In this document: positions 1 to 64,000 of the stretch, piece by piece
Numbering within the stretch: position 1 is the first letter of the stretch
How the letters are laid out: each line of letters opens with the position of its first letter
Assembly: GCA_958299035.1 (NCBI GenBank)
Contig: CATQJL010000223.1
Span: 72,151,006 to 72,215,005 of the forward strand
Length of the DNA: 64,000 nt
Direction of reading: 5' to 3'
From: Cylicocyclus nassatus
Taxonomy: Eukaryota > Nematoda > Chromadorea > Rhabditida > Strongylidae
Notes under the pieces: model-generated
Told to the model about the DNA's origin: nothing
What the model saw: the letters and a program-made list of their open reading frames with translations, nothing else
Databases searched by the model: none
Made by a program: the position numbers and the translations under genes

Positions 1-3000
1 TCGTGTCACATGCATCGGACTATTAAGGATTTTTGTCAAGCTGCTAGGGCGTCCCCCGGAGGCGACGCGCGTCATTGCCCGCATGGCGCGAATAGTGAGC
101 TAGGGCTACCTGCCCCCGGACGAGGCAGGCCAAACAAGCGAGTCCAGGAAATCCGACTAGCGACGATTAATATAGGAACGCTGACGAGCCGCAGTCGGGA
201 GCTATGCGATAGGCTGAAGGAGCGACACGTCGACATCGCATGTGTACAGGAAACGAAATGGAAAGGGAGGCAGGCTAAGGACATCGGCGACGGATATCGC
301 TTATACTACACGGGAGATAGCAGCCGCCAGAACGGAGTCGCGATCATCGTCAGCAGTAGATACCGCGAACTAGTGACCGAAGTGACGCGCATCTCAGATA
401 GATTGATGGCGATGAAGATCGAAGCAGATGATGCCACGCTTCGAATAGTCTCGTGTTATGCCCCGCAAGCCGCATGTACCGAAGCCGAGAAGGACGTATT
501 TTGGAGGGACTTCGACATCCTGCTAAGGACATTCGACGCTGCAGACTACATCTTCGTAGGAGGCGATCTCAATGGGCACGTTGGCCACGAACACTATGGA
601 TGCAAACGATACCATGGTGGAAACGGATATGGTCAGAGGAATGAAGATGGAGAACGCATCCTGGAAGCAGCAGAAGCACACGACTTGGCGATAGCGAATA
701 CATTTTTCAAGAAGCGGGAGTCACATTTGATCACGTACGCGAGTGGAGACCGCTCAACTCAGATCGACTACTGGATGCTGCGCCGATGCCACTTGCCGAT
801 GGTGATGAATGCGAAGGTTATACCCACGGCGACACATGCATTTGCGCCACAACACCGGTTGCTCGTATTGGATCTTCGACTGAACATCCACTTACGTTCA
901 CGAGCCAGAAGGACGACTGCGAAGAGGATCAAATGGTGGAAGCTCGCCGAACATCGCCAGCAAGTCAGAGATGCTCTTAACGGTTTGAGGGTGTCGACGG
1001 ATGATAAGGAGTCGATTGAAGAGGAATGGAATCGGATTACTTCGCAGATACGATCGACGGCCGAGACAATTTTGGGAACCACCAAGCCAGGACGCCGGTT
1101 TGTAGACAAGCAGATCTGGTGGTGGTCTGAGTCAGTCCAGCAAGTGATCAAGGAGAAGAAAGAAGCTTTCAAAGCCTGGCAATGCTCACACTCAAATGAA
1201 GACCTCCGTCGGTATCGAGAACAGAACTCGAAGGCGAAGCACGCGGTAGCCGAAGCAAAGGAAGCACACTACAAGAGACTTTACGACGAGCTGGAAGGAC
1301 CTGCTGGAGCGAACAAGGTCTACCGACTGGCCGCTGCACGACATCGAGCGAAGCAGGAGATCGACCACGTCATGCACATTAAGGACGCAGAGGGCAACCT
1401 CCTGACGAAGCCGAGGGCAATACTCAAGCGGTGGAGTGAGTACTACGAAGGGCTATTTAATGAAGAGTTCCCGCACCCGTTAGTACCGCAAGGAGCCCCC
1501 ACACTTGGACCGGTATCTCGGATCGAGGAAGCAGAAGTTGTGCAGGCACTGAGGAAGATATCTAGCGGAAAAGCTCCGGGACCCGACGACATACCTGCTG
1601 AAGTGTGGAAGATGATGGGGCAGCGTGGAGCGGCATATCTCACATCGCTCTTTAACCGCATTATCGTAGACGGACAGTTGCCGCGAATCTGGAATACGAG
1701 TGTTACAGTCCCTATCTGGAAGGAAAAGGGCGACGTCAGCGACTGTTCAACATATCGACCAATACGCTTGCTATGCCACACGATGAAGATCTTCGAACGA
1801 GTCATCGACGCACGCATTCGAAGTGTAGTGGAGGTCACCCCGAATCAATGCGGCTTTGTAAAAGGATCTGGAACCATCAACGCCATTCATGCGGTACGAT
1901 TGCTAATGGAAAGGCACTTGGAGAAACGGATTCCGATTCATTTCGCATTCCTGGATTTAGAAAAGGCATTTGATCGGATACCACACGGGCTGATCTGGTA
2001 TGCGCTGAGACAACACGACGTCCCAGAAGAGTACGTTCGCTGGATCAAACTCCTCTATACGAACACGACGGGCGTCATACGCTGTGCAGTGGGAACGTCA
2101 ACGCCATTCCCAATCCAAGTCGGAGTACACCAAGATCGGCTCTATCACCGCTTCTCTTTATACTGTGCATGGACACGGTGACCAAGGACATCCAGCTGCC
2201 GCATCCGTGGACGCTCCTTTACGCAGACGACGTCGAGCTAGCAAGCGGATCGAGACAAGAGCTTGAAGAGGCGATAGTGAGATGGAAGACACGATTAGCG
2301 GAATATGGCCTACGACTGAACGTAGCAAAGACCGAGTACCTGGAATGCGGAGAGCAAACCGATGGCACAATTAGCATCGATGGGCAGCCGCTGAAGAAGG
2401 TCACGACATTCAAATACCTGGGCTCCCGAGTGAGTCGGACTGCGACACGATCACTGATGCTCGTGCTAGGACGAACGCGGGGCGGCTAAAATGGCGGCAA
2501 GTAACAGGAGTACTCTGCGACCGACGAATCCCGTTGTATCTCAAGTCGAAAGTGTATCGGACTGTGGTGAGGCCAGTCGCACTGTATGGAGCCGAATGTT
2601 GGCCAGCAACAAGAAAACACGAGCAGATCCTGAGCACGATGGAGACGCGAATGATAAGATGGATACTTGGCCTAACGAGAAGAAACTGCGTCACGAACGA
2701 TGATGTACGACACATTTTTGGAGTTGCACCTATCGCGGATAAGATGCGAGGTGCCAGATTACGATGGTATGGTCACGTTTTACAAGTGAAGATAATACGG
2801 TAGCAAAAACAGCACTTCGTCTAGATCCACAGGGGAAGAGACCACGTGGCCGTCCGAAGCAACGCTGGTTGGACACCATTCGAAACGACCTGCACATTGC
2901 AAAGCTCAAACCACAAGAAGCAGCTGATCGAGTCAAATGGAAGCAAAAATGCACCGCCGCCGACCCTGCACCCGCGGGACAATGGCGAAGATAAAGAAGA

Positions 3001-3017
3001 AGAAGAAGAAGAAAGTT
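1..3017 (+). mobile_element. RTE-clade non-LTR retrotransposon, 5' end possibly outside the window
   Basis: The segment carries an endonuclease-reverse transcriptase reading frame and finishes in a short GAA-type repeat at about 2988-3014. A short simple-repeat 3' tail instead of long poly(A) is typical of RTE elements. No target-site duplication can be assigned because the left boundary is at or beyond the window edge. The coding region shifts frame at least three times, so this is a dead copy. Confidence 0.85.
10..2994 (+). pseudogene. RTE endonuclease/reverse transcriptase polyprotein, frameshifted
   Basis: In life this protein nicks target DNA and primes reverse transcription of its own RNA. 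The N-terminal third is an apurinic-type (EEP) endonuclease with VQETKWKG, GGDLNGHVG and TQIDYWMLR; its last motif reads PQHRLLVLDL, as in many RTE proteins, in place of SDH. The reverse transcriptase begins near nt 1530 with GKAPGPDDIPAEVW and FLDLEKAFDRIPH. The frame then shifts at about 2.13 kb, and the catalytic LLYADDVELA lies in the new frame. Further shifts near 2.46 and 2.77 kb lead to VALYGAECWPATRKHE and GRPKQRWLDTIRNDL, the usual RTE C-terminal region. Four consecutive segments in frames 1, 3, 2 and 1 together cover the expected length of about 990 codons, so the copy is nearly full length but inactive. The ATG at 10 is simply the first in frame. Confidence 0.85.
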
Positions 3018-3539
3018 CGAGGAATTGACCAACTTCACGTCCAAACCCAGCAAATTTTAGCAGCCCTTTTCTGACAAGCAAGACTCAAACCATCGCTATT
3101 GTCACATTGACATAGATATTCCCAACTTTAATCTTTGCCTCCTCCCCCCCCCCCCCCGTCCTTACTTTGCTCCACCTTGTCGCTTTCATTAGACATCCCA
3201 AGTGCTCATTACCGCCTTTCCGATGCTATTCTCTACAGGACCAATATTTCCAACTCCAACATAGAGCAATCTTCTCTGCAATCGCGGATTGAAAACTGCC
3301 CCGAAATCAACAAAATGGTTGTACAGCGAAAAGAAAATTGTTTGTCACCAAAAGTATATGCACGATAGGGAGTTGGAACTATGTACGAAAATTTATGAAA
3401 AAAATTATGTGGACTGAGGGCGCGACAAACTCTTCTCGCAGTTAGGTGGCTTTTAAACCACCTAGAAAGCCACCATCTCTCTTATCACATGCTTGCTAAT
3501 GACCCGGTCTCGCCCGAGACTTTTGGTTCAACCAAGATG
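3018..3539. other. Unassigned spacer with a C homopolymer
   Basis: No gene or structured repeat is evident. It contains a run of 14 C at 3144-3157, one of several long C runs in the window. Confidence 0.5.
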
Positions 3540-3673
3540 GGGTAGGGGAACGAAATCCGCCAGTTTGAAACATCCTCGCCGACTACTGGTCCTGCAACCA
3601 CAAACAACAATATTTCAAAAGGACAGCTGCCAGCAAAGGCGGGCTCAAACTGGCGGAGTTCGTTCCCCTACCC
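3540..3673. mobile_element. 134-bp MITE, 28-bp TIRs, 9-bp target duplication (Mutator-like)
   Basis: The terminal inverted repeats begin GGGTAGGGGAACGAA and run for about 28 bp into GCCAGTTTG with a single mismatch. The element is flanked by a perfect 9-bp direct repeat ACCAAGATG at 3531-3539 and 3674-3682. A 9-bp duplication with long TIRs is the signature of Mutator-like (MULE) elements. It has no coding capacity. Confidence 0.8.
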
Positions 3674-3856
3674 ACCAAGATGTCATCGGCTCTCAGATTC
3701 TTGTAGAGGAGGGTTGCGCACTTCCTTAATTTTCAGGACAAACTTGTTAAACCTCCACGTTTTACCCTGTATTTCGTACTTTCTCGCTGAGCTTCCCTTA
3801 AAACCAGTAAAGTCCGGCATCGCGGTATCAATTGTATATAACCGCTGAGGATGAAT

Positions 3857-3883
3857 AAATGTAAATGTAAATGTAAATGTAAA
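3857..3883. repeat. Microsatellite (AAATGT)n
   Basis: About 4.5 perfect copies of a 6-bp unit. Confidence 0.9.
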
Positions 3884-4508
3884 GTCCGCAGCCTGCCTCC
3901 ACACGAATCTGGAAGCTGATCATACTTACACTTTCTAACTTCTACAATGCGCAAAAAACGCTAAGACGAACCCGCTGCATCTTGTCGACCTTGAGATCAG
4001 AATGAACTTTACTACCCCTACTTACATGTTTATTGGAAAATGATTAGTTGGAGCACGTCTAACTTTCATTTTCCCAGATTTAAGTAAACGAATCAATAAA
4101 TCAATGAAAGGACCCTGCAATCGCCTCAAAAAGTAGCCATAAACCACCGCCGGGGTCGAAAACATATGTATGCGATTTCTATAACGAACGAACAACTAAA
4201 CGAACATCCTCACAGACATTGAGTTTTATATACATATAGATTTTCACACAATGTTTACATAGTTTAATCTAAACACAAAACCCCACAAACTTTTTTTACG
4301 CACCAAACCTCCTCCCCTCCTAGTTACAGTCCTCCGAAAATTTTGATTGACGGCGGCAACCCTGCCCCAAGCGCGCAGTGGTGCTCGCCGGACATTCGGA
4401 GAATGTAAACATCATAAACGTTTTCAGTCCGTTTGTTTGGTTTCTCGTTTTCCTATCCTTCTTGGTTTCATTTAATTCCACAGGCGTGTCATAGATATCG
4501 TAAACTAC
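3884..4508. other. Unassigned AT-rich sequence
   Basis: No supported coding sequence, RNA gene or repeat structure was seen. Confidence 0.4.
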
Positions 4509-4615
4509 GATTCAACTGGCTTGGCGGCTGGAAGGCGGGGCTTTGTGACCTAATTAAGGCCGCTCGCTGCCGCTACGCAGTCTGCGTATATCTCACGCGC
4601 GTGCTCTCTGATCAT
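4509..4615 (+). mobile_element. Partial copy of the MITE at 49975-50137
   Basis: The stretch starts GATTCAACTGGCTTGG and continues with AGGCGGGGCTTTGTGACC and TAATTAAGGC, closely matching the left arm of the element at 49975. The right arm is missing or strongly diverged. Confidence 0.65.
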
Positions 4616-5740
4616 TGCGCGAATTCAATGAGAACTTCGTTTTCATGAAAATTGCTAAAGCCACGTCGTGCCGAGCCCTACCCACAGCAGTTGGGAATTA
4701 GACGTAGCATTATTATTAATCTAATGCTAACACAAAAAATGTTCCTCCTGCAAGCTTAGAAAAATTAACCCCAGCGCAAGCGAAACAAAGAATCTTCAAT
4801 TTCTAGTAAGTCCATCGCTTGTATAAACTTTTTGAGACGAGAGTAATAGGCATTTTTTAACCAGAATACTCCTTTTGACCTTTTCCTATCTTCAGCTGGA
4901 CGGAACTTCACATTAACCCAGCTTTGTTACTGAAATAAGATTTTTCCCGAGTTTCTGCACAACCTTCAAAATCCTTGATCCAGCTCCTTCGGCGCAATCT
5001 CCTTCCTTGGACCGGTTTTACTGCTTTTGGTGCTTCAGAGTTCATGAATCATAGCAGCTGAAAATTAGGAAAACAAATGCTATTCAAGCCAAAAAAGGGA
5101 AGAAGGCAATTTCAAATGAATCAATTCTGAAACAAGTGGAACCCCCCAATAAATCACCGCCTTTTTCAAAGTCGTTGTCGAATAAATATCTCAACAAAGT
5201 ATGAAACATGCTTTATAAACATGGTATGATGAAAAGGAGAGTGGAAAAAGGACATTTATCAAAAAGCAAAAGCCCACGACCTGCAGGGATTCTTTCATGC
5301 TGAATGATTGATTTCTTTCTCAACTCTCCAGTGTTTCCAGAAAATAATCATTACCCTCCCATAGGCGGGTTATGATTCTTTTCTGGAAACAAAAAACGAG
5401 CAAAATGTACGTTATTACTTTGCAGAGAACTGCAAAACTTGTAAAGGCGGTATCCAGTTAAATCTTTGATCTCCATTTTTTTATTCCGTGGCCTTTCCGC
5501 GGCTCTGATAAGGGATGTGAAATGCAATGTGCAAGCCCCCCAAAAAACCTTTTTGAGTGTCCCTACCCTAAAGCCATAATAGATAATTGTCAATACTCGA
5601 GTACGTGCAGCTTGATAGAGAGGGCGTGAATTGATAGCACTTGTGGGGGTTTCAGGTCCTTTTTTGCATACTTAGGCCACTCAGAGGACCAGATTAACGC
5701 AGATGCATTTAGATCCTACTTACAGTGCCTTCTTGTAGAC
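4616..5740. other. Unassigned intergenic-like sequence
   Basis: I see no supported gene. Open frames here are short and lack motifs or convincing splice context. Confidence 0.4.
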
Positions 5741-5921
5741 TACAACATCACTCACAGAATGCGCAAAATTTCCGTGAACGTCGCAGAATTCCAGGATTTC
5801 CGCAAGGTTCGCGAAATTTCCGGAATTTCGCGGAATTCCCGAAATTTCGCGGACCTTCGCGGAATTCTTGGAATTCTGCGACATTCACGGAAATTTTGCG
5901 CATTCTGTGAGCGGTATTGTA
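5741..5921. mobile_element. Fully palindromic MITE-like hairpin
   Basis: Two arms of about 90 bp pair almost to the centre. The outer shared core is CTCACAGAATGCGCAAAATT. Inside, TTCGCGGAA/AATTTCCG-type words recur several times, so the hairpin also contains short internal repeats. TA may flank both ends. Non-coding. Confidence 0.75.
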
Positions 5922-6202
5922 GGTAGTAATCGGGAGAGCATGGCTTTAGCTAGGACGCTGGTTTCAACTAGAATCTCATGTTGGAAAGACATCTCTAGCT
6001 GATCAACTTCTACCTGAATAAAAGGATCCAAAGCGAATCAGCTCCATAACATAGATTTGGCATTGTTCATCACCTTAGTTAGGTGGTGTAACGAACGATG
6101 CTTTAAAATAGAACGCAATTAGATAAATTGTAGTCCAAAATTCATTATCTCATTTTTTCAACAACAAAAACAAGCGCTTTCTGTTTCATGCAAACTGTGT
6201 AA

Positions 6203-6377
6203 GGCTCCCGCCAGAGTGCCGACGTTATGCCAGCGCTACGCCAGCATTTCGATCGATACACGTGTATTTCGTTGGGGACATCTACCTGCTGAGCTAGCCC
6301 CGCCTCAACGAAATACACGTGTATCGATCGAAATGCTGGCGTAGCACTGGCATAACTTCGGCACTCAGGCGGGAGCC
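6203..6377. mobile_element. 175-bp hairpin MITE with TAA duplication (PIF/Harbinger, Tourist-like)
   Basis: The ends are GGCTCCCGCC and its complement, flanked by TAA at 6200-6202 and 6378-6380. Arms of about 75 bp are nearly identical, including ACACGTGTATTTCGTT, around a loop of about 28 bases. A 3-bp TAA/TTA duplication is characteristic of PIF/Harbinger elements. Confidence 0.85.
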
Positions 6378-7433
6378 TAAGGGTGGAAGGAAGTCGGACT
6401 TCAAAAACATATTCAATTTCCATCAACTCTTGGAACTGAGACGATGAATTTAATAACCCAAAATTCTCTAATTCATGTTTATTTTCCAGAACGGGTCCTC
6501 GATATAGAATCCATTACTGCTGTATTTGATGAATACTCATGAATTCCTCCTCTATCCTTGCACTATACAAAAGGCAGCAAATCTTCCAAGAATATTCGTT
6601 TTCTTGGGAAAAAGTTTTTCATTTCGTGATAAGTAGATAATTTTGTTTTTTGTTTCAAAAACCAGTAAGTTTATTGAGCAGTTGTAGAACACAACTAAAG
6701 ACTCCATCCCGATATCAGGCGATATTCACTTGAGGAATCAATGACAATTTCAAAAATCGTTAATGTGTGATAGTCTTACAATCATACGAATACACTTCAC
6801 TGTGAAATGCAATGCCGCAAAGTCATAACCTTACGAAGAAAATGGTTTGAAGAAATCGAAAAAGAGAAATCCTTTATTGTAAGGGAAATGTAAAAGTCAT
6901 TAACGCAAGCCTTAATCAACATCGAGCTCAGAATTGTCTTTGACAGCAATACTGCGAGCAACCGAATGCCACAAACTTCCTTCTAAACGAAGTCTCAACA
7001 AATCACATGTTCAATGACGTCAAGGTTCTTTCCACAGTACAAGAGGTAAAATTGAGAAGTAAGCTGCATGCAAGTTCCGTCTTTGTTACTCCTTTTTTGT
7101 AGAAACCAGTGAAAAACCGACCGCTAATCAAAAGAGAATCAGTTACGCATTGTTTCTTAAGAATATTGAGGGATTCGTTTTTACAGGACAGAAGATAATA
7201 AAGACACTCGAATTTGGTTTTATTACAGATTGAGCTAAAGAAGAATTCGACGGGGGAAGTCAAAGTATCCGATGCGCTTTGCCATGAAATCTCGGGAAGA
7301 AAAGTGAAACATATACAAAGGCAGCTTGTAATTCAAGAATTTGTGTAAACGTTTGAAAAAAAAAGTTTGAAAATGATATTTATTCTTAGGTTTGCTGACC
7401 AAAATCTTGGTGAGTTTTGTTTATTACTAGCTT

Positions 7434-7545
7434 CACAAACTTTATGGGCCGATGTCGGAACCCTGACACAAATTGAAATTAGTGTGGCACACAAACTTTA
7501 TGGACCGATGTTGGAACGCTGACACAAATTGAAATTAGTGTGGCA
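7434..7545 (+). repeat. Two-copy tandem duplication, 56-bp unit
   Basis: Units at 7434-7489 and 7490-7545 both begin CACAAACTTTATGG and end AATTAGTGTGGCA, differing at only a few positions. Non-coding. Confidence 0.9.
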
Positions 7546-8330
7546 AACCCTGACGAAAGAAAGAGGTAGCCACAGAAGAAATACTGTTAAAGAGTTGTAC
7601 GATAGAGGCAGACAGTAGAAGTCCAAGGTAAAACAGAAGAGAAAGTGTTTAAAGTTTTACAGAATCAGCTGCGGAGGACAACAGAGAATATGGATTGGGT
7701 TCCTTCCTTATTGATCTAATCAGAAACTGAAACCTTGAAAGGAACATCGCGTTGTGATGTGAGCCAATAAATAGAACACATTTTTATGTATAGAAATGCA
7801 ATAAATAGTTTTGTTATCATGATACGTGTTAATGACGAAGCTATACTCTTGTCTAAATGGTAGCACTTGACCATTTGAAAGCGTTACGAATTGGCATCTA
7901 TGAACTTACCCCACAGTCTGCTGAGAATATTCTTATTCAGAACTGACTTCAAAAATGTAGAAAAAACTGCGATCTGGTATATGTTGAAGAAATAGTCAAT
8001 AATTTGACGCTTACCAAGCAATTACAGATCTTTGGTTGATTGAAACTGCAATTATGAACTACATGTCATATTGTAATGATAGCTTAATGATATAATAGAA
8101 TATGCAGAATCTCATAAAAGAATGGGCAATAGGGGAAAGGTTGGGAGTAAATGCTATCACTCAATTCATATCCAAGCAGATCCTATTTAAGCTACGACAT
8201 GGGCTAGAATTTTCTGAGTTTAACAATGCTCCTTAAAGTTCTATTGGGTTGGCAGATAATTTCTGCTACACTTTTTTCTGTGAAATTCTCAAAAATTTTA
8301 GAATTCTGGAGATCTTCAGACTCGCTTCAT
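7546..8330. other. Unassigned AT-rich sequence
   Basis: No gene or defined repeat could be supported. Confidence 0.4.
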
Positions 8331-8335
8331 ACCTA

Positions 8336-8605
8336 GGGCAGGACGGGGAACGGTCAGGAGGTACGATCGGCGCGAAATTTTCGCGAAGCGACCCGCAACT
8401 ACTTCAGCCGATACTACAGCAGCGCTCCTGGCGCAACGTTACTTAAGGCATCCATTCATGTATCCTCCACCCCCCCCCCTGTTTTTGCCGCGGGGAATCT
8501 TCAACAGCGGGGGTTTTGTGGGCCCCAAGACTCGAACGCGGTTTGCGCGGCGGAGCGGCCGCCGCGCGCGGCGTACCTCCTGACGTGCGGCCAGGCAGGA
8601 CAGGA
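8336..8605. repeat. GC-rich imperfect inverted repeat
   Basis: GTCAGGAGGTAC near 8355 is answered by GTACCTCCTGAC near 8572, with outer GGGCAGGAC and GGCAGGACAGG partly pairing. The centre is unusually GC-rich for this window and holds a C run at about 8468-8479. Probably a decayed MITE; no target duplication is evident. Confidence 0.45.
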
Positions 8606-9278
8606 TCTACCCACGATTTTGACTGAAGCCGCAAATGCACAAAGAGCCAGCAAGTTTACGACAGCTTTGCAGACACACTCATAATTTTTAATTTTGCTCC
8701 GATTTTTTTTCTCCGTGTCTAAGTGTGTTTTTCTCTCCTGAAATTTTTTTAAAGTTTAGTTTGGCATTGTCATCATGACAACACTCTGCTGCCACTAGCA
8801 TGTCAAGAACGAGGGGTAAAAAACAAATAAAAAATTATTTGTCGAAAATTTTTCTTTTGTGTGCGTCGTTTAGGTTTGATACGGAGAAGCTAAAAAAATA
8901 CGTTTTTCACAAAATCCATGTCGAAATTACATCTGAGTTGATGATGCGCCGTGTACTCAGCACCATCGACTCAAATAGACATGTGCAGAACTTGTGCCAT
9001 CCTCTCCCCCCCCCCCCATATCTCCAGGAACTATGGGCCATACCCTACCCGAATACCACATCGTCCGGCCTCTCGCTAATCACCTGAGAGAACACAGCCC
9101 ATGGACCAGAAGGCTCATAAAACGTACTTCCAGTCCTAAAGCTGGTGTTTTGCGCATGTAGCGCCACTTAACACTACCTAAGGGTGGACCTTTGCACCAC
9201 GTCAACTTTTCGTAAACGTAAAATATTTTCAAAAGTTTTTTTCAAAAAGTGAAAGTAAAAGTGTGACAAAAATTATTA
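8606..9278. other. Unassigned sequence with a C run
   Basis: There is a poly-C run near 9006-9016. No gene is supported. Confidence 0.4.
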
Positions 9279-9283
9279 TCCGC

Positions 9284-10077
9284 TGTTGCGGCTCGGTGGG
9301 CTCTGCGCCCCCTCACCTAGCGCTCGACTGCCTTGCGCCTCAGCTCCTGTCCCCAAAGGACTTCCGCCACTGCGGGTGGCGCCAGCTCACAATGGGCATT
9401 ACGCCTACACTGCACACGAAACAATAAATATATATAAATTTACCAAATAAACACGAGAAAAATACACGATATAAATAAATATAAACATACTTACCACGGG
9501 GAGAGTTAAGCTCTACCCCGGGCTACCGATGGGAACTCTATCTTACTCACACTCACACACTAACACACTCACACATTCTCCCGACATCCAAGGGAGCTAC
9601 CCACAGGGCCGGCCGCGACCCGCCAAGGCAGCAGCTACGGCACGGCAACACCAACCCCATGATGTTAACTGGCATCATCGAACCAAGCTCCCAACGAATC
9701 CTGCGCGACCAAGGCGCTTCGTGATGTTCATCATCCTAGAATTCTATCCTCGCGCGTACATCCAAACAATCCATCAACGACCCATCCAATCGCGCGAGGC
9801 ACGGGGACGTAGACACGACGGCGATATCGTGGAAACCCAACCGATTAATAACAAAGGCGGCACGACGATAATAGCAAGATGATAAGACGAGAGAGGCCGC
9901 AATGGTGCGCGTACGCGCTATTTATAGCGGTGGCTGGGGGCGTGCCTACGTGGTGTGTTTCGGAGCGAACAAGGTAGCCGCCGTAAAGCGCGGCGACCGT
10001 GCTCACGACCGAAACGCGCGGCAACACGGTGCTACCGGCCACATGCTGTGAGGAGCGGTCGATCGCGAGCCGCGACA
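9284..10077. mobile_element. Solo LTR, 794 bp, 5-bp target duplication
   Basis: The segment starts TGTTGCGGCTCG and ends CGAGCCGCGACA, so its termini are inverted TG...CA. It is flanked by TCCGC at 9279-9283 and 10078-10082. No primer-binding site, polypurine tract or retroelement coding lies next to it, so it is a solo LTR left by recombination. An AATAAA-type sequence occurs near 9422 and a TATA-like CTATTTATAG near 9927 on the plus strand; orientation is not settled. A 5-bp duplication fits Ty3/gypsy or BEL/Pao. Confidence 0.8.
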
Positions 10078-10082
10078 TCCGC

Positions 10083-11735
10083 TAACTATTAGGTTCAATT
10101 GCGGAGATGAGACAAATGAGATCGTTATTCTGTGGAAGCTGATAAGTCCTGGAAATCTCAATTTCCAGAATCAAAGTCCTAGTATACACAGACTTAGAGG
10201 AGGCAGTACAGGGATTAACAGTAAGAGTAAGAGAAAGCTGACAGCTTTGCGAATAAATGGGTAGCTTCGCTGATTACAAGCGCTGTTTGACCATGCCATG
10301 TAATGCAGTTGATGTAGCGATTTTTACCATAATTGCGGTAAATGACTACGATGACTATGATTTATTAGCGAAAAATTATCTCATATTACAATGCTTGTTA
10401 TTGCTGCTGATGGAACGAAGTAATCGATTTGACCTCTCACATGACAAAACCTTCTTATTCACTATGCGGTAAATGAAGAAGCTTCTCATCATCCACACTG
10501 TTGCATTGGTGAATAAAATCCTATTTCATCTAAGCGGTTTCTCGGCGTGATCACGTTAACAAATCATAACACATAAAAGATTACAATTTTTCAAATTCTG
10601 CTCTTTAGTAAGCGAGTTACTTGACATTTTCGGGCATCAGAATCCACAGCTTAATTTCAGAAAAAAAGACTTTTCTGCCGGCTGCAAGCATTATAAAAGG
10701 AGCCGTAGCAAGACGTACAAAAGTTTTGTTATTAAGCTAAATAGCGATTAGACATGCCAGTGCTGTCGTAGAGTATTTTTTCTTAAAATAATTCAAAAAT
10801 CACATTGATGCTATCATTAACTCGTTTGCAAAAGCAGGAGTTATTTCTGACAAAGGAGCTTTAGCAAAAAAAAGCTTTGTTCGAAACCAAACGCTGGCTT
10901 CTGTGTCGAGCAAACTATAACAAAAGGCAGCTACCTCCGCGATAAAAATTATAGTTTAATTTTCTACTTGAGAATCCTGAATAGAGGTGCATAGTCGCTC
11001 GGAAAAGTGTGGAAGATTAGAAATTGTAGCAACTTAGAAAGCAGTGACTTACAAACTTTCGCCAATACAACGCGGGTAAGGGAACCATTATAGAGCACAT
11101 CTAGAAGCTGTGAATTATAGTGCTTCTGTTTCTAGCTTGATCATTTTCTGAATCATTTTTCATATACACATTCTGTTTCCAAGAAGATTTCCAGTAGTGC
11201 CAGGGAGAGTTTCTTGTTTTTGGATATTAAATTTTTACATAACTTTCGGCAAGCACAGTAACACCAATATCTGGCGTTTTGCTGCCTTTTTGATCGCAGT
11301 CCCTTTTAAGGAAGGAAACGATTTTTAGTAAAAAAAATAAAGGTGTAACAGTAATTATTCGCAAACCTACTAAAAAGGCTGCTTCGACTAAGGGACCGTC
11401 CCTAGTAGGACAACTGCAGAAACTTCAAAACCGTTACTTTCACCAAACCCAATTTTGACAACTTTTGACATATTTTATTCTAAAGTTCTAGAACAGTTCA
11501 CTAAAGAGCTGGATAGAGCAAACAAAGTTGCAGCACTACAAACTTTTTTTCAGCGTCCCCACTTGACTTTCCAGCCTATAAAAACATTTTTATGGGCTCG
11601 CAGTAATCCTTCGTGATGTCATGTCGTGATGTACAGAGTGTATTCACTATTCATAGATAGTGACAAAAACTCAGGAAAGGTAACACTTGGTAAGCTATTG
11701 TAACTTTACCTAGCGCAATCATTAGCTATTTTGAC
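10083..11735. other. Unassigned AT-rich sequence
   Basis: No recognisable coding sequence, RNA gene or inverted repeat was found in these 1.65 kb. Confidence 0.4.
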
Positions 11736-11739
11736 TTTG

Positions 11740-14015
11740 CCTACATAGCTGCCCGTGGGGTGATTTTTGTAGGTCTCTAAGGCTCATAGGGCAATTCTCA
11801 AAATCGGTCTGTTTGCTATCCGGTTCGTACTTATTTTTTTTCAGAATACTGCTTTTTAAGGGACCCCTAGAGCGGTTTTTTCTCAAATATCGGCCTTTGA
11901 GCGGCTCTTAGGGGAGTTTTATTTTCGAGATATTGGTTTGAGGATTTGCAGCTCAGTTCTTTTTTAATATGTAGGTCTGTAAGCGGCCCATAGGGCAGTT
12001 CTTTCCCATAAGAGAGTGGTCTGCAAGAGCGCATGGGGCAATTCTTCCACCAAATATCGGCTTGCGGGTCTTCGCCTTCTCCCTATAGGGCGGCTCCTTC
12101 AAGTAATTATCGATTTGCAAGCGGCCCATACGGCGCTTTTTTGGAATATCGGTCTATAGAATCCATACGACAGTTCTTTTTCAAAAGTTTGGTTTGTAGG
12201 TGGTCCGTAGAGCAGTTTTATCACAATATGCTGTGGTTTATATGGATTTCAAGGCACTTCTTCTTCATAAAATCATTGTGTAGGTCTCTAAATAGCTGGT
12301 AACTTCGTTTTTTTTCTCAAAACTTTGATCTGCTGATAGAGCAGATCATACGTGAGCGCCTCGTAGGCGTACAGTTTGTAGGGTAGGGTTTAGAATATCG
12401 AGCTGATGGCCATAGGGCAGTGCTTTCTCATAATTAAGAACCATAAGGATCTGCAAGCGGCCCATAAAACATTTCCTTTTAATAACTAGGTACCGTTGCG
12501 AGCGGCCCTTAGGGCAGGATTTTTCGTTGTTAGCAGCCCATCTGGCTTCTTTGCAATATTAGTTTGTAGGGGGTGGGGGCGTGCGGCAGATTTATTCCAG
12601 AGATGCATTTGTAGGGTTTCGAAGGGTTTGTTATGTATCCAAATTCCCTCTCTGTAGGAGGCCGCAGGAAAGATTTTTTTTTCTTGTAATTACCTTCTGG
12701 AGGATCAAAGGGCAGTTGTTACATATATCGCTCTATAGGCGGTATACTTTTTATAAATAAACAGTGCAGAGCACTGTATATTTGTAAAAAGTAGTCTGTA
12801 GGCGACATTAATCATTCTATAATCATGAGCGGTTGGAAGGGGAAGAGGATTGCCCAAATTATTGGTTTATAGGCGGTCCATAAGGCACATCATTCCTACG
12901 ATTATTGGTCAGGCGACGCAGCAGCTTCTCTTCAAGATATTATTTGTATGTAGCTTAATATATGGTTTTGCAAGGGCTTACAGTTTCCTCTCCAATGTGG
13001 TTCGCAGAGTACTTGTAAAGAGGGCGGTTCGAATTGAAAACCTCGGTCTTGAAGCGGCTCCTAGGGTCTTCTCAGAATATTGGCTTGAGTGTTTGTAGGG
13101 CAGTTCTTCCTCAAAATTTCGGAAAAGCGGCCCGTAGGGCTTTTTTTGAAATAACGGTGTGTAAGAAGCTCGGAGTGTAGTTGAATTATCGTCTATAAAC
13201 CCATATAGCACTTCTTTCTCAGGACATCGGTTTGTAAGCGGACGGTGTCAATTTCATCCCGGAATATAGGTTTGTAGGGGCCCGAAGGGCAGTTCTTCCA
13301 GAATTCTTTGTAGGAGGCCCCCATAGGAAAGTTTGTTCTTCAAAATTGGTTTGTAGGGGTTTACAGGGTAGTTCTCTTCGAAAATATCGATCTGAGCGAC
13401 CCATTTTTATTTAATTTCAATAAATTTCGGCCAGTAAGCAGCTCTTATGGCTATGTCTCTTGAATAAGAGAGGATCTTAGGGCAGTTCTTGATATTGCTC
13501 TGTAGGTTCGTTGGCAGTTCTTTTCAAAATGGTCTGTAAGCGGCACGTAGGGCATAAAATCTCAATAAGTGTGATAGTAAGCTGCCCCCTTGGGCACCTC
13601 TTCTCAGAATATTAGGTTCTGAAGGCTTACGCTCCAGTTCTTTTCATAATTATTGGTTTGCAGCCCACAAGCAGTGCTTCTTTCAAATATGTGTGAGTGG
13701 CCCGCAGAGAGCCTTTGTGAAAAAAAACTTTGTTGGAAGAGGGGGCGGGGGAGGGAGGTAGTAGGGCAGTCCTTATTTAGAATATCGGTCTATGAGCGAC
13801 CCACTGTGGTTCATAGGGACATCCTAAAAACGGCCCACAGGGCAGTCCTTTTTTATAATATCAGTTCGGAAGGTATGGTTTGTAGGGTATTCATGCAGTA
13901 CTTTCATTCTTATGGACATAGGAAAGCTTTTTTAGTTAAAAGTTTGTAATGTTGAGTGACTATTCTTTTGGACCCAAATGACTTTGCCTTACCAGCTGTA
14001 AGCGGCCCTTAGGGT
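11740..14015 (+). repeat. Diverged tandem (satellite-like) array, unit roughly 40-60 bp
   Basis: Variants of a core like GCGGCCCATAGGGCAGTTCT, followed by a T-rich stretch, then AATATCGG and TTTGTAGG, recur dozens of times over about 2.3 kb. Copies carry many substitutions and indels, so the period wanders and no two neighbours are identical. The short open frames across it are by-products of the repeats. The array ends about 150 bp before the mariner fold-back at 14170. Confidence 0.8.
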
Positions 14016-14169
14016 CGCTAGTTACTAAAACAGCGGGAATAAACTTGGCATGTAGACGTGTGCACAGGAAACATTTATAGAGGGATTGAATGAGAGCTTT
14101 ATCATATGTTTTGACAGGGCCGGGCGGAGCGGGTAAGCCAGCTGGATACCTATATAAACACACGTTGTA

Positions 14170-15114
14170 TTAGGTTGTCCGGAAATTAATGCAGGTTTGA
14201 TTTCCAACCGCAATAAGTCACACATTTTTCATTTTTGAATAGGTCGCAAGGTACTGTTCGATAGAGCAAAGCAAGCTCTACAAGATGGCTGTCTTGATTT
14301 AGCAACAGCTCTGATCCACCATGAGTGTCGAGCCAAAAACTAAAAAGATTCAACTGCTTGAAAATTGGAAAAAATCGTAACTCAGTTCGTAAAAATCCTA
14401 CAAAAATTCTAACTTGCTCACGTAAACACAATCCATAAGGCATCTATATACGCCGTTGTCGTAATTTTTTCTCTATTAGAAATCGAGAAAACCGAATTTT
14501 TCGTGCATTTACCAAAGTGGTGCTGTGCTGTTCCCACATACGTAGTTGTATACTACAAACCTTTAGAAATACTAACGTAAATTTTCAGCTCTCTACAAGC
14601 TTTAGTTCGCGAGAAATTTGAATTTTAGCTTGGATCACATTATTAGGGAAGACTATATCCGATATTTCTCGAAAACTAAAGCTTGTAGAGAGCTGGAAAT
14701 TTACGTTTGTACTTCTAAAGGTTAGTAGTATACAACTACATACGTGGGAACGGCACAGCGCCACTTTAGCGAATGCACGAAAATTTCCGGTTTCTTGATT
14801 TTTAACAGGGAAAAAATACGGCAACGGCGTATATAGATGCCTTATGTGGATTGTGTTTACGCGAGCAAGTTAGAATTTTTGTAGGAATTTTACGAACTGA
14901 GTTACGATTTTTTTCAATTTTTCAAGCAGTTGAATCTTTTTAGTTTTTGTCTCGACACTCATGGTGGATTAGAGCTGTTGCTAAAGCAAGATAGCCATCT
15001 TGTAGAGCTTGCTTTGCTCTATCGAACAGTACCTTGCGACCTATTCAAAAATAAAAAATGTATGGCTTATTGCGGTTGGAAATCAAAACCTGCATTAATT
15101 TCCGGACAACCTAA
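14170..15114. mobile_element. Mariner-type fold-back element, copy 1
   Basis: The terminal repeat TTAGGTTGTCCGGAAATTAA appears at both ends in inverse orientation, flanked by TA at 14168-14169 and 15115-15116. The two halves are inverted copies of about 470 bp meeting near 14640, where TCTCTACAAGCTTTAGTT and its complement face each other. A TA duplication with this kind of end indicates the Tc1/mariner superfamily. There is no transposase, so the element is non-autonomous. Copy 2 lies at 52241-53181. Confidence 0.88.
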
Positions 15115-15483
15115 TAGAACGAAATACGAGTGAAAGCGGATAAGCTCTTATGAAGTTATGGCACAACTGGACTAGAGCAATTGTTTTAACTTGAGACTAT
15201 GTGCGTGCACAAATTTCGAAAGCCAAAAATTACTTTGGTGGATAGAAACTTTAGGAGGACGTATAGTTTTAGCCAGCCCTCAAACCTACTTTTTCAAAAT
15301 TTTTGATTTTTTTCGAATAATCATGGAAAAGCAGATTCCTTTCTGGTTGCTGACAGTTTAAATACCTAGCTGTCCAAGTTTTATATTAATTAGTTGAAAA
15401 GTGATGAGTTATGCAGTCTTTGGGGTAGACCTATAGTTTTGGCCAGCACTGTCTTGAAACACTGCAAGTAAGATCGTCGCCAT
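15115..15483. other. Unassigned spacer
   Basis: Nothing recognisable lies between the fold-back and the LTR. Confidence 0.4.
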
Positions 15484-15869
15484 TGTAAGATACTATTTGT
15501 ATATATCCGGTATGTAATCCTACACTTATTATTTCCTACATTATTCCACTATCACTGTACCATTCCATTCCTATATGATTTGTTTACAGATTGCCCGATG
15601 CCGATGCTCGCCAGACGCCGCCAGACAGAGAGGGAGGAGCGACTTTGAGACAGTGAGGACCGTAAAAGGACGGAGCCACCTCGTCTCCATAGGCTCAGAT
15701 CTCCTTGTTCTTGTTTGTTCTATTGATGTTGTTTTCCGGGGTTATTGATCTTAATCTTGTTTTTGTGCAATAAGGATAAATGTCGTGTTAGAAAGTGTTT
15801 TTTGTGGACGTCCGAGGCTTAGTCATTATTCAATATGGTATCGATCATTAAAGAGGGTGACGATATCCA
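15484..15869 (+). mobile_element. 5' LTR of an LTR retrotransposon (related to 45954-46344)
   Basis: The LTR starts TGTAAGATACT and ends GATATCCA; the exact right edge is uncertain by about 4 bp. A close copy lies in inverse orientation at 45954-46344. A candidate primer-binding site follows at 15874, but the internal region stops after about 100 bp at a DNA transposon and no gag or pol follows. Length is about 386 bp. Confidence 0.8.
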
Positions 15870-15873
15870 TAAG

Positions 15874-15891
15874 TGGTAGCAGCGAGTGCGG
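15874..15891 (+). promoter_or_regulatory. Primer-binding site
   Basis: TGGTAGCAGCGAGTGCGG directly behind the LTR begins with TGG, the complement of a tRNA CCA end. The primer tRNA was not identified. A similar TGGTGGCAGCGATC occurs at about 24766. Confidence 0.6.
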
Positions 15892-15972
15892 CCTCATAGT
15901 AGCCCGCAATTCCACCGACCTTCCTCTTTCTAGAAAATGAAATCTTCATGGGAATAGCAAATGAGTTGACCG

Positions 15973-17349
15973 GGAATGATATCCACGAAAGTCCATAATG
16001 GAGGAAAATGGACTTTCAAGCCCCATTTTGTTCGTTCGCGGTGGAGAGTGGTCGGTGTCTGCTTTCGCTAGCGTTATCCAAAAATTTTTATCTCATCGCA
16101 ACCACGAGGCAAAGCGGTGTGATGAAAATGATTCAACCCTACTTAAGCTCTCGCTTGCGAAAGAATCATGCGAAAACTCCATTTAGAATGGGGCAAAATG
16201 GGATTTACCTCCATTTTAAATGGACTTGAAAGCCCATTTTACTCCCTGCAACAGGTTGAGCTGGGACTAAGTCCATTTTTGACTTTTTTGCACATTTTTG
16301 ATGGCGGTTTGAAGATGTGTTCCTTAACCCATTTTAAGGTAACAAGTGAGTGGAAAAAGTTACATGTCCCTTATGAAGGCTGAAATAAGTGTTTCTTTCT
16401 AAACTTATACAAACGCTATGAAAAATCATGGAAGAAGGTTAAATTCACCAAAATATTCGCTAACAAACTTGAATGCTTCCAAATATCAGGTCGATGCGAA
16501 AAATCCTATGTAAATCATATAAAGTTTGTTAACTCTTCAAATCATCAACCAAAACTAAATTCATGATTTGTATTCAAAAATGAAAAAGATTTGTGTTTCA
16601 ATATAATTACTCAGAAGCTATCTTTTGACTAATCTCGCAGAACCAAACCGCGAAGACGGCATTTCAAAAGCGACTTTGAGTTTACGCAAGAATTACTAAA
16701 ATGGCGCTAGCTAGCAAGAAATTCTGTGAAAAATTTCTTACTAGCAGTAGTCCGTACATTCAACTATTAAGTATAAACATTCGTGTTAGAAGGGAAAGAA
16801 GAGCTAAAGCAGAGCATTTGTGAACTTGTCTTTTTGCAGATTCGTAGTTTCTCTGACTTAAAAAACTCCTTGGATGTATGTAGTACAAGGTTCCCTATGA
16901 GATAAGCATTTTGAATAACAGATTGCGGCGCATCTAGGCCAAGGTTTGCTTTCCGCAGAAAGCTCTACATAGAATTTGATTTTAATGCAGATTCATTAAA
17001 GTCTTGAAAAGCGAAGGCCCAGATATTACATGAATTTTGGTTTTGGAAGTAATTTAGACGCATCGATATAAATGGCATTTTGTGAGGTGTAAAGAAGCGG
17101 GAAAGAATAAAATATCCATGTGACTGACACTGTACTGTTAGCTCAGCCTAAATAGATACCGACCACTTGGTGGAAATGAGTTTGCAAGAGTGAGCAAACA
17201 TGTTGAGGCAAGTTGAAGAAAGGTTTGCTGAAGAAGTTTTGTGTGGAATGATGATTTGCGAATGCGATATCTTATCGCACCGCATGGACTAAGTCCGTTT
17301 TATTCGCACGAAAAGCCCATTTCGAGGGGACTTTCGTGGATATCATTCC
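15973..17349. mobile_element. Non-autonomous DNA transposon with 22-bp TIRs
   Basis: GGAATGATATCCACGAAAGT at the left end is repeated exactly inverted at 17328-17349. Inside, related words such as AAATGGACTTTCAAGCCC and AAATGGACTTGAAAGCCC recur in both orientations near the ends, suggesting subterminal binding repeats. No transposase frame is visible in 1.38 kb. The superfamily is not assigned. It sits about 100 bp behind the primer-binding site of the LTR element, so it probably inserted into that element's leader. Confidence 0.75.
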
Positions 17350-17614
17350 GGTTTTAGCTTTGACCGGGGGTAATTTTGACTAGGAAATTCAGTAGCGTGG
17401 GGTCTAGAAGATGGCCACTTTCTAGGCTCATAATCTCTCTTAATTTTCTCCTCAAATTACCTGTTTTTCTTGGTTTTTGTGATTTTATTTTCGATGGGAT
17501 AATTCGCTTATCTTAGGTAAGAAACATAAGAAACAGTTGATCAAAATCCTCACTCACTTCCTCGTCACCTATATGGGACCAGGACAGAAACAGCATTTTA
17601 AACGGTATAAAATA

Positions 17615-18293
17615 CAGGGTGCCCCAAAAAAATGTGAACACTGTTTGATCGTTAATAACTCCTTTGCTCTCATACCTTTCTGCCGAGCGTAAAGTACCAT
17701 TCTGTAGAGTGAGGTTCAACTTAGATTTACAGTGTGGAGCGAATCACCGATCGTTCTTCGTCAATGTAGGATTACGGTAAAAACTTTCAGCATATGGAAT
17801 CATTGTGAAATATGTCATCTGACAAAATTTTTTTCAAAAATCTGAAAAGTCGTGTACTGGGGTTTTCGGGCACGCTAATTCTGACACACAACTTTTTACG
17901 AGTGTTTTCAGCTTTTTTGATGGTGTAATTACATTTTTGACTAATGCTGGGATCTCACTTATTACGGTCTACTTGGGATAACTTTGAAAAGGAGCATCAC
18001 AGGAAAGTGGAAAGGTCATAATCGAAATCGATGGCCTCCATTACCATAGCACAAAAGTTTTTGGCTTGCTTGGTTTTGTTCCGAGGCAGAATATGGCCTC
18101 CAAGTGCCTTAAATCCTTGTCGAATTTCCTACCGTAATCCTACAGTAATGAAGAGCGATCGTTGATTCGTTCCATACTGTAAATCTAAGTTGAACTTCGT
18201 TCTACAGAATGGTACCTCAAGCTCGGCGAAAGACATGAAAGCAAGGGAGTTATCAACGATCAAACAGTGTTCACATTTTTTTGGGACACCCTG
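17615..18293. mobile_element. Palindromic TA-flanked element (CAGGGTGTCCCAAAA type, Tc1/mariner-like)
   Basis: The inverted ends are CAGGGTGCCCCAAAAAAA on the left and CAGGGTGTCCCAAAAAAA on the right, flanked by TA at 17613-17614 and 18294-18295. Arms of roughly 180 bp are homologous, including TGTGAACACTGTTTGATCG. Length 679 bp, no coding capacity. Confidence 0.85.
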
Positions 18294-18848
18294 TATAAGA
18301 GAAAGGTATGATTTGCATGAATTCTGAAACCGCAAAAGAATAGGCAGTTATTATGATCCTTTTTCGTACACTGCGCTCTGAAAGGAGACACGTAGCATTA
18401 CTTATCTATCCTCCAAAACCGCCGCCTTTTTATAACTATAATGGGCCCCCCACCCCCCCCCCCCCTTTCCGAGAGGTAGGAGGGCCAAGAGAACCCCCAT
18501 AAACGACGGACACGGCGCATCCCACTTTGCAAGAAGGTTATTGATGGATAAGCTTAAAAATACAAGCAGTAATGTTCTGGAACGATTGCAAAGCTTCGGC
18601 CGGGGAGGGGATTTAAACCCTCCTTGACTAGCGAAAGACAGACTCGATCGCCTTGCGCCATCCGCCGCCTATCAACAGGCACCTTTCTAAGCTAATTGAG
18701 CCTGGCGCCGCCGAGGACCGACGTAGATACATGTTAGCCAGCTGGCAGAAAGGGTATGAGCAAACCTGTCAATACATGACCAACGGCGTGGCAAATCATC
18801 ATCGAATATCGATCATCTCTTCATTCGGCTATTTCTATCCACCATATT
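18294..18848. other. Unassigned spacer with C-rich run
   Basis: A C-rich stretch lies near 18446-18466. No gene supported; the open frame beginning at 18653 is driven by the downstream repeats. Confidence 0.4.
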
Positions 18849-19228
18849 CAGGCAAAAATACCGGACGAGCGGCCACAAGTACCGGCCAAGCGGTTTTCAC
18901 TTTTCCGGCTCGTCCGGTAGACGCGAGCGCCCGGCCGGTATTTGCGACCGTTCGCCCAATCATGGCGAGCGCTCAGCGGCCAGCAATGAAAACGCTAAGC
19001 GTTCGCCGGTCTTTGTGGTTACTGGCGCGGTACATGTGGTTACTGGCGCGGTCTTTGTGGTTACTAGCGCGGTACTTGTGGTTACTGGCGCGGTCTTTGT
19101 GGATGCTCGCGCGGTCTTTGTGGAAGTTGGAGCGGTCTTTGTGGATGCTCGCGCGGTCTTTGTGGATGCTCGCGCGGTCTTTGTGGATGTTGGCGCGGTA
19201 CTTGTGTATGCTCGCGCGGTACTTGTTC
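18849..19228. repeat. GC-rich terminal/subterminal array, left end of a possible large transposon
   Basis: It begins CAGGCAAAAATACCGG and continues with irregular copies of GCGAGCGCCCGGCCGGT-like words. From about 19012 there are about ten copies of a regular 21-bp unit such as GCGCGGTCTTTGTGGATGCTC, with TGGTTACT and TGGATGCTC variants. The same terminal sequence occurs inverted at 25304-25319. The periodic peptide encoded across it is a consequence of the 21-bp unit. Confidence 0.75.
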
Positions 19229-19489
19229 TGTTAACACAAGATTCTTGTTACCCATAAAGTACAAGAGCACAAATTAAGATTAGTAATTTTATTTAGAATC
19301 TTACATCGTAAAATAGATAACACTCAAAAACGTGTCACAACACATTGTGACAAAATGTCACAACACAACATAAACTTTGTGAAATAAACTAAATCAGTCA
19401 ACAACTCAGCTCTTAAGCTGCTCAAAACAACCTAGAAACAATGGAATGCAAAAAAACCTAAAAATGCTCACAATCTCCACCCTTACGAC

Positions 19490-20258
19490 GACGACAGCGC
19501 ATATTGAGAAAACGGCTTTGGACCATTACAATCGTCATTCGGCCGTGCACGCTTTTTCTTTCTCTGAGAAATATGTGCATTATACTACATAAACTTTTGT
19601 TTAGAAAAAAGTTACATCATAAAGCCTCTATTTATCGTTATCGACGTCATATTCGTATGCGCGAATATCTCTTCTAAACAAATGGTCTATGAGATGTAGC
19701 GTTAGGAAAAAGTTCCTTTACTCACAACGCCATTTGCAGGGCTTTGAAGAGGTTCCGCCTATACACAATCCTTTCATGTGCCATTCTTTCGAATGCTTCC
19801 GTCCTTTTCTCTCTTGTTTCTCCGAGACTTTCGAAAAAGCTGCAAAAAATTGAAACTGTAACTTTTTGGAGAATTCACTCTAGCTCCACCTTGTACTGTC
19901 GACATTGACGGCTGTCATTTTGAGTTCTGGATGTCCATAGCCGATTGTGTCTTCGCCAAAGTCTAAAATCAGGAGTCCTGAACTATTTCGATATCAAATA
20001 CATACCTAAGAGTGCAGTTTCATCATTAGACGGCAAGTTTATAAGATTTGAATTGCGGCCTCCTTTTCCGTTGAGCCTTAGGGAATAATCTTGAATGGAT
20101 TGTCGCGGCTGTGTTATCTGTAAAAATTATAATGGTACCAGAACCTCTGCAAGTTATAACGCATTACCTGCACCAGGATGTATTTGTAAAAGCTCATGAA
20201 CATCTTGAAGAGGGTATCGCCAGCTTTTGTTTGATAGTTGACATATCAGTGTGACTGT
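19490..20258 (-). pseudogene. Unidentified multi-exon gene or gene remnant
   Basis: I do not recognise the product. On the minus strand several coding-looking stretches are bounded by good nematode splice signals. One is 20258-20168, acceptor GCGTTAG and donor CAG/GTAATG, containing LQDVHELLQIHPG. Another begins at 20117 behind TTTTTACAG. A third runs from about 20008 and contains LDFGEDTIGYGHPELKM. A fourth, behind TTTTTTGCAG at about 19842, contains FFESLGETREKRTEAF and ends at a GTGAGT donor. The last lies behind TTTCTCAG near 19570 and is basic (KKKRARPNDD in one frame). No single phase joins all of them; one junction would need a 28-nt intron. So the model is unresolved, or the gene has decayed. 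It lies inside the 18.85-25.32 kb block, so it may be the C-terminal part of that element's own protein, but this is inference. Confidence 0.35.
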
Positions 20259-20704
20259 CTAACGCTCTATTAAATGGGCAAATAGATCCGAAATGTTATT
20301 TTGCACCAAATGAGATGGAACAAACAAGCATACGTCATCCCATAAGCACAATATTCAACCATCGGGAAATTGTATTTGTACAAGTACCCTATGTTATAAA
20401 TGCAACCTTGCGCAGGCCACCGTGGTCACATTTCCACCATGATCAAGCAGTGTAACCAATGATTCTTTGCTTATCTATATACTATGTAGATGTGCAAAGA
20501 ATCACTGATTACATTGATTCCACCGTATGCGAAGAATCCTCGGTTACATTGCCTTCACTGTATGCATAAAATCATCAAGTTCAAAGTATCTAGCGTGCTC
20601 CGGCATCTTAAACCATGCGCGCCGGCTAATTTAGTAACGGGTCATGGGGCGCGCTTTGCGCAGCCATGTGTAGATTTAAGTACGTGTCCAGCAGGCTACT
20701 ACCC
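20259..20704. other. Unassigned sequence
   Basis: It holds a diverged direct repeat (GGGTCATGGGGCGCGCTTTG near 20637) that recurs near 24240 in the same orientation. No coding evidence. Confidence 0.4.
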
Positions 20705-21175
20705 ATCATGAGAATAGAGAACTCGGAAACGCTTTGCATCTACAAGTTGTGATCATGCTCGAAGGTTTTATCCAAGTGATCTATCATCGTAAATGAGAAA
20801 TGTCAAATTGCTTGTACGATGCTTTACCTTTCATTTCTTGTCATCTAGATCATTCTTCATCAATATGTTGCCTCAAGAACTTAGCACGGATAAGAAAGTA
20901 ATGACTTGTATGTGCCTAAACAGAGAGGGGCTTTCTACTGAACATACGTTTCTTATACAGCAGTCATAAGAAGAAGAAAGCTGCAAATTCAAGTGTCGAA
21001 AGGTGAATTACTCATTCTGAGACTAGGAGACCCAAATGCTCCAATTTGGAAAGCACTTCTGACACATCTCATTTTTGATGTTAGACCACTTGGATAAAAT
21101 TGATTCGAGCATGTTTAGACAACTTGTACATACAGAGCGTTTCGAGTTTGCTATTCTCAGAATGGGTAGTGCTGT
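20705..21175. repeat. Fold-back inverted repeat
   Basis: A left arm at about 20705-20815 (GAGAATAGAGAACTCGGAAA, later CATGCTCGAAGGTTTTATCC) is matched by an inverted right arm at about 21060-21170. Divergence is moderate. No target duplication was determined. Confidence 0.6.
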
Positions 21176-22885
21176 AAGCGCTGTAAGTTCAGATGAATTT
21201 CGATGAAACTGTCGTGAAAATCACTGTGCAGGTCAATTTCGGCAGCTTCGGTAAGCTTGGATAGCTCCAGCTCAGGTAGGGCGCTATCACACTTTCCAGT
21301 TTACTACTTGTTACACGATTTTCGCTACTTAGCCCTCTTTTATATCTCACAGATTGGTGGATAAGAGTACAAAAGCATAAGTACGGCCTGTGAGAAATAT
21401 GTGCAGATACTTCTCCTTCTTTGCTTCTCACTCGTCATTTGAGCGCATTCCTTATGTATCTATTGCGACGCACTGAAGATAAAACTGCTTTCTATGATGT
21501 CATAACCAAAAATTATGCATGCAGTAGAATGAACTGAAGGACTTTCTTCTCAAGTTTTGATGGTGTAGACCTGGCCTCTCTGACCTTCATTTTTGCGACA
21601 GATGAAAAGAAGCTTGAGTTGTTGAAATGAAAGTCCACCTTTCATGGTTGTTATAGATTACCTCAAAACATGCAGATATTGTCCATTTAGTATGTGAAAC
21701 GAGAGTGAATCCTGAATTTCTTCATCGACGCAACAAGGTAACCAGATTTAGAAACAAAGGAAACAAGTTCTTAGAAACACAAGCAAACGCAAAAACTACG
21801 GGCCTACACAAGGCTCTTCAAGCCTTAGCATCAGGAAACGGAGTCGAAACGCACAAAAGCTTGCTATCAGAAAACAGACAAGAAAGTTCAAGCAAAAAGT
21901 TCACAAAAAAGGTCAATCATGTACAATCTCTAGCCTGTCATCGTTAACTTGCTGCCGCTGGCTCAGCGAAATTTTCACTAGCTCGTTTCATGACATTGAA
22001 AGACTGTCATTGATCAAGATCTTCACTGGTTAGCCTACGTAGCTCAAATAGTAGACATCTGTGAGTGAATTACGGACGACCGGTAACGACACGGCGCTGA
22101 AACGGCTAGATTCGCCATGGAGCGCGGATGATTAGATGATTAGAGATTGTGATTAGAGCGGATTTCCTCACCTGAATTTGGACGAATAAGATTCGGATCA
22201 AATCATGCTCACAAACTTTGGGCGGGGAGGTTGTGTTAGCCTACTTGTTGTTATCGCTCGATAACTATTTTGATTTTTGATTCTGAGCCACGGGTGGAGT
22301 TGGTGCCGATGGATAAGTACCGTCTGCGCCTCAGAAAGGTTCCCATGTGAAAGCGTGCGTACGTGGTTTCGCTCTTTTGACACGTTTCTCCTGAGATTTC
22401 AACGGAAGTGCCCGAGGTTAACACGTTCAAAAGTGCGAAAGGCAGCGAGATGACGTGGTACCTGTGAAAGTATTTCTGGGGAGCAAACGATATATATGCT
22501 GAACAAGAAAACATAATGGGAAGGGAATCTAACATACGGAAGTGGGACAGGCACAGGGGGATCTTGTTTAGTAATGGAATATTGACTTTACTATAGCGTA
22601 TCGAAGGAAAGAGTGGAGTAAAGTATGCCAGCCAGAGATGCAAAGAATTCTACATTTTCTGGGAAGGGATAAACTCAATGAAAAACTCTACTTGATCTTC
22701 AGATCAAAAGTAACGAAGAAATTCTGACGAGTCCAACAAAATAGACTTGTCCCAAATTGAAAGTCTGTAGTGGAAAGTGTTACTGCATTGGGACTCACGC
22801 ATCGTTTGTGCCCGAACGGGGTTCTCAGTACCATCAACGTGGCTGCCTTTCGATCGTTTTAATGTGTCAGCATCGAATAAGCGCC
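21176..22885. other. Unassigned sequence
   Basis: Several short open frames occur on both strands, the longest a minus frame at 22251-22643. None has a motif or compelling splice context, so no gene is called. Confidence 0.35.
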
Positions 22886-22889
22886 TTAA

Positions 22890-23341
22890 AGGCAGTGTCC
22901 GGGCAAGAACTCGATTTTGAGATTTTGCACTTACCTGGGCCCATTCATTATGCTGAATCCGAAAATCCACATTGGAGAGCGCGAAAACGACGAAAAACGG
23001 CTCTAACACTGGAGAGAAATCAGCAAGTGGGCGGGGTCTTCCCCACTGTGAATTCACCTTCCAGCTTCCAGAGAAATTTTCTCGAATCCGCTAGCCGCCC
23101 TGACATCACTACCGATCAAGTGCAAACGAATGACTTGAAACCGGAATCAAAAAGATCGCCCCCGAAGCTGGGAGCGTGAACTCACCGTGGGGAAGACCCC
23201 GCCCACTTGTTGATTTCTCTCCAGTATTAGAGCCTTTTCGGCGTTTTCGCGCTCTCCAAAGTGGATTTTCGGATTCAGCATAGCAAATAGGCCCGGGTAA
23301 GCACAAAATCTCAAAATCGAGTTCTTGCCCGGACACTGCCT
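22890..23341. mobile_element. TTAA-flanked MITE, AGGCAGTGTCCGG family, copy 1
   Basis: The ends AGGCAGTGTCCGGGCAAG are inverted and flanked by TTAA on both sides (22886-22889 and 23342-23345). Arms of about 180 bp are close to identical, including the block CGGGGTCTTCCCCAC. Length 452 bp. Open frames on both strands here are shadows of the palindrome. Related copies lie at 39788 and 56288. Confidence 0.82.
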
Positions 23342-23345
23342 TTAA

Positions 23346-24764
23346 GTTTAGTTGCTGTAGTTAACTTGTGAAAACGATCGAAAGGCAGCCACGTTGACGG
23401 TAAAGGCTGCTGCATGACGAGTGCACTGAAGCGAACATGTTGAGTGGTCGCGAACGCGGCGCGCGCCAATGTTCACCGTTGTAAATACTCCGCCTCATGC
23501 GCCCTGCGGCTAATAAAACCGCGTTCGCGCCTGAAGAAATTGCGCCTTCGTTATGCAGCAGCCTATACTTACGAGAACCTCTCTGATGCACAAACCATAC
23601 AGTGAACAAGCCAGCGTACTTGAAAACAACTTTGGATTACATGACAGCATGTGCAAGAACAAACGTGCCGTTAGGAGAACTAATTTCGGTCTACCTTCTC
23701 TTTTATCTTGCAACCTTATTTTGATCAAGTATCCAGGGATTACTGTCTTGCTAATCATAACGACCACATCTTATGCACCACTTCTGTATAATCGCTCTTT
23801 TGTTCTGCTTCTTCACTTTCGCCTAGTTGTTGCAAGCTATGCAAGAGATGTTGATTATGATATACGTTCCAAATATCAATACCTACATGGTTCACCTTTC
23901 TGCAAATCAATTCCCGTTTCTGTAGTCAGTACATGCATCTAGCCTCAGTTGGGAGGATCTGTCACTGCGGAACTTATCGCAAAATAAGTACATGTGCACT
24001 TAACCGGAGCGGACTCTTTAAGCAAACATGGGAAAAAGAAGCACTTGAGTCAAAAAAAAAGAAAACCTTTGAATCATCTTTCATCAAACGCTAAAAATTC
24101 AAGTTCCGTGCCAATAACACGCTCCGCTCGACAGCCGCGCTCCACTGCGAATCCAGCCGTTTCAGCGCCGTGTGGTTACCGGTCGTCTGAATTGCGCGCT
24201 CCAACACCAAACGCCCTGCGCGCCTGTCAAATGTGCATTGGGTCATGGGGCGCACTCTTCGCAGCCATTTGTAACTATAGGTACCAGTATCACTACTTTG
24301 TTATCCGTGCTAACGATCAGTTCAGCCACCATATTAATGAAGAATGATCTATGTGGCAAGAGAGGAAAAGTAGATAATCGCACGTTACAACTACACTTGT
24401 TTTTGAGATTCTCCAGATTCCAAAATAGTCGAGTAAACTCACTTGCTCTACATTAACACTCAAACAACTCCGATTTTATAAACATTCGGCGACTTTCGCA
24501 GCCATTTGTAACTATAGGTATGAGTATAAATTACAAAAAGTTAGCGCGAAAGTGCAAATGTTTGCCGTTTCGTCGGACACAAAAGCTGGAGGACATGTTG
24601 AGAGATATGGCAGGAAACAGATGGCATGCATGGTCGCAAAAGGTACACTGCTGAACTGAGAGAATGATATAAGGAAAGGATGTAAAAAGAACGAAGAAAT
24701 TGAATTGAATTGAATTAAAAGGAATTGAAAGAAATGAAGACTTGATACTAAATTTGGTATCACA
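23346..24764. other. Unassigned sequence
   Basis: No gene supported. It contains the second copy of the diverged repeat noted near 20637, at about 24240, and a partial third (CGCAGCCATTTGTAACTATA) near 24497. Confidence 0.35.
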
Positions 24765-24765
24765 A

Positions 24766-24781
24766 ATGGTGGCAGCGATCA
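24766..24781 (+). promoter_or_regulatory. Possible primer-binding site behind an LTR remnant
   Basis: TGGTGGCAGCGATC follows ATTTGGTATCACA, i.e. a CA-ending sequence two bases before TGG. It resembles the primer-binding site at 15874. The LTR itself could not be delimited, and whether it belongs to the element at 26.3 kb is unknown because GC-rich repeats intervene. Confidence 0.3.
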
Positions 24782-25029
24782 AACTTAGAGAACAACTCAC
24801 ATCCATATCTTCGCCGTTGTTGGATATGGGTGATCCTCCTGGACCTTACCATCTTCGCTGCAGTCTTCCACTCCGAACTGAAAAAGTAGTCTAAAGAAAG
24901 GGAAATAATGAAAAATTGATAAAGCGAGAGTGCATGACGCAAGCATATAACCACAAAGAGGAAGTGCGAATGAATGATACTTAACGAGGGAGGGATTGGC
25001 AAGGCTCGTTTTGACACGCCTTGTCCTGT

Positions 25030-25319
25030 AAAATCTAACCGACATTTGAACCAATCGATTTCCCGCGCTTTGATCGCGGGATGGTCGGCCGGTCAGTGAT
25101 GCCGCTCGGCCGGCGGTTGTAAGCGCTCGCGCGGCATCTTTCAATCGTATGCCGGCCGGCCGGTTGATTGACGGCCGCCCGGCCGGTGAATGTAGCCGCC
25201 CGGCCGGTACTCTTTGATAGCCGAGTGCTTGCCCGGTTAATGAGGGCGCTGGCCGAAGAATGCAGCCGCTCGGCCGGGAGCCTCCAATTGGTGGGGCGCT
25301 TGGCCGGTATTTTTGCCTG
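25030..25319. repeat. GC-rich subterminal array, right end of the possible large transposon
   Basis: Irregular copies of CGCCCGGCCGGT-like words are spaced by about 21 bp, ending CCGGTATTTTTGCCTG at 25304-25319. That end is the exact inverse of the end at 18849. Flanking octamers ACCATATT (left) and ACATATGG (right) are similar but not identical. Confidence 0.7.
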
Positions 25320-26280
25320 ACATATGGATCCACCGGACTAGGTGAGCATTTTTATATTCGTGTCCGTTTCTTCTACGAATCACCGTTTTGGTTGGCTCGC
25401 CTTCATTTCGTTGCAATCTGAGTGTGTGCTATTATTCTGTTGCACGTCACTGTTTGCACTCATACTCAGTCTATTTTGGTGATCTTGGATTACATAAAAC
25501 TGATCCTCTAAGCAGGTTTCTCGTAGCAACTTTTGCCAAAATCCCAATGCAGTGTTCTATGTAGGTGGTGCAGTGTTTTGATAGTGTTAGCGCTAAAATC
25601 CTTGATATTTCGATCGAATCTCAGTTCTCTATCTTGCTTCATCATATCACTCGTAAATAGCAAATTTCTCTATCGCTAAGTTTTATGCCAGAACCTATCA
25701 ATTCTTTTTCGACCAAGTCTGCCCAGAAATTTGAATCGCATCATAAGACGCTTCTTTGTGCACATTTTCCTTTCTTTATGCTCTAGCCTCTTGTCACTCA
25801 TGTCATGCTAGCTCGTTTCCTTGTACTAACTTTCGCAACCTCACAGCTCTTTCTTTGCAGTAAACAGAACTCGCTAGCATGTGCGCGGTCTTTCTTTCAA
25901 AGTTCAAACTTCCTTTCATACTCCCAATTGTAAACATTGGTGCTTCTCAAGCGCGATAGCATCTTTGTTTCTTTATTCGAACAACACTCTCACAAAGTAC
26001 TTTCTTATCTTGGCTTTCATCAAGCACATGTTGCCAACGGCAGAAACAAAGATGCGGCGCGCACAAAGAGCACGTACCATCGAGAATGGTATATAATATG
26101 CCGATTAGGAAGACCGGCACCCACTTCATCGCTCAGGACCTGGAGGAGCAACGTCTTCTCCAATCTCAAGCAGCCATCCCTCGCATCAACACTCGCTCAC
26201 GGACTACAACGCAGGACAACACGGCTAATGGCTCTGCTTGCTCGTCACCTCCATAGACAGTAAGTCCAGTTGATTCTGCA
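25320..26280. other. Leader-like T-rich region before gag
   Basis: No open frame of note. It may be the 5' leader or LTR of the retroelement that follows, but I found no direct repeat of it downstream of the element. Confidence 0.35.
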
Positions 26281-26299
26281 TTGACTACCGGTGAAGGTA

Positions 26300-27262
26300 T
26301 GTCTTTATCGGAAGTTAATGTTTTAAGTCAAGCTTATAGCGGCATTACCCTCGGGAGCTCGTAAACACATAGATTATTTTTCAACTAATTTCCAAGACTT
26401 TAATGAATGGCATCGTCAGTTTGAAGACATCATACGTACTTCTGTAGTTCCACTTCCCGAGCAGGGTAAAGCTAACACGCTGTATGCAACTCTAAGAGGT
26501 GAGGCGCGCGATGTCATAGATGAAATGCAACCCGAAGATAGGAACAACTATGATAAAATTATTTCATTTCTTCACTCGCATTTTGAGAGACTACAGTTTC
26601 AGGATGTTGCCAAACGGGAATTAGCTAATTGTAGGCAAACGCAGGAAAGACGTCTATTCTTACAGTAAGCGCATAAAAAAGGCCGTGTATGCGTCACGAA
26701 CCTCAAACCAAAGTTCAACAAAAACTTCTGGAACAGTTTGTGGATCGCCTGAGATCAGACTTGAAATTTTTTGTTCGAACACATAAATGTAAAACTTTTG
26801 AGGATGCCCTGGAGAAAGCAGCGGATATTGAAGCGCTCTACAAGGAAACAGCCGACAACAACTTGGTCTACCATCCAGAGCTGCACATATTCGTCCCAAA
26901 AGCCGACCTGACGAGAAGAACGATACCGGAGACCAATCAAGAAAGAATGGATCCACAAATGGCCGACAATTTCAGACCAAGAGAGGTAAGACAGTTTCCA
27001 AATGGATTCAATAGATCCGCTGGGGTACGTCCTCAAAATTCTAATGTAACATGCTATAAGTGCGGTAAAAATGGCCATTTTGCTAATGTATGTCGTACTA
27101 ACATGCCTCCCCACGTAATAACTTTAACAGTAGGCGTCAGTTCCCCATCAGGAATAAACCCCAACCAAATTCAAATTATAGACAGAATCCAAAAGAACGC
27201 TTAGATCACTCTAGACCTATTGCGCAACGTAATCCAACACCTCAACAACACCCAGATACTTA
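26300..27262 (+). pseudogene. gag-like capsid/nucleocapsid, frameshifted
   Basis: The protein would package element RNA. An early stretch reads FNEWHRQFEDIIRTSV and later KANTLYATLRGEARDVI, the usual Ty3-type gag arrangement. The frame changes near 26.65 kb and continues with LLEQFVDRLRSDLKF and FEDALEKAADIEALY. A retroviral zinc knuckle, CYKCGKNGHFANVC (CX2CX4HX4C), lies at about 27052-27093. After the knuckle the reading frame moves again near 27.11-27.14 kb and runs on, without a stop, into the glycoprotein-like region. This second shift could be decay or a programmed frameshift; one copy cannot tell. Confidence 0.8.
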
Positions 27263-27965
27263 TAACAGGTCTAATGTGCTAGCAGTCGAGCAGACCCCAG
27301 CGCCAGATACCACTAATCCGTGTAACCAATCTCTGCTCGAGGAAAAAGATGCTCATATTGCACTAATTGCCAGAAACAACGCGTTAGCAGACATTGCGTG
27401 TGCAACCCGTGAACAAAACACTCATAGTAATAGCGAAGAGACATCTCGACGCACATTTTCTTCATCGTCCAATTCTTCTAAACTTCCTCATACTATGCTA
27501 GTGGTGCTTGCGATGGCAGCCCAGGCCTCTGCTTTTGAATTGCCTCCTGCGTATCTATGCTCTCACAAATCACCCGTTAGTTACTGGAGAATACCATCCG
27601 AAATAAATTGTACTAAATTACTGCCTAGTTGGTCTGCAATAGCCCATCCATTGAAAGTCACAGTTTTCAGACCCAACACCGTTAGATGTCAAAGTGTGGC
27701 AAATGTTTGTAGAATAATTACTCAGACAGTCACTTATTCTGTAAGCTTCTTTGGTGCTCGCTCACAGGATACTGTAACGAAAGAGCAGACAGTCTCAGAA
27801 GGGGTGTGTCGACACATGATTAGTCATAAAGCTTGTGCTCATGGTGGCGAACTTTCAGCAGTAGGCACCATTTGGAAAACTTCAAATAAACTTGAAATTA
27901 TATTGCCTTCCGCTCCTTTTCATTGTTGTTCGGATTATACTACCACCGTTTCGAATTGTGTTGTA

Positions 27966-28885
27966 CTAGGCTGTTGCATAAGTTCTGTTCAATTTGAATT
28001 TTTGAGTTTAAAATGTCATAACTTCTTTCAGAGTCAACTTTTTTCCAAGGTCTTAGTTTCTATGTGTTGAGCAGTCCCTTGGCTAAAAAATGCATATTGA
28101 GATCTGCGCAAATCTTTGTTAAGGAAGAACCAAGAATGCAAAAACTTCGCAGCGTTTTTCTTCGAATATGTCTTTTTTGACATGGTAACGCTCCCTTATG
28201 AAAATTGATAGGCTTTTCTAATAATGGATGGATAGAGAAATTTTCGTAGATTATTATGCAACATAAAAGAGCCCATAGGGTTTGCGCTGCCGAGAGATTT
28301 TCTTGACCGAACAAAAAATTAGCCACTTTTTGACCTCGCTTCAGCACATGTGTGCATGCCTATTTATGAACTACGAACGTTTTACAACTGACGTGAGCGC
28401 CGAAAAGGAATTGGTGGATGGGCCCTGTTAGCTCTTGCTTTGCCCTAGCACCTCCAACTTTGAGCTTGTCGATTACTTCTATTCGCAGAAAGTTATTGCT
28501 TGTAAAACATCTATACCAAAGATTTATGTTCGAGGATAAATTTCACTAGCAAGACGTATTCTTCATGGGACCGAACTTCTGCATATACTAGCATTCCATA
28601 CCCTTATTCCGAAGCCAATGAAAGAACTGACTTGAAGGGCGCATTGTGGAGATATCCTCGCAAGGACATATTTCTAGGGATAGAACGTACCTCGGCCACT
28701 TAGAGATTTTAGGCCTGTGATCTTCGTACACTAAGAATTTTATTGAATTCTGGTATGCTTTAGAAAGCGCAAGGAAAGCACTTTTCAATGATACCAACCG
28801 TATCGAATTAGAGATGAAATTCTCTTAGAACAGCTGCTTCAAACATGAGGCAAAAAAATCGGACAGAACTTATGCAACAGCCTAG
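27966..28885. mobile_element. 920-bp mariner-type MITE inside the glycoprotein region
   Basis: The ends CTAGGCTGTTGCATAAGTTC are inverted and flanked by TA at 27964-27965 and 28886-28887. There is no transposase. Codons resembling the host protein flank it on both sides, so it is a later insertion. Confidence 0.88.
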
Positions 28886-29777
28886 TATTCCAAGCTACAG
28901 TATATGGATATCACGAATCCTCAACACTGGACAGCACGATTGGACCACTACAAGGATGCCGCTACGAAGACGGATCACGCACAACCAAGGATGGAGCGGC
29001 CGTGATTTAGACACCGGAATCAGAGGAAAAATGTAAGTATATTTTAGTTGCCCCCATGAAGGGTACTTTGGTAGACAAAGTTTGGTTAAGTGATAGTAAG
29101 GAATTTGCGTTCTCATTCCCTTCACTCGAATCCCATTTGATTGTTCTCAGACCCTCACTCTCACTGATCAGGGTTATGCCATTCAATTTTATCACTCCCT
29201 CTCTCGTCTAAAAAGACAATCTCAGCCAACCATTTTGCAACAGTTTGGCGTTGCCACTACTAATCAATTAGTCGCTCAGCTCTTGGCCGTAGAAGATACC
29301 ATGCATAATTCTTTAAGCACATCTCTGCGTCAGTCGATTCTCTCATTGCGCAAATCCATGAGTTCTCTGAGCATGTCCTTTGCAGCCGCTATCTCTGCTA
29401 ATCCCACTGTAGCCATGCGAAATATTTTACAGCGTTCTGATATCAAAGCGAACTTTACAGGCGAAAACATTATCGGTACGCAAGCTTGTACTGTAATTCC
29501 TCCGTCGTTATATTCTTTAGTAAGATTTAACTCTTCTTGCTTCTCACGTCCCTCTGTTATTGTTAGCTTACCTAATAAATCCCAATGGAAAACATTTATC
29601 GATCCCCTAATGGGAGTTTTGACCAATAATCTCAGATAATCGCCGGGGGCAGGCGGCCATGTGATTATTGGCGGGCGAGCATCGGAAAAATAGTTCGCTG
29701 GTTTCTTGCGGTCCGCTTGCAGATATCTGGAAGAATTTTAGCGAAATTTTAGACGGATGCTTGAAGAACAATCGCGG

Positions 29778-29844
29778 TTTCCTTATAGATTAGCTGCGGC
29801 GCAGGGCCGCTGCGGCCTTGCGCCGCACCTAATCTATAAGGAAA
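29778..29844. repeat. GC-rich perfect-stem hairpin within the retroelement
   Basis: TTTCCTTATAGATTAG and its complement close a stem that continues as CTGCGGCGCA/TGCGCCGCA around a few-base loop. It lies in a non-coding stretch at 29640-29848 between glycoprotein segments, probably part of a small insertion whose left limit is unclear. Confidence 0.7.
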
Positions 29845-30130
29845 TCTAAGTGAGTTCGTCCCCGAGCAACAATTTAGTGAGCTATGTGCAACTCTCGAGG
29901 CTAATGAAGCGACTTTAAATGCTCACTTAGATAGCTCTAATGTCCACCAGTGGCACACATTCCTGGCAGCTACCGTAGCCAATGTTCCACCATATTCTTT
30001 ACTCAGTTACGTAGTGTCATACATCTATCAACCATGGGTCATAATATGTTGTGCTATCATTACCCTGCAGGTCCTTTCACGCGCTCTCATGTTATATCTC
30101 TCCATTCAAACACCAGTAAATTTCTTACAA

Positions 30131-30860
30131 TATATGCGTAACCATAATTCAGGGAATCAAAGTATTCCTGAACCAAACAATCCAAATAATTCTTCCGAAG
30201 TATTCCAACTAGCAGCAACCAAATTTTATGATCCTAAAGTCTACCACGTATCCCTTATACACCCAGTCACATCTGCGCACATAAGAATCAGAATCAATAA
30301 CATTAATGTATCAGCGTTAGTTGACACGGGGTCCACAATAACGTTAGCATCCGATGGGTTATGCGCAGCGCTGGGGATATTCCAGCTTGATAAGGCTCAG
30401 ACAAAAGCAGCTTTGGGTATGGCGAGAACACCTATACCGGCGGGCTCAAAAAGGGCTAAATTTGAGATAGGTGACACTCAAATTTACTCAATTTTGCATT
30501 TTACTAAGGGCCATTGCGTACTCAATGTAGACTCCAACTATGAAGTGATTTTGGGACACGACGTCCTTTCGCAATTACCACCAATGACTATTGATTATCA
30601 AAGCAAACAAGTATCTTTTGGCAGCACCGTATTACCACTGGGAGCGCCTTTCACAAAGAACAATGACGTTGATTTGGAATACCCAATAAGAGTTAAGGAT
30701 ACAGTATGCATACAGCCTAATACAGAAAGTTTTGTAACATGCACGGCCCCGCCCACAAACTTAGGAAATGATTTTGTATTGGTATCGTAAAGCGCAAAAC
30801 CAGATGACAAGGACCTCATAGTAGCTCCATCCATAATCAATTCTAAAACACCATATATCT
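30131..30860 (+). pseudogene. Retroviral-type aspartic protease
   Basis: This pepsin-like (retropepsin) domain would process the polyprotein. The active-site motif is LVDTGSTITLAS at about 30319-30354, with the later flap and hydrophobic motif VILGHDVLSQLP at about 30547-30582. It follows the membrane segment in the same reading frame after a short Asn/Pro-rich linker. One in-frame TAA at 30788-30790 separates it from the reverse transcriptase linker, which stays in the same frame, so the break is a single stop codon and not a frameshift. Confidence 0.8.
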
Positions 30861-31975
30861 TAGTGACAAATCCCACAAACCAACCGGTTACTCTATATGC
30901 GGGAATGCGTTTAGCTAACGCTCCTGAAGTTATTCAAGAAGGGCTTACTGTAAGTAAATTACATGACACGCCAATGCCCGCAATCTCTTGTGTAAGCGAA
31001 TTAACTAGCGATGACCCGAGCTACCGCGTAGATCTTGACAACAGCGATCTAAGCGATGTAGAACGTGAGCAGCTGGCAAATTTGCTTATAGAATTTGCCG
31101 ATGTATTTTCTAGACATCAGTACGACATAGGTAGCTGTACAGCTGGTAAGGTGCACATTTACACCAATAATGATCCACCAGCACGCATTCGTCCATATCG
31201 TGTTCCAGTAAAATACCGCGAAGAACTACAGAAATATGTAAACTTAGTACGTAAAAAGGATAATTCCCTCCGCGTCTGTTTAGACATGCGCCGCCCTTAA
31301 TAAAGTAACTCAACACTTCCCGATCCTTATCCAATCTCTCGTATCGATGACATGTTAGAGAAAATTGGGGGAAACAAGTGCTACACTACTCTAGATCTAG
31401 CTAGCGGCTACCTTCAACTCCCATTAGATGACTAAAGTAGCTATAAATGTGGCGTAATAACTGAGAATCGGGTGTATCGGATGACACATCTGCCATTTGG
31501 TCTAACATCAGCTAGTAGTTACTTTGTTCGCATAATGACCTGCGTGTTAGGAGGTTTAGAGGATAATGTGCTCACATATATCGATGACATTCTAATCTAT
31601 AGCAAAGACTTCCCATCACACCTCAGCGCCATCCGAAAAATGTTAACCTGCTTGCGCGAATTCCACCTAAAAGCGTTCAAAAAGTGCGTCTTTGCCAAAC
31701 ATCAAAATACGTTCCTGGGGCATACGATAAATATGCACAGCTACTCACCTGCGGAGGCAAATCCCCGATCCATAAGAGAATTTCCCAACCCGCGCAACGT
31801 CAAGGAAGTCAAGCGTTTTGTAGGTATGGTGGGATTCTTTCGAAAATTTATTCCAAATTTTGCAAACATTGCTGAGCCGCTCACTTGGCTAACACGTAAG
31901 GATAATAAATTCCAGTGAACCGACAAGCAGGAAGCCGCCTTTGTAGAGCTTAAGGACGCGTTATTGCAAAAGACC
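30861..31975 (+). pseudogene. Ty3/gypsy reverse transcriptase
   Basis: This enzyme would copy the element RNA. A linker leads to RPYRVPVKYREELQ at about 31190-31230 and then, after an apparent small internal deletion, to VRKKDNSLRVCLDMRRP. Two in-frame stops follow near 31299, then ISRIDDMLEKIGG and TTLDLASGYLQLPL, another stop at about 31434, then the catalytic YIDDILIYS near 31578-31604. The connection region contains EVKRFVGMVGFFRKFIP, a typical Ty3 thumb/connection motif. Everything from 30014 to 31918 stays in one frame, so this stretch is damaged mainly by stop codons and one deletion. Confidence 0.85.
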
Positions 31976-32670
31976 CATCCTTGAGTACCCAAATTACCGA
32001 ACCGTTTCACATTTTTACGGATGCCAATCAGGTAGCTCAAGCGGGCGCTCTAATGCAGGAGCACGGAGCGGGGGCAAGTAAATATTATGCCATAGCATAC
32101 TGTTGCCGCACTTTGAGCGATAGCGAGCGTCGCTGGCCCGCGGTACAAGTAGAACTAGGTGCGATTTATATATGCGTTGCGTCAATTCAAGCATATATCT
32201 GCATGTCCGAAGTAGTCTTGCATAGTGATCACAAACCGCTAACATTTCTACTAAATAAAAGTGAAACGCATGATAACCTAGATAATTGAGCTGCAGAGTT
32301 ACAACATCAAAGTTGTACACGTAAAAGGCGAAAAGAATACGGTAGCCGACGCATTATCACGCATATTCGAGGACAAAAATGAAATCCCGGCAGTTAGGGA
32401 CGAACTGCAAGATATCATCGATTTTCCTGTTAGTTTACAAACATTCTGCTTGGCTACAGGGGTAAAACCCAAATCCTCACCGTTTCCTAGAAAAACATTT
32501 GTCGAAGGTCTAGAACATGCTATTAACTTCGCAGATGAACAAAAATCTGACAACTTTCTAGGTTTAGTTTTCCAACTAAAAACTGCTAACAACCTAGAGC
32601 CCTCTACTGACGAGCAAACAAAAAAAAGAAGTATTAGAGACGGCAAACAAAACAGTTATAAAATCTGACG
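31976..32670 (+). pseudogene. Ty3/gypsy RNase H and linker
   Basis: RNase H removes RNA from the RNA:DNA hybrid. The first acidic residue is in FHIFTDANQ (about 32005-32031), the Glu in AVQVELGAIY, and the later Asp in VLHSDHKPLTF. A frameshift near 32285 leads to KGEKNTVADALSR, the conserved end of gypsy RNase H. The remaining sequence to 32670 is linker without clear motifs. Confidence 0.8.
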
Positions 32671-34056
32671 GTTGCTTATATTACCCGTTTGAACAAAAGA
32701 CACGGTAAAACTTCTCTAATTAGTACCTCAGCCATTACGACTATTTGAAGCCCACCGTTCTAGCGCACTTTCTGGAGGTCATGTCAGTGGCCAAAAACAT
32801 TAGCCAAAATTTTGCGCAAATATTATTGGCTTACAATCTATAGTGATATACAAAAATGGTGCGAAAGCTGTCTCACATGTCAAATGCGCAGAAAACCTAA
32901 ACCAGCATATAAAAAACAACTTATTCCAGTTCACAGCGAAGCCGTTTTTGCCAAAGTTGGACTCGATTTATGCGGACCTCTCAAAACCACGGACAGAGGG
33001 TAACAAGTACATTCTGAATATTGTCTGTTGGTTTACCAGGTACGTGATTTCTACACCCTTGCCTGATGCAAAAGCAGTCACTATCGCTCACGCACTTTTC
33101 ACAGAATGTGTTTTAAAATATGGTACAATGACTGAATTGATTTCTGGACAAACTTCTAGTTTTATCTCGCATTTCTATCAAGAATTTTGCAATCTCCTCG
33201 ATATACAACAAAAACTAGCTACACCGTATCATTCTATGGATAATGGCGCAACAGAAAGAACATTTGGAACATTTCAGGTCATGCTGTCAAAATTCATTAA
33301 CGAGAAGCAAGAGGACTGGGACCTATTCGTACCCTGTGTCACATTCTGCTACAATACCACCATCAACGAAGCGACAGGTGAGTCACCCTTCTTTTCTCAT
33401 ATTTGGTAGGGATACAATTTTTTACAATAGACAGGATTTGATGCCGCAAACACGCGTAAAAATGCCTAACTTTGACGAAACTTCTGAATATATAGCGCAA
33501 CTTAGTTCTGCATTACTTTTGGCTTGTCTAACGCAGCAGAACATGCGCGATCCTATAAGCAAAAAATGAAATCCAGTACGATAAGACCGCTAGAACGGAA
33601 ATCAAAGGAGATCGCGTTTTATTCCGTAATTACCCCAACAAGCAAGGGTTGGCTAGAAAATTGTGTTTCCCCTGGATCGGTCAATTTCGGGTAGTAAAAT
33701 TGGGGCGTCCTTATGTAGTGATTGTTAGCATAACATCGCCGCAATCAAAACCTCGTAAGGTACACCTAAACCAAATTAAAGAAGTAGTGGACACGGGCCC
33801 AGCATCCACGCTTCCAGTGATACCAGAAGAGGAAAACTGCATAAAAGAAAATCCTGAGGAAGAAATTATGGTTATGATCACTCACCCATAACTCTCACAG
33901 AAATTACGCCAGTTGAGGAAGTAGAGTCGCACGGATACAATCTGCGCTCTAAGAGAAATATATAAGATATAACTGTACGAAAAGGTAGAAAAGTCGCAAA
34001 CATTATTTCAGGAGACCGTTTCAGGTTTCCAGGAACACGACTACGACGATTTTGAT
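32671..34056 (+). pseudogene. Ty3/gypsy integrase with mutated catalytic residue
   Basis: Integrase would insert the cDNA. The zinc-binding end is represented by WCESCLTCQMRRK at about 32862-32896. The core starts at VGLDLCGPLK with the first catalytic Asp. The second catalytic motif reads ELISGQTSSF, with Gly where the second Asp is expected. The Glu is present in NGATERTFGTF. Frames change near 32.9 and 33.4 kb, and a chromatin-binding-like C-terminus (WIGQFRVVKLGRPY) follows. The pol tail contains GYNLRSKR, common at the end of gypsy pol, and stops at 34054-34056. Confidence 0.8.
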
Positions 34057-34456
34057 TCATTTTTTCTTTTTACACCATCAGCATTTTTTCCCAAAGTACT
34101 CTTCCACTTCTCAAAGTTCTCGCTTTCACTAAGATTTAACATCATCGTTCTTTACACATTTTCCGTTCGCTCATTTTCAAGTTCGCGATTTTCTCCATTT
34201 CTTTTGCTATGCTCACCGTCGCAAAATAACTCGTCATTACTTATAAACCGCCAAACTCTCAGAATTTTGCATCCCAGATATTGTCTGATTCTAATGCTCC
34301 TAACGATATTTCCATGGGCGTTACCTCGTCAGAGGAACCTCCGGCAACAACCATCGTACCCGATCTTTGCGATACGTGTTACTAAACTTGAGTTATATTA
34401 TTTCTCTTAATTTCTCTTCAAACGCATTTTTTTTTCTTCACGGTGAATTTAAGCCT
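34057..34456. other. T-rich segment between pol and the downstream frame
   Basis: Mostly pyrimidine-rich. A short coding-like stretch (MGVTSSEEPPATTIVPDLCD) lies near 34315-34374 and could be an upstream exon of the following gene: a GTGTTA donor and a TTTAAG acceptor near 34456 bracket the gap. Confidence 0.35.
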
Positions 34457-36120
34457 CTGAAACATCACAAGGTGATGTACATTTGGAGGAAGAAATGGAT
34501 GACAAGGACGTGGAGACGCCCTTGACCACTCCCGATGCAGATTCTCCAATGGCGGAATCGCAGAAACCAGATCAGGTACAGCGCGTCACCTCTCCGAGGG
34601 GACCCGCAAAACAAAAAGTACCCAATACTTGCGGAGATTCATCCTCATCAGAGGACGATCCTTGTTGTAGCAAGTTCATCACCGCAAAGGGATCAGCACC
34701 CAAAAATAACAGAAGAAGAGATCGTAGTTACTCCAGATCTCCTTCGGACTCGGATGATGAAAAAACTTTACATCCTACAAAGATGTCGAAATGAGCGCGG
34801 AGGTAAAAGGAGTGCTGGCTGGGTTGGTAGAGAATACCTCTCTCACACCTTCGGCGGTGGAAGAAACTTGGGCAGAACCGAAAAAGATCATTCATAGAAG
34901 AGATGATAACGAGCGCAGGCATAGAGATGCCCATGCTCCAAGACAGTATGAGCACTTCGTTACCCATCCTTTTGCAGATCTTTTAAAGGGAAAATTGACA
35001 CCAGTGGAGTCACCTTATTACAACACTAACTTCGATGCGAAGCTTTTTGAGCATATACCCGCTTCTGGATACAGCGGACTGGTAGAAGGACTATTCCCAG
35101 AAGTAATCGGAGGTATTCCAAGATCTTTGAGATCGAAAGTGACCATTTTAGAGGCCGTTGGCCCTAGAGCCATTGAGTCGTTCCGCGTCGAAACCCATAC
35201 AACGGACTTGAAACTATGCTCGAAAATAAGCAGCCGCTGCCCACCATGCCAGTGCACGAGTACGCGTCAAAAGAGGAACTAGCAAAAACAGTTCACGGCT
35301 TAGTTTTTGATAGTCCCATGCACCCGTTTTGTAGCGCGTAAAAACACTTTTTGGTAACGGCGCAAAATTGGAAACAGTACCTTTGAAGTGGCTCTTTCCG
35401 ATCGCTTGGATCTCCTACTCTTCACCTCCATCGATCCATATGCAGCTAACATTGCAACAGGCAAAAGAGGGATCGATTTAAGAAAAATGATGGTAGGTGA
35501 CCTCATTTGGGTTTACGCTCCAGCGGTATCGGTCAAGTTTGGAACAACCAAACTTACCGCACCGCAGACAGTCGAACAAGCATACCAGGTACGACAACCG
35601 ACTGTATGGCGTGTGTGGAAATTCGCGCTAATCCATCGCGAACTCTCGCCAACCCTCGGTTTTATGGTAAGTATAACACCAAAAGCGGCACGGATATGTA
35701 TGGATGGACATCGACGCTTGGTATCTCTAACGTCAAACCGATGGAGAATCCAGAAGACTTTCAGAACTTGGAGGCGAATTTTTTTATTGTCGCTCCGTTT
35801 CGAGCTCGTCAACTCGGTTACATTGTGTTTGCGTGTGAACCGCAAAACCAAACGGAACTATTCAGCTACATAGCGGATATACCATATTTTAGCAGCCCAG
35901 AACCGGTACTATTTGACGTACGTCGCACCAGCAACGAACATCGTGAATTGGTGGAGAGCAAGTGGTCCAATTTCGAATTGTTCAACACCAGCCCAGGTGA
36001 GGTGCTCGGATTTTTGGAACCCCACTATAGCACAGCCAGCGGGGCGATCTCGGCAGCCATAACGAATGCGACAGACTCGGCAGCCCCAGGGCCCGGCACC
36101 GATGGTTTGGCGTCAAACTA
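34457..36120 (+). pseudogene. Unrecognised ORF downstream of integrase (acidic/SR-rich plus globular region)
   Basis: I do not recognise the family. Segment 1 (to 34794) is disordered and acidic with EEEMDDKD, SSSSEDD and the Arg/Ser motif RRRDRSYSRSPSDSDDE, like a phosphoprotein or nucleic-acid-binding tail. Its stop overlaps the ATG of segment 2 in an ATGA arrangement at 34791-34794. Segment 2 (to 35282) looks globular, with ADLLKGKLTPVESPYYNTNF and LVEGLFPEVIGGIP. Short frame changes follow near 35.21 and 35.36 kb, then LDLLLFTSIDPYAANIATGK and finally, in another frame from about 35.61 kb, MYGWTSTLGISNV, FFIVAPFRARQLGYIVFACE and an Ala/Pro/Gly-rich end. It shares the plus strand and degree of decay with the retroelement. 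It may be its third gene or a separately acquired viral-like structural gene. Confidence 0.5.
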
Positions 36121-36366
36121 GACTTCGTTTTTGGAGTTAAAAGCAGCGGGGACATCGTTTTTGTGAGGTCCTGGAGGAAGCGCCAAAAAAAACACGACGA
36201 AAATGTCAGGTTCTACGGGTTGAACGTGTTCTTTCGCAAGCGCGCGAATTTTAAACGCAGGACTCAAACAAACAAATGGCTTGTTTACAGCGCACAAACA
36301 ATCACATGACACCAAATTTGGGCTATGTGTATACAATATTACTCCAAACTATGTTATGTAAAAATT
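36121..36366. other. Unassigned flank downstream of the retroelement
   Basis: A 3' LTR was expected here, but no repeat of upstream sequence was recognised. Confidence 0.35.
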
Positions 36367-36482
36367 TTCCAAAACTTATGTGTCTGAATACCCGTTTCGG
36401 ATTTGTTGGTTTCTAGACCAACCACCGAACCAACTGGGTTGGTTCGGAGCATGAATTTCGGAGAGTTCACATAAGTTTTGGA
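36367..36482. mobile_element. 116-bp MITE-like inverted repeat
   Basis: TCCAAAACTTATGTG at the left end is inverted at 36468-36482. The centre holds a second palindrome, CCGAACCAAC/GTTGGTTCGG. Target duplication unclear. Confidence 0.7.
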
Positions 36483-36974
36483 CCTTTTTGATTTAGACGA
36501 TTAAAACGCTTGAAAATCTATTATATGGTGAAGAGAGCAAATCAAACCATGGCCTCTGCTCTTTTTACGAGCCAAATATATTATGAAAATAGAGGCTTTG
36601 ATAGATATTACGCACCAATCACATGTGTGTCACGGCGCCCTTTGAAGTGGCGCCGATTGCATCATTTCATTTTTTTGTCTCGCATGTGCTCATCTTCGTC
36701 TTTTTCTCTTCCGTCTCTTTTCTTTTTCGTTGTTTTTAATTTCCTTTCGTTTCAGGATATGCGAGCGGTGCACGCGAAACAAATGAAGGGCACGAACGAC
36801 GGACGGGACGCCAAGAGCCAGCCAGGGTGGGTTGGATTTACTGATTTGATTTTTTATTGTTTGATTTGATTTATTAATTTTATTGATCGGTTTACATCCT
36901 TCTTTCATTTTTTACAAATTAATTTGATGACAGATCCCCTCCGTTTGGTTAGCTTAGCTCGCTATTCCACATTA
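36483..36974. other. Unassigned pyrimidine-rich sequence
   Basis: No gene supported. The open frames here are low-complexity, rich in Ser/Phe or Lys/Arg. Confidence 0.35.
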
Positions 36975-37438
36975 GACCTCGGGCAGAACTTACGCGATTT
37001 GATCGTCGCGATTGAACGCGACATGAAAACTGTAACAATGTCATTGCATGCCGATCTTCTTGCATTGGTTGTGATAGTTTTCCAACACGACTAATCGTGA
37101 CTAACTATCACAACCGAGATACAAGAAGATCGGCGTGCAATGAACTCGTAAGGCGTCGGGCATACTTCACGCGATTTCAGTCGCGCGATTTGGCAATATT
37201 CCAACTCTTTATAACTCATTGTAAGTGCATTCTGAATGTACAAAAGAAAGGGCATTTTAACAGCCTGCAGATATTCTACACCCCATATGTTGTAGTCTGC
37301 AAGTGTTGCATTTGAAGACATTTGGTAAATTGCCAGATCGCGTCGCGACTGAAATTGTGTGAAGTATGCCCGAGGCCTAACACTTGTCTTCAGCGATTGA
37401 ATCGCGACGATCAAATCGCGTGAAGTCTGCCCGAGGCC
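36975..37438. mobile_element. 464-bp Harbinger-like MITE (TTA duplication), host of a nested copy
   Basis: The ends GACCTCGGGCAG and GGCCTCGGGCAG (inverted) are flanked by TTA at 36972-36974 and 37439-37441. Arms include GCGATTTGATCGTCGCGATT. The inner part contains a second stem pair (TCTTCTTG and CAAGAAGA regions) and a nested relative. Confidence 0.8.
37152..37377. mobile_element. 226-bp Harbinger-like MITE nested in the previous one
   Basis: The ends GGCGTCGGGCATACTTCA and GGCCTCGGGCATACTTCA (inverted) are flanked by TAA at 37149-37151 and 37378-37380. The end sequence is clearly related to that of the enclosing element. A third, solitary end, GGGCCGGGCATACTTCA, lies at about 37443. Confidence 0.8.
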
Positions 37439-37459
37439 TTAAGGGCCGGGCATACTTCA

Positions 37460-38785
37460 GTTTGCATAAGCCACCTGTGTCGAGCCCTGACCATAGAGAG
37501 CAGAACTTGAAAAAAGGGGTCGTGGCCTTTTCTTACGTGTAGGTATCGTCGGTCATAAAGCATAAAAATCTTCACTCAAGTTGTTTGGCTTTATAGGTTC
37601 ACCAGTTACGAGTTCTTAGAAACCAATTTTGAACTTTTTTTCGAAAGAGCTTATTGTACCTCTATTTCTTTTAGGCACCCAGTTTAAAGCGACATTTCAA
37701 TAAATTGACCACGACAGTTTATATTTTGTCTCAGTATCAATCTTTTTTTGTTCAAGGCTTTGAGCAACTGCAATCACCTTCTTTCTCTTTTTTTGTTTGA
37801 ACAATTTGTTCTCGAATGTACTCACAAGGCTAGTCGAGGTGGCGCTATCTTTGCCCTATAGCTCCTTTTCCTGTTTTGCAAATCAGACTGCGTGGAAACG
37901 AATTGCTTATCACACCTTCTTCGGTCGTTTCTGATTTAGTGCTTCGTGGCGAATCACGCACCAACACAATCAACACGAAGCGCTCGGATCGGCTCGTTGT
38001 CTCTTCACTTTCTCACTCGTCGCTGTAGTCAGCAATTTTTACATCCGCATTGCAAGACTTCCTTTTCACAAGCTTTACTCTTCTTCGACAACTAGTTCGA
38101 CTATCCTTCAATAGAGTTTCCGCAAATTTTGGCTCTGAAAGATCATAAAATAGCGTAAAATTTGGGTTTTTTATGATTATCGTGAGAAAAAGAGTCAGTA
38201 GTAAGCGAATATTCTAGCTGGCATAGCAAAATCAAAAAAAATCATTACTCAAAACGTTTGTCCGTCATACTTTGATCTATAAGCTAGAAGCTTAGAGGGT
38301 AAACATGATATTCTTGGTCGCCGACAACACTTACGCGTAAGAATTGGTCGTGGTGCGCAAATCTTGAAGTTGCATGCTCTGTGGCCATTCTTTGCTCGCA
38401 TGTTGTTGAGATTACAAAATAGCGTGTTTTACCCCTAAAAGTTATGTCACCGCCGCCTGTTCACTATCTATAGTAAATCTGCTACACGTTCTTGCTGAAC
38501 CGCTTGTGATTACATCACATGTAGAAGTCCACAAAGCGCAAAAAGGTTCAAGTGACTTGCTATATCATAAATGTGGCTTTCTTCTCTCATCAAATGGAAC
38601 ATAATGGTCACGAAATCGATTTAGGCTCTGCTTATTAACTGCGTTCTCACATTATCAACCTCTTTCTCTCTCACTAAATCCTACACTCCTTACTCAGTTT
38701 TCCTAGGGAGGTTATTTGGTAGGCTGAACACGAGTATGAGGTTTATTTCGTGCGACAGCGCCATCCGGTGGAGTTACGTTAGGAT
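37460..38785. other. Unassigned sequence
   Basis: No coding sequence, RNA gene or repeat structure could be supported in 1.3 kb. Confidence 0.35.
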
Positions 38786-38787
38786 TA

Positions 38788-39080
38788 CGGTAGAGGGGTC
38801 AAAATCACGATCTGCCCGAAACTTCGTCTAGAGGGGTTATTCAACCCACTGATGCTGAATATCACATTGGTTTTGTACCGTAGCGTCATTTTCTCGGGCT
38901 ACGGTGGGTATACGGTAGGAGGTCAAAATCTCAAAATTTGCTGTAACTTCGCACTGAGGGGTTATTCGACATGCTGATCAGAAATGTCACACTTTCTCCG
39001 CACAAAAACGTCTTCTCTCCATGGTTACTCTAGGTTTACGGTAGGGATCAAAATCACAAATCGGCAAATGTATCTTTCCC
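38788..39080 (+). repeat. Diverged tandem repeat, about 128-bp unit, 2.3 copies
   Basis: TTACGGTAGAGGGGTCAAAA, TATACGGTAGGAGGTCAAAA and TTTACGGTAGGGATCAAAA start successive units, each followed by an AACTTCG...GGGGTTATTC block in the first two. Confidence 0.7.
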
Positions 39081-39254
39081 CTGTGCTTTGTATGTCGAGA
39101 ACACCTTAATGAACGTTAGCCTAATATTTTTTAGGTATAAGGGGCGCTACGTCAAATGTCTTATTCTCTTCTTTCTGGCCGTTCACATCGAAGTCGCCAA
39201 TGTCTAGTATATCGAGAAACCATACCAACAGCAGCAACCGATCATAAGTCTATT

Positions 39255-39282
39255 TTCTAGTTTCTAGTTTCTAGTTTCTAGT
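39255..39282. repeat. Microsatellite of a TTTCTAG-type 7-bp unit
   Basis: Four near-perfect copies of a 7-bp unit. Confidence 0.85.
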
Positions 39283-39787
39283 CTATTTGTCTTCTATCAT
39301 TCTATTTTTAGGTACTCCAACCGTCCTTGAGTTGTGATTGCCCCATTTTGGGGTCATCGACGGATTTGCGCATTTGACCAATTTGATTCTATTGCTTCTA
39401 TCATTTTTTTTCCAGTATCGACTGGTGAGTTTTGAATTTTTTTAATCCTCAATTTTTATGCCAGAAAAATCTCATTTAGATGAAACAGAATCGGGAGATC
39501 GGGAACAACATCCGCCAGAATCCGGTCCAGATTCCCAAACTTTATCGCCAAGAGATCGTTGCTTTGATGGCACATCCAGCTAATCCGTTTTTGACTTGAA
39601 GACATCTGAACGAAGGCGACGTATCTCCACTTCATCTCTACATTTTGCCACACTCTCTCTTATTTTTTGCTATTTGTTTTCACATTTTCACCATTCTGAG
39701 ACTCTTAAAAAGCACGTATTTATTGCTACACCGTTCGAAAAAATTGAATTTTGAGATTTTTTTTTGTTCAGATACTGAACTCTTTAA

Positions 39788-40173
39788 AGGCAGCGTCCGG
39801 TCAAAATTTCGCCTCTCATGTTTCTGCCATTTTGGGACCTTTCCGTGGCTCTAATTACAATTGTAAAGTAGAAACTGTCCAAAACCCTCAAAAAATCCGA
39901 TTCCTGGGGACCCTATTTTAAGGGCGCGGAGAGTTTCGGATTGTTTATCTCCTCAGCTCGCCACCGAGGAGGAGCTGCAACTGCATGGGTGCAGTTACAA
40001 TCCATGATCGATCGATGCGTGAGCACACTCCTCAGGGGTGATTTGTGGTACGTATCACAGGCCCGTATCTCCTTTTAGAAGCCACGTCAGAGGATCGGGC
40101 CAACGCAGATCGGATACTCATGGGCTCCTCTTTACAACTATGTGCTCATCTGGATCTTGCCCGGACGCTGCCT
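39788..40173. mobile_element. TTAA-flanked MITE, AGGCAGTGTCCGG family, copy 2
   Basis: The ends AGGCAGCGTCCGG and its inverse are flanked by TTAA at 39784-39787 and 40174-40177. The interior is unlike copy 1 and is not a full palindrome. A related sequence, TTGAATTTTGAGATTTTTT, occurs on both outer sides (near 39744 and 40336). Confidence 0.75.
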
Positions 40174-40480
40174 TTAACATAATCTGCAGCACTAGCTGCG
40201 CAAATTTTTCGCTGTTGACTACTTTTTGAAGGTAACGGTTATTTGCATATGCGCCACCATTGGCTGTACATTTCTCTCGCTAGATTTCTTAATCAAGAAA
40301 TGAATCAAATTTTTTGCTACATCGTTCCAAAAAAATTGAATTTTGAGATTTTTTGCTCAGGATCTCATTAACATGAACCTCAAAACACTCCTTTGCTCAC
40401 CTCAGTCGCAAATGCCTTTTGTGTCACATGTATATTGCATTAATAAACACTTATGCTGGAAAAGTTTGTCGAATGTTGAA

Positions 40481-40665
40481 GGCCCTAGCCAGACTTCTCT
40501 CAGAAGCGCTCAATAGCGCCCAAAAGTGCCCAAACTTCTCTAACCCCTCCTCACTCTCTCTCATCTCTCCTCACTCGAGAAAGTGAAGAGACAACAAAGA
40601 AATTTGGGCGCTTTAGGGCGCTTTTCAGCTCTTTTTGGCGTTTTTGAGCGAAGTCTGGCAAGGTC
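40481..40665. mobile_element. MITE-like inverted repeat
   Basis: GGCCCTAGCCAGACTTC on the left pairs with GGACCTTGCCAGACTTC (inverted) on the right. The arms continue imperfectly as GCGCCC/GGGCGC. Length about 185 bp. Confidence 0.6.
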
Positions 40666-40821
40666 CAAATGCTCAGAATGCCAGGCACCCCAATTTTGGG
40701 GTCAAAGGAGACTTCGTAAAAATTTGCGGAGTCATGGGAAACTTCGTTTTCAAAAATCCTCCAAACCAACGCGTGCCGGGCCCTGTCGGCAGCACACCCA
40801 ACTGTCTGGGAATCTCCGAAT

Positions 40822-41193
40822 TTGAACGGCTTCCTCATACTGGCCAGTTTCCGTATTCCCAATGGTAAGAAATCAGGCTGGGCTGTGGAAAATTCAATCC
40901 GAGGCGCCTTCCAGGCCGACTTTTTAGACGGACAGGTCACCCAGATTGAAATGAGCACCGACCATTTCCAGGTCACGGCACAACTACAGACAAGCGCAGG
41001 CGTTCGTTTCCGCACATACTTGCTGAATTCCAGGTCACGAAGTATCTCGGTAGCCACCTCCCTGAATACAATGGAGGAGCGCGCAAACCCGGTTTTAAAA
41101 ATGTTGGAAGCCTCAGTGTTGTCGAATATGTTCCACCCCGGCACACTGGGATGGAAGTTGGAAAAAGCTATTCCAAAATTTGGTTTTGATTAG
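40822..41193 (+). CDS. Hypothetical open frame, possible terminal exon
   Basis: This 123-codon frame has protein-like composition (VTQIEMSTDHFQVTAQLQT; later FHPGTLGWKLEKAIPKFGF) and ends at a stop at 41191-41193. I do not recognise it and see no domain. The annotated ATG is only the first in frame; the part from about 40890 looks most coding-like. A longer open frame on the opposite strand (40551-41144) overlaps it, so at least one is spurious, possibly both. It could be an exon of a host gene or a transposon remnant. Confidence 0.22.
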   Translation: MNGFLILASFRIPNGKKSGWAVENSIRGAFQADFLDGQVTQIEMSTDHFQVTAQLQTSAGVRFRTYLLNSRSRSISVATSLNTMEERANPVLKMLEASVLSNMFHPGTLGWKLEKAIPKFGFD

Positions 41194-41400
41194 ATGTCTG
41201 CCGCCAAGGCTAAGACGCAGAGTCCTTGTGGAACTCTACGTCTTGACTATCTGCGATATGCGCACTCTGGCCTATCGAACTGACTTGTCCCGGTCGCCAC
41301 CTCTGTAGCGATTTTCCTCCTTCAGAAGCATATTGGTAGTGCTACATGGACGCGAGCTTTATCAGAACGGGCAAATCTGTACGGTAAGTTTTCATATATG

Positions 41401-41418
41401 GTCGGACGCTGCTTTTAA
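41401..41418. mobile_element. Solitary end of an AGGCAGCGTCCGG-family element
   Basis: GTCGGACGCTGCTTTTAA resembles the right end of the copy at 39788. No matching left end was found nearby. Confidence 0.5.
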
Positions 41419-42820
41419 GCTGATAAGTTGATAGGTTTCTTGTAAGGGTTGAAGAGGTTTTCGTAAAATTTTTGAAAGTTTGAGGGGACTTTGTTTCCGG
41501 AACTCTAGAAACAAACACGTGCAGGGTCGTACGTCAGGAAGTACGCCGCACGCGGCAGCCGCACTCCCGCGTATGTCACGCTAGGATTTTGTGGCCCACA
41601 AAACCCCTGTCTTAAGCGTCATTGGAAAAGTAGGGGAAGGGGGAGAGAGAAATAATTGACTCGATGCCATAAAAGAATTAAGGAATGCTGAATTACGCAC
41701 TGTTGATGTCGTTGTGACATCTCTTCGCGAAAAGTTCGCGCTGGCTTTACCTCTTGACCGTTTCCTCTCGTACCTGGTCTTGGGCCCGTAATAAAACCCC
41801 GAAATACGTCGTAAAATATAAAGAAGGCGGGCTCTTAACGTGTCCGACTGAAGGACAAGCTGCTCGCGACACGCCTTAGTCTTAATCGCCGCAAAACTTG
41901 TGCGCGCACGCGCGGTCGAACCTTTCAATGACCGTCGACGGCGTGCACTGCCACTGCGTTACTGATCCTCTTCGAAGCTAAAACCTAGGTGATCAAAAGT
42001 ACGACAGACAGAACGCGCCAGACAGAACAGTTGCTTGCTGCTTGAGAGCAAATTGATAGGCAAGCTTTTACGTATGTTGGCCTTTGTGTAAGTTGTAGAA
42101 TATAACTGCGCCATGTTAGTATCAAGATGCGATATTGACGGTATTGCTACAAGAGGTGCGCATAGAGCAGCGCCAGTATTAGGCGGCACTGAGCCAACGG
42201 TCGGTGGCGGGTACGAGTATGCCATTTGAGCAAATGTTTTGCAACTTGCTGACTAGTTAGATTTTACGTAAATGAACAAAATTTCAATGTTTTGGTAGTA
42301 AGGAAAGGAAAATGGCAATGCAAAACATGACACGAGAAAATTGGAATGTTGTGAAAGAAAACATTACTTTGGTTGGTGCAAACATGAGCTTTTGTGAGCC
42401 ATAACGCCAGACGATTCCCTCCCTCAAAATAGAAAGGAGACACCAAACGCACAGCGAACGAAAGCAATTCAGCATATAAACATTATAAGAGGTGTTCAAA
42501 TGGAAGAATTGAGGGATTAAGGCACACAGAGGGAAAATTTGGTGCGAAGTGTATCACAGAGCAAGACCCCAGTAAATGTAGACCGTCTTTTCTTCTAGCT
42601 TTACTCTCCCTTCAGAAATGGAGCACAGACTGATCGCATGCCTATTTTCTCTCTTTGCACATCCCAGTCCCTCGGCATGTAAGCTTACGTCAGTCATTCA
42701 TCTCGAAAACCCCTTCACCTTGAGGGGACCTTGCCCCCCCCCCATCGCACCTATGGATTTAACATGCATTGAAAGGTAGGTCAATCAAACTCTTGCCAAA
42801 ACCTGTTAAACATGTAAGTG
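41419..42820. other. Unassigned sequence
   Basis: Minus-strand frames at 41581-41928 and 41959-42225 are the longest. The second begins MAYSYPPPTVGSVPPNTG and could be a short real exon, but nothing supports a function. A C run lies near 42728-42737. Confidence 0.3.
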
Positions 42821-42826
42821 ACTTGT

Positions 42827-42906
42827 CGATTTTTTTGATACGTGGCAGGAGATTTATCCTATGAAGCGATTTTTTTGATACGTGGCAGGAGATTTATCCT
42901 ATGAAG
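42827..42906 (+). repeat. Perfect two-copy tandem duplication, 40-bp unit
   Basis: The unit starts CGATTTTTTTGATACGTGGC and is repeated without change, so the duplication is recent. Confidence 0.92.
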
Positions 42907-43862
42907 CCTTTACCAAATACGAAAAAAAAAAGAAATATCCTTTTTTTTGAAAAATTCGGTCCGAATAACGGAAAAGTACCATGCATTTTATACTGCGCTA
43001 AATGGAGCTAACAACGGTACCGAAGGTTCGCAAAAAATTTGAATAAGAGAATCGTAGCAATCAAGCAGATGTCACATCCTTTGAGGCATTCTGTATTTTA
43101 GCAATTTTTAAGCCATATTTAAGCTGACACTTCACTTTGATCAGATTTTTAGCCACATCTTATGGAGAATTAAGAAATCTGCTTAGCAAAAATTGGACCA
43201 GGAAATACTTTCGCTTCAAAAAGCATCTGCAAGCATGGTACATTAAAAAATTTGTTCTTAGCCCGTTGGCAGCCGGCCATCCAGAGCACAAGATATAAGG
43301 TGCACAGGCTATTCCATACTTCAAATAAATAAATAAATAAACGGATAAATAAATAAGTAATCTCCGTACTTTAACCTCTTTTTGCATAAGCTGTTCGCTC
43401 TCCAATTCTAGAACTAAGGAGCAAATATAAAAAAGGGTTTACATTATAATTGTCTTACTTGAAACAATGCAGTCTTTGGTTTGCCTTACTCAAGCTCATT
43501 ACGTAGTCGCAAAATTCTTCATAATTTGTTGAGATAACCTTCCCTTGTATTAATTATTTGAGTAACAATAATGATCATGAATAAAGTTCCAAAGGTTTTG
43601 CAAAGGAGATACACGGCATAGGCCATCAATAATGCCCTGCTTTTTTTTACTCGTGTTCGAAAAGAAAAAGCAGGCATAACCTGCAGGCAGTACGTCAGTG
43701 GAATGCCACGGTGTAAGTGCGATTCCAATAGGGAGCCCTCTATTATAATAGAATTTTTTTCAAGCGCTGTTCGACAGTAACATGGAGATTTTACATTCAC
43801 TGCGACACGGCAGTGACCAGCAGCGGTAGAAACTCAACCTATACACAAATATGATCTTGTTA
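42907..43862. other. Unassigned sequence with an AAAT microsatellite
   Basis: AAATAAATAAATAAATAAA lies at about 43323-43341. A minus-strand frame at 43519-43800 contains a hydrophobic stretch but no recognisable domain. Confidence 0.35.
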
Positions 43863-44440
43863 ATGTTTGGGGAAAAGTACGCACCTTGAATGGATTTGCT
43901 CACGGCGAGGGATAACTGAAGAAGAAACGATTTGCTTGATTTATATACTCTTTTTTGTTTTCATGAAGAGGTAAATTGAAACAATATTTCATTTGTATTT
44001 AAATGCTAACACTTATCAATCTTAAACAGTAGGTATTTAAATGGAGTGCAGATGTAAAAACTCTCCGACGACAACATCTTTGGAGACTCCGAGTTCAAAA
44101 AAGTCTATGATTCTGTCTTTGTAATAATCGACAAGTGCTGTAGACTTGACCTTAGGAACATATACTTTTGGAAGTTGATCCAAGTAGCGTGAAAACAATA
44201 GTGCTCAGTCTATAGTGCAGAGAACTAATGACCGCATGTTTTGCTCTATTCGTGTAACAAAGCCAGAAGTTATTTGGTGAGGTTTCAATATAGATTAGAT
44301 GTGCCCGAAAGTAAAAGCAATTCATTACGTTGAGTCGCTATTTTGAACCATGCTACATAACACATTTTTTACTTCATCGCAATATTTTACTTTCCAAAAT
44401 ACAGCAGTATAAAGTGCACATACTACAGTGCGTTGCATAA
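43863..44440 (+). repeat. Copy A of a large inverted duplication
   Basis: This segment matches 47880-48470 in inverse orientation. Shared words include CAAGTGCTGTAGACTTGACC, TACTTGGATC-type and CATGAAAACAAAAAAGAG-type sequence, with perhaps 80-85% identity by eye. Non-coding. Confidence 0.75.
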
Positions 44441-44875
44441 CTTCATATAAGAAATCCCATATTTTTGGGATTTCCGGATCTTCATAAGAGACGAAGAACT
44501 CCTGAGTGTTTGGTGATCTACATATGATATCGAGTAAAATCGCTTTCCAATCTATATCTCGATTTACTCGCTGATCATCATCTTCTGCATGAAAATGCTA
44601 TGTCTGTACTTTCAAGGCTCTTTATAAGGTCTCTAGGACAAATATGGTGACGACTGCAAAAGTAGGCGATGCCAGCGGGAAACGGCTGTGATTGACCTGC
44701 GTACATGTACACACGCTGTGCTGCTGTGAAAAGTAATGTGAACGTGTGCGCATGCTTTATGATCGGTTTTCGAAACTATGTGCATTTTTGATAGACCTCG
44801 CAGTTTTTTTAAAGTAAATAGCTGTCAAAATTCAGCAATTTGAGCCTCCACTTTTTTGAAGGTTGACTCGAAAGC

Positions 44876-44920
44876 TGTCGGACATTTTCAGATCTGCTTT
44901 TGATCTGAAAATGTCCGACA
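44876..44920. repeat. Perfect 19-bp-stem hairpin, 7-base loop
   Basis: TGTCGGACATTTTCAGATC is followed by TGCTTTT and the exact complement. There is no T tract or gene that would make it a terminator; it is probably a very small palindromic repeat. Confidence 0.85.
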
Positions 44921-44949
44921 TGTCTAGATCTGCTTTTTCAAAAACTATT

Positions 44950-45190
44950 GCATGTACCTCCAATAGAGGCACAACTCGATAGAAAGCTCTACAAGATGGT
45001 ATGCAAAAGTCCGCACCAGCTTTGACCCACCGTAAGTTTGCATCCAGAATCCGAGTCGCACTGAAAGCTCGAAAAATTGGGAAATTAGTTCTACGTTCAA
45101 AAAAATCTTACAAATCTCCAACTTGCTCACGCAAATTGCACACCACATCAGACACTCATATGTACCTTTCCTGTATTTCCTCAACTATAA
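44950..45190 (-). mobile_element. Decayed fragment of the mariner-type fold-back
   Basis: The order of words GATAGAAAGCTCTACAAGAT, GAAAAATTGGGAAATTAG and CAACTTGCTCACGCAAATTG parallels one arm of the elements at 14170 and 52241 with high divergence. Ends are missing. Confidence 0.55.
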
Positions 45191-45234
45191 AGCGATAAAA
45201 CGGAAGTTTTCAATAAATAATTATTAACACAACG

Positions 45235-45400
45235 ATTTTCGATTCATTGCTTTTATTTGATCTCATCGACTTTTTGCAAACTTCGAGCTGTGTTCAGAGA
45301 AACACAGCATGTTCACTCACTCCCTCCACATCTCCCAGCTCTGTAGCTCGAAGTTTGCAAAAAGTCGATGAAATCAGATAAAACAATGAATCGAAAATTG
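45235..45400. repeat. Inverted repeat with about 60-bp arms
   Basis: GACTTTTTGCAAACTTCGAG and its complement lie either side of a spacer of about 45 bp. A third partial copy (TAGCTTGAAGTTTGCA) lies near 45468. A run of 17 C follows at 45428-45444. Confidence 0.75.
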
Positions 45401-45953
45401 TTGTGTTCGTATCAACATGCTCACTTACCCCCCCCCCCCCCCCCTCCCATGCCAACTCTCAACCCGTAGCTTGAAGTTTGCATAAAATCGATAAAGGTAG
45501 TTGATATGTAGATAATTCTAAAATCTCATGTTTTTGTAACCAGCATAATCACATACACCTCTGTGCCAACTTCTTACCGCACACTTTAAAGTTGTAAATC
45601 AGCCCGCCGCTCGCCAACGATAATGGGTACTGGCCTCTCCTCTCGTCATCATTGAGCGGCTGTTATACTTTTGCATTTCTTTTTCTGGAATCCACCAGCA
45701 ATTAGACTCTCATCATGCATGGGATGAAGAATAGAAAGGCAGAGAAAACTCTGCCATGGGTTGGGGAATCCCGTGTTTATTGTGAAGAATCATTGCTTAA
45801 TCACAACTATTAGCATATTCGCTGCCAAGAGTCAACAGTCAAAGCTGGATGCAAGCCGAGATTTCCTTTATCGGTTCAATCGGCTACGCCTGGAATCCCT
45901 CGTTTCCCGATTGCGTTTGCGGAATCCACTTTCTAAAGCGCAAAATAGACTTA
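45401..45953. other. Unassigned flank of the LTR
   Basis: Apart from the C run no feature is supported. Confidence 0.35.
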
Positions 45954-46344
45954 TGGATATCGTCACCCTCTTTGATGATCGATACCATATTAGATAATGA
46001 CTAAGCCTCGGACGTCCACAAAAAACACTTTCTAACACGACATTTATCCTTATAGCACAAAAACAAGATCAAGATCAATAACTCGGGAAAACAACATCAA
46101 TAGAACAAACAAGAACAAGGAGATCTGAGCCTATGGACGAGATGGCTCCGTCGTTGTACGGTCCTCACTGTCTCGAAGTCGCTCCTCCCTCTCTGTTTGG
46201 AGGCGTCTGGCGAGCATCGGCATCTGGCAATCTGTAAACAAATCATATAGGAATGGAATGATACAGTAATAGTTAATAATGTAAGAAATAATAAGTGTAG
46301 GATTATATACCGGATATATAATATACCGGAGATAATATCTTACA
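45954..46344 (-). mobile_element. 3' LTR of an LTR retrotransposon, minus orientation
   Basis: Read on the minus strand the LTR starts TGTAAGATATTATCTCCGG and ends GATATCCA. It is a close relative of 15484-15869. A purine tract (AAAGGGGGAGG) lies directly before it, which identifies it as a 3' LTR. Only about 100 bp of internal sequence precedes the tract, including a possible pol tail (NFFNDRFRPVLPL) that hints at BEL/Pao. Confidence 0.78.
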
Positions 46345-46356
46345 CCTCCCCCTTTA
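46345..46356 (-). promoter_or_regulatory. Polypurine tract
   Basis: On the minus strand, AAAGGGGGAGG immediately precedes the TG of the LTR, the expected position of the plus-strand primer. Confidence 0.65.
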
Positions 46357-46469
46357 ACAAGAGTCCGTCCTCGGGCTCAAAGAGGTAGCACGGGGCGAAA
46401 CCGGTCGTTGAAGAAGTTGAGGTCCGTTACCACGCCGGCATCTCAGCACCAGCACACCACGGCTGACCA

Positions 46470-47878
46470 CGTCTCGACGTCCTGCAAAAAAGTGACTGAC
46501 CCCACGATAAAGAGGCCGTCTTTACCTCGAGACAACGCCATATTCATTCGCTTGGAGTCGGAAAAGAATGTAGCGAGGTCCCTTCTTTCCATTTAAGTCC
46601 GTGTCGTGCATAGAATGACGACTGATCTTTCGGATCCTTGAGCGCTATCGACGGTTCCGACGGTGACTCCTGTGCCCTGTAACATGGATTGACAGAAGAA
46701 TTTTTGGTCTCGATACAAACAAATTACTAATATATCCTCTGTTCTCATGCCTACCGCCATGAGTAAGCGCACTAAAACTACCATACCGCTGGCTTCGGTT
46801 TGATTGAGCCAGTAATTGACTGTTCCGCGTGGTTGGGCACATTGATCAGTGCTACGGGGATGTTGTTCTTGGGCATTTGTAGCCGTGACGGTAGTCCCGT
46901 GTTTGCTCCCTGGGCGTTCCACAAATCAATTGTCCATTGTAGAACAGTTCGGAGTCGAGCCGCATCATTTTTTCGTGTGGCCTGTAGACGGTGCTGACGG
47001 TGCAAATGGGAACATTACCATTTACGTAATGCTACTTCGAGTACCGATCGCGAGCTCACTTCAGCTGCCAATGGAATGGTGTGTACGCCGATGTACGGGA
47101 GCAGTTGCTTGCTATCACCAATTAAAGTGAAGCGAGCCTTCTGAAATCGCGAAAACATTGCATTAGCGCGGCTTCGGATTTCATTGACGCTTCGTCCAAG
47201 AGGACGCGCTTTGTTACCGATTGTGCGTCACAGACCCCTTTTGGACGTTAAGTTAAGCGCTGCTGCCACAGTGCACAGATAAACATTGGACTTATACAGC
47301 TTTAGGAAATGCTGTTAGAATTTTCACCTGGTCGGACGAATTTTGCTCCAGGAGTAGCAGTTATTTATGCTCATTGGATACTACGTACCTTTCTGTTCCT
47401 GTGAACATAAATTTGCGCATTGCTTGTCTGCTTTCTGAAAATGTTTTGAATTTTCTGAAAGTCTGGCGTTCGACAGGTGCCGGTGCGTGTTGTGGAAATT
47501 TTCCATGAGCGTGTTGAGTGCATATGGTGACCTGTTGGTGGGATCGTACGCCATTATGTCGTTAACATAGCGAACTGAGCGAATATTTTCTGATTGCATT
47601 TGCGCGATTTTTGAACCGATCACATCAAGTGCGCTGTGCACGGCGGCTACGAGGATTACCTCGTCCCTATTCACGGGTTCTGAGGCCATGACCGCTGTGC
47701 ACAAAGACTTACCTGCACCATAAGCACTGTCTACTATCGTTATGGGAAAGTCCTTATTGAACGTAGTGACAGTGCTGACCTGGTGATTCAGCCGCACGAA
47801 GGATCCTGCGACATTCACAACGATTTTCTCTTGCTCTGGCGCCGCCGACTCCTTCAAGTTCGATGTCTCCTGCAATCA
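46470..47878 (-). pseudogene. UPF1-like superfamily 1 helicase fragment
   Basis: SF1 helicases unwind nucleic acid with ATP. The 5' part (47878-47381) starts behind an ATTGCAG acceptor and contains a Walker A motif ITIVDSAYGAGKS. Around 47125-47020 the minus strand reads LIGDSKQLLPYIG, the motif III-type sequence, followed by LAAEVSSRSVLEVAL. Then come YRPHE-like and YNGQLICGTP stretches in shifted frame, VALINVPNHAEQS, and at 46650-46600 TVDSAQGSERSVVILCTTRT (motif V). Motif VI, NMALSRGKDGLFIVG, lies in another frame at about 46545-46500. Motifs occur in the expected order, but with several frameshifts and a missing spacer, so this is a pseudogene or very damaged exon set. Such helicases are, to my knowledge, numerous in nematode genomes. 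Confidence 0.75.
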
Positions 47879-47879
47879 T

Positions 47880-48470
47880 ATGAGCACTTACTACTATGCA
47901 CTATGAGCAGTATACTTCATAATGCTGTATTTTGGGAAGTGTATTTTGCAATGAAGTAAAAAAAGTGTTTTGTAGCACGGTTCGAAATACGACATACCGT
48001 AACGAGTCGTTTTCACCTTTGGACACATATATTCTATATTGAAACCTCATCAAATAACTTCTGGATTTGTAACAGGAATAGAGCAAACGTGTGTGCATTA
48101 GTTCTCTGCACTATAAACTGAGCACTGTTGTTTTCACGCTACTTGGATAAACTTCCAAAAGTAAATGTTCCTACGGTCAAGTCTACAGCACTTGTCGATT
48201 ATTACAAATACAGAATCATAGACTTTTTTGAACTCGGAGTCTTCAAAGAAGTTGTCGTCGGAGAGTTTTCACATCTGCAAATCATTCAAATACCTACCTT
48301 TTAAGATTGATGAGTTAGCATTTAAGTACAAATCAAATATTGTTTTAATTAACCTTTTCATGAAAACAAAAAAAGAGTATATAAATCAAGCAGATCGTTT
48401 CTTCTTCAGTCGTTCCTCGACGTGAGCAACTCCATTCAAGGTGCGTACTTTTCCCCCATCATTTTTGCCG
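47880..48470 (-). repeat. Copy B of the large inverted duplication
   Basis: This is the inverse of 43863-44440. It ends exactly at the splice acceptor before the helicase exon, so it may be intronic DNA of the helicase gene that was duplicated in inverse orientation. Confidence 0.72.
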
Positions 48471-50000
48471 ATACCAAGCCAGTTGAATCAAATGGTAGCT
48501 CGTCTTCATAATGAATTAGTCTTTTTTTTATGGCAATCATGGAAAAAATGCAGCTGTTTCCATTTCCACTGAATTTTCAGGTAATGGCCGTGATGACAAC
48601 GTGTTTTTGTTTCAAGAAATGGAGGGTATGATTCTGTTGTCAATTGTCGTTTGCATGTGTGCACGAAAGCAGCTGTGGGCGGAGAAAGTTTTGGAAGATT
48701 TTGTGTTTTCTCATTCTGCTCTTTCCTCTATCGAAAAACATAATGGAATGCTTTATCAATCTGATCGTGATATCTGTTTGTTTGCTTAAAATGAAATTTT
48801 TCTCACAATCAGTCCGCTTGTGGTCGATGCAGTTCACTATCAGTCCTGCTTGTAATGCTTATTGAATCGCAGTTATATGCCCCGCAACGCTCAAGCTCGA
48901 CAGCCCAAAGCCCGCTCAGACTTTTGTCACGCATTATTTTGTCACTAATTATTTTGAAAAGCTTATCCAAAAAACATCCCAAAACCGTGCTGCTGTCATG
49001 TCCGAGATACTGTTTCTTAATGACTTGTGCTACGAATTTGGCTTGATTCGAAGGCAATTGTAGAAACGTGGTACTGGACTCGGAGCATGAAAACGGAAAT
49101 TGTTGGTACGCTGATGATGCCCAAATACATCAAGGGTTCTTGGATCTGTTCACCGCTGCAGGAAAATTCTAGCTATACTTCCGACTATTTGTCTAAGGAA
49201 GTAATTTGCGTTGAATCCGCGATCTAGCTAATAGTGAAAAGTAGTTTCGTCTAGTGGATCCTAAAAATGTACGTTATGCAAGTTACCACATTGGTCAGAT
49301 ACCTAATAGAATAATATGGCTTAGAGCCCTTGATGTATTTGGGCATCATCAGCGTACCAACAATTTCCGTTTTCATGCTCTGAGTTCAGTACCACGTCCC
49401 TTGGCCTCTTTCTCAAAACTATTTCTACAATTGCCTTCGAATCAAACCAAATTCATAGCACAAGTCATCCAGAAACAGTATTTTTTGGATAAGCTTTTCA
49501 AAATAATGACTGACAAAATAATGCGTGACAAAAGTCTGAGCGGGCTTTGGGCTGTCGAGCTTGAGCGTTGCGGAGCATGCGATTCAATAAGCCTAAAAAA
49601 TTTCATTACAAGCAGGACTGATAGTGAACTGCATCGAGCACAAGCGAACTGATTGTGAGAAAAATTTCATTTCTGGAAAACAAACAGATATCACGATCAG
49701 ATTGATAAAGCATTCCATTATGCTTTTCGATGGAGGAAAGAGCAGAATGAGAAAACACAAAATCTTCCAAAACTTTCTCCGCCCACAGCTGCTTTCGTGC
49801 ACACATGCAAACGACAATTGACAGCAGAAACACACCCTCCACTTCTTGAAACAAAAACAAGTTGTCATCACGGTTATTCCCTGAAAATTCAGTGGAAATG
49901 GAAACAGCTGCATTTTTCCATTATTGCCATGAAAACAAAAAGACTAATTCATTATGAAGACGAGCTACCATTTGATTCAACTGGCTTGGCATCGGCAAAG
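48471..50000. repeat. Large fold-back, two arms of about 740 bp
   Basis: Matching inverted words include AAGCCAGTTGAATCAAATGG (48477) with its inverse near 49971, CAGCTGTGGGCGGAGAAAGT (48669) with its inverse near 49775, and AGCCCGCTCAGACTTTTGTC with its inverse near 49535. The centre is near 49235. All open frames here occur as mirror pairs on opposite strands, which argues against coding. Confidence 0.82.
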
Positions 50001-50137
50001 GCGGGGCTTCGTGACCTAATTAAGGCTAGGTGATGATCAGAGAGCACTCGCGCGAGAGAGACGCAGGTGCGTCGCGGGCGCGAGCGGCCTCAATTAGATC
50101 ACAAAACCCCGCCCTAATGGTGCCAAACCAGTTGAAT
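49975..50137. mobile_element. 163-bp MITE with GC-rich centre
   Basis: ATTCAACTGGCTTGGCA on the left pairs with ATTCAACTGGTTTGGCA (inverted) on the right. The arms continue AAGGCGGGGCTTCGTGACC and GGGGTTTTGTGATC-like. It overlaps the right end of the fold-back. A partial copy lies at 4509. Confidence 0.75.
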
Positions 50138-50238
50138 AAAATGTTACTGATGATGATGAAACGACAGTGCGACACAGCGGGATGACCCTTTAAAAACACC
50201 CATGAAAAGCAACAGCAGAAGTTAACAACAAAGTTTAC

Positions 50239-50416
50239 GTCGTGTTTTATCACAGTATGTACCAACATCATTCTTTCTTTCCGATAAAGATCCGATAATC
50301 TCGTTTTCTTCCTCAGAAAGTTAAGAAAAAAAGTCGTGTTTTATCACAGTATGTACCAACATCATTCTTTTTTTCCGATAAAGATCCGATAATCTCGTTT
50401 TCTTCCTCAGAAAGTT
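50239..50416 (+). repeat. Near-perfect tandem duplication, 94-bp period
   Basis: GTCGTGTTTTATCACAGTAT starts both copies (50239 and 50333); both end CTCAGAAAGTT with one substitution between them. Confidence 0.9.
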
Positions 50417-50449
50417 CCAGTCAAGTTACTTCGAACCAAGGTGAAGCGT

Positions 50450-51900
50450 GTTGATGCGATCCGGGACCCCCATTTACGACCCCCCCCCCGCCCCCATTTA
50501 CCCCCCCCCCCTATTTACCACCTTACCTCCCCTGCCCACATTCCTCGCGGTAACCTGCATAAACGGATGTCGATCTCAAAAACATCTGCATGGAACTTCA
50601 GTGAGGTTCCGGAAGCGGAATTTCTAAGCCAATAGGTGCACCCAGCATGTGTAGCGCACATACACACCTTCAATAGTGTTTGAGACTCTGCAAGTTTTTT
50701 TTTTGAATTTTCATGCATACTTCAAGCCAGCAAATTCGGTTCCCGTAGGCAAAACAATTTTTTGCACGGAGAAGAAAATGACATTCTTGAACAACAAAAG
50801 ATGTTTTCGACTAAGAAGCTCAATTCCTACCTCTTACACATTTTTCCCGCGAAAAAAAAAAACCGCTTGAGCGCCGTCCAGAACGACTTCAAAAACGTGC
50901 ATGAGCACGGTAGTTTGAAAATTCGTAACTAAGGCCAGGAAAAGACTGAGAGGCTGCAAAGCATAGATTCTGTAGTATACTGCCCAGACTATTCATAGAA
51001 AAAGTTTCACTCTTGAGGAGCAGTAATCTCGAAAAAATTTAGATGCGACTCTCGCAAATTTAGATGCGATCCTAAAAAGCAAAAACTGGGATTTTTGAGC
51101 TTAAAATTTTGTAACTCATCGGAGAAGTTATGAAACGGCCTGAAATTTTTACGATAGAAAGTAGGAAGATGGCCTCGTATTAAAGCAGAATTGCAGCCAA
51201 CAAGCTTCAATAGCTCCGGAAAAATTTAGATGCGACCCAGATACGATCCCCTTTTGTCATTTTTTGCCACCATACATAAAATCATAAGAAAATGCGAGGG
51301 CCATAAAGTGGACCAAATTTTGCACAAGTGTAGTAGAGCACCTTTTCAGTACAGATAAATTGTAAGAACCGTATGAAAAGCATTACAAACAGATTTACAA
51401 ATTATTGATAATTAGCGTTGATAGAGATATGCGCTTCTGTCGAGCGTGCGAGTCTTCAGTGAGCCTTTGGAAGCAGGATGTCTACACCAATCGGTACATC
51501 CAACATCTTTATCACATATACATGTCTTTAGTAGCATTTGAGCTTCTGAAAATGTTTATTTTTTTTAAATTTTATGCCAGCAGGGTTCGATCCCCTTTGC
51601 GATAATATTTTGCGGGAGAAATAATGATTTTCATAAAAAATGAACTAAGTCATAATCTTTTAAAAGTGCAGCAAACGAAGCGAATTTCTACGTTTGCAAG
51701 TGTTTTCAAATTATTGTTCACGTTTTTATTTGATACATTGGACACGGCATTCCATGAATTTATTGTTAAGAACATGTAATAATTATTTGCCATCCGATTT
51801 CCTTCCATGCTTGCGGTTTTTTGATCCAAACTACCTTCTTTTACGACCCCCCCCCCCTCACCGTAGGTACCCGCTTACGACCCCCCGTTGCGACAGTCGC
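50450..51900 (+). repeat. Diverged direct duplication with C-rich tracts
   Basis: About 50576-50800 and 51435-51650 align in the same orientation (GCATTTGAG/TGTTTGAG..., ATTTTATGCCAGCAGG/ATACTTCAAGCCAGCAAA). C-rich runs with TTTACGACCCCC occur near 50475-50512 and again near 51842-51890. Non-coding. Confidence 0.55.
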
Positions 51901-51989
51901 ATCACAAGCTTGACTCTGCTCCGAACCCAAACTGCTATGTTGCGTTGGTTTTCAAAAATAATCATAGGACAGAACAAAGCACACCTTAA

Positions 51990-52129
51990 GGGCCGCATGC
52001 ACTAACATCTCTGCGGCGAGGGGAGCGGCGTCCCCAATGATGAAAAAGCCGCAGCGGCGTCCGCACGCGGCCCCTTCATCATTGGGGACGCCGCTCCCCT
52101 CGCCGCAAAAATGTTAGTGCATACGGGCC
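51990..52129. mobile_element. 140-bp Harbinger-like hairpin MITE (TAA duplication)
   Basis: The ends GGGCCGCATGCACTAACAT and GGGCCCGTATGCACTAACAT-like (inverted) are flanked by TAA at 51987-51989 and 52130-52132. The GC-rich stem includes GAGGGGAGCGGCGTCCCCAA. Confidence 0.85.
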
Positions 52130-52240
52130 TAAGATGAAACGGGAAATTCTTACTATCTTAAAACTGCTACTTGAAAAGTAAAAAAGTTCTACTTTTCTTC
52201 TAGCAAACGACTTGTTACAAATTCTTTATGGTGCCATATA

Positions 52241-53181
52241 TTAGGTTGTCCGAAAATTAGTGCAGGTTTTGACTTCCAACCGCAATAAGTCATACATTTC
52301 TCATTTTTGAATAGTTTGCAAGGTATTATTCGATAGAGCAAAGCAAGCTCTACAAGATGGCTATCTTGTTTTACCAACACCTCTGATCCACCACGAGTTT
52401 CGAACCAAAAACTAAAAAGATTCAACTGCCCGAAAAATTGAGAAAAATCGTAACTCAGTTCGTAAAAATCCTACAAAAATTATAACTTGCTCACCTAAAC
52501 CCAATCCACATATGGCATCTATATACGCCGTTGCCGTTCTTTTTTCTCCGTTAAAAATCAAGAAACGAAATTTTCGTGCATTTGCCAAAGTGATGCTGTA
52601 CCGTTCCCACATAAATAGTTGTATACTATATACCTGTAGAAGTACAAACGTAAATTTCCAGCTCTCTACAAGCTTTAGTTCTCGAGAAATATCGAATACA
52701 GTTTTCCCTAGTCATGTGGTCCAAGCTAAAATTCGAATTTCTCGCGAACTAAAGCTTATAGAGAGCTAGAAATTTACGTTTGTACTTTTACAGGCATGTA
52801 GTATACAAATACTTATGACGGCACAGCACCACTTTAGCAATTAAACAAAAATTTCCGTTTTCCTGATTTCTAACAGAGAAAAAAATACGGCAACGGCGTG
52901 TCTAGATGCCTTATGTGGATTGTGTTTGCGTGAACATGTTAGAATTTTTGTAGGGTTTTTATAAAGAGAGTTACGATCTTTTTCGATTTTTCAGGCTGCT
53001 AAGTCTTTTTAGTTTTTGGCTCGAAACTCGAGGTGGATGGGGGCTGTTGCAAAGCAAGAGGGCCATCTTGTAGAGCTTGCTTTACTCTATCGAATGGTAT
53101 TTTGCAAACTATTCAAAATGAGAAATGTATGACTTATTGAGGTTGGAAATCAAAACCTGCATCAATTTCCGGACAACCTAA
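52241..53181. mobile_element. Mariner-type fold-back element, copy 2
   Basis: It has the same ends as 14170-15114 (TTAGGTTGTCCGAAAATTAG on the left, the inverse of TTAGGTTGTCCGGAAATT on the right) and TA at 52239-52240 and 53182-53183. It is 941 bp long with the same two-armed architecture and corresponding internal sequence. No transposase. Confidence 0.88.
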
Positions 53182-53183
53182 TA

Positions 53184-56100
53184 GAAGAAGTGCCTAATTT
53201 TTTGAGAACACTTTGTACTCGATTAGTTGCGTATTCATTCATTTATCATATTCATAAGGTGTTTCTTCTTTGATAGCGATACCTAATTTGAAATTAGAAG
53301 AATCTCGGAATCTTCCCGATTTTGCAGTAAGCAATGCTTAACACCATAGAAATAAAAGATAACATATCTGATTTTAAAATCTTTATTACTCTTCATAAGC
53401 TTTGGTAAATAAATGATACTTGATGATTGCATCTATAAATTAGGCAACAAAAACCAAGTCAAATCTGACGCTCTTAAACGAAATCATGAGAAAAATGCAC
53501 AAAAATTACAAATTCATTCCCAAGGATGACAAAATTCGAGAGAGTAACATTGGAGATCTAATAAATAGCAAAAGGCACTCGTATCGTTTTCCGAAAATGC
53601 TTTAACAAGACTTCAGACGAAGATTATAATCATATTAGTCTAGAAAATTTCTACTCTTAAGAATTGAGAATGGTGAGCGGGCAGCAGTCACTGCCGCGGT
53701 CTTCGTACTTGAATACTTCCGAAGGAAAGAAGAAAAAGCCGTGTGAGTTTAGTACTACTCAAAAGTAAGGCTCTTTGAAGTGTGCTCCAGGGATGTCTCC
53801 TTGTAAATAATGATAGAGGTAAAGTCCCGAACGAATTTCGTAAGAAAGCCTGAAATTAGGAAAGCAGCATGACCGACATTCGCGTGATTCATGTAATCTT
53901 TCGAATTGATGAGAGAGAATGTCGACCAAATTTGGTTCACACGCAAAATATCTAGAGTACCCAAAAACATGAAATTCTGACACTGAGAGAGCTCTTATGA
54001 TGCGTAGAGCATTATTAAACCTTTGCACTTTTTAATGTTCACAAAATCGCTTCCTGGTAAAATACAGTTCACAGCTGCTGCCACTAAAAGAGAATTCCTC
54101 AAAGTCAATGTTTGCGTCGTGATACCCTGCAAAAAGAATGGAAATTATTATGTCATAGGAATCTGGCTAATCACTCAGCCTAGTTTGTAAAGGATAGAGG
54201 AATTATTGAAGTATTCAAAACATTACTTAGAAAGTAACTATTACAACAATGCAGGAAGGGGGGGGGAGACTTAATGAACAGTGTGGAGAACTGTGGACTA
54301 GTGAAAGTTGCTTTGCAAATAGAGTTGAGCCAGCGAATGAGAAAGAGGAAAGTTCAAAAACTGGAAGTTCTGTTCCATTATTATACAATCCTCAAAATTT
54401 ACTGAGCACCTCATACTGTAATTTCCTAATTATTCAGCTGACGAGTGAGTTCAAGGATTATAAGAGTGTTATTGCAATAGGCATTGAAACATTAGACGCG
54501 GAATCTCTTCGTCTCTTCGGTGTTCTTGTAACTCTTCTTCTCTCAAGCAGTTGAACGGGAAGCAAAAACTTTCTTCGTTCAAGTATCAACAAATGCGCAT
54601 CGCAACGCTTCCCCCTATGTATCAAAAAAAACCACGAATCAGAGGAGCTACATTTCAAGTCCAAACAGAATATGCATGAAAACCATAATAAGTAGTATCA
54701 TATTTATGTAAGTGACAATTACAGAAGCGTTCGCTTATTGAGTTGCCATTATACGATATGATTTTCATAGCGAAGAGAGTTCGATTATGATAGGTGAAAG
54801 GGCTCAGGAAGCGACGGTGAAATAGTTAGAGGTAAAGGAGGGAATATCATCGGAATTTATCGCACAGTTTCTAAATTTTTAGAATTTTTGCTTAAAAATT
54901 CCGAATTTTGGATGCTCTCGTTCTTTCATTTTTATCTCTGCGACCTGAGCATGTTGAAGAGGCGCCAGGAAAATTTTAGAAACTACATGCTTTACGATTT
55001 CTGATAAAATTTGAATTGCGCAGATTTGCTGCAACGGAGAGAAGTTATGATTTTTTGAAAATGGTGCAAACGAACTTCCGGTTCAACCTAACATTTCCTT
55101 AGACTGTAGCCTTTGATCACTATTAGCATTTTCAAATAAAGAAAGGATCTTGCGGAGGAAAAAACAGTAATCGAAGGAAGGATTGGAAAAAGAAGAAAGC
55201 GGGCAGTATGAAAACTAGGAGATGCTTCAGATCGCATTTTTATTGCAAGGCGTTTGCGCCCCTCAGAACTTCTACACCTCTAGTCTACTATACTCACCTA
55301 GTAAATGATGGTAATTATCTGCATTTGTGAAAATAGCTAATTCCCACTATCTTTTTGAAAAAATCGCCATAGGTTTCTCCAGCAAAATTTTGAGAACGCT
55401 AATAGTTCTCGAGTTTTCTAAAAGTAATTTACAGATAGGTTAAATATTCCACTTTTAACGAGATACTTTTTCCAAAAGAAGATGGAACAATCTCAATGAA
55501 GATGACGCAGTAAAATCATTACTTGCTAAGAAGAAACGAATTCGAAAGAAAAAGATATCAAATTGCCAAAATGTAAAAGCATACAATTTGTAGGGCTTTT
55601 TTCTATATTAAAAGATAACCAATTCTTTGCATCTTCTCCTATTCTCAAAAACTACAAATCCATATTTATAAAAACAAGCAATCAAAGCCTTAGTCAGGAT
55701 TACGGCGCAGTTTCGACCTGTTTCAGTTACTACTCAGCCTTTTTCTCATCCTGCTACGAAAATCTTGAGAAAGGTTTCGTTCCCCCAATTACTGGTGGTA
55801 TCAATTCATTTCATGGAAAGAATAGCAAGAAAAGAAGATGAGTGTAAAACGTGCTAATCTTCGGTCGAAAATGCGAGATTTTTGGTATTAACCAAATTCT
55901 CATGGCGAAACGACCCCTAGAGGTGATAAAATTTGACGTAAAATGATGCTGGATTGAATAGCTTGGTGAAAAGCGTGAAATTTGCTTAACAAGATGGCTT
56001 GTGATGGCTTTACTTTGATTATTAGGTTGATGCGGAGTTAACGCATGTTCCCTAAAGCAGTAGAGATGATATAAAAAGGTACAACAGTGAATATGCATAT

Positions 56101-56287
56101 ATTATTCATTAGAGCAAAGCCTCTGCGAGTTTGAACATTCGAAAAAGGTTCGATTTACGTAATGTTTGCGCAAGAAATTTGGGAAAAGTGGAATACACAA
56201 AAATCAGAATATCGCCTGAAATAATCCCGTTGAATTTCCGCACATACACACAAGACAAAAAGACGTAAACATGCTTAGCCGGTTTGA
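53184..56287. other. Unassigned AT-rich sequence
   Basis: About 3.1 kb with only short open frames on both strands and no motifs, RNA gene or obvious inverted repeat. A short G run lies near 54258. Confidence 0.4.
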
Positions 56288-56724
56288 AGGCAGTGTCCCG
56301 GCAGGTTCGGGTCCTGGGCGATATAGGTGTTGTGGGGTTCCTGGTCACCCCACCGACCTCCAAGCGCAGTCCGGCTGGGTGATGTTCCCCCTGGGCCGAG
56401 AAAATGGCCCAAGAACCGGCGCGCGCGACCCCAATTGGCGCGCGCTCGGACGGCTACCCTTGTCTGTTCGGCGCGGGACCCCACAAGCGCTCTCCCTCTT
56501 TGTGCATGCTATCCAAACCAAAAATTACAGGCGGCAGGGTCTTCGTCTGAGGACCTCCCAACTTTCCATTTAAAACTCTCGTCCGAGCTGCTTTTTTGGA
56601 ATTAAGTAAACCCTCCCAAATCGGCATTTTCAGCCCATTCGAAGCTTGAATTCGGGTTCTACGTGGCGAAAAGGCCTAAAACATGCAGGAAAGTGGAAGT
56701 GCAAAATCTGCCGGGGCACTGCCT
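56288..56724. mobile_element. AGGCAGTGTCCGG-family MITE, copy 3
   Basis: The left end AGGCAGTGTCCCGGCAG is preceded by TTGA. The right end is the inverse AGGCAGTGCCCCGGCAG, followed by TTAA. Length 437 bp; the GC-rich interior (GGCGCGCGCGACC) differs from copies 1 and 2. Confidence 0.75.
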
Positions 56725-56960
56725 TTAAGGCTCATAGTAAGTTCTCACGGTAATTTAAAGGTTCAAAAGTGATCTGAGTAATTTATGGCTTGCTTGCTAA
56801 CTTCAACAGCGCCTATAAAGACAAAATACTTGAAGTGTGGTGCTATCGGCGCATAAAATGATTTTACTGAAAACTCCACTCACAAAGTTCATTTCATACA
56901 AAAATAAGCGAAAACACTGGAATAAATATTGCGGATATTTATTTATTTATTTATTTATTC

Positions 56961-57785
56961 TTTACGCTCTAAGGCGTGCTACAAAGTAAGACTAAAGGAG
57001 CAGTTGAGATACACATATTCTTTAAAGAAACACAAAGTATATACATACATTTACAATAAAATCATATTCAATTCAGGTCCAGTTATAAGTTAATAAAAAT
57101 TACAAGCACTAAGGTTTTGCCCAAACAGACACTACCAGGAAATATAATTCGACGGAGTTTGTACCCATGCCCTCCTCGCTTGCCAGCAAAAACGACCTTG
57201 GGAATTCAGTAGGAGTATTCCGGAAGTTCGGAAAGCGAGTATACTGGCCGCCTCGCTCATCCGACATGCTGGAGGAGAGTGCCAAACTCTACAAAATGTG
57301 ACAATCTAAGAAAGAAAAAAAACTTCGGGCAAGTCATTTTGAGCTGACCTTGTGCAAATGTGTTTGAAAAAAAAAAACCAGACCCAAACCAGTCACGTAA
57401 TAAGGTGGGTAATAGCCTACAAAGTAGGCTTATTGATGGGAGGGAGGGGATAAGATCCTGTTATCTTGAAAACTTGCATCTCTATTTAGGGACTTTTTTT
57501 TTCAAGAGGTAAATTTTCGGATGTAGAAGGAGGCTAGATGTTTCGCTGAGTGGATGGTAACCAGAGCCATATATAGAGTATAATGACCTTGGACAGCTGA
57601 TATTATGAAGACAACGGGCATCTGAAAAGAATTCTTTCAGAACGATAGTAGATGGTGAATTATGGAAAGTTATCAGTTCTGACAGATGGTTGCTCCAAGA
57701 GTAGAATCACTTTCTCTTTCTTTTCATTTTATTCCATTTTCATTTCTCTGAATATAACAAATATAGAGGAGCTATCTTAAAAGAA
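56961..57785 (-). other. 3' untranslated region of the LINE
   Basis: It lies between the ORF2 stop and the simple-repeat tail and has no coding sequence of its own. Confidence 0.55.
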
Positions 57786-60685
57786 TTAGATATGATCATA
57801 ATTTAGTAATTTAGGTAAGTCTGCCATCATCGATTTTTTCTTGAAGGTTTCAATATTGCCTGTGGAAATAATTTCAACAGGCAATCGTTGAAACCATCTC
57901 GCACATCGATAAAATAAGTAATTGAAAAGACCAGATCGATGATTTCTAATAGGTTTGTAGTGAAGATTGAATCCCCCTAATCTATCGCCTGTAGGCATGA
58001 AAATCCAGAATTTACTTGCTCTTAGTTTGACTTCTAAACGAAGTATTCGAAAGCAAAAGACTAGGTCAGCTATAGTGCGTCTTGTTATTAAAGCGGTTAA
58101 ACACAATGTCTTGTTTCGAACACTATAGTGAATTCCGTTTTGTATTTTGTCTGTTGTATTTCGATAATAAATTAGTCTAGTGAAGGTATGCTGAACTTTT
58201 TCGATTTTCGAAATATTCTTTTTTTGGAGGGACTCCAAACTTGAGAACAGTATTCTAATTGTGGAAGAAAATATGCTTGATAGAGTCTTGTCAAAATTAT
58301 CTTATTGGGGGTATGTATGTTTCGGAAAATCATGAATAGTGTCGAATACGCTTTCTTGACAATAAAATCGATGTGTTCAGAAAAATTCAGTTTAGAATCA
58401 ACAGTAATTCCCAGGTTTTTTACTGTTTGGCAAGTGTTTAATTCAACCTCCTTGACTAGATAAACAGCTGGAGTAATTATACCAAGGTGAAGAAAAGAGC
58501 ATTTTTTCGGATTAAGAGAGAGTCCATTTTGCGATGCCCAAGTACACATTTTATCAATGGACAATTGCAGTTCGTCATGAATTTTTCTGAAATTATGCTC
58601 ACCATACGCTGCATAGATTTTTATATCATCGGCGTAGATTTGGAAACTTATGTTATCTGATTTCAATAAACTAGGCAATTCTAAAGTGAAAATCAAAAAT
58701 AGTAGGGAAGATAAAACAGCCCCTTGGGGAACTCCATTAGGGCAAGAGAATCTATTAGAAAAAGCTTGTCCAACTTTTACAGTCATATTTCTACCATTTA
58801 GGTAAGATCCAAACCAACTCAAAAGATTTCCTGATATTTCGATATCTTTTAGCTTGAAAAGAAGGATATTGTGCGGAATTTTATCAAAAGCTTTCGAAAC
58901 GTCGAAATATATAACATCAACAGATTTCCCTGAATTCAGTGCTAGTCTACATTCAAAAATAGTTTCGATAAGATTAGTTGCAGTAGATCTGCCTGGTATG
59001 AATCCATGGTGCTCAGGTGATATAAGTTGGAATTTCTCGAGCCAAGATAATAATTTATGCTTTTATTATCTTTTCCATAATCTTGATTGCTATACAATTA
59101 TGACTAATCGGTCGAAAATCAGAGGTATATTCAGGTTTTGAAGTTTTTGGAATGGCAGTGACTATAGCCTCTTTCAATGCGGGAATCTCAGAATAATACA
59201 TAGAAATATTGAATAAATCAGCAAGAGGTCTAAAAAAATTATCTGCGCATTTCTTATATAAAATCTGAGGGATGCCATCAATTGGTTCCATGCAAGAAGG
59301 CTTCAAAGATAAAATGATCCGATGAATATCGGAAGGATGAAAATAGACAGTACTAAGGCTATTCTGATCAGAATGTTCATCTACTGAGAAACCTCTCGAA
59401 GGTGAATTTTTCTCAAATACACTGGCGAAATATGTACCCAGTGCATTGGCTTTTGCAGTATCATTACAAAAGCTTGAACCTGATTGGTCTTTGAGAAAGT
59501 GAATATTATTTCTTTTATGGAACTTTTGATGGATGTATTTGAATACATTCTTCATAGAAGCTTTTGATGCGAGACGACGTTCATAATTATCTAAAAATTT
59601 CTTGAGATGAAATTCGATATCGGAGCAGACCTTCTTGTAAGTGGGGTTTGTAAGAGGTGTTTTCAACGTATGGAATAAACGATATTTTTGCTCCATCAAA
59701 GAATTGGTGTGATTCGGATAACGAAAGTTACTTGTCACTTTCATTTTCATGGATCCAAAAAGGGACATGCCTTTGTAAATAATGTAACAGAACCTAAGGT
59801 ACAAATCATCTGTTAACCGATAGTTTTCGTAAGTTGAAATTAGGTCAGTATTCGATAAGTAATTATTGAGTCCATTATAATCAAAATTCGGAAAATCAGG
59901 GAGAGGGTAGGAGGGATCTGACAAAGCTTCATAATTGTAAGTGAATGCGATGATATTATGGTCAGAGGATGCAAAGGGTGGATGAATCTCGATATTATTG
60001 ATATCATCAGATGGTGACAGAATCAGGTCAAGAGTATTATTTGCATGAGTTGCTTGTTGAACTCTCTGTTTAAGTCCTGCGCTACGAGAAAGGTCAAGAA
60101 ATGGTTTGGATTCAGGCTTGAGAGCACTTTGGGTAATCCAATCAATGTGCAGATCAAAATCGCCAACTACAACTGTGTTTTTTGCAGCAGATAACAAGCC
60201 AGTCAAAACATCTATTACTTGTCCATTATCATCTCGAGTAGATTTTGGTGGACGGTAAACAACAATGAACCTGACAGGATTTGATCTTGATCTTGATAAA
60301 ACAAGCAATTCGAGCAAAAGTAAGCCGCATTTTGCTGTTGAGAGTCTGTCTACGTGTTTTACAAATATGTTATCTTTAACAAAACAGCAACACCACCCCC
60401 CCCCCTTTTGGGTTTGCCTGTCATTGCGGTATATAGAGTATGGCAAGTTTCCAATCAGTTCGGAATCGACTATTTTCGATTTCAACCAATTTCAGTCAAA
60501 AAGACAAGATCAGGTTTATCATGGGTCAAAAGAAATTGTAGGTGGTGTATTTTACTAGTTATACTTCGAGCACTGAACAGTAAACATTTGAGCGAGGATG
60601 GACAACCGTGCATGGTCAGTGGTTTCCCGAACGTCTGTTGGGAAGCTCCGAGATGTGCTTGAGTTGGCCGCGATATACGACCCAC
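57786..60685 (-). pseudogene. LINE ORF2: endonuclease and reverse transcriptase, frameshifted
   Basis: The 5' piece (60685-60482) contains LLFSARSITSKIHHLQFLL and PDLVFLTEIG, the start of an EEP endonuclease. A shift leads to the long frame 60485-59055 with VVYRPPKS, VVVGDFDLHIDW (Asp where Asn is usual in GDFN) and FASSDHNIIAF. The reverse transcriptase begins with TAIPKTSKPEYTSDFRPIS. Another shift near 59050 leads to HHGFIPGRSTATNLIE, IYFDVSKAFDKIPHN, NGVPQGAVLSSLLFLIF and the catalytic FQIYADDIKIYA. The final C-terminal segment (58238-57786, third frame change) contains HTFTRLIYYRN and YKPIRNHRSGLFNY. The RT motifs and C-terminus fit CR1/L2/Jockey-type LINEs. At least three frame changes make it inactive. 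Confidence 0.8.
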
Positions 60686-60729
60686 TCTTTCAGATTTCCC
60701 AGCATTACGTTCTCTCGCTTGTTGCCTAA

Positions 60730-61468
60730 GGCTTTGGCCATACTTTGCCCGTGTTACCAGTGTTAAAAGTGTTGCCAGTGTTGAAAGTGTTGAGAGTGTT
60801 GCCAGTGTTGAAAGTGTTGAAAGTGTTGCCAGTGTTGAAAGTGTTGAAGGTGTTGCCGGTGTTGAAAGTGGGAATCATCAGTCTTGCAGTTTCATTCTTC
60901 CTCGAACGATCTCACCGGCTGGTGAGTACGTCTGGGATGGAAATGGGAAACGAGAAATGAGACTGAAATGAGATAGGAAATGCTTTCGCAAAAGCTCCTC
61001 GAACAAATTTTTTAGAAAGTGAAGGACTTGTTTAAAAGAAGCAATCTCCAACATTTGAGAACGCTGCGAGACCTCCCAAAGATCTTTTGCTCACTAATCG
61101 CAGAAGCGCCGGATTCGACACCTAACACGCATTCTCATTAGACCTTACATTTCAAGTGTTGGAGATTGCCTATTCAGAACAAGTCCTTCACTTTCCAAAA
61201 AGTACGTTCGAGGAGCTTTTGCGAAAGCATTTCCTATTTCATTTCAGTCTCATTTCTCATTTCCCCTTTCCATCCCAGACGTACTCACCAGCCGGTGAGA
61301 TCGTTCGAGGAAGAATGAAACTGCAAGACTGATGATCCCACTTTCAACACCGGCAGCACCTTCAACACTTTCAACACTTTCAACACTGGCAACACTTTCA
61401 ACACTTTCAACACTGGCAACTGGCAACACTTTCAACACCGGCAACACGGGCAAAGTATGGCCAAAGCC
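60730..61468. mobile_element. 739-bp fold-back transposon (TAA duplication) inserted in LINE ORF1
   Basis: The ends GGCTTTGGCCATACTTTGCC are inverted and flanked by TAA at 60727-60729 and 61469-61471. Each arm begins with a minisatellite of TTGAAAGTGTTGCCAGTG-like units, then GGAATCATCAGTCTTGCAGT and more than 150 bp of matching sequence. The arms have different numbers of minisatellite units. LINE coding sequence abuts both sides, so it is a clean insertion. The Val/Leu- and Ser/Thr-rich frames across it come from the minisatellite. Confidence 0.85.
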
Positions 61469-61471
61469 TAA

Positions 61472-62040
61472 GTTCGTATTCGGCCCTTCTTTCCTCACTA
61501 GTCATGCTTCTGCGAATAAATACTTGCGAGAAGTTGAACGAGCGAAGGAAACGTGCATTGGCTAAGGCCCTTTGCCAGTGAAAAGTTGACGGTAGGATAA
61601 CCTTAACCAATCTCGGCCGTTCGGCATTTAGTTTGCCGATGCGATATACGTCACTTGGGCAACATTCTACGCCAACGATGTCCAAAATCTTCTCCACTTT
61701 GTCCTTGAGGTCTCTTGCTTTTTCGGATGCGCAGCATTCTTTAGGTGACTCCGGAATACCGCTAAGAACTAGGGTCCGCGACCGTTTCTCAGCCTCCACG
61801 TGCTCAGCGACTTCAATATGAAGCCTCTGAGAGAGGAGGCCGAGAAAACGATCTATAGCAGGATCCCTGTTCTTTTCTTTAATGCATAGAATGAGTTCGG
61901 CCGCCGACAGACTAGTGTAGTCGACGTCATTCTCATTCTGCGCATTGTCATCTGATGAGCAGATGATAGTAAATTGTTTGGATTGCGATTTTTGTTTGAA
62001 CGCGGAGCCATAATGCTTTACAACAAAGTCAAGTTAAGAA
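61472..62040 (-). pseudogene. LINE ORF1 (RNA-binding protein), disrupted
   Basis: ORF1 proteins bind element RNA. On the minus strand it includes an acidic N-terminal stretch (DDNAQNENDVDYTSLSAAEL), RSRTLVLSGIPESPKE, a first strand of an RRM-like fold as in other LINE ORF1 proteins, and RPRLVKVILPSTFHWQRAL. It reaches RRAEYELR at the insertion of the fold-back. The rest lies on the other side (QQARERNAGKSERVG, about 60726-60680) and runs directly into the start of ORF2. A start codon was not identified; a stop lies just upstream at about 62041. Confidence 0.72.
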
Positions 62041-62213
62041 TGGTAATGAGTGTATTCTGAGATTACCGTCTTGTGGCTAAGGCCAAAGATACTGAACACT
62101 AGCCAAATCTAGTGATCAGTATGCACAGGGAGTAAAAATGCAGTGGTATAATATGATCGAGAACTTATCCGATAGCGATGAGATAGAGTGATGAGATATG
62201 CCGACCACACTGA

Positions 62214-62297
62214 CGGGTTACAGGCAAGAGAATGACGAGAACGGGTTACAGGCAAGAGAATGACGAGAACGGGTTACAGGCAAGAGAATGACGAGAA
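62214..62297 (+). repeat. Tandem repeat, 3 perfect copies of a 28-bp unit
   Basis: ACGGGTTACAGGCAAGAGAA begins each unit; the copies are identical. Confidence 0.92.
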
Positions 62298-63479
62298 CTC
62301 AATACGAAACAACCAAACCATTCCAAACCATGCAACCCAACCACGAACAACAGTGGGCATAATATGTAGGGGGAAAATATAAAGTTTATACCTTTCGAGA
62401 AGAGACGGTTCCTTCAAGGTATGGTGAGTTTGTGCCAGATACCAAAATGCCTTGATCATCACATCACAAAGTCTGTGCTCCGCAGAAGTCCTATAAATAC
62501 GCGACATCGCGTGCCTTGCGCGTTCCTTGTCCTGCTTTCAGCATATCTTCTTCAAGATTTTCTGCACCTATTCAAAAGCAGCAGCTCTGTCGCGTTGAAC
62601 ACCTATAAGACTTCCGCAGCACACAGAATATGTGCTCAGACGTGAAACTCAAAAAATGTTTCGACACTTTGAGTTGAACTCTTCAACGCCTGGGTCTTTT
62701 TGTTGCCCTGACAGCATGACATAACGCATCGCTCGCTACCGCAGACATAAAAAGCACTGCTTAAAAAAATACCACTCCCACTTCCCCCACCGAAACAATT
62801 TTGAACCTAGCGATAATCTGAACGGTTATCCTAAACGATTTACCTTTTGCTCGATAACCATCTAAAGCGAAGATAAAAAGACAGGTGAACAATTCGAATA
62901 GGAAGTGTTTGGTTCATCCAAAGTTACACATGGTCCGACAGATGAAAAAAAGAAGAAAAAAAACCACTTACAACACTCAGTCAACAATGGCCAAACGAGT
63001 TAAGCTTATTAGATGCAAAAACTAACTTGTGCTCTCTTTCTGCCGTAACAGATACCGATGTCTTCATTTCAAGAGCGACTTCCTCAGCTGGTGAGAGCGG
63101 GCTTTAGAAAAATAAATGTACGGTGTGGTAGTGTACAAGACAGAAAAATATGCTTTACCTGTGTTACAAGGGCACCTCCGAAAATCGGTAAATGCGGATG
63201 ATTGATGATGATGGTGATTGTGGTAAAGTCGACTGCACGAAATCGCCCGGGTCGCTCTAGGTTGAACGCACGCGAGCGTGCCTGCAACTCGGCTGCCTGA
63301 TACAAACGCTATGCTGATATGACTCATTCGCGCGCATGCCAATGTTAGCCCGCAAGAGACACGCTCGCGGGCGTTTAGCCTATGCAGTCAACTATAACAC
63401 CGTTGGCACCACCACCAGACGGTTCGCTGCTCTCATCTTCATCCTCCTTGATTACTGGCCCGGCATGCCAAATTTGCGA
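62298..63479. other. Unassigned sequence
   Basis: No gene, RNA or structured repeat could be supported. Confidence 0.4.
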
Positions 63480-63990
63480 ACCAGTGGCCGTATTCATCAA
63501 CGAACCTTAAGGTTAAATTCTACCTCGAAAGCATGCCTAAAGGTAAAATTTAACCTCAAGGTAACTTTGCTATTCACAAAACTACCTTGAGGTTAAAATC
63601 TACCTGGTGGTCAAATGAATGTTCACTGACGCTTCTTCGGAGAGAGGATTGGCGCGTTTAGCGTGCAATCCACACAATACATTGCCGAATTCCATCCATC
63701 ATCTGCATTTCTTTGATAGTGGCCCGTAACTGAACTGAGGCCCTCATCCAAGGTTCGGTAAGGTAGACTGCCTATCACCAGCTTCCCATATTGGCCCGTA
63801 GTAAAGCTAATTCAGTTCAGGTGAACTGAACTGAGGCCCTCATCCAAGATTCAGTAAGGTAGACTGCCTACCACCAGCTCTCCACGTTGTACGAATGCAA
63901 AATGAGATTTCAGCTGACCGTCCGTCTACCTGACGAGGTAGTCTACCTTACTTCAGTCAGTTCACATTCAGTTAGACTACCAATTGATGT
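63480..63990. repeat. Cluster of short inverted and direct repeats
   Basis: ACCTTAAGGTTAAATTCTAC, its inverse and near copies alternate at 63504-63606. A longer direct repeat follows (CTGAACTGAGGCCCTCATCC at about 63731 and 63826), each copy with TAAGGTAGACTGCCTA, and an inverse TAGTCTACCTTA near 63940. Possibly the left part of a repeat continuing beyond the window. Confidence 0.65.
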
Positions 63991-64000
63991 AAATAGTGTG

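Follow-up and report, generated by a model that had tools for sequence, protein, structure and literature searches.

A probable class III fusion glycoprotein encoded between nucleocapsid and protease in gypsy-type retroelements of the nematode Cylicocyclus nassatus

The retroelement located in the window, the stretch of 64,000 nucleotides of the Cylicocyclus nassatus genome that was analysed, is probably an old and broken copy of an env-bearing element of the Ty3/gypsy type (endogenous retrovirus-like), in which a class III fusion glycoprotein was encoded inside the gag-pol frame, between the nucleocapsid and the protease. The full element is bounded by LTRs, has a length of roughly 13.5 kb, and has many relatives within the 514.7 Mb host genome. 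The sequence-only reading had put forward the order gag, signal-peptide-like segment, Cys-rich region, RLKR site, transmembrane (TM) segment and retropepsin; each of these was located in the window by Pfam matches and translation (Table 1), and the wider order gag, glycoprotein, protease (PR), RT, RNase H (RH), integrase (IN) was borne out in the window as well as in the relatives.

Table 1. Features of the element in the window (L numbers denote other loci).
Feature	Position	Strand	Basis
5' LTR	15484..15875	+	blastn to L031 LTR, about 82-84% identity; 94.1% to window 3' LTR
5' untranslated region, last piece	25321..26128	+	blastn to L031 upstream of ORF1
5' untranslated region, other pieces	15876-15973, 17348-17614, 18294-18847		gaps taken as later insertions
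gag, capsid-like part	26327..26665	+	sub-threshold weak Pfam gag matches; 91.6% identity to L031 ORF1; Retrotrans_gag / Ty3_capsid in relatives
gag, nucleocapsid part, one CCHC zinc knuckle at about 27049-27096	26677..27201	+	zf-CCHC E 2.5e-5
env internal signal-peptide-like segment	27495..27539	+	translation; aligned place in relatives; hydropathy threshold met in 3/6 copies (L033, L034, L035)
env ectodomain, N-terminal part, Cys-rich	27540..27965	+	88.5% identity to L031 env; class III matches in relatives
later mariner-type insertion, foreign to the element; TIR CTAGGCTGTTGCATAAGTTCTG, TA duplication	27966..28885	.	no counterpart in L031; inverted repeat, with TA on both sides
env ectodomain, C-terminal part, open 29100-29636; RLKR 29205-29216	28886..29636	+	weak gB matches alone; 102 matching genome rows
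env transmembrane segment, in frame with protease	about 30035..30103	+	translation; hydrophobic segment here in 6/6 copies
retropepsin (LVDTGS)	30284..30574	+	PF13975 E 5.2e-7
reverse transcriptase region	30791..31915	+	RVT_1 E 1.1e-12 on 31436-31915
counterpart of the ORF1/ORF2 junction in L031-like relatives	about 31290-31330		
RNase H	31954..32286	+	PF17917 E 1.2e-18
integrase, core and C-terminal part	32804..33888	+	rve E 7.9e-10; 87-95% identity to L031
ORF3 N-terminal part, broken	34507..36085	+	tblastn to L041 ORF3, 57-64% identity
ORF3 middle piece, displaced	40747..41172	+	tblastn to L041 ORF3, 62.9% identity, E 7.9e-53
ORF3 UPF1-like helicase part, inverted	46386..47839	-	tblastn to L041 ORF3, 54-77% identity, E 4.8e-148
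3' LTR, inverted	45949..46351	-	blastn to L031 LTR, 81.2%

The window copy is a fossil: it is disrupted at many places, among others by insertions, and its two LTRs share 94.1% identity over 375 columns. The claim that one frame runs from the zinc knuckle into env was upheld in the relatives, where this frame is unbroken, but not in the window copy, where the CCHC frame stops at 27202. Here env is open in a frame other than that of gag (27102-28070), and the TM segment and the protease share a single unbroken frame (29840-30787). Because the glycoprotein is split by the mariner-type insertion (920 bp, 27966-28885, with TIRs and a TA duplication), the true window env comprises about 580 aa and not about 870. 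The longest frame in 300 dinucleotide shuffles of L031 ORF1 was 206 codons (observed: 1460), and the 322 codons of window 27102-28070 were matched by none of 300 shuffles; chance is thus excluded for both frames. Beyond pol, the element extends to a helicase ORF and the 3' LTR, both now inverted (45949-47839). Rfam gave zero matches in the window and eight loci.

All copy comparisons were made within this one genome. Six copies, chosen for long open frames and sharing 36-87% identity with the window env piece, were fetched at length. The expected continuity was found in all six: gag, the signal-peptide-like segment, the class III ectodomain, an R-x-x-R site, the TM segment and retropepsin occupy one frame of 1367-1464 codons, and RT lies downstream in a different frame. 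In L034 and L036, RNase H and integrase were matched in part or not at all. The 2A skipping motif NPGP did not occur in the six ORF1s. Stop-free frames of 1361-1464 codons were present in 18 of the 102 env rows in the genome and lacking in the other 84. Env was located upstream of 51 of the 58 RTs of the clade; of the seven exceptions, four were checked and all four had env remnants (the other three fell outside the check). Copies lacking the glycoprotein, named beforehand as evidence against the arrangement, were thus not encountered among the clade copies checked.

The LTR pairs of L031, L032 and L034 are 99.5%, 100% and 99.7% identical, respectively, and are accompanied by 4-bp duplications. 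Elsewhere in the genome, a collinear relative sequence, with about 92% nucleotide identity over window 26242-27965, 28885-29630 and 29843-31242, is framed by LTRs and target duplications. The abundance of nested insertions in the window copy could suggest that two unrelated elements were joined there by chance, yet this explanation has next to no probability left and is already refuted for the family: besides the collinear order just described, the arrangement is repeated in L060, in L063 and in divergent copies that share as little as 36% env identity, so a simple joining of two elements does not account for it. Scans of viral contigs and genome contigs returned no relatives beyond the host genome.

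L060 and L063 belong to a more distant lineage (38.5% RT identity). In L060 and the stretch next to it (L061), a single frame spans gag to integrase; the env profile scored 32.3 bits, and upstream in the same frame Retrotrans_gag was matched with E 1.4e-8 (L061). The order is present from env on in L063, the env of which was matched by the profile with E 1.5e-15 and by Pfam with 5.9e-7, over the cut-off. L062, a more distant conventional element, carries no env. Because it was placed close to the second lineage in an RT tree (unrooted, host-genome copies only), the arrangement need not have arisen just once.

The reading of the intervening protein as a fusion glycoprotein was supported, and Pfam matches, together with fold matches of a low-confidence model, indicate class III. 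At E up to 1, Monjiviricetes_fusion (PF24664) was matched in ten of eleven env copies, rhabdovirus G in five and gB in four; the curated cut-off of PF24664 (27 bits) was exceeded by L031 (30.3 bits, E 1.5e-7) and L063 (28.3 bits). In the fold search against the PDB, the best 50 of 498 rows were all herpesvirus gB (best E 1.5e-15, obtained with a low-confidence model); against BFVD (best E 5.4e-21), rhabdo-like and nyami-like glycoproteins lead the matches listed, and the 50 rows listed are mostly class III glycoproteins, the remainder being a few proteins of entomopoxviruses and entries without a name. The env model itself is weak (mean pLDDT 52.8, pTM 0.31), with query-normalised TM-scores of 0.22-0.28 among the PDB rows listed. 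Profile A1 gave no match against PDB sequences, and nothing useful was retrieved by PDB sequence searches with the N-terminal env piece and a middle stretch. Since the first searches with single window pieces returned weak gB matches only, and fusogen function is predicted from sequence and model, the protein might instead be some other viral or host membrane protein; this is very improbable in view of the over-cut-off matches in L031 and L063 and of the PDB and BFVD matches listed, mostly class III glycoproteins. A phlebovirus-like class II env was set aside because the Pfam and fold matches are of class III.

The place of the putative signal peptide, judged by hydropathy, passed the threshold in only three of the six copies. 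The Cys pattern of env is kept among related copies, and dN/dS values of 0.083-0.204, obtained in seven of the twelve pairs run, show env to be under purifying selection. The source of env was probably a mononegaviral (nyami/chu-like) glycoprotein.

The order PR-RT-RH-IN with PR before RT, the gypsy-type RNase H and the H2C2/rve integrase (window pieces, ORF2 of L031 and L035, and L063) agree with Metaviridae. The same applies to gag (Ty3_capsid PF19259 with E 3.2e-9 in L034, only 0.048 in L031, where Retrotrans_gag reached 1.4e-6) and, in L031, L032 and L034, to LTR matches of 349-425 bp with the 4-bp duplications. The sequence TGGTAGCAGCGAGTG, common to these three copies after the 5' LTR, is a candidate primer binding site with no tRNA assigned; their LTRs seem to terminate with -GT/-CT instead of -CA. 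A sub-threshold DUF1759 match was also recorded in gag. Errantiviruses are defined by a separate env ORF after pol, of the F-type (class I); here, env precedes PR and matches class III families. The gypsy-type RNase H, the position of env before PR and the lack of any BEL/Pao family among those listed for pol speak against Belpaoviridae, in which an Env, where there is one, comes last. Troyka (PMC12440569) was dropped as a candidate, its 3-bp duplications and CG termini being set against 4 bp and TG here.

That known env-bearing invertebrate LTR elements carry env after pol, usually on its own transcript, was stated in the sequence-only reading. The transcript part is countered by Atlas virus (Belpaoviridae) of the hookworm Ancylostoma ceylanicum, the Env of which lies within a single polyprotein with no stops or introns (PMC9094657), so that schemes other than a separate env transcript are known; its Env is still last. 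Atlas virus resembles the present element as a nematode LTR element with a foreign viral envelope in one continuous polyprotein, but differs in its Gag-Pol-Env order (the Gc-like part being the last 498 residues), its class II phlebovirus-like Env and its BEL/Pao pol. In Roo, Tas and Cer7, the Env-like protein lies downstream of the polyprotein (PMC7642597). Cer7 of C. elegans (herpesvirus-source envelope) and Anakin of mosquitoes (chuvirus-source; PMC7642597) are likewise LTR elements whose envelope came from a class III source, but belong to BEL/Pao and not to gypsy. Env-carrying gypsy elements or errantiviruses with type III fusion glycoproteins (PMC13172572) share both the Ty3/gypsy-type pol and the class III fusogen. 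For Cer1 (C. elegans, Ty3/gypsy), the available part of the source (PMC10309623) describes no env between gag and pol, nor does it describe the extra protein CERV (517 aa) as a helicase. An incomplete literature search returned no published description of the gag-env-protease order.

Unexpectedly, pol is followed by a third ORF, the product of which is a UPF1-like helicase of SF1 (Pfam: AAA_12 E 2.6e-35, AAA_11 2.4e-12; best PDB match: NAM7, E 8e-19). The motifs DEAS and GDSKQ are present and Walker A (AYGAGKS) was read from the alignment; pattern scans of ORF3 for G..G[AST]GK[ST], motif V and motif VI matched nothing. With its AAA_11/AAA_12 core carrying Walker A, DExx and GDxxQ, ORF3 is classed by sequence as a UPF1-like SF1B helicase. 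The model of its N-terminal part was uninformative (pLDDT 30.3). The LINEs TRAS and Jockey are also retroelements with an SF1 helicase (PMC5563155); those are non-LTR elements, and their helicase is viral and virga-like, whereas here the helicase is UPF1/NAM7-like, has an ORF to itself and belongs to an LTR element.

From gene order and frames we infer the following scheme of expression. Translation of the full-length RNA would begin with Gag in the cytosol, and the nascent chain would then be directed to the ER by its internal signal peptide. The ectodomain would pass into the lumen, with cleavage at the R-x-x-R site, and the single TM segment would return the chain, placing the protease in the cytosol beside Gag; RT-RH-IN would likewise be cytosolic, and would be reached through recoding in one lineage but without it in the other. 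Each Gag would be made joined to Env at the membrane, the parts being released later by retropepsin. With such a scheme, Gag would not have to be targeted to membranes and Env recruited in separate steps, but Gag:Env:PR would be fixed at 1:1:1 unless splicing adjusts the ratio; a spliced mRNA could give env alone or drop env from gag-pol.

Splicing may even decide the outcome altogether, with env as an optional in-frame segment: unspliced RNA would yield Gag-Env(-PR), spliced RNA Gag-PR-Pol or Env alone, and particles would need no joined polyprotein. Donor-like AGGTAAG occurs in gag of L031, L032, L034 and L035, acceptor-like sites are spread over ORF1, and Cer1 produces its accessory protein from a spliced mRNA (PMC10309623). 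A crude consensus scan, however, revealed no donor/acceptor pair at matching places across all six copies and no donor match at all in L036, and the frame of L060 is open from gag to integrase; we regard this alternative as possible but rather unlikely. Env could also be made from internal starts or separate promoters, the common frame being merely an ancestral relic. An AUG does stand at the start of the signal-peptide-like segment in the window and in L031, but among eleven aligned copies Met is found there only in L031, its near-copy L003 and (displaced) L036, and the gag-env linker is kept open in six divergent copies, which makes this route improbable.

With somewhat less than even confidence, we propose a separate kind of retrovirus, probably a nematode lineage, which would make a membrane-threaded Gag-Env-Protease(-Pol) product. 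Gag would be anchored at the ER through the internal signal peptide of Env, and particles would assemble with Env attached. Ribosomes would arrive at RT through +1 shifting at UUU-UAG in one sublineage; in another they would shift or hop across ACY-UAA, which lies within the RT fingers. The putative UPF1-like helicase, located where a retroviral env gene would be, might protect or export the long stop-containing RNA.

The order gag-pro-pol-env is treated as nearly universal in retroviruses, because Env must traverse the ER while Gag and Pol remain cytosolic. That a lineage encoding Env within the Gag-Pol frame has lasted and expanded suggests that an alternative solution is viable, and the env-in-middle arrangement implies an unusual way of particle making. 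The element adds a further case of a class III envelope, of probably mononegavirus-like source, in a gypsy-type element, and also a case of a UPF1-like helicase carried by an LTR element. Env counting and recruitment become testable, as does the question of whether an internal signal peptide can stand in for matrix-type Gag targeting.

The Cylicocyclus nassatus assembly (514,686,895 bases, 369 contigs) was searched with a piece of the window's env, the glycoprotein-like region between gag and protease (PR). The search returned 102 matching rows (best non-window rows 87% identical), 18 of them with stop-free frames of 1361–1464 codons. Six 9.9 kb stretches (L031–L036) were picked for open frames and divergence and do not represent average copies. 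In tblastn, the query pieces gagCA, gagNC, envA, envB, TM and PR were collinear in a single frame (ORF1, 1367–1464 codons) in all six; the maximum open frame in dinucleotide shuffles of L031 ORF1 (n=300) was 206 codons. RT sat in a second frame (ORF2) in each, followed by RNase H and integrase in L031, L032, L033 and L035; the L034 stretch gave neither match, and the RNase H match of L036 was partial only. The continuous gag–glycoprotein–pol frame considered in the sequence-only reading was thus found from gag through PR in these selected copies, but not into RT.

Three-frame translation of the window gave the gag-to-integrase parts collated in the table, spread over several frames with many stops. 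The CCHC knuckle, the retropepsin family, RVT_1, RT_RNaseH and rve exceeded the Pfam cut-off, and no family did so for env. The C-terminal env piece matched gB weakly in Pfam (E 0.038), and its sole match among PDB sequences at E up to 10 was herpesvirus gB (9cu4, ORF8; E 0.063); the N-terminal piece had no such match in Pfam. The window therefore holds the gag–env–PR–pol order in a broken copy, the env of which is too diverged for searches with single pieces. The glycoprotein lies where it had been claimed to lie, here and in all six long relatives.

Locations of queries, element parts, junctions and neighbouring features
Feature	Sequence	Position	Strand	Remarks
gag-like sequence	window	26327-27201
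env-like region	window	27495 to about 30103
mariner-type insertion	window	27966-28885		920 bp, inside env; TIR CTAGGCTGTTGCATAAGTTCTG, TA duplication
env search piece	window	29100-29636
PR, then RT, RNase H, integrase	window	30284 to 33888
RT search piece	window	31436-31915
ORF3 pieces, scattered	window	34507-36085; 40747-41172
ORF3 piece, inverted	window	46386-47839	-
LINE-like RT and endonuclease-like frames	window	58172-60491	-	by eye from translation
ORF3	L041	511-3999	-	also L037
TTT-TAG-CA junction	L034	6258-6268
GTN-ACT-TAA-CACT junction	L031	6607-6640
GTC-ACC-TAA-AACT junction	L033	6591-6625
frame after integrase	L063	7762-8499		at least 246 codons
frame after integrase	L060	1-858	-	at least 286 codons

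The constancy of this position was assessed from the RT piece, for which 150 rows were scored among 1118 candidates. Ninety-eight were examined, namely 58 from the clade to which the window copy belongs (57 with identities of 45% or above, one 39% row assigned by hand) and the first 40 of other clades; 2 fragment rows were dropped and 50 left out. They were paired with 87 of the 102 env rows, second fragments being left out. An env match on the same strand and at most 8 kb upstream accompanied 51 of the 58 clade RTs (50/57 without the hand-placed row), mostly at 1.8–2.1 kb. Upstream stretches were read for four of the seven exceptions, and all four contained env sequence: with internal deletions between gag and PR in L056 and L057, and as pieces adjoining PR in L058 (partly inverted) and L059. 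Among the clade copies checked, none devoid of the glycoprotein was found, and the proposed arrangement stands so far. With the window's env piece as query, none of the 40 other-clade RTs had such a match (0/40), which means only that their env genes are too diverged for this query, because L060 and L063, two of these 40, do hold env.

In each of L060 and L063 (second lineage, B; 38.5% RT identity), env-like sequence and a strong TM share a single frame with DTG, YxDD and integrase. This frame stays open for 2084 codons in the L060 stretch and for 2392 in the L063 stretch; the genome search gave 2600 and 2687, respectively. The env profile matched L063 at E 1.5e-15 and L060 with 32.3 bits, and the L063 env matched Monjiviricetes_fusion above cut-off. 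No gag family was detected in the 228 residues read before env in L063, where the first part of the frame lies outside the stretch; L061, which precedes L060, continues the same frame with Retrotrans_gag (E 1.4e-8) and a hydrophobic segment. The CCHC pattern was not found in the second-lineage stretches scanned. L062 (2232 codons) has the conventional order: DTG follows CCHC, no env match was obtained, and hydrophobic segments stayed below the threshold. An unrooted RT tree (9 rows, long branches) separated the window's lineage A (92/96) from B (100/99), and cannot tell whether the env arrangement had a single origin. The frames after integrase in L063 and L060 had no Pfam match.

Eleven aligned env frames begin with a hydrophobic stretch and have a TM region and many invariant cysteines in common. 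In the six long copies, the hydropathy threshold was passed by the TM in 6/6 and at the signal-peptide place in 3/6, R-x-x-R stood at env position 282–285 throughout (RPKR, RQKR, RPKR, RLAR, RVAR, RLAR), and sequons numbered 5–6 per env. Pfam at E up to 1 gave Monjiviricetes_fusion in 10/11 frames, the rhabdovirus G fusion domain in 5/11 (best E 0.018) and gB in 4/11 (best E 8.1e-5); an env profile search of PDB sequences gave no match. The AlphaFold2 model built on the alignment was good in parts only (mean pLDDT 52.8). With this low-confidence model, the suggested comparison with fusion-protein classes returned class III matches: Foldseek gave 498 against PDB (95 at E ≤0.001), the best 50 of which were all herpesvirus gB. 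Most of the 50 BFVD matches listed were gB or glycoproteins of the rhabdo-like, nyami-like or chu-like kind, and a few were entomopoxvirus proteins or unnamed entries. Two of the viruses listed, Shayang ascaridia galli virus 2 and Socyvirus heteroderae, take their names from nematodes. The Pfam and structural results argue for a putative class III glycoprotein, the source of which was likely mononegaviral.

ORF1 ended in TTT-TAG-CA in six of nine copies examined (L034, L035, L036, L026, L027, L030); the frames of L028 and L024 stop earlier, and L029 crosses the site in another frame. Pol resumes in +1 in L034–L036, where the second frame was mapped, and UUU is able to re-pair in +1. The junction could be a candidate +1 frameshift site, or TTTTAG could act as a splice acceptor. 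Within the RT fingers, L031-like copies (L031, L032, L044–L050, L055) carry GTN-ACT-TAA-CACT, past which pol is in -1 in L031 and L032. The string in L033, L051 and L052 is GTC-ACC-TAA-AACT, and L033 continues pol in +1. Frames were mapped for L031, L032 and L033 only, and the small stretches (L044–L052, L055) were assigned by string. GTN-ACY-TAA occurred at this place in 13/14 anchored copies, the exception being the mutated window copy; L053 and L054 had no anchor. In both groups a Thr codon of the pol frame follows the stop, and a short Thr-to-Thr forward hop, a candidate recoding event, would restore the usual RT spacing.

By coordinates, the LTR-to-LTR span is about 13.4 kb in L032 and about 13.7 kb in L031. 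ORF3, between ORF2 and the 3′ LTR, is 1163 codons or longer in L041 (copy L003), and its residues from about 685 to 1149 match a UPF1/NAM7-like SF1 helicase. L032 has an ORF3 of 74% identity, L036 a distant one (22%), and L034 retains the end of the frame; L060–L063, with 3′ parts covered only partly, gave no ORF3 match. Nei–Gojobori dN/dS was calculated for 12 env pairs: seven gave 0.125, 0.131, 0.164, 0.083, 0.204, 0.133 and 0.116 (dS >1 in four of seven), near-identical L031/L005 gave 0.322, and four were undefined (saturated or zero dS). Defined values elsewhere were 0.204 and 0.243 (gag), 0.134 (PR part) and 0.058 (ORF2). LTR identity was 100% over 425 bp (L032), 99.5% over 403 (L031) and 99.7% over 349 (L034), each with a 4-bp target duplication read from the flanks, and 94.1% over 375 columns in the window. 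The family has been active recently, and the window copy is old. The LTRs of L031, L032 and L034 start with TG and apparently end in -GT or -CT, not -CA.

Among the papers listed in the literature searches, no report of env between gag and protease was recognised, which does not prove absence. Type III glycoproteins are known in mosquito gypsy and BEL/Pao elements (PMC13172572), and a single polyprotein carrying Env is known with Env last (PMC9094657), whereas env is internal in the present family. What appears new to us is the placement of env inside the frame, how widely it is spread within a single genome, and the helicase ORF.
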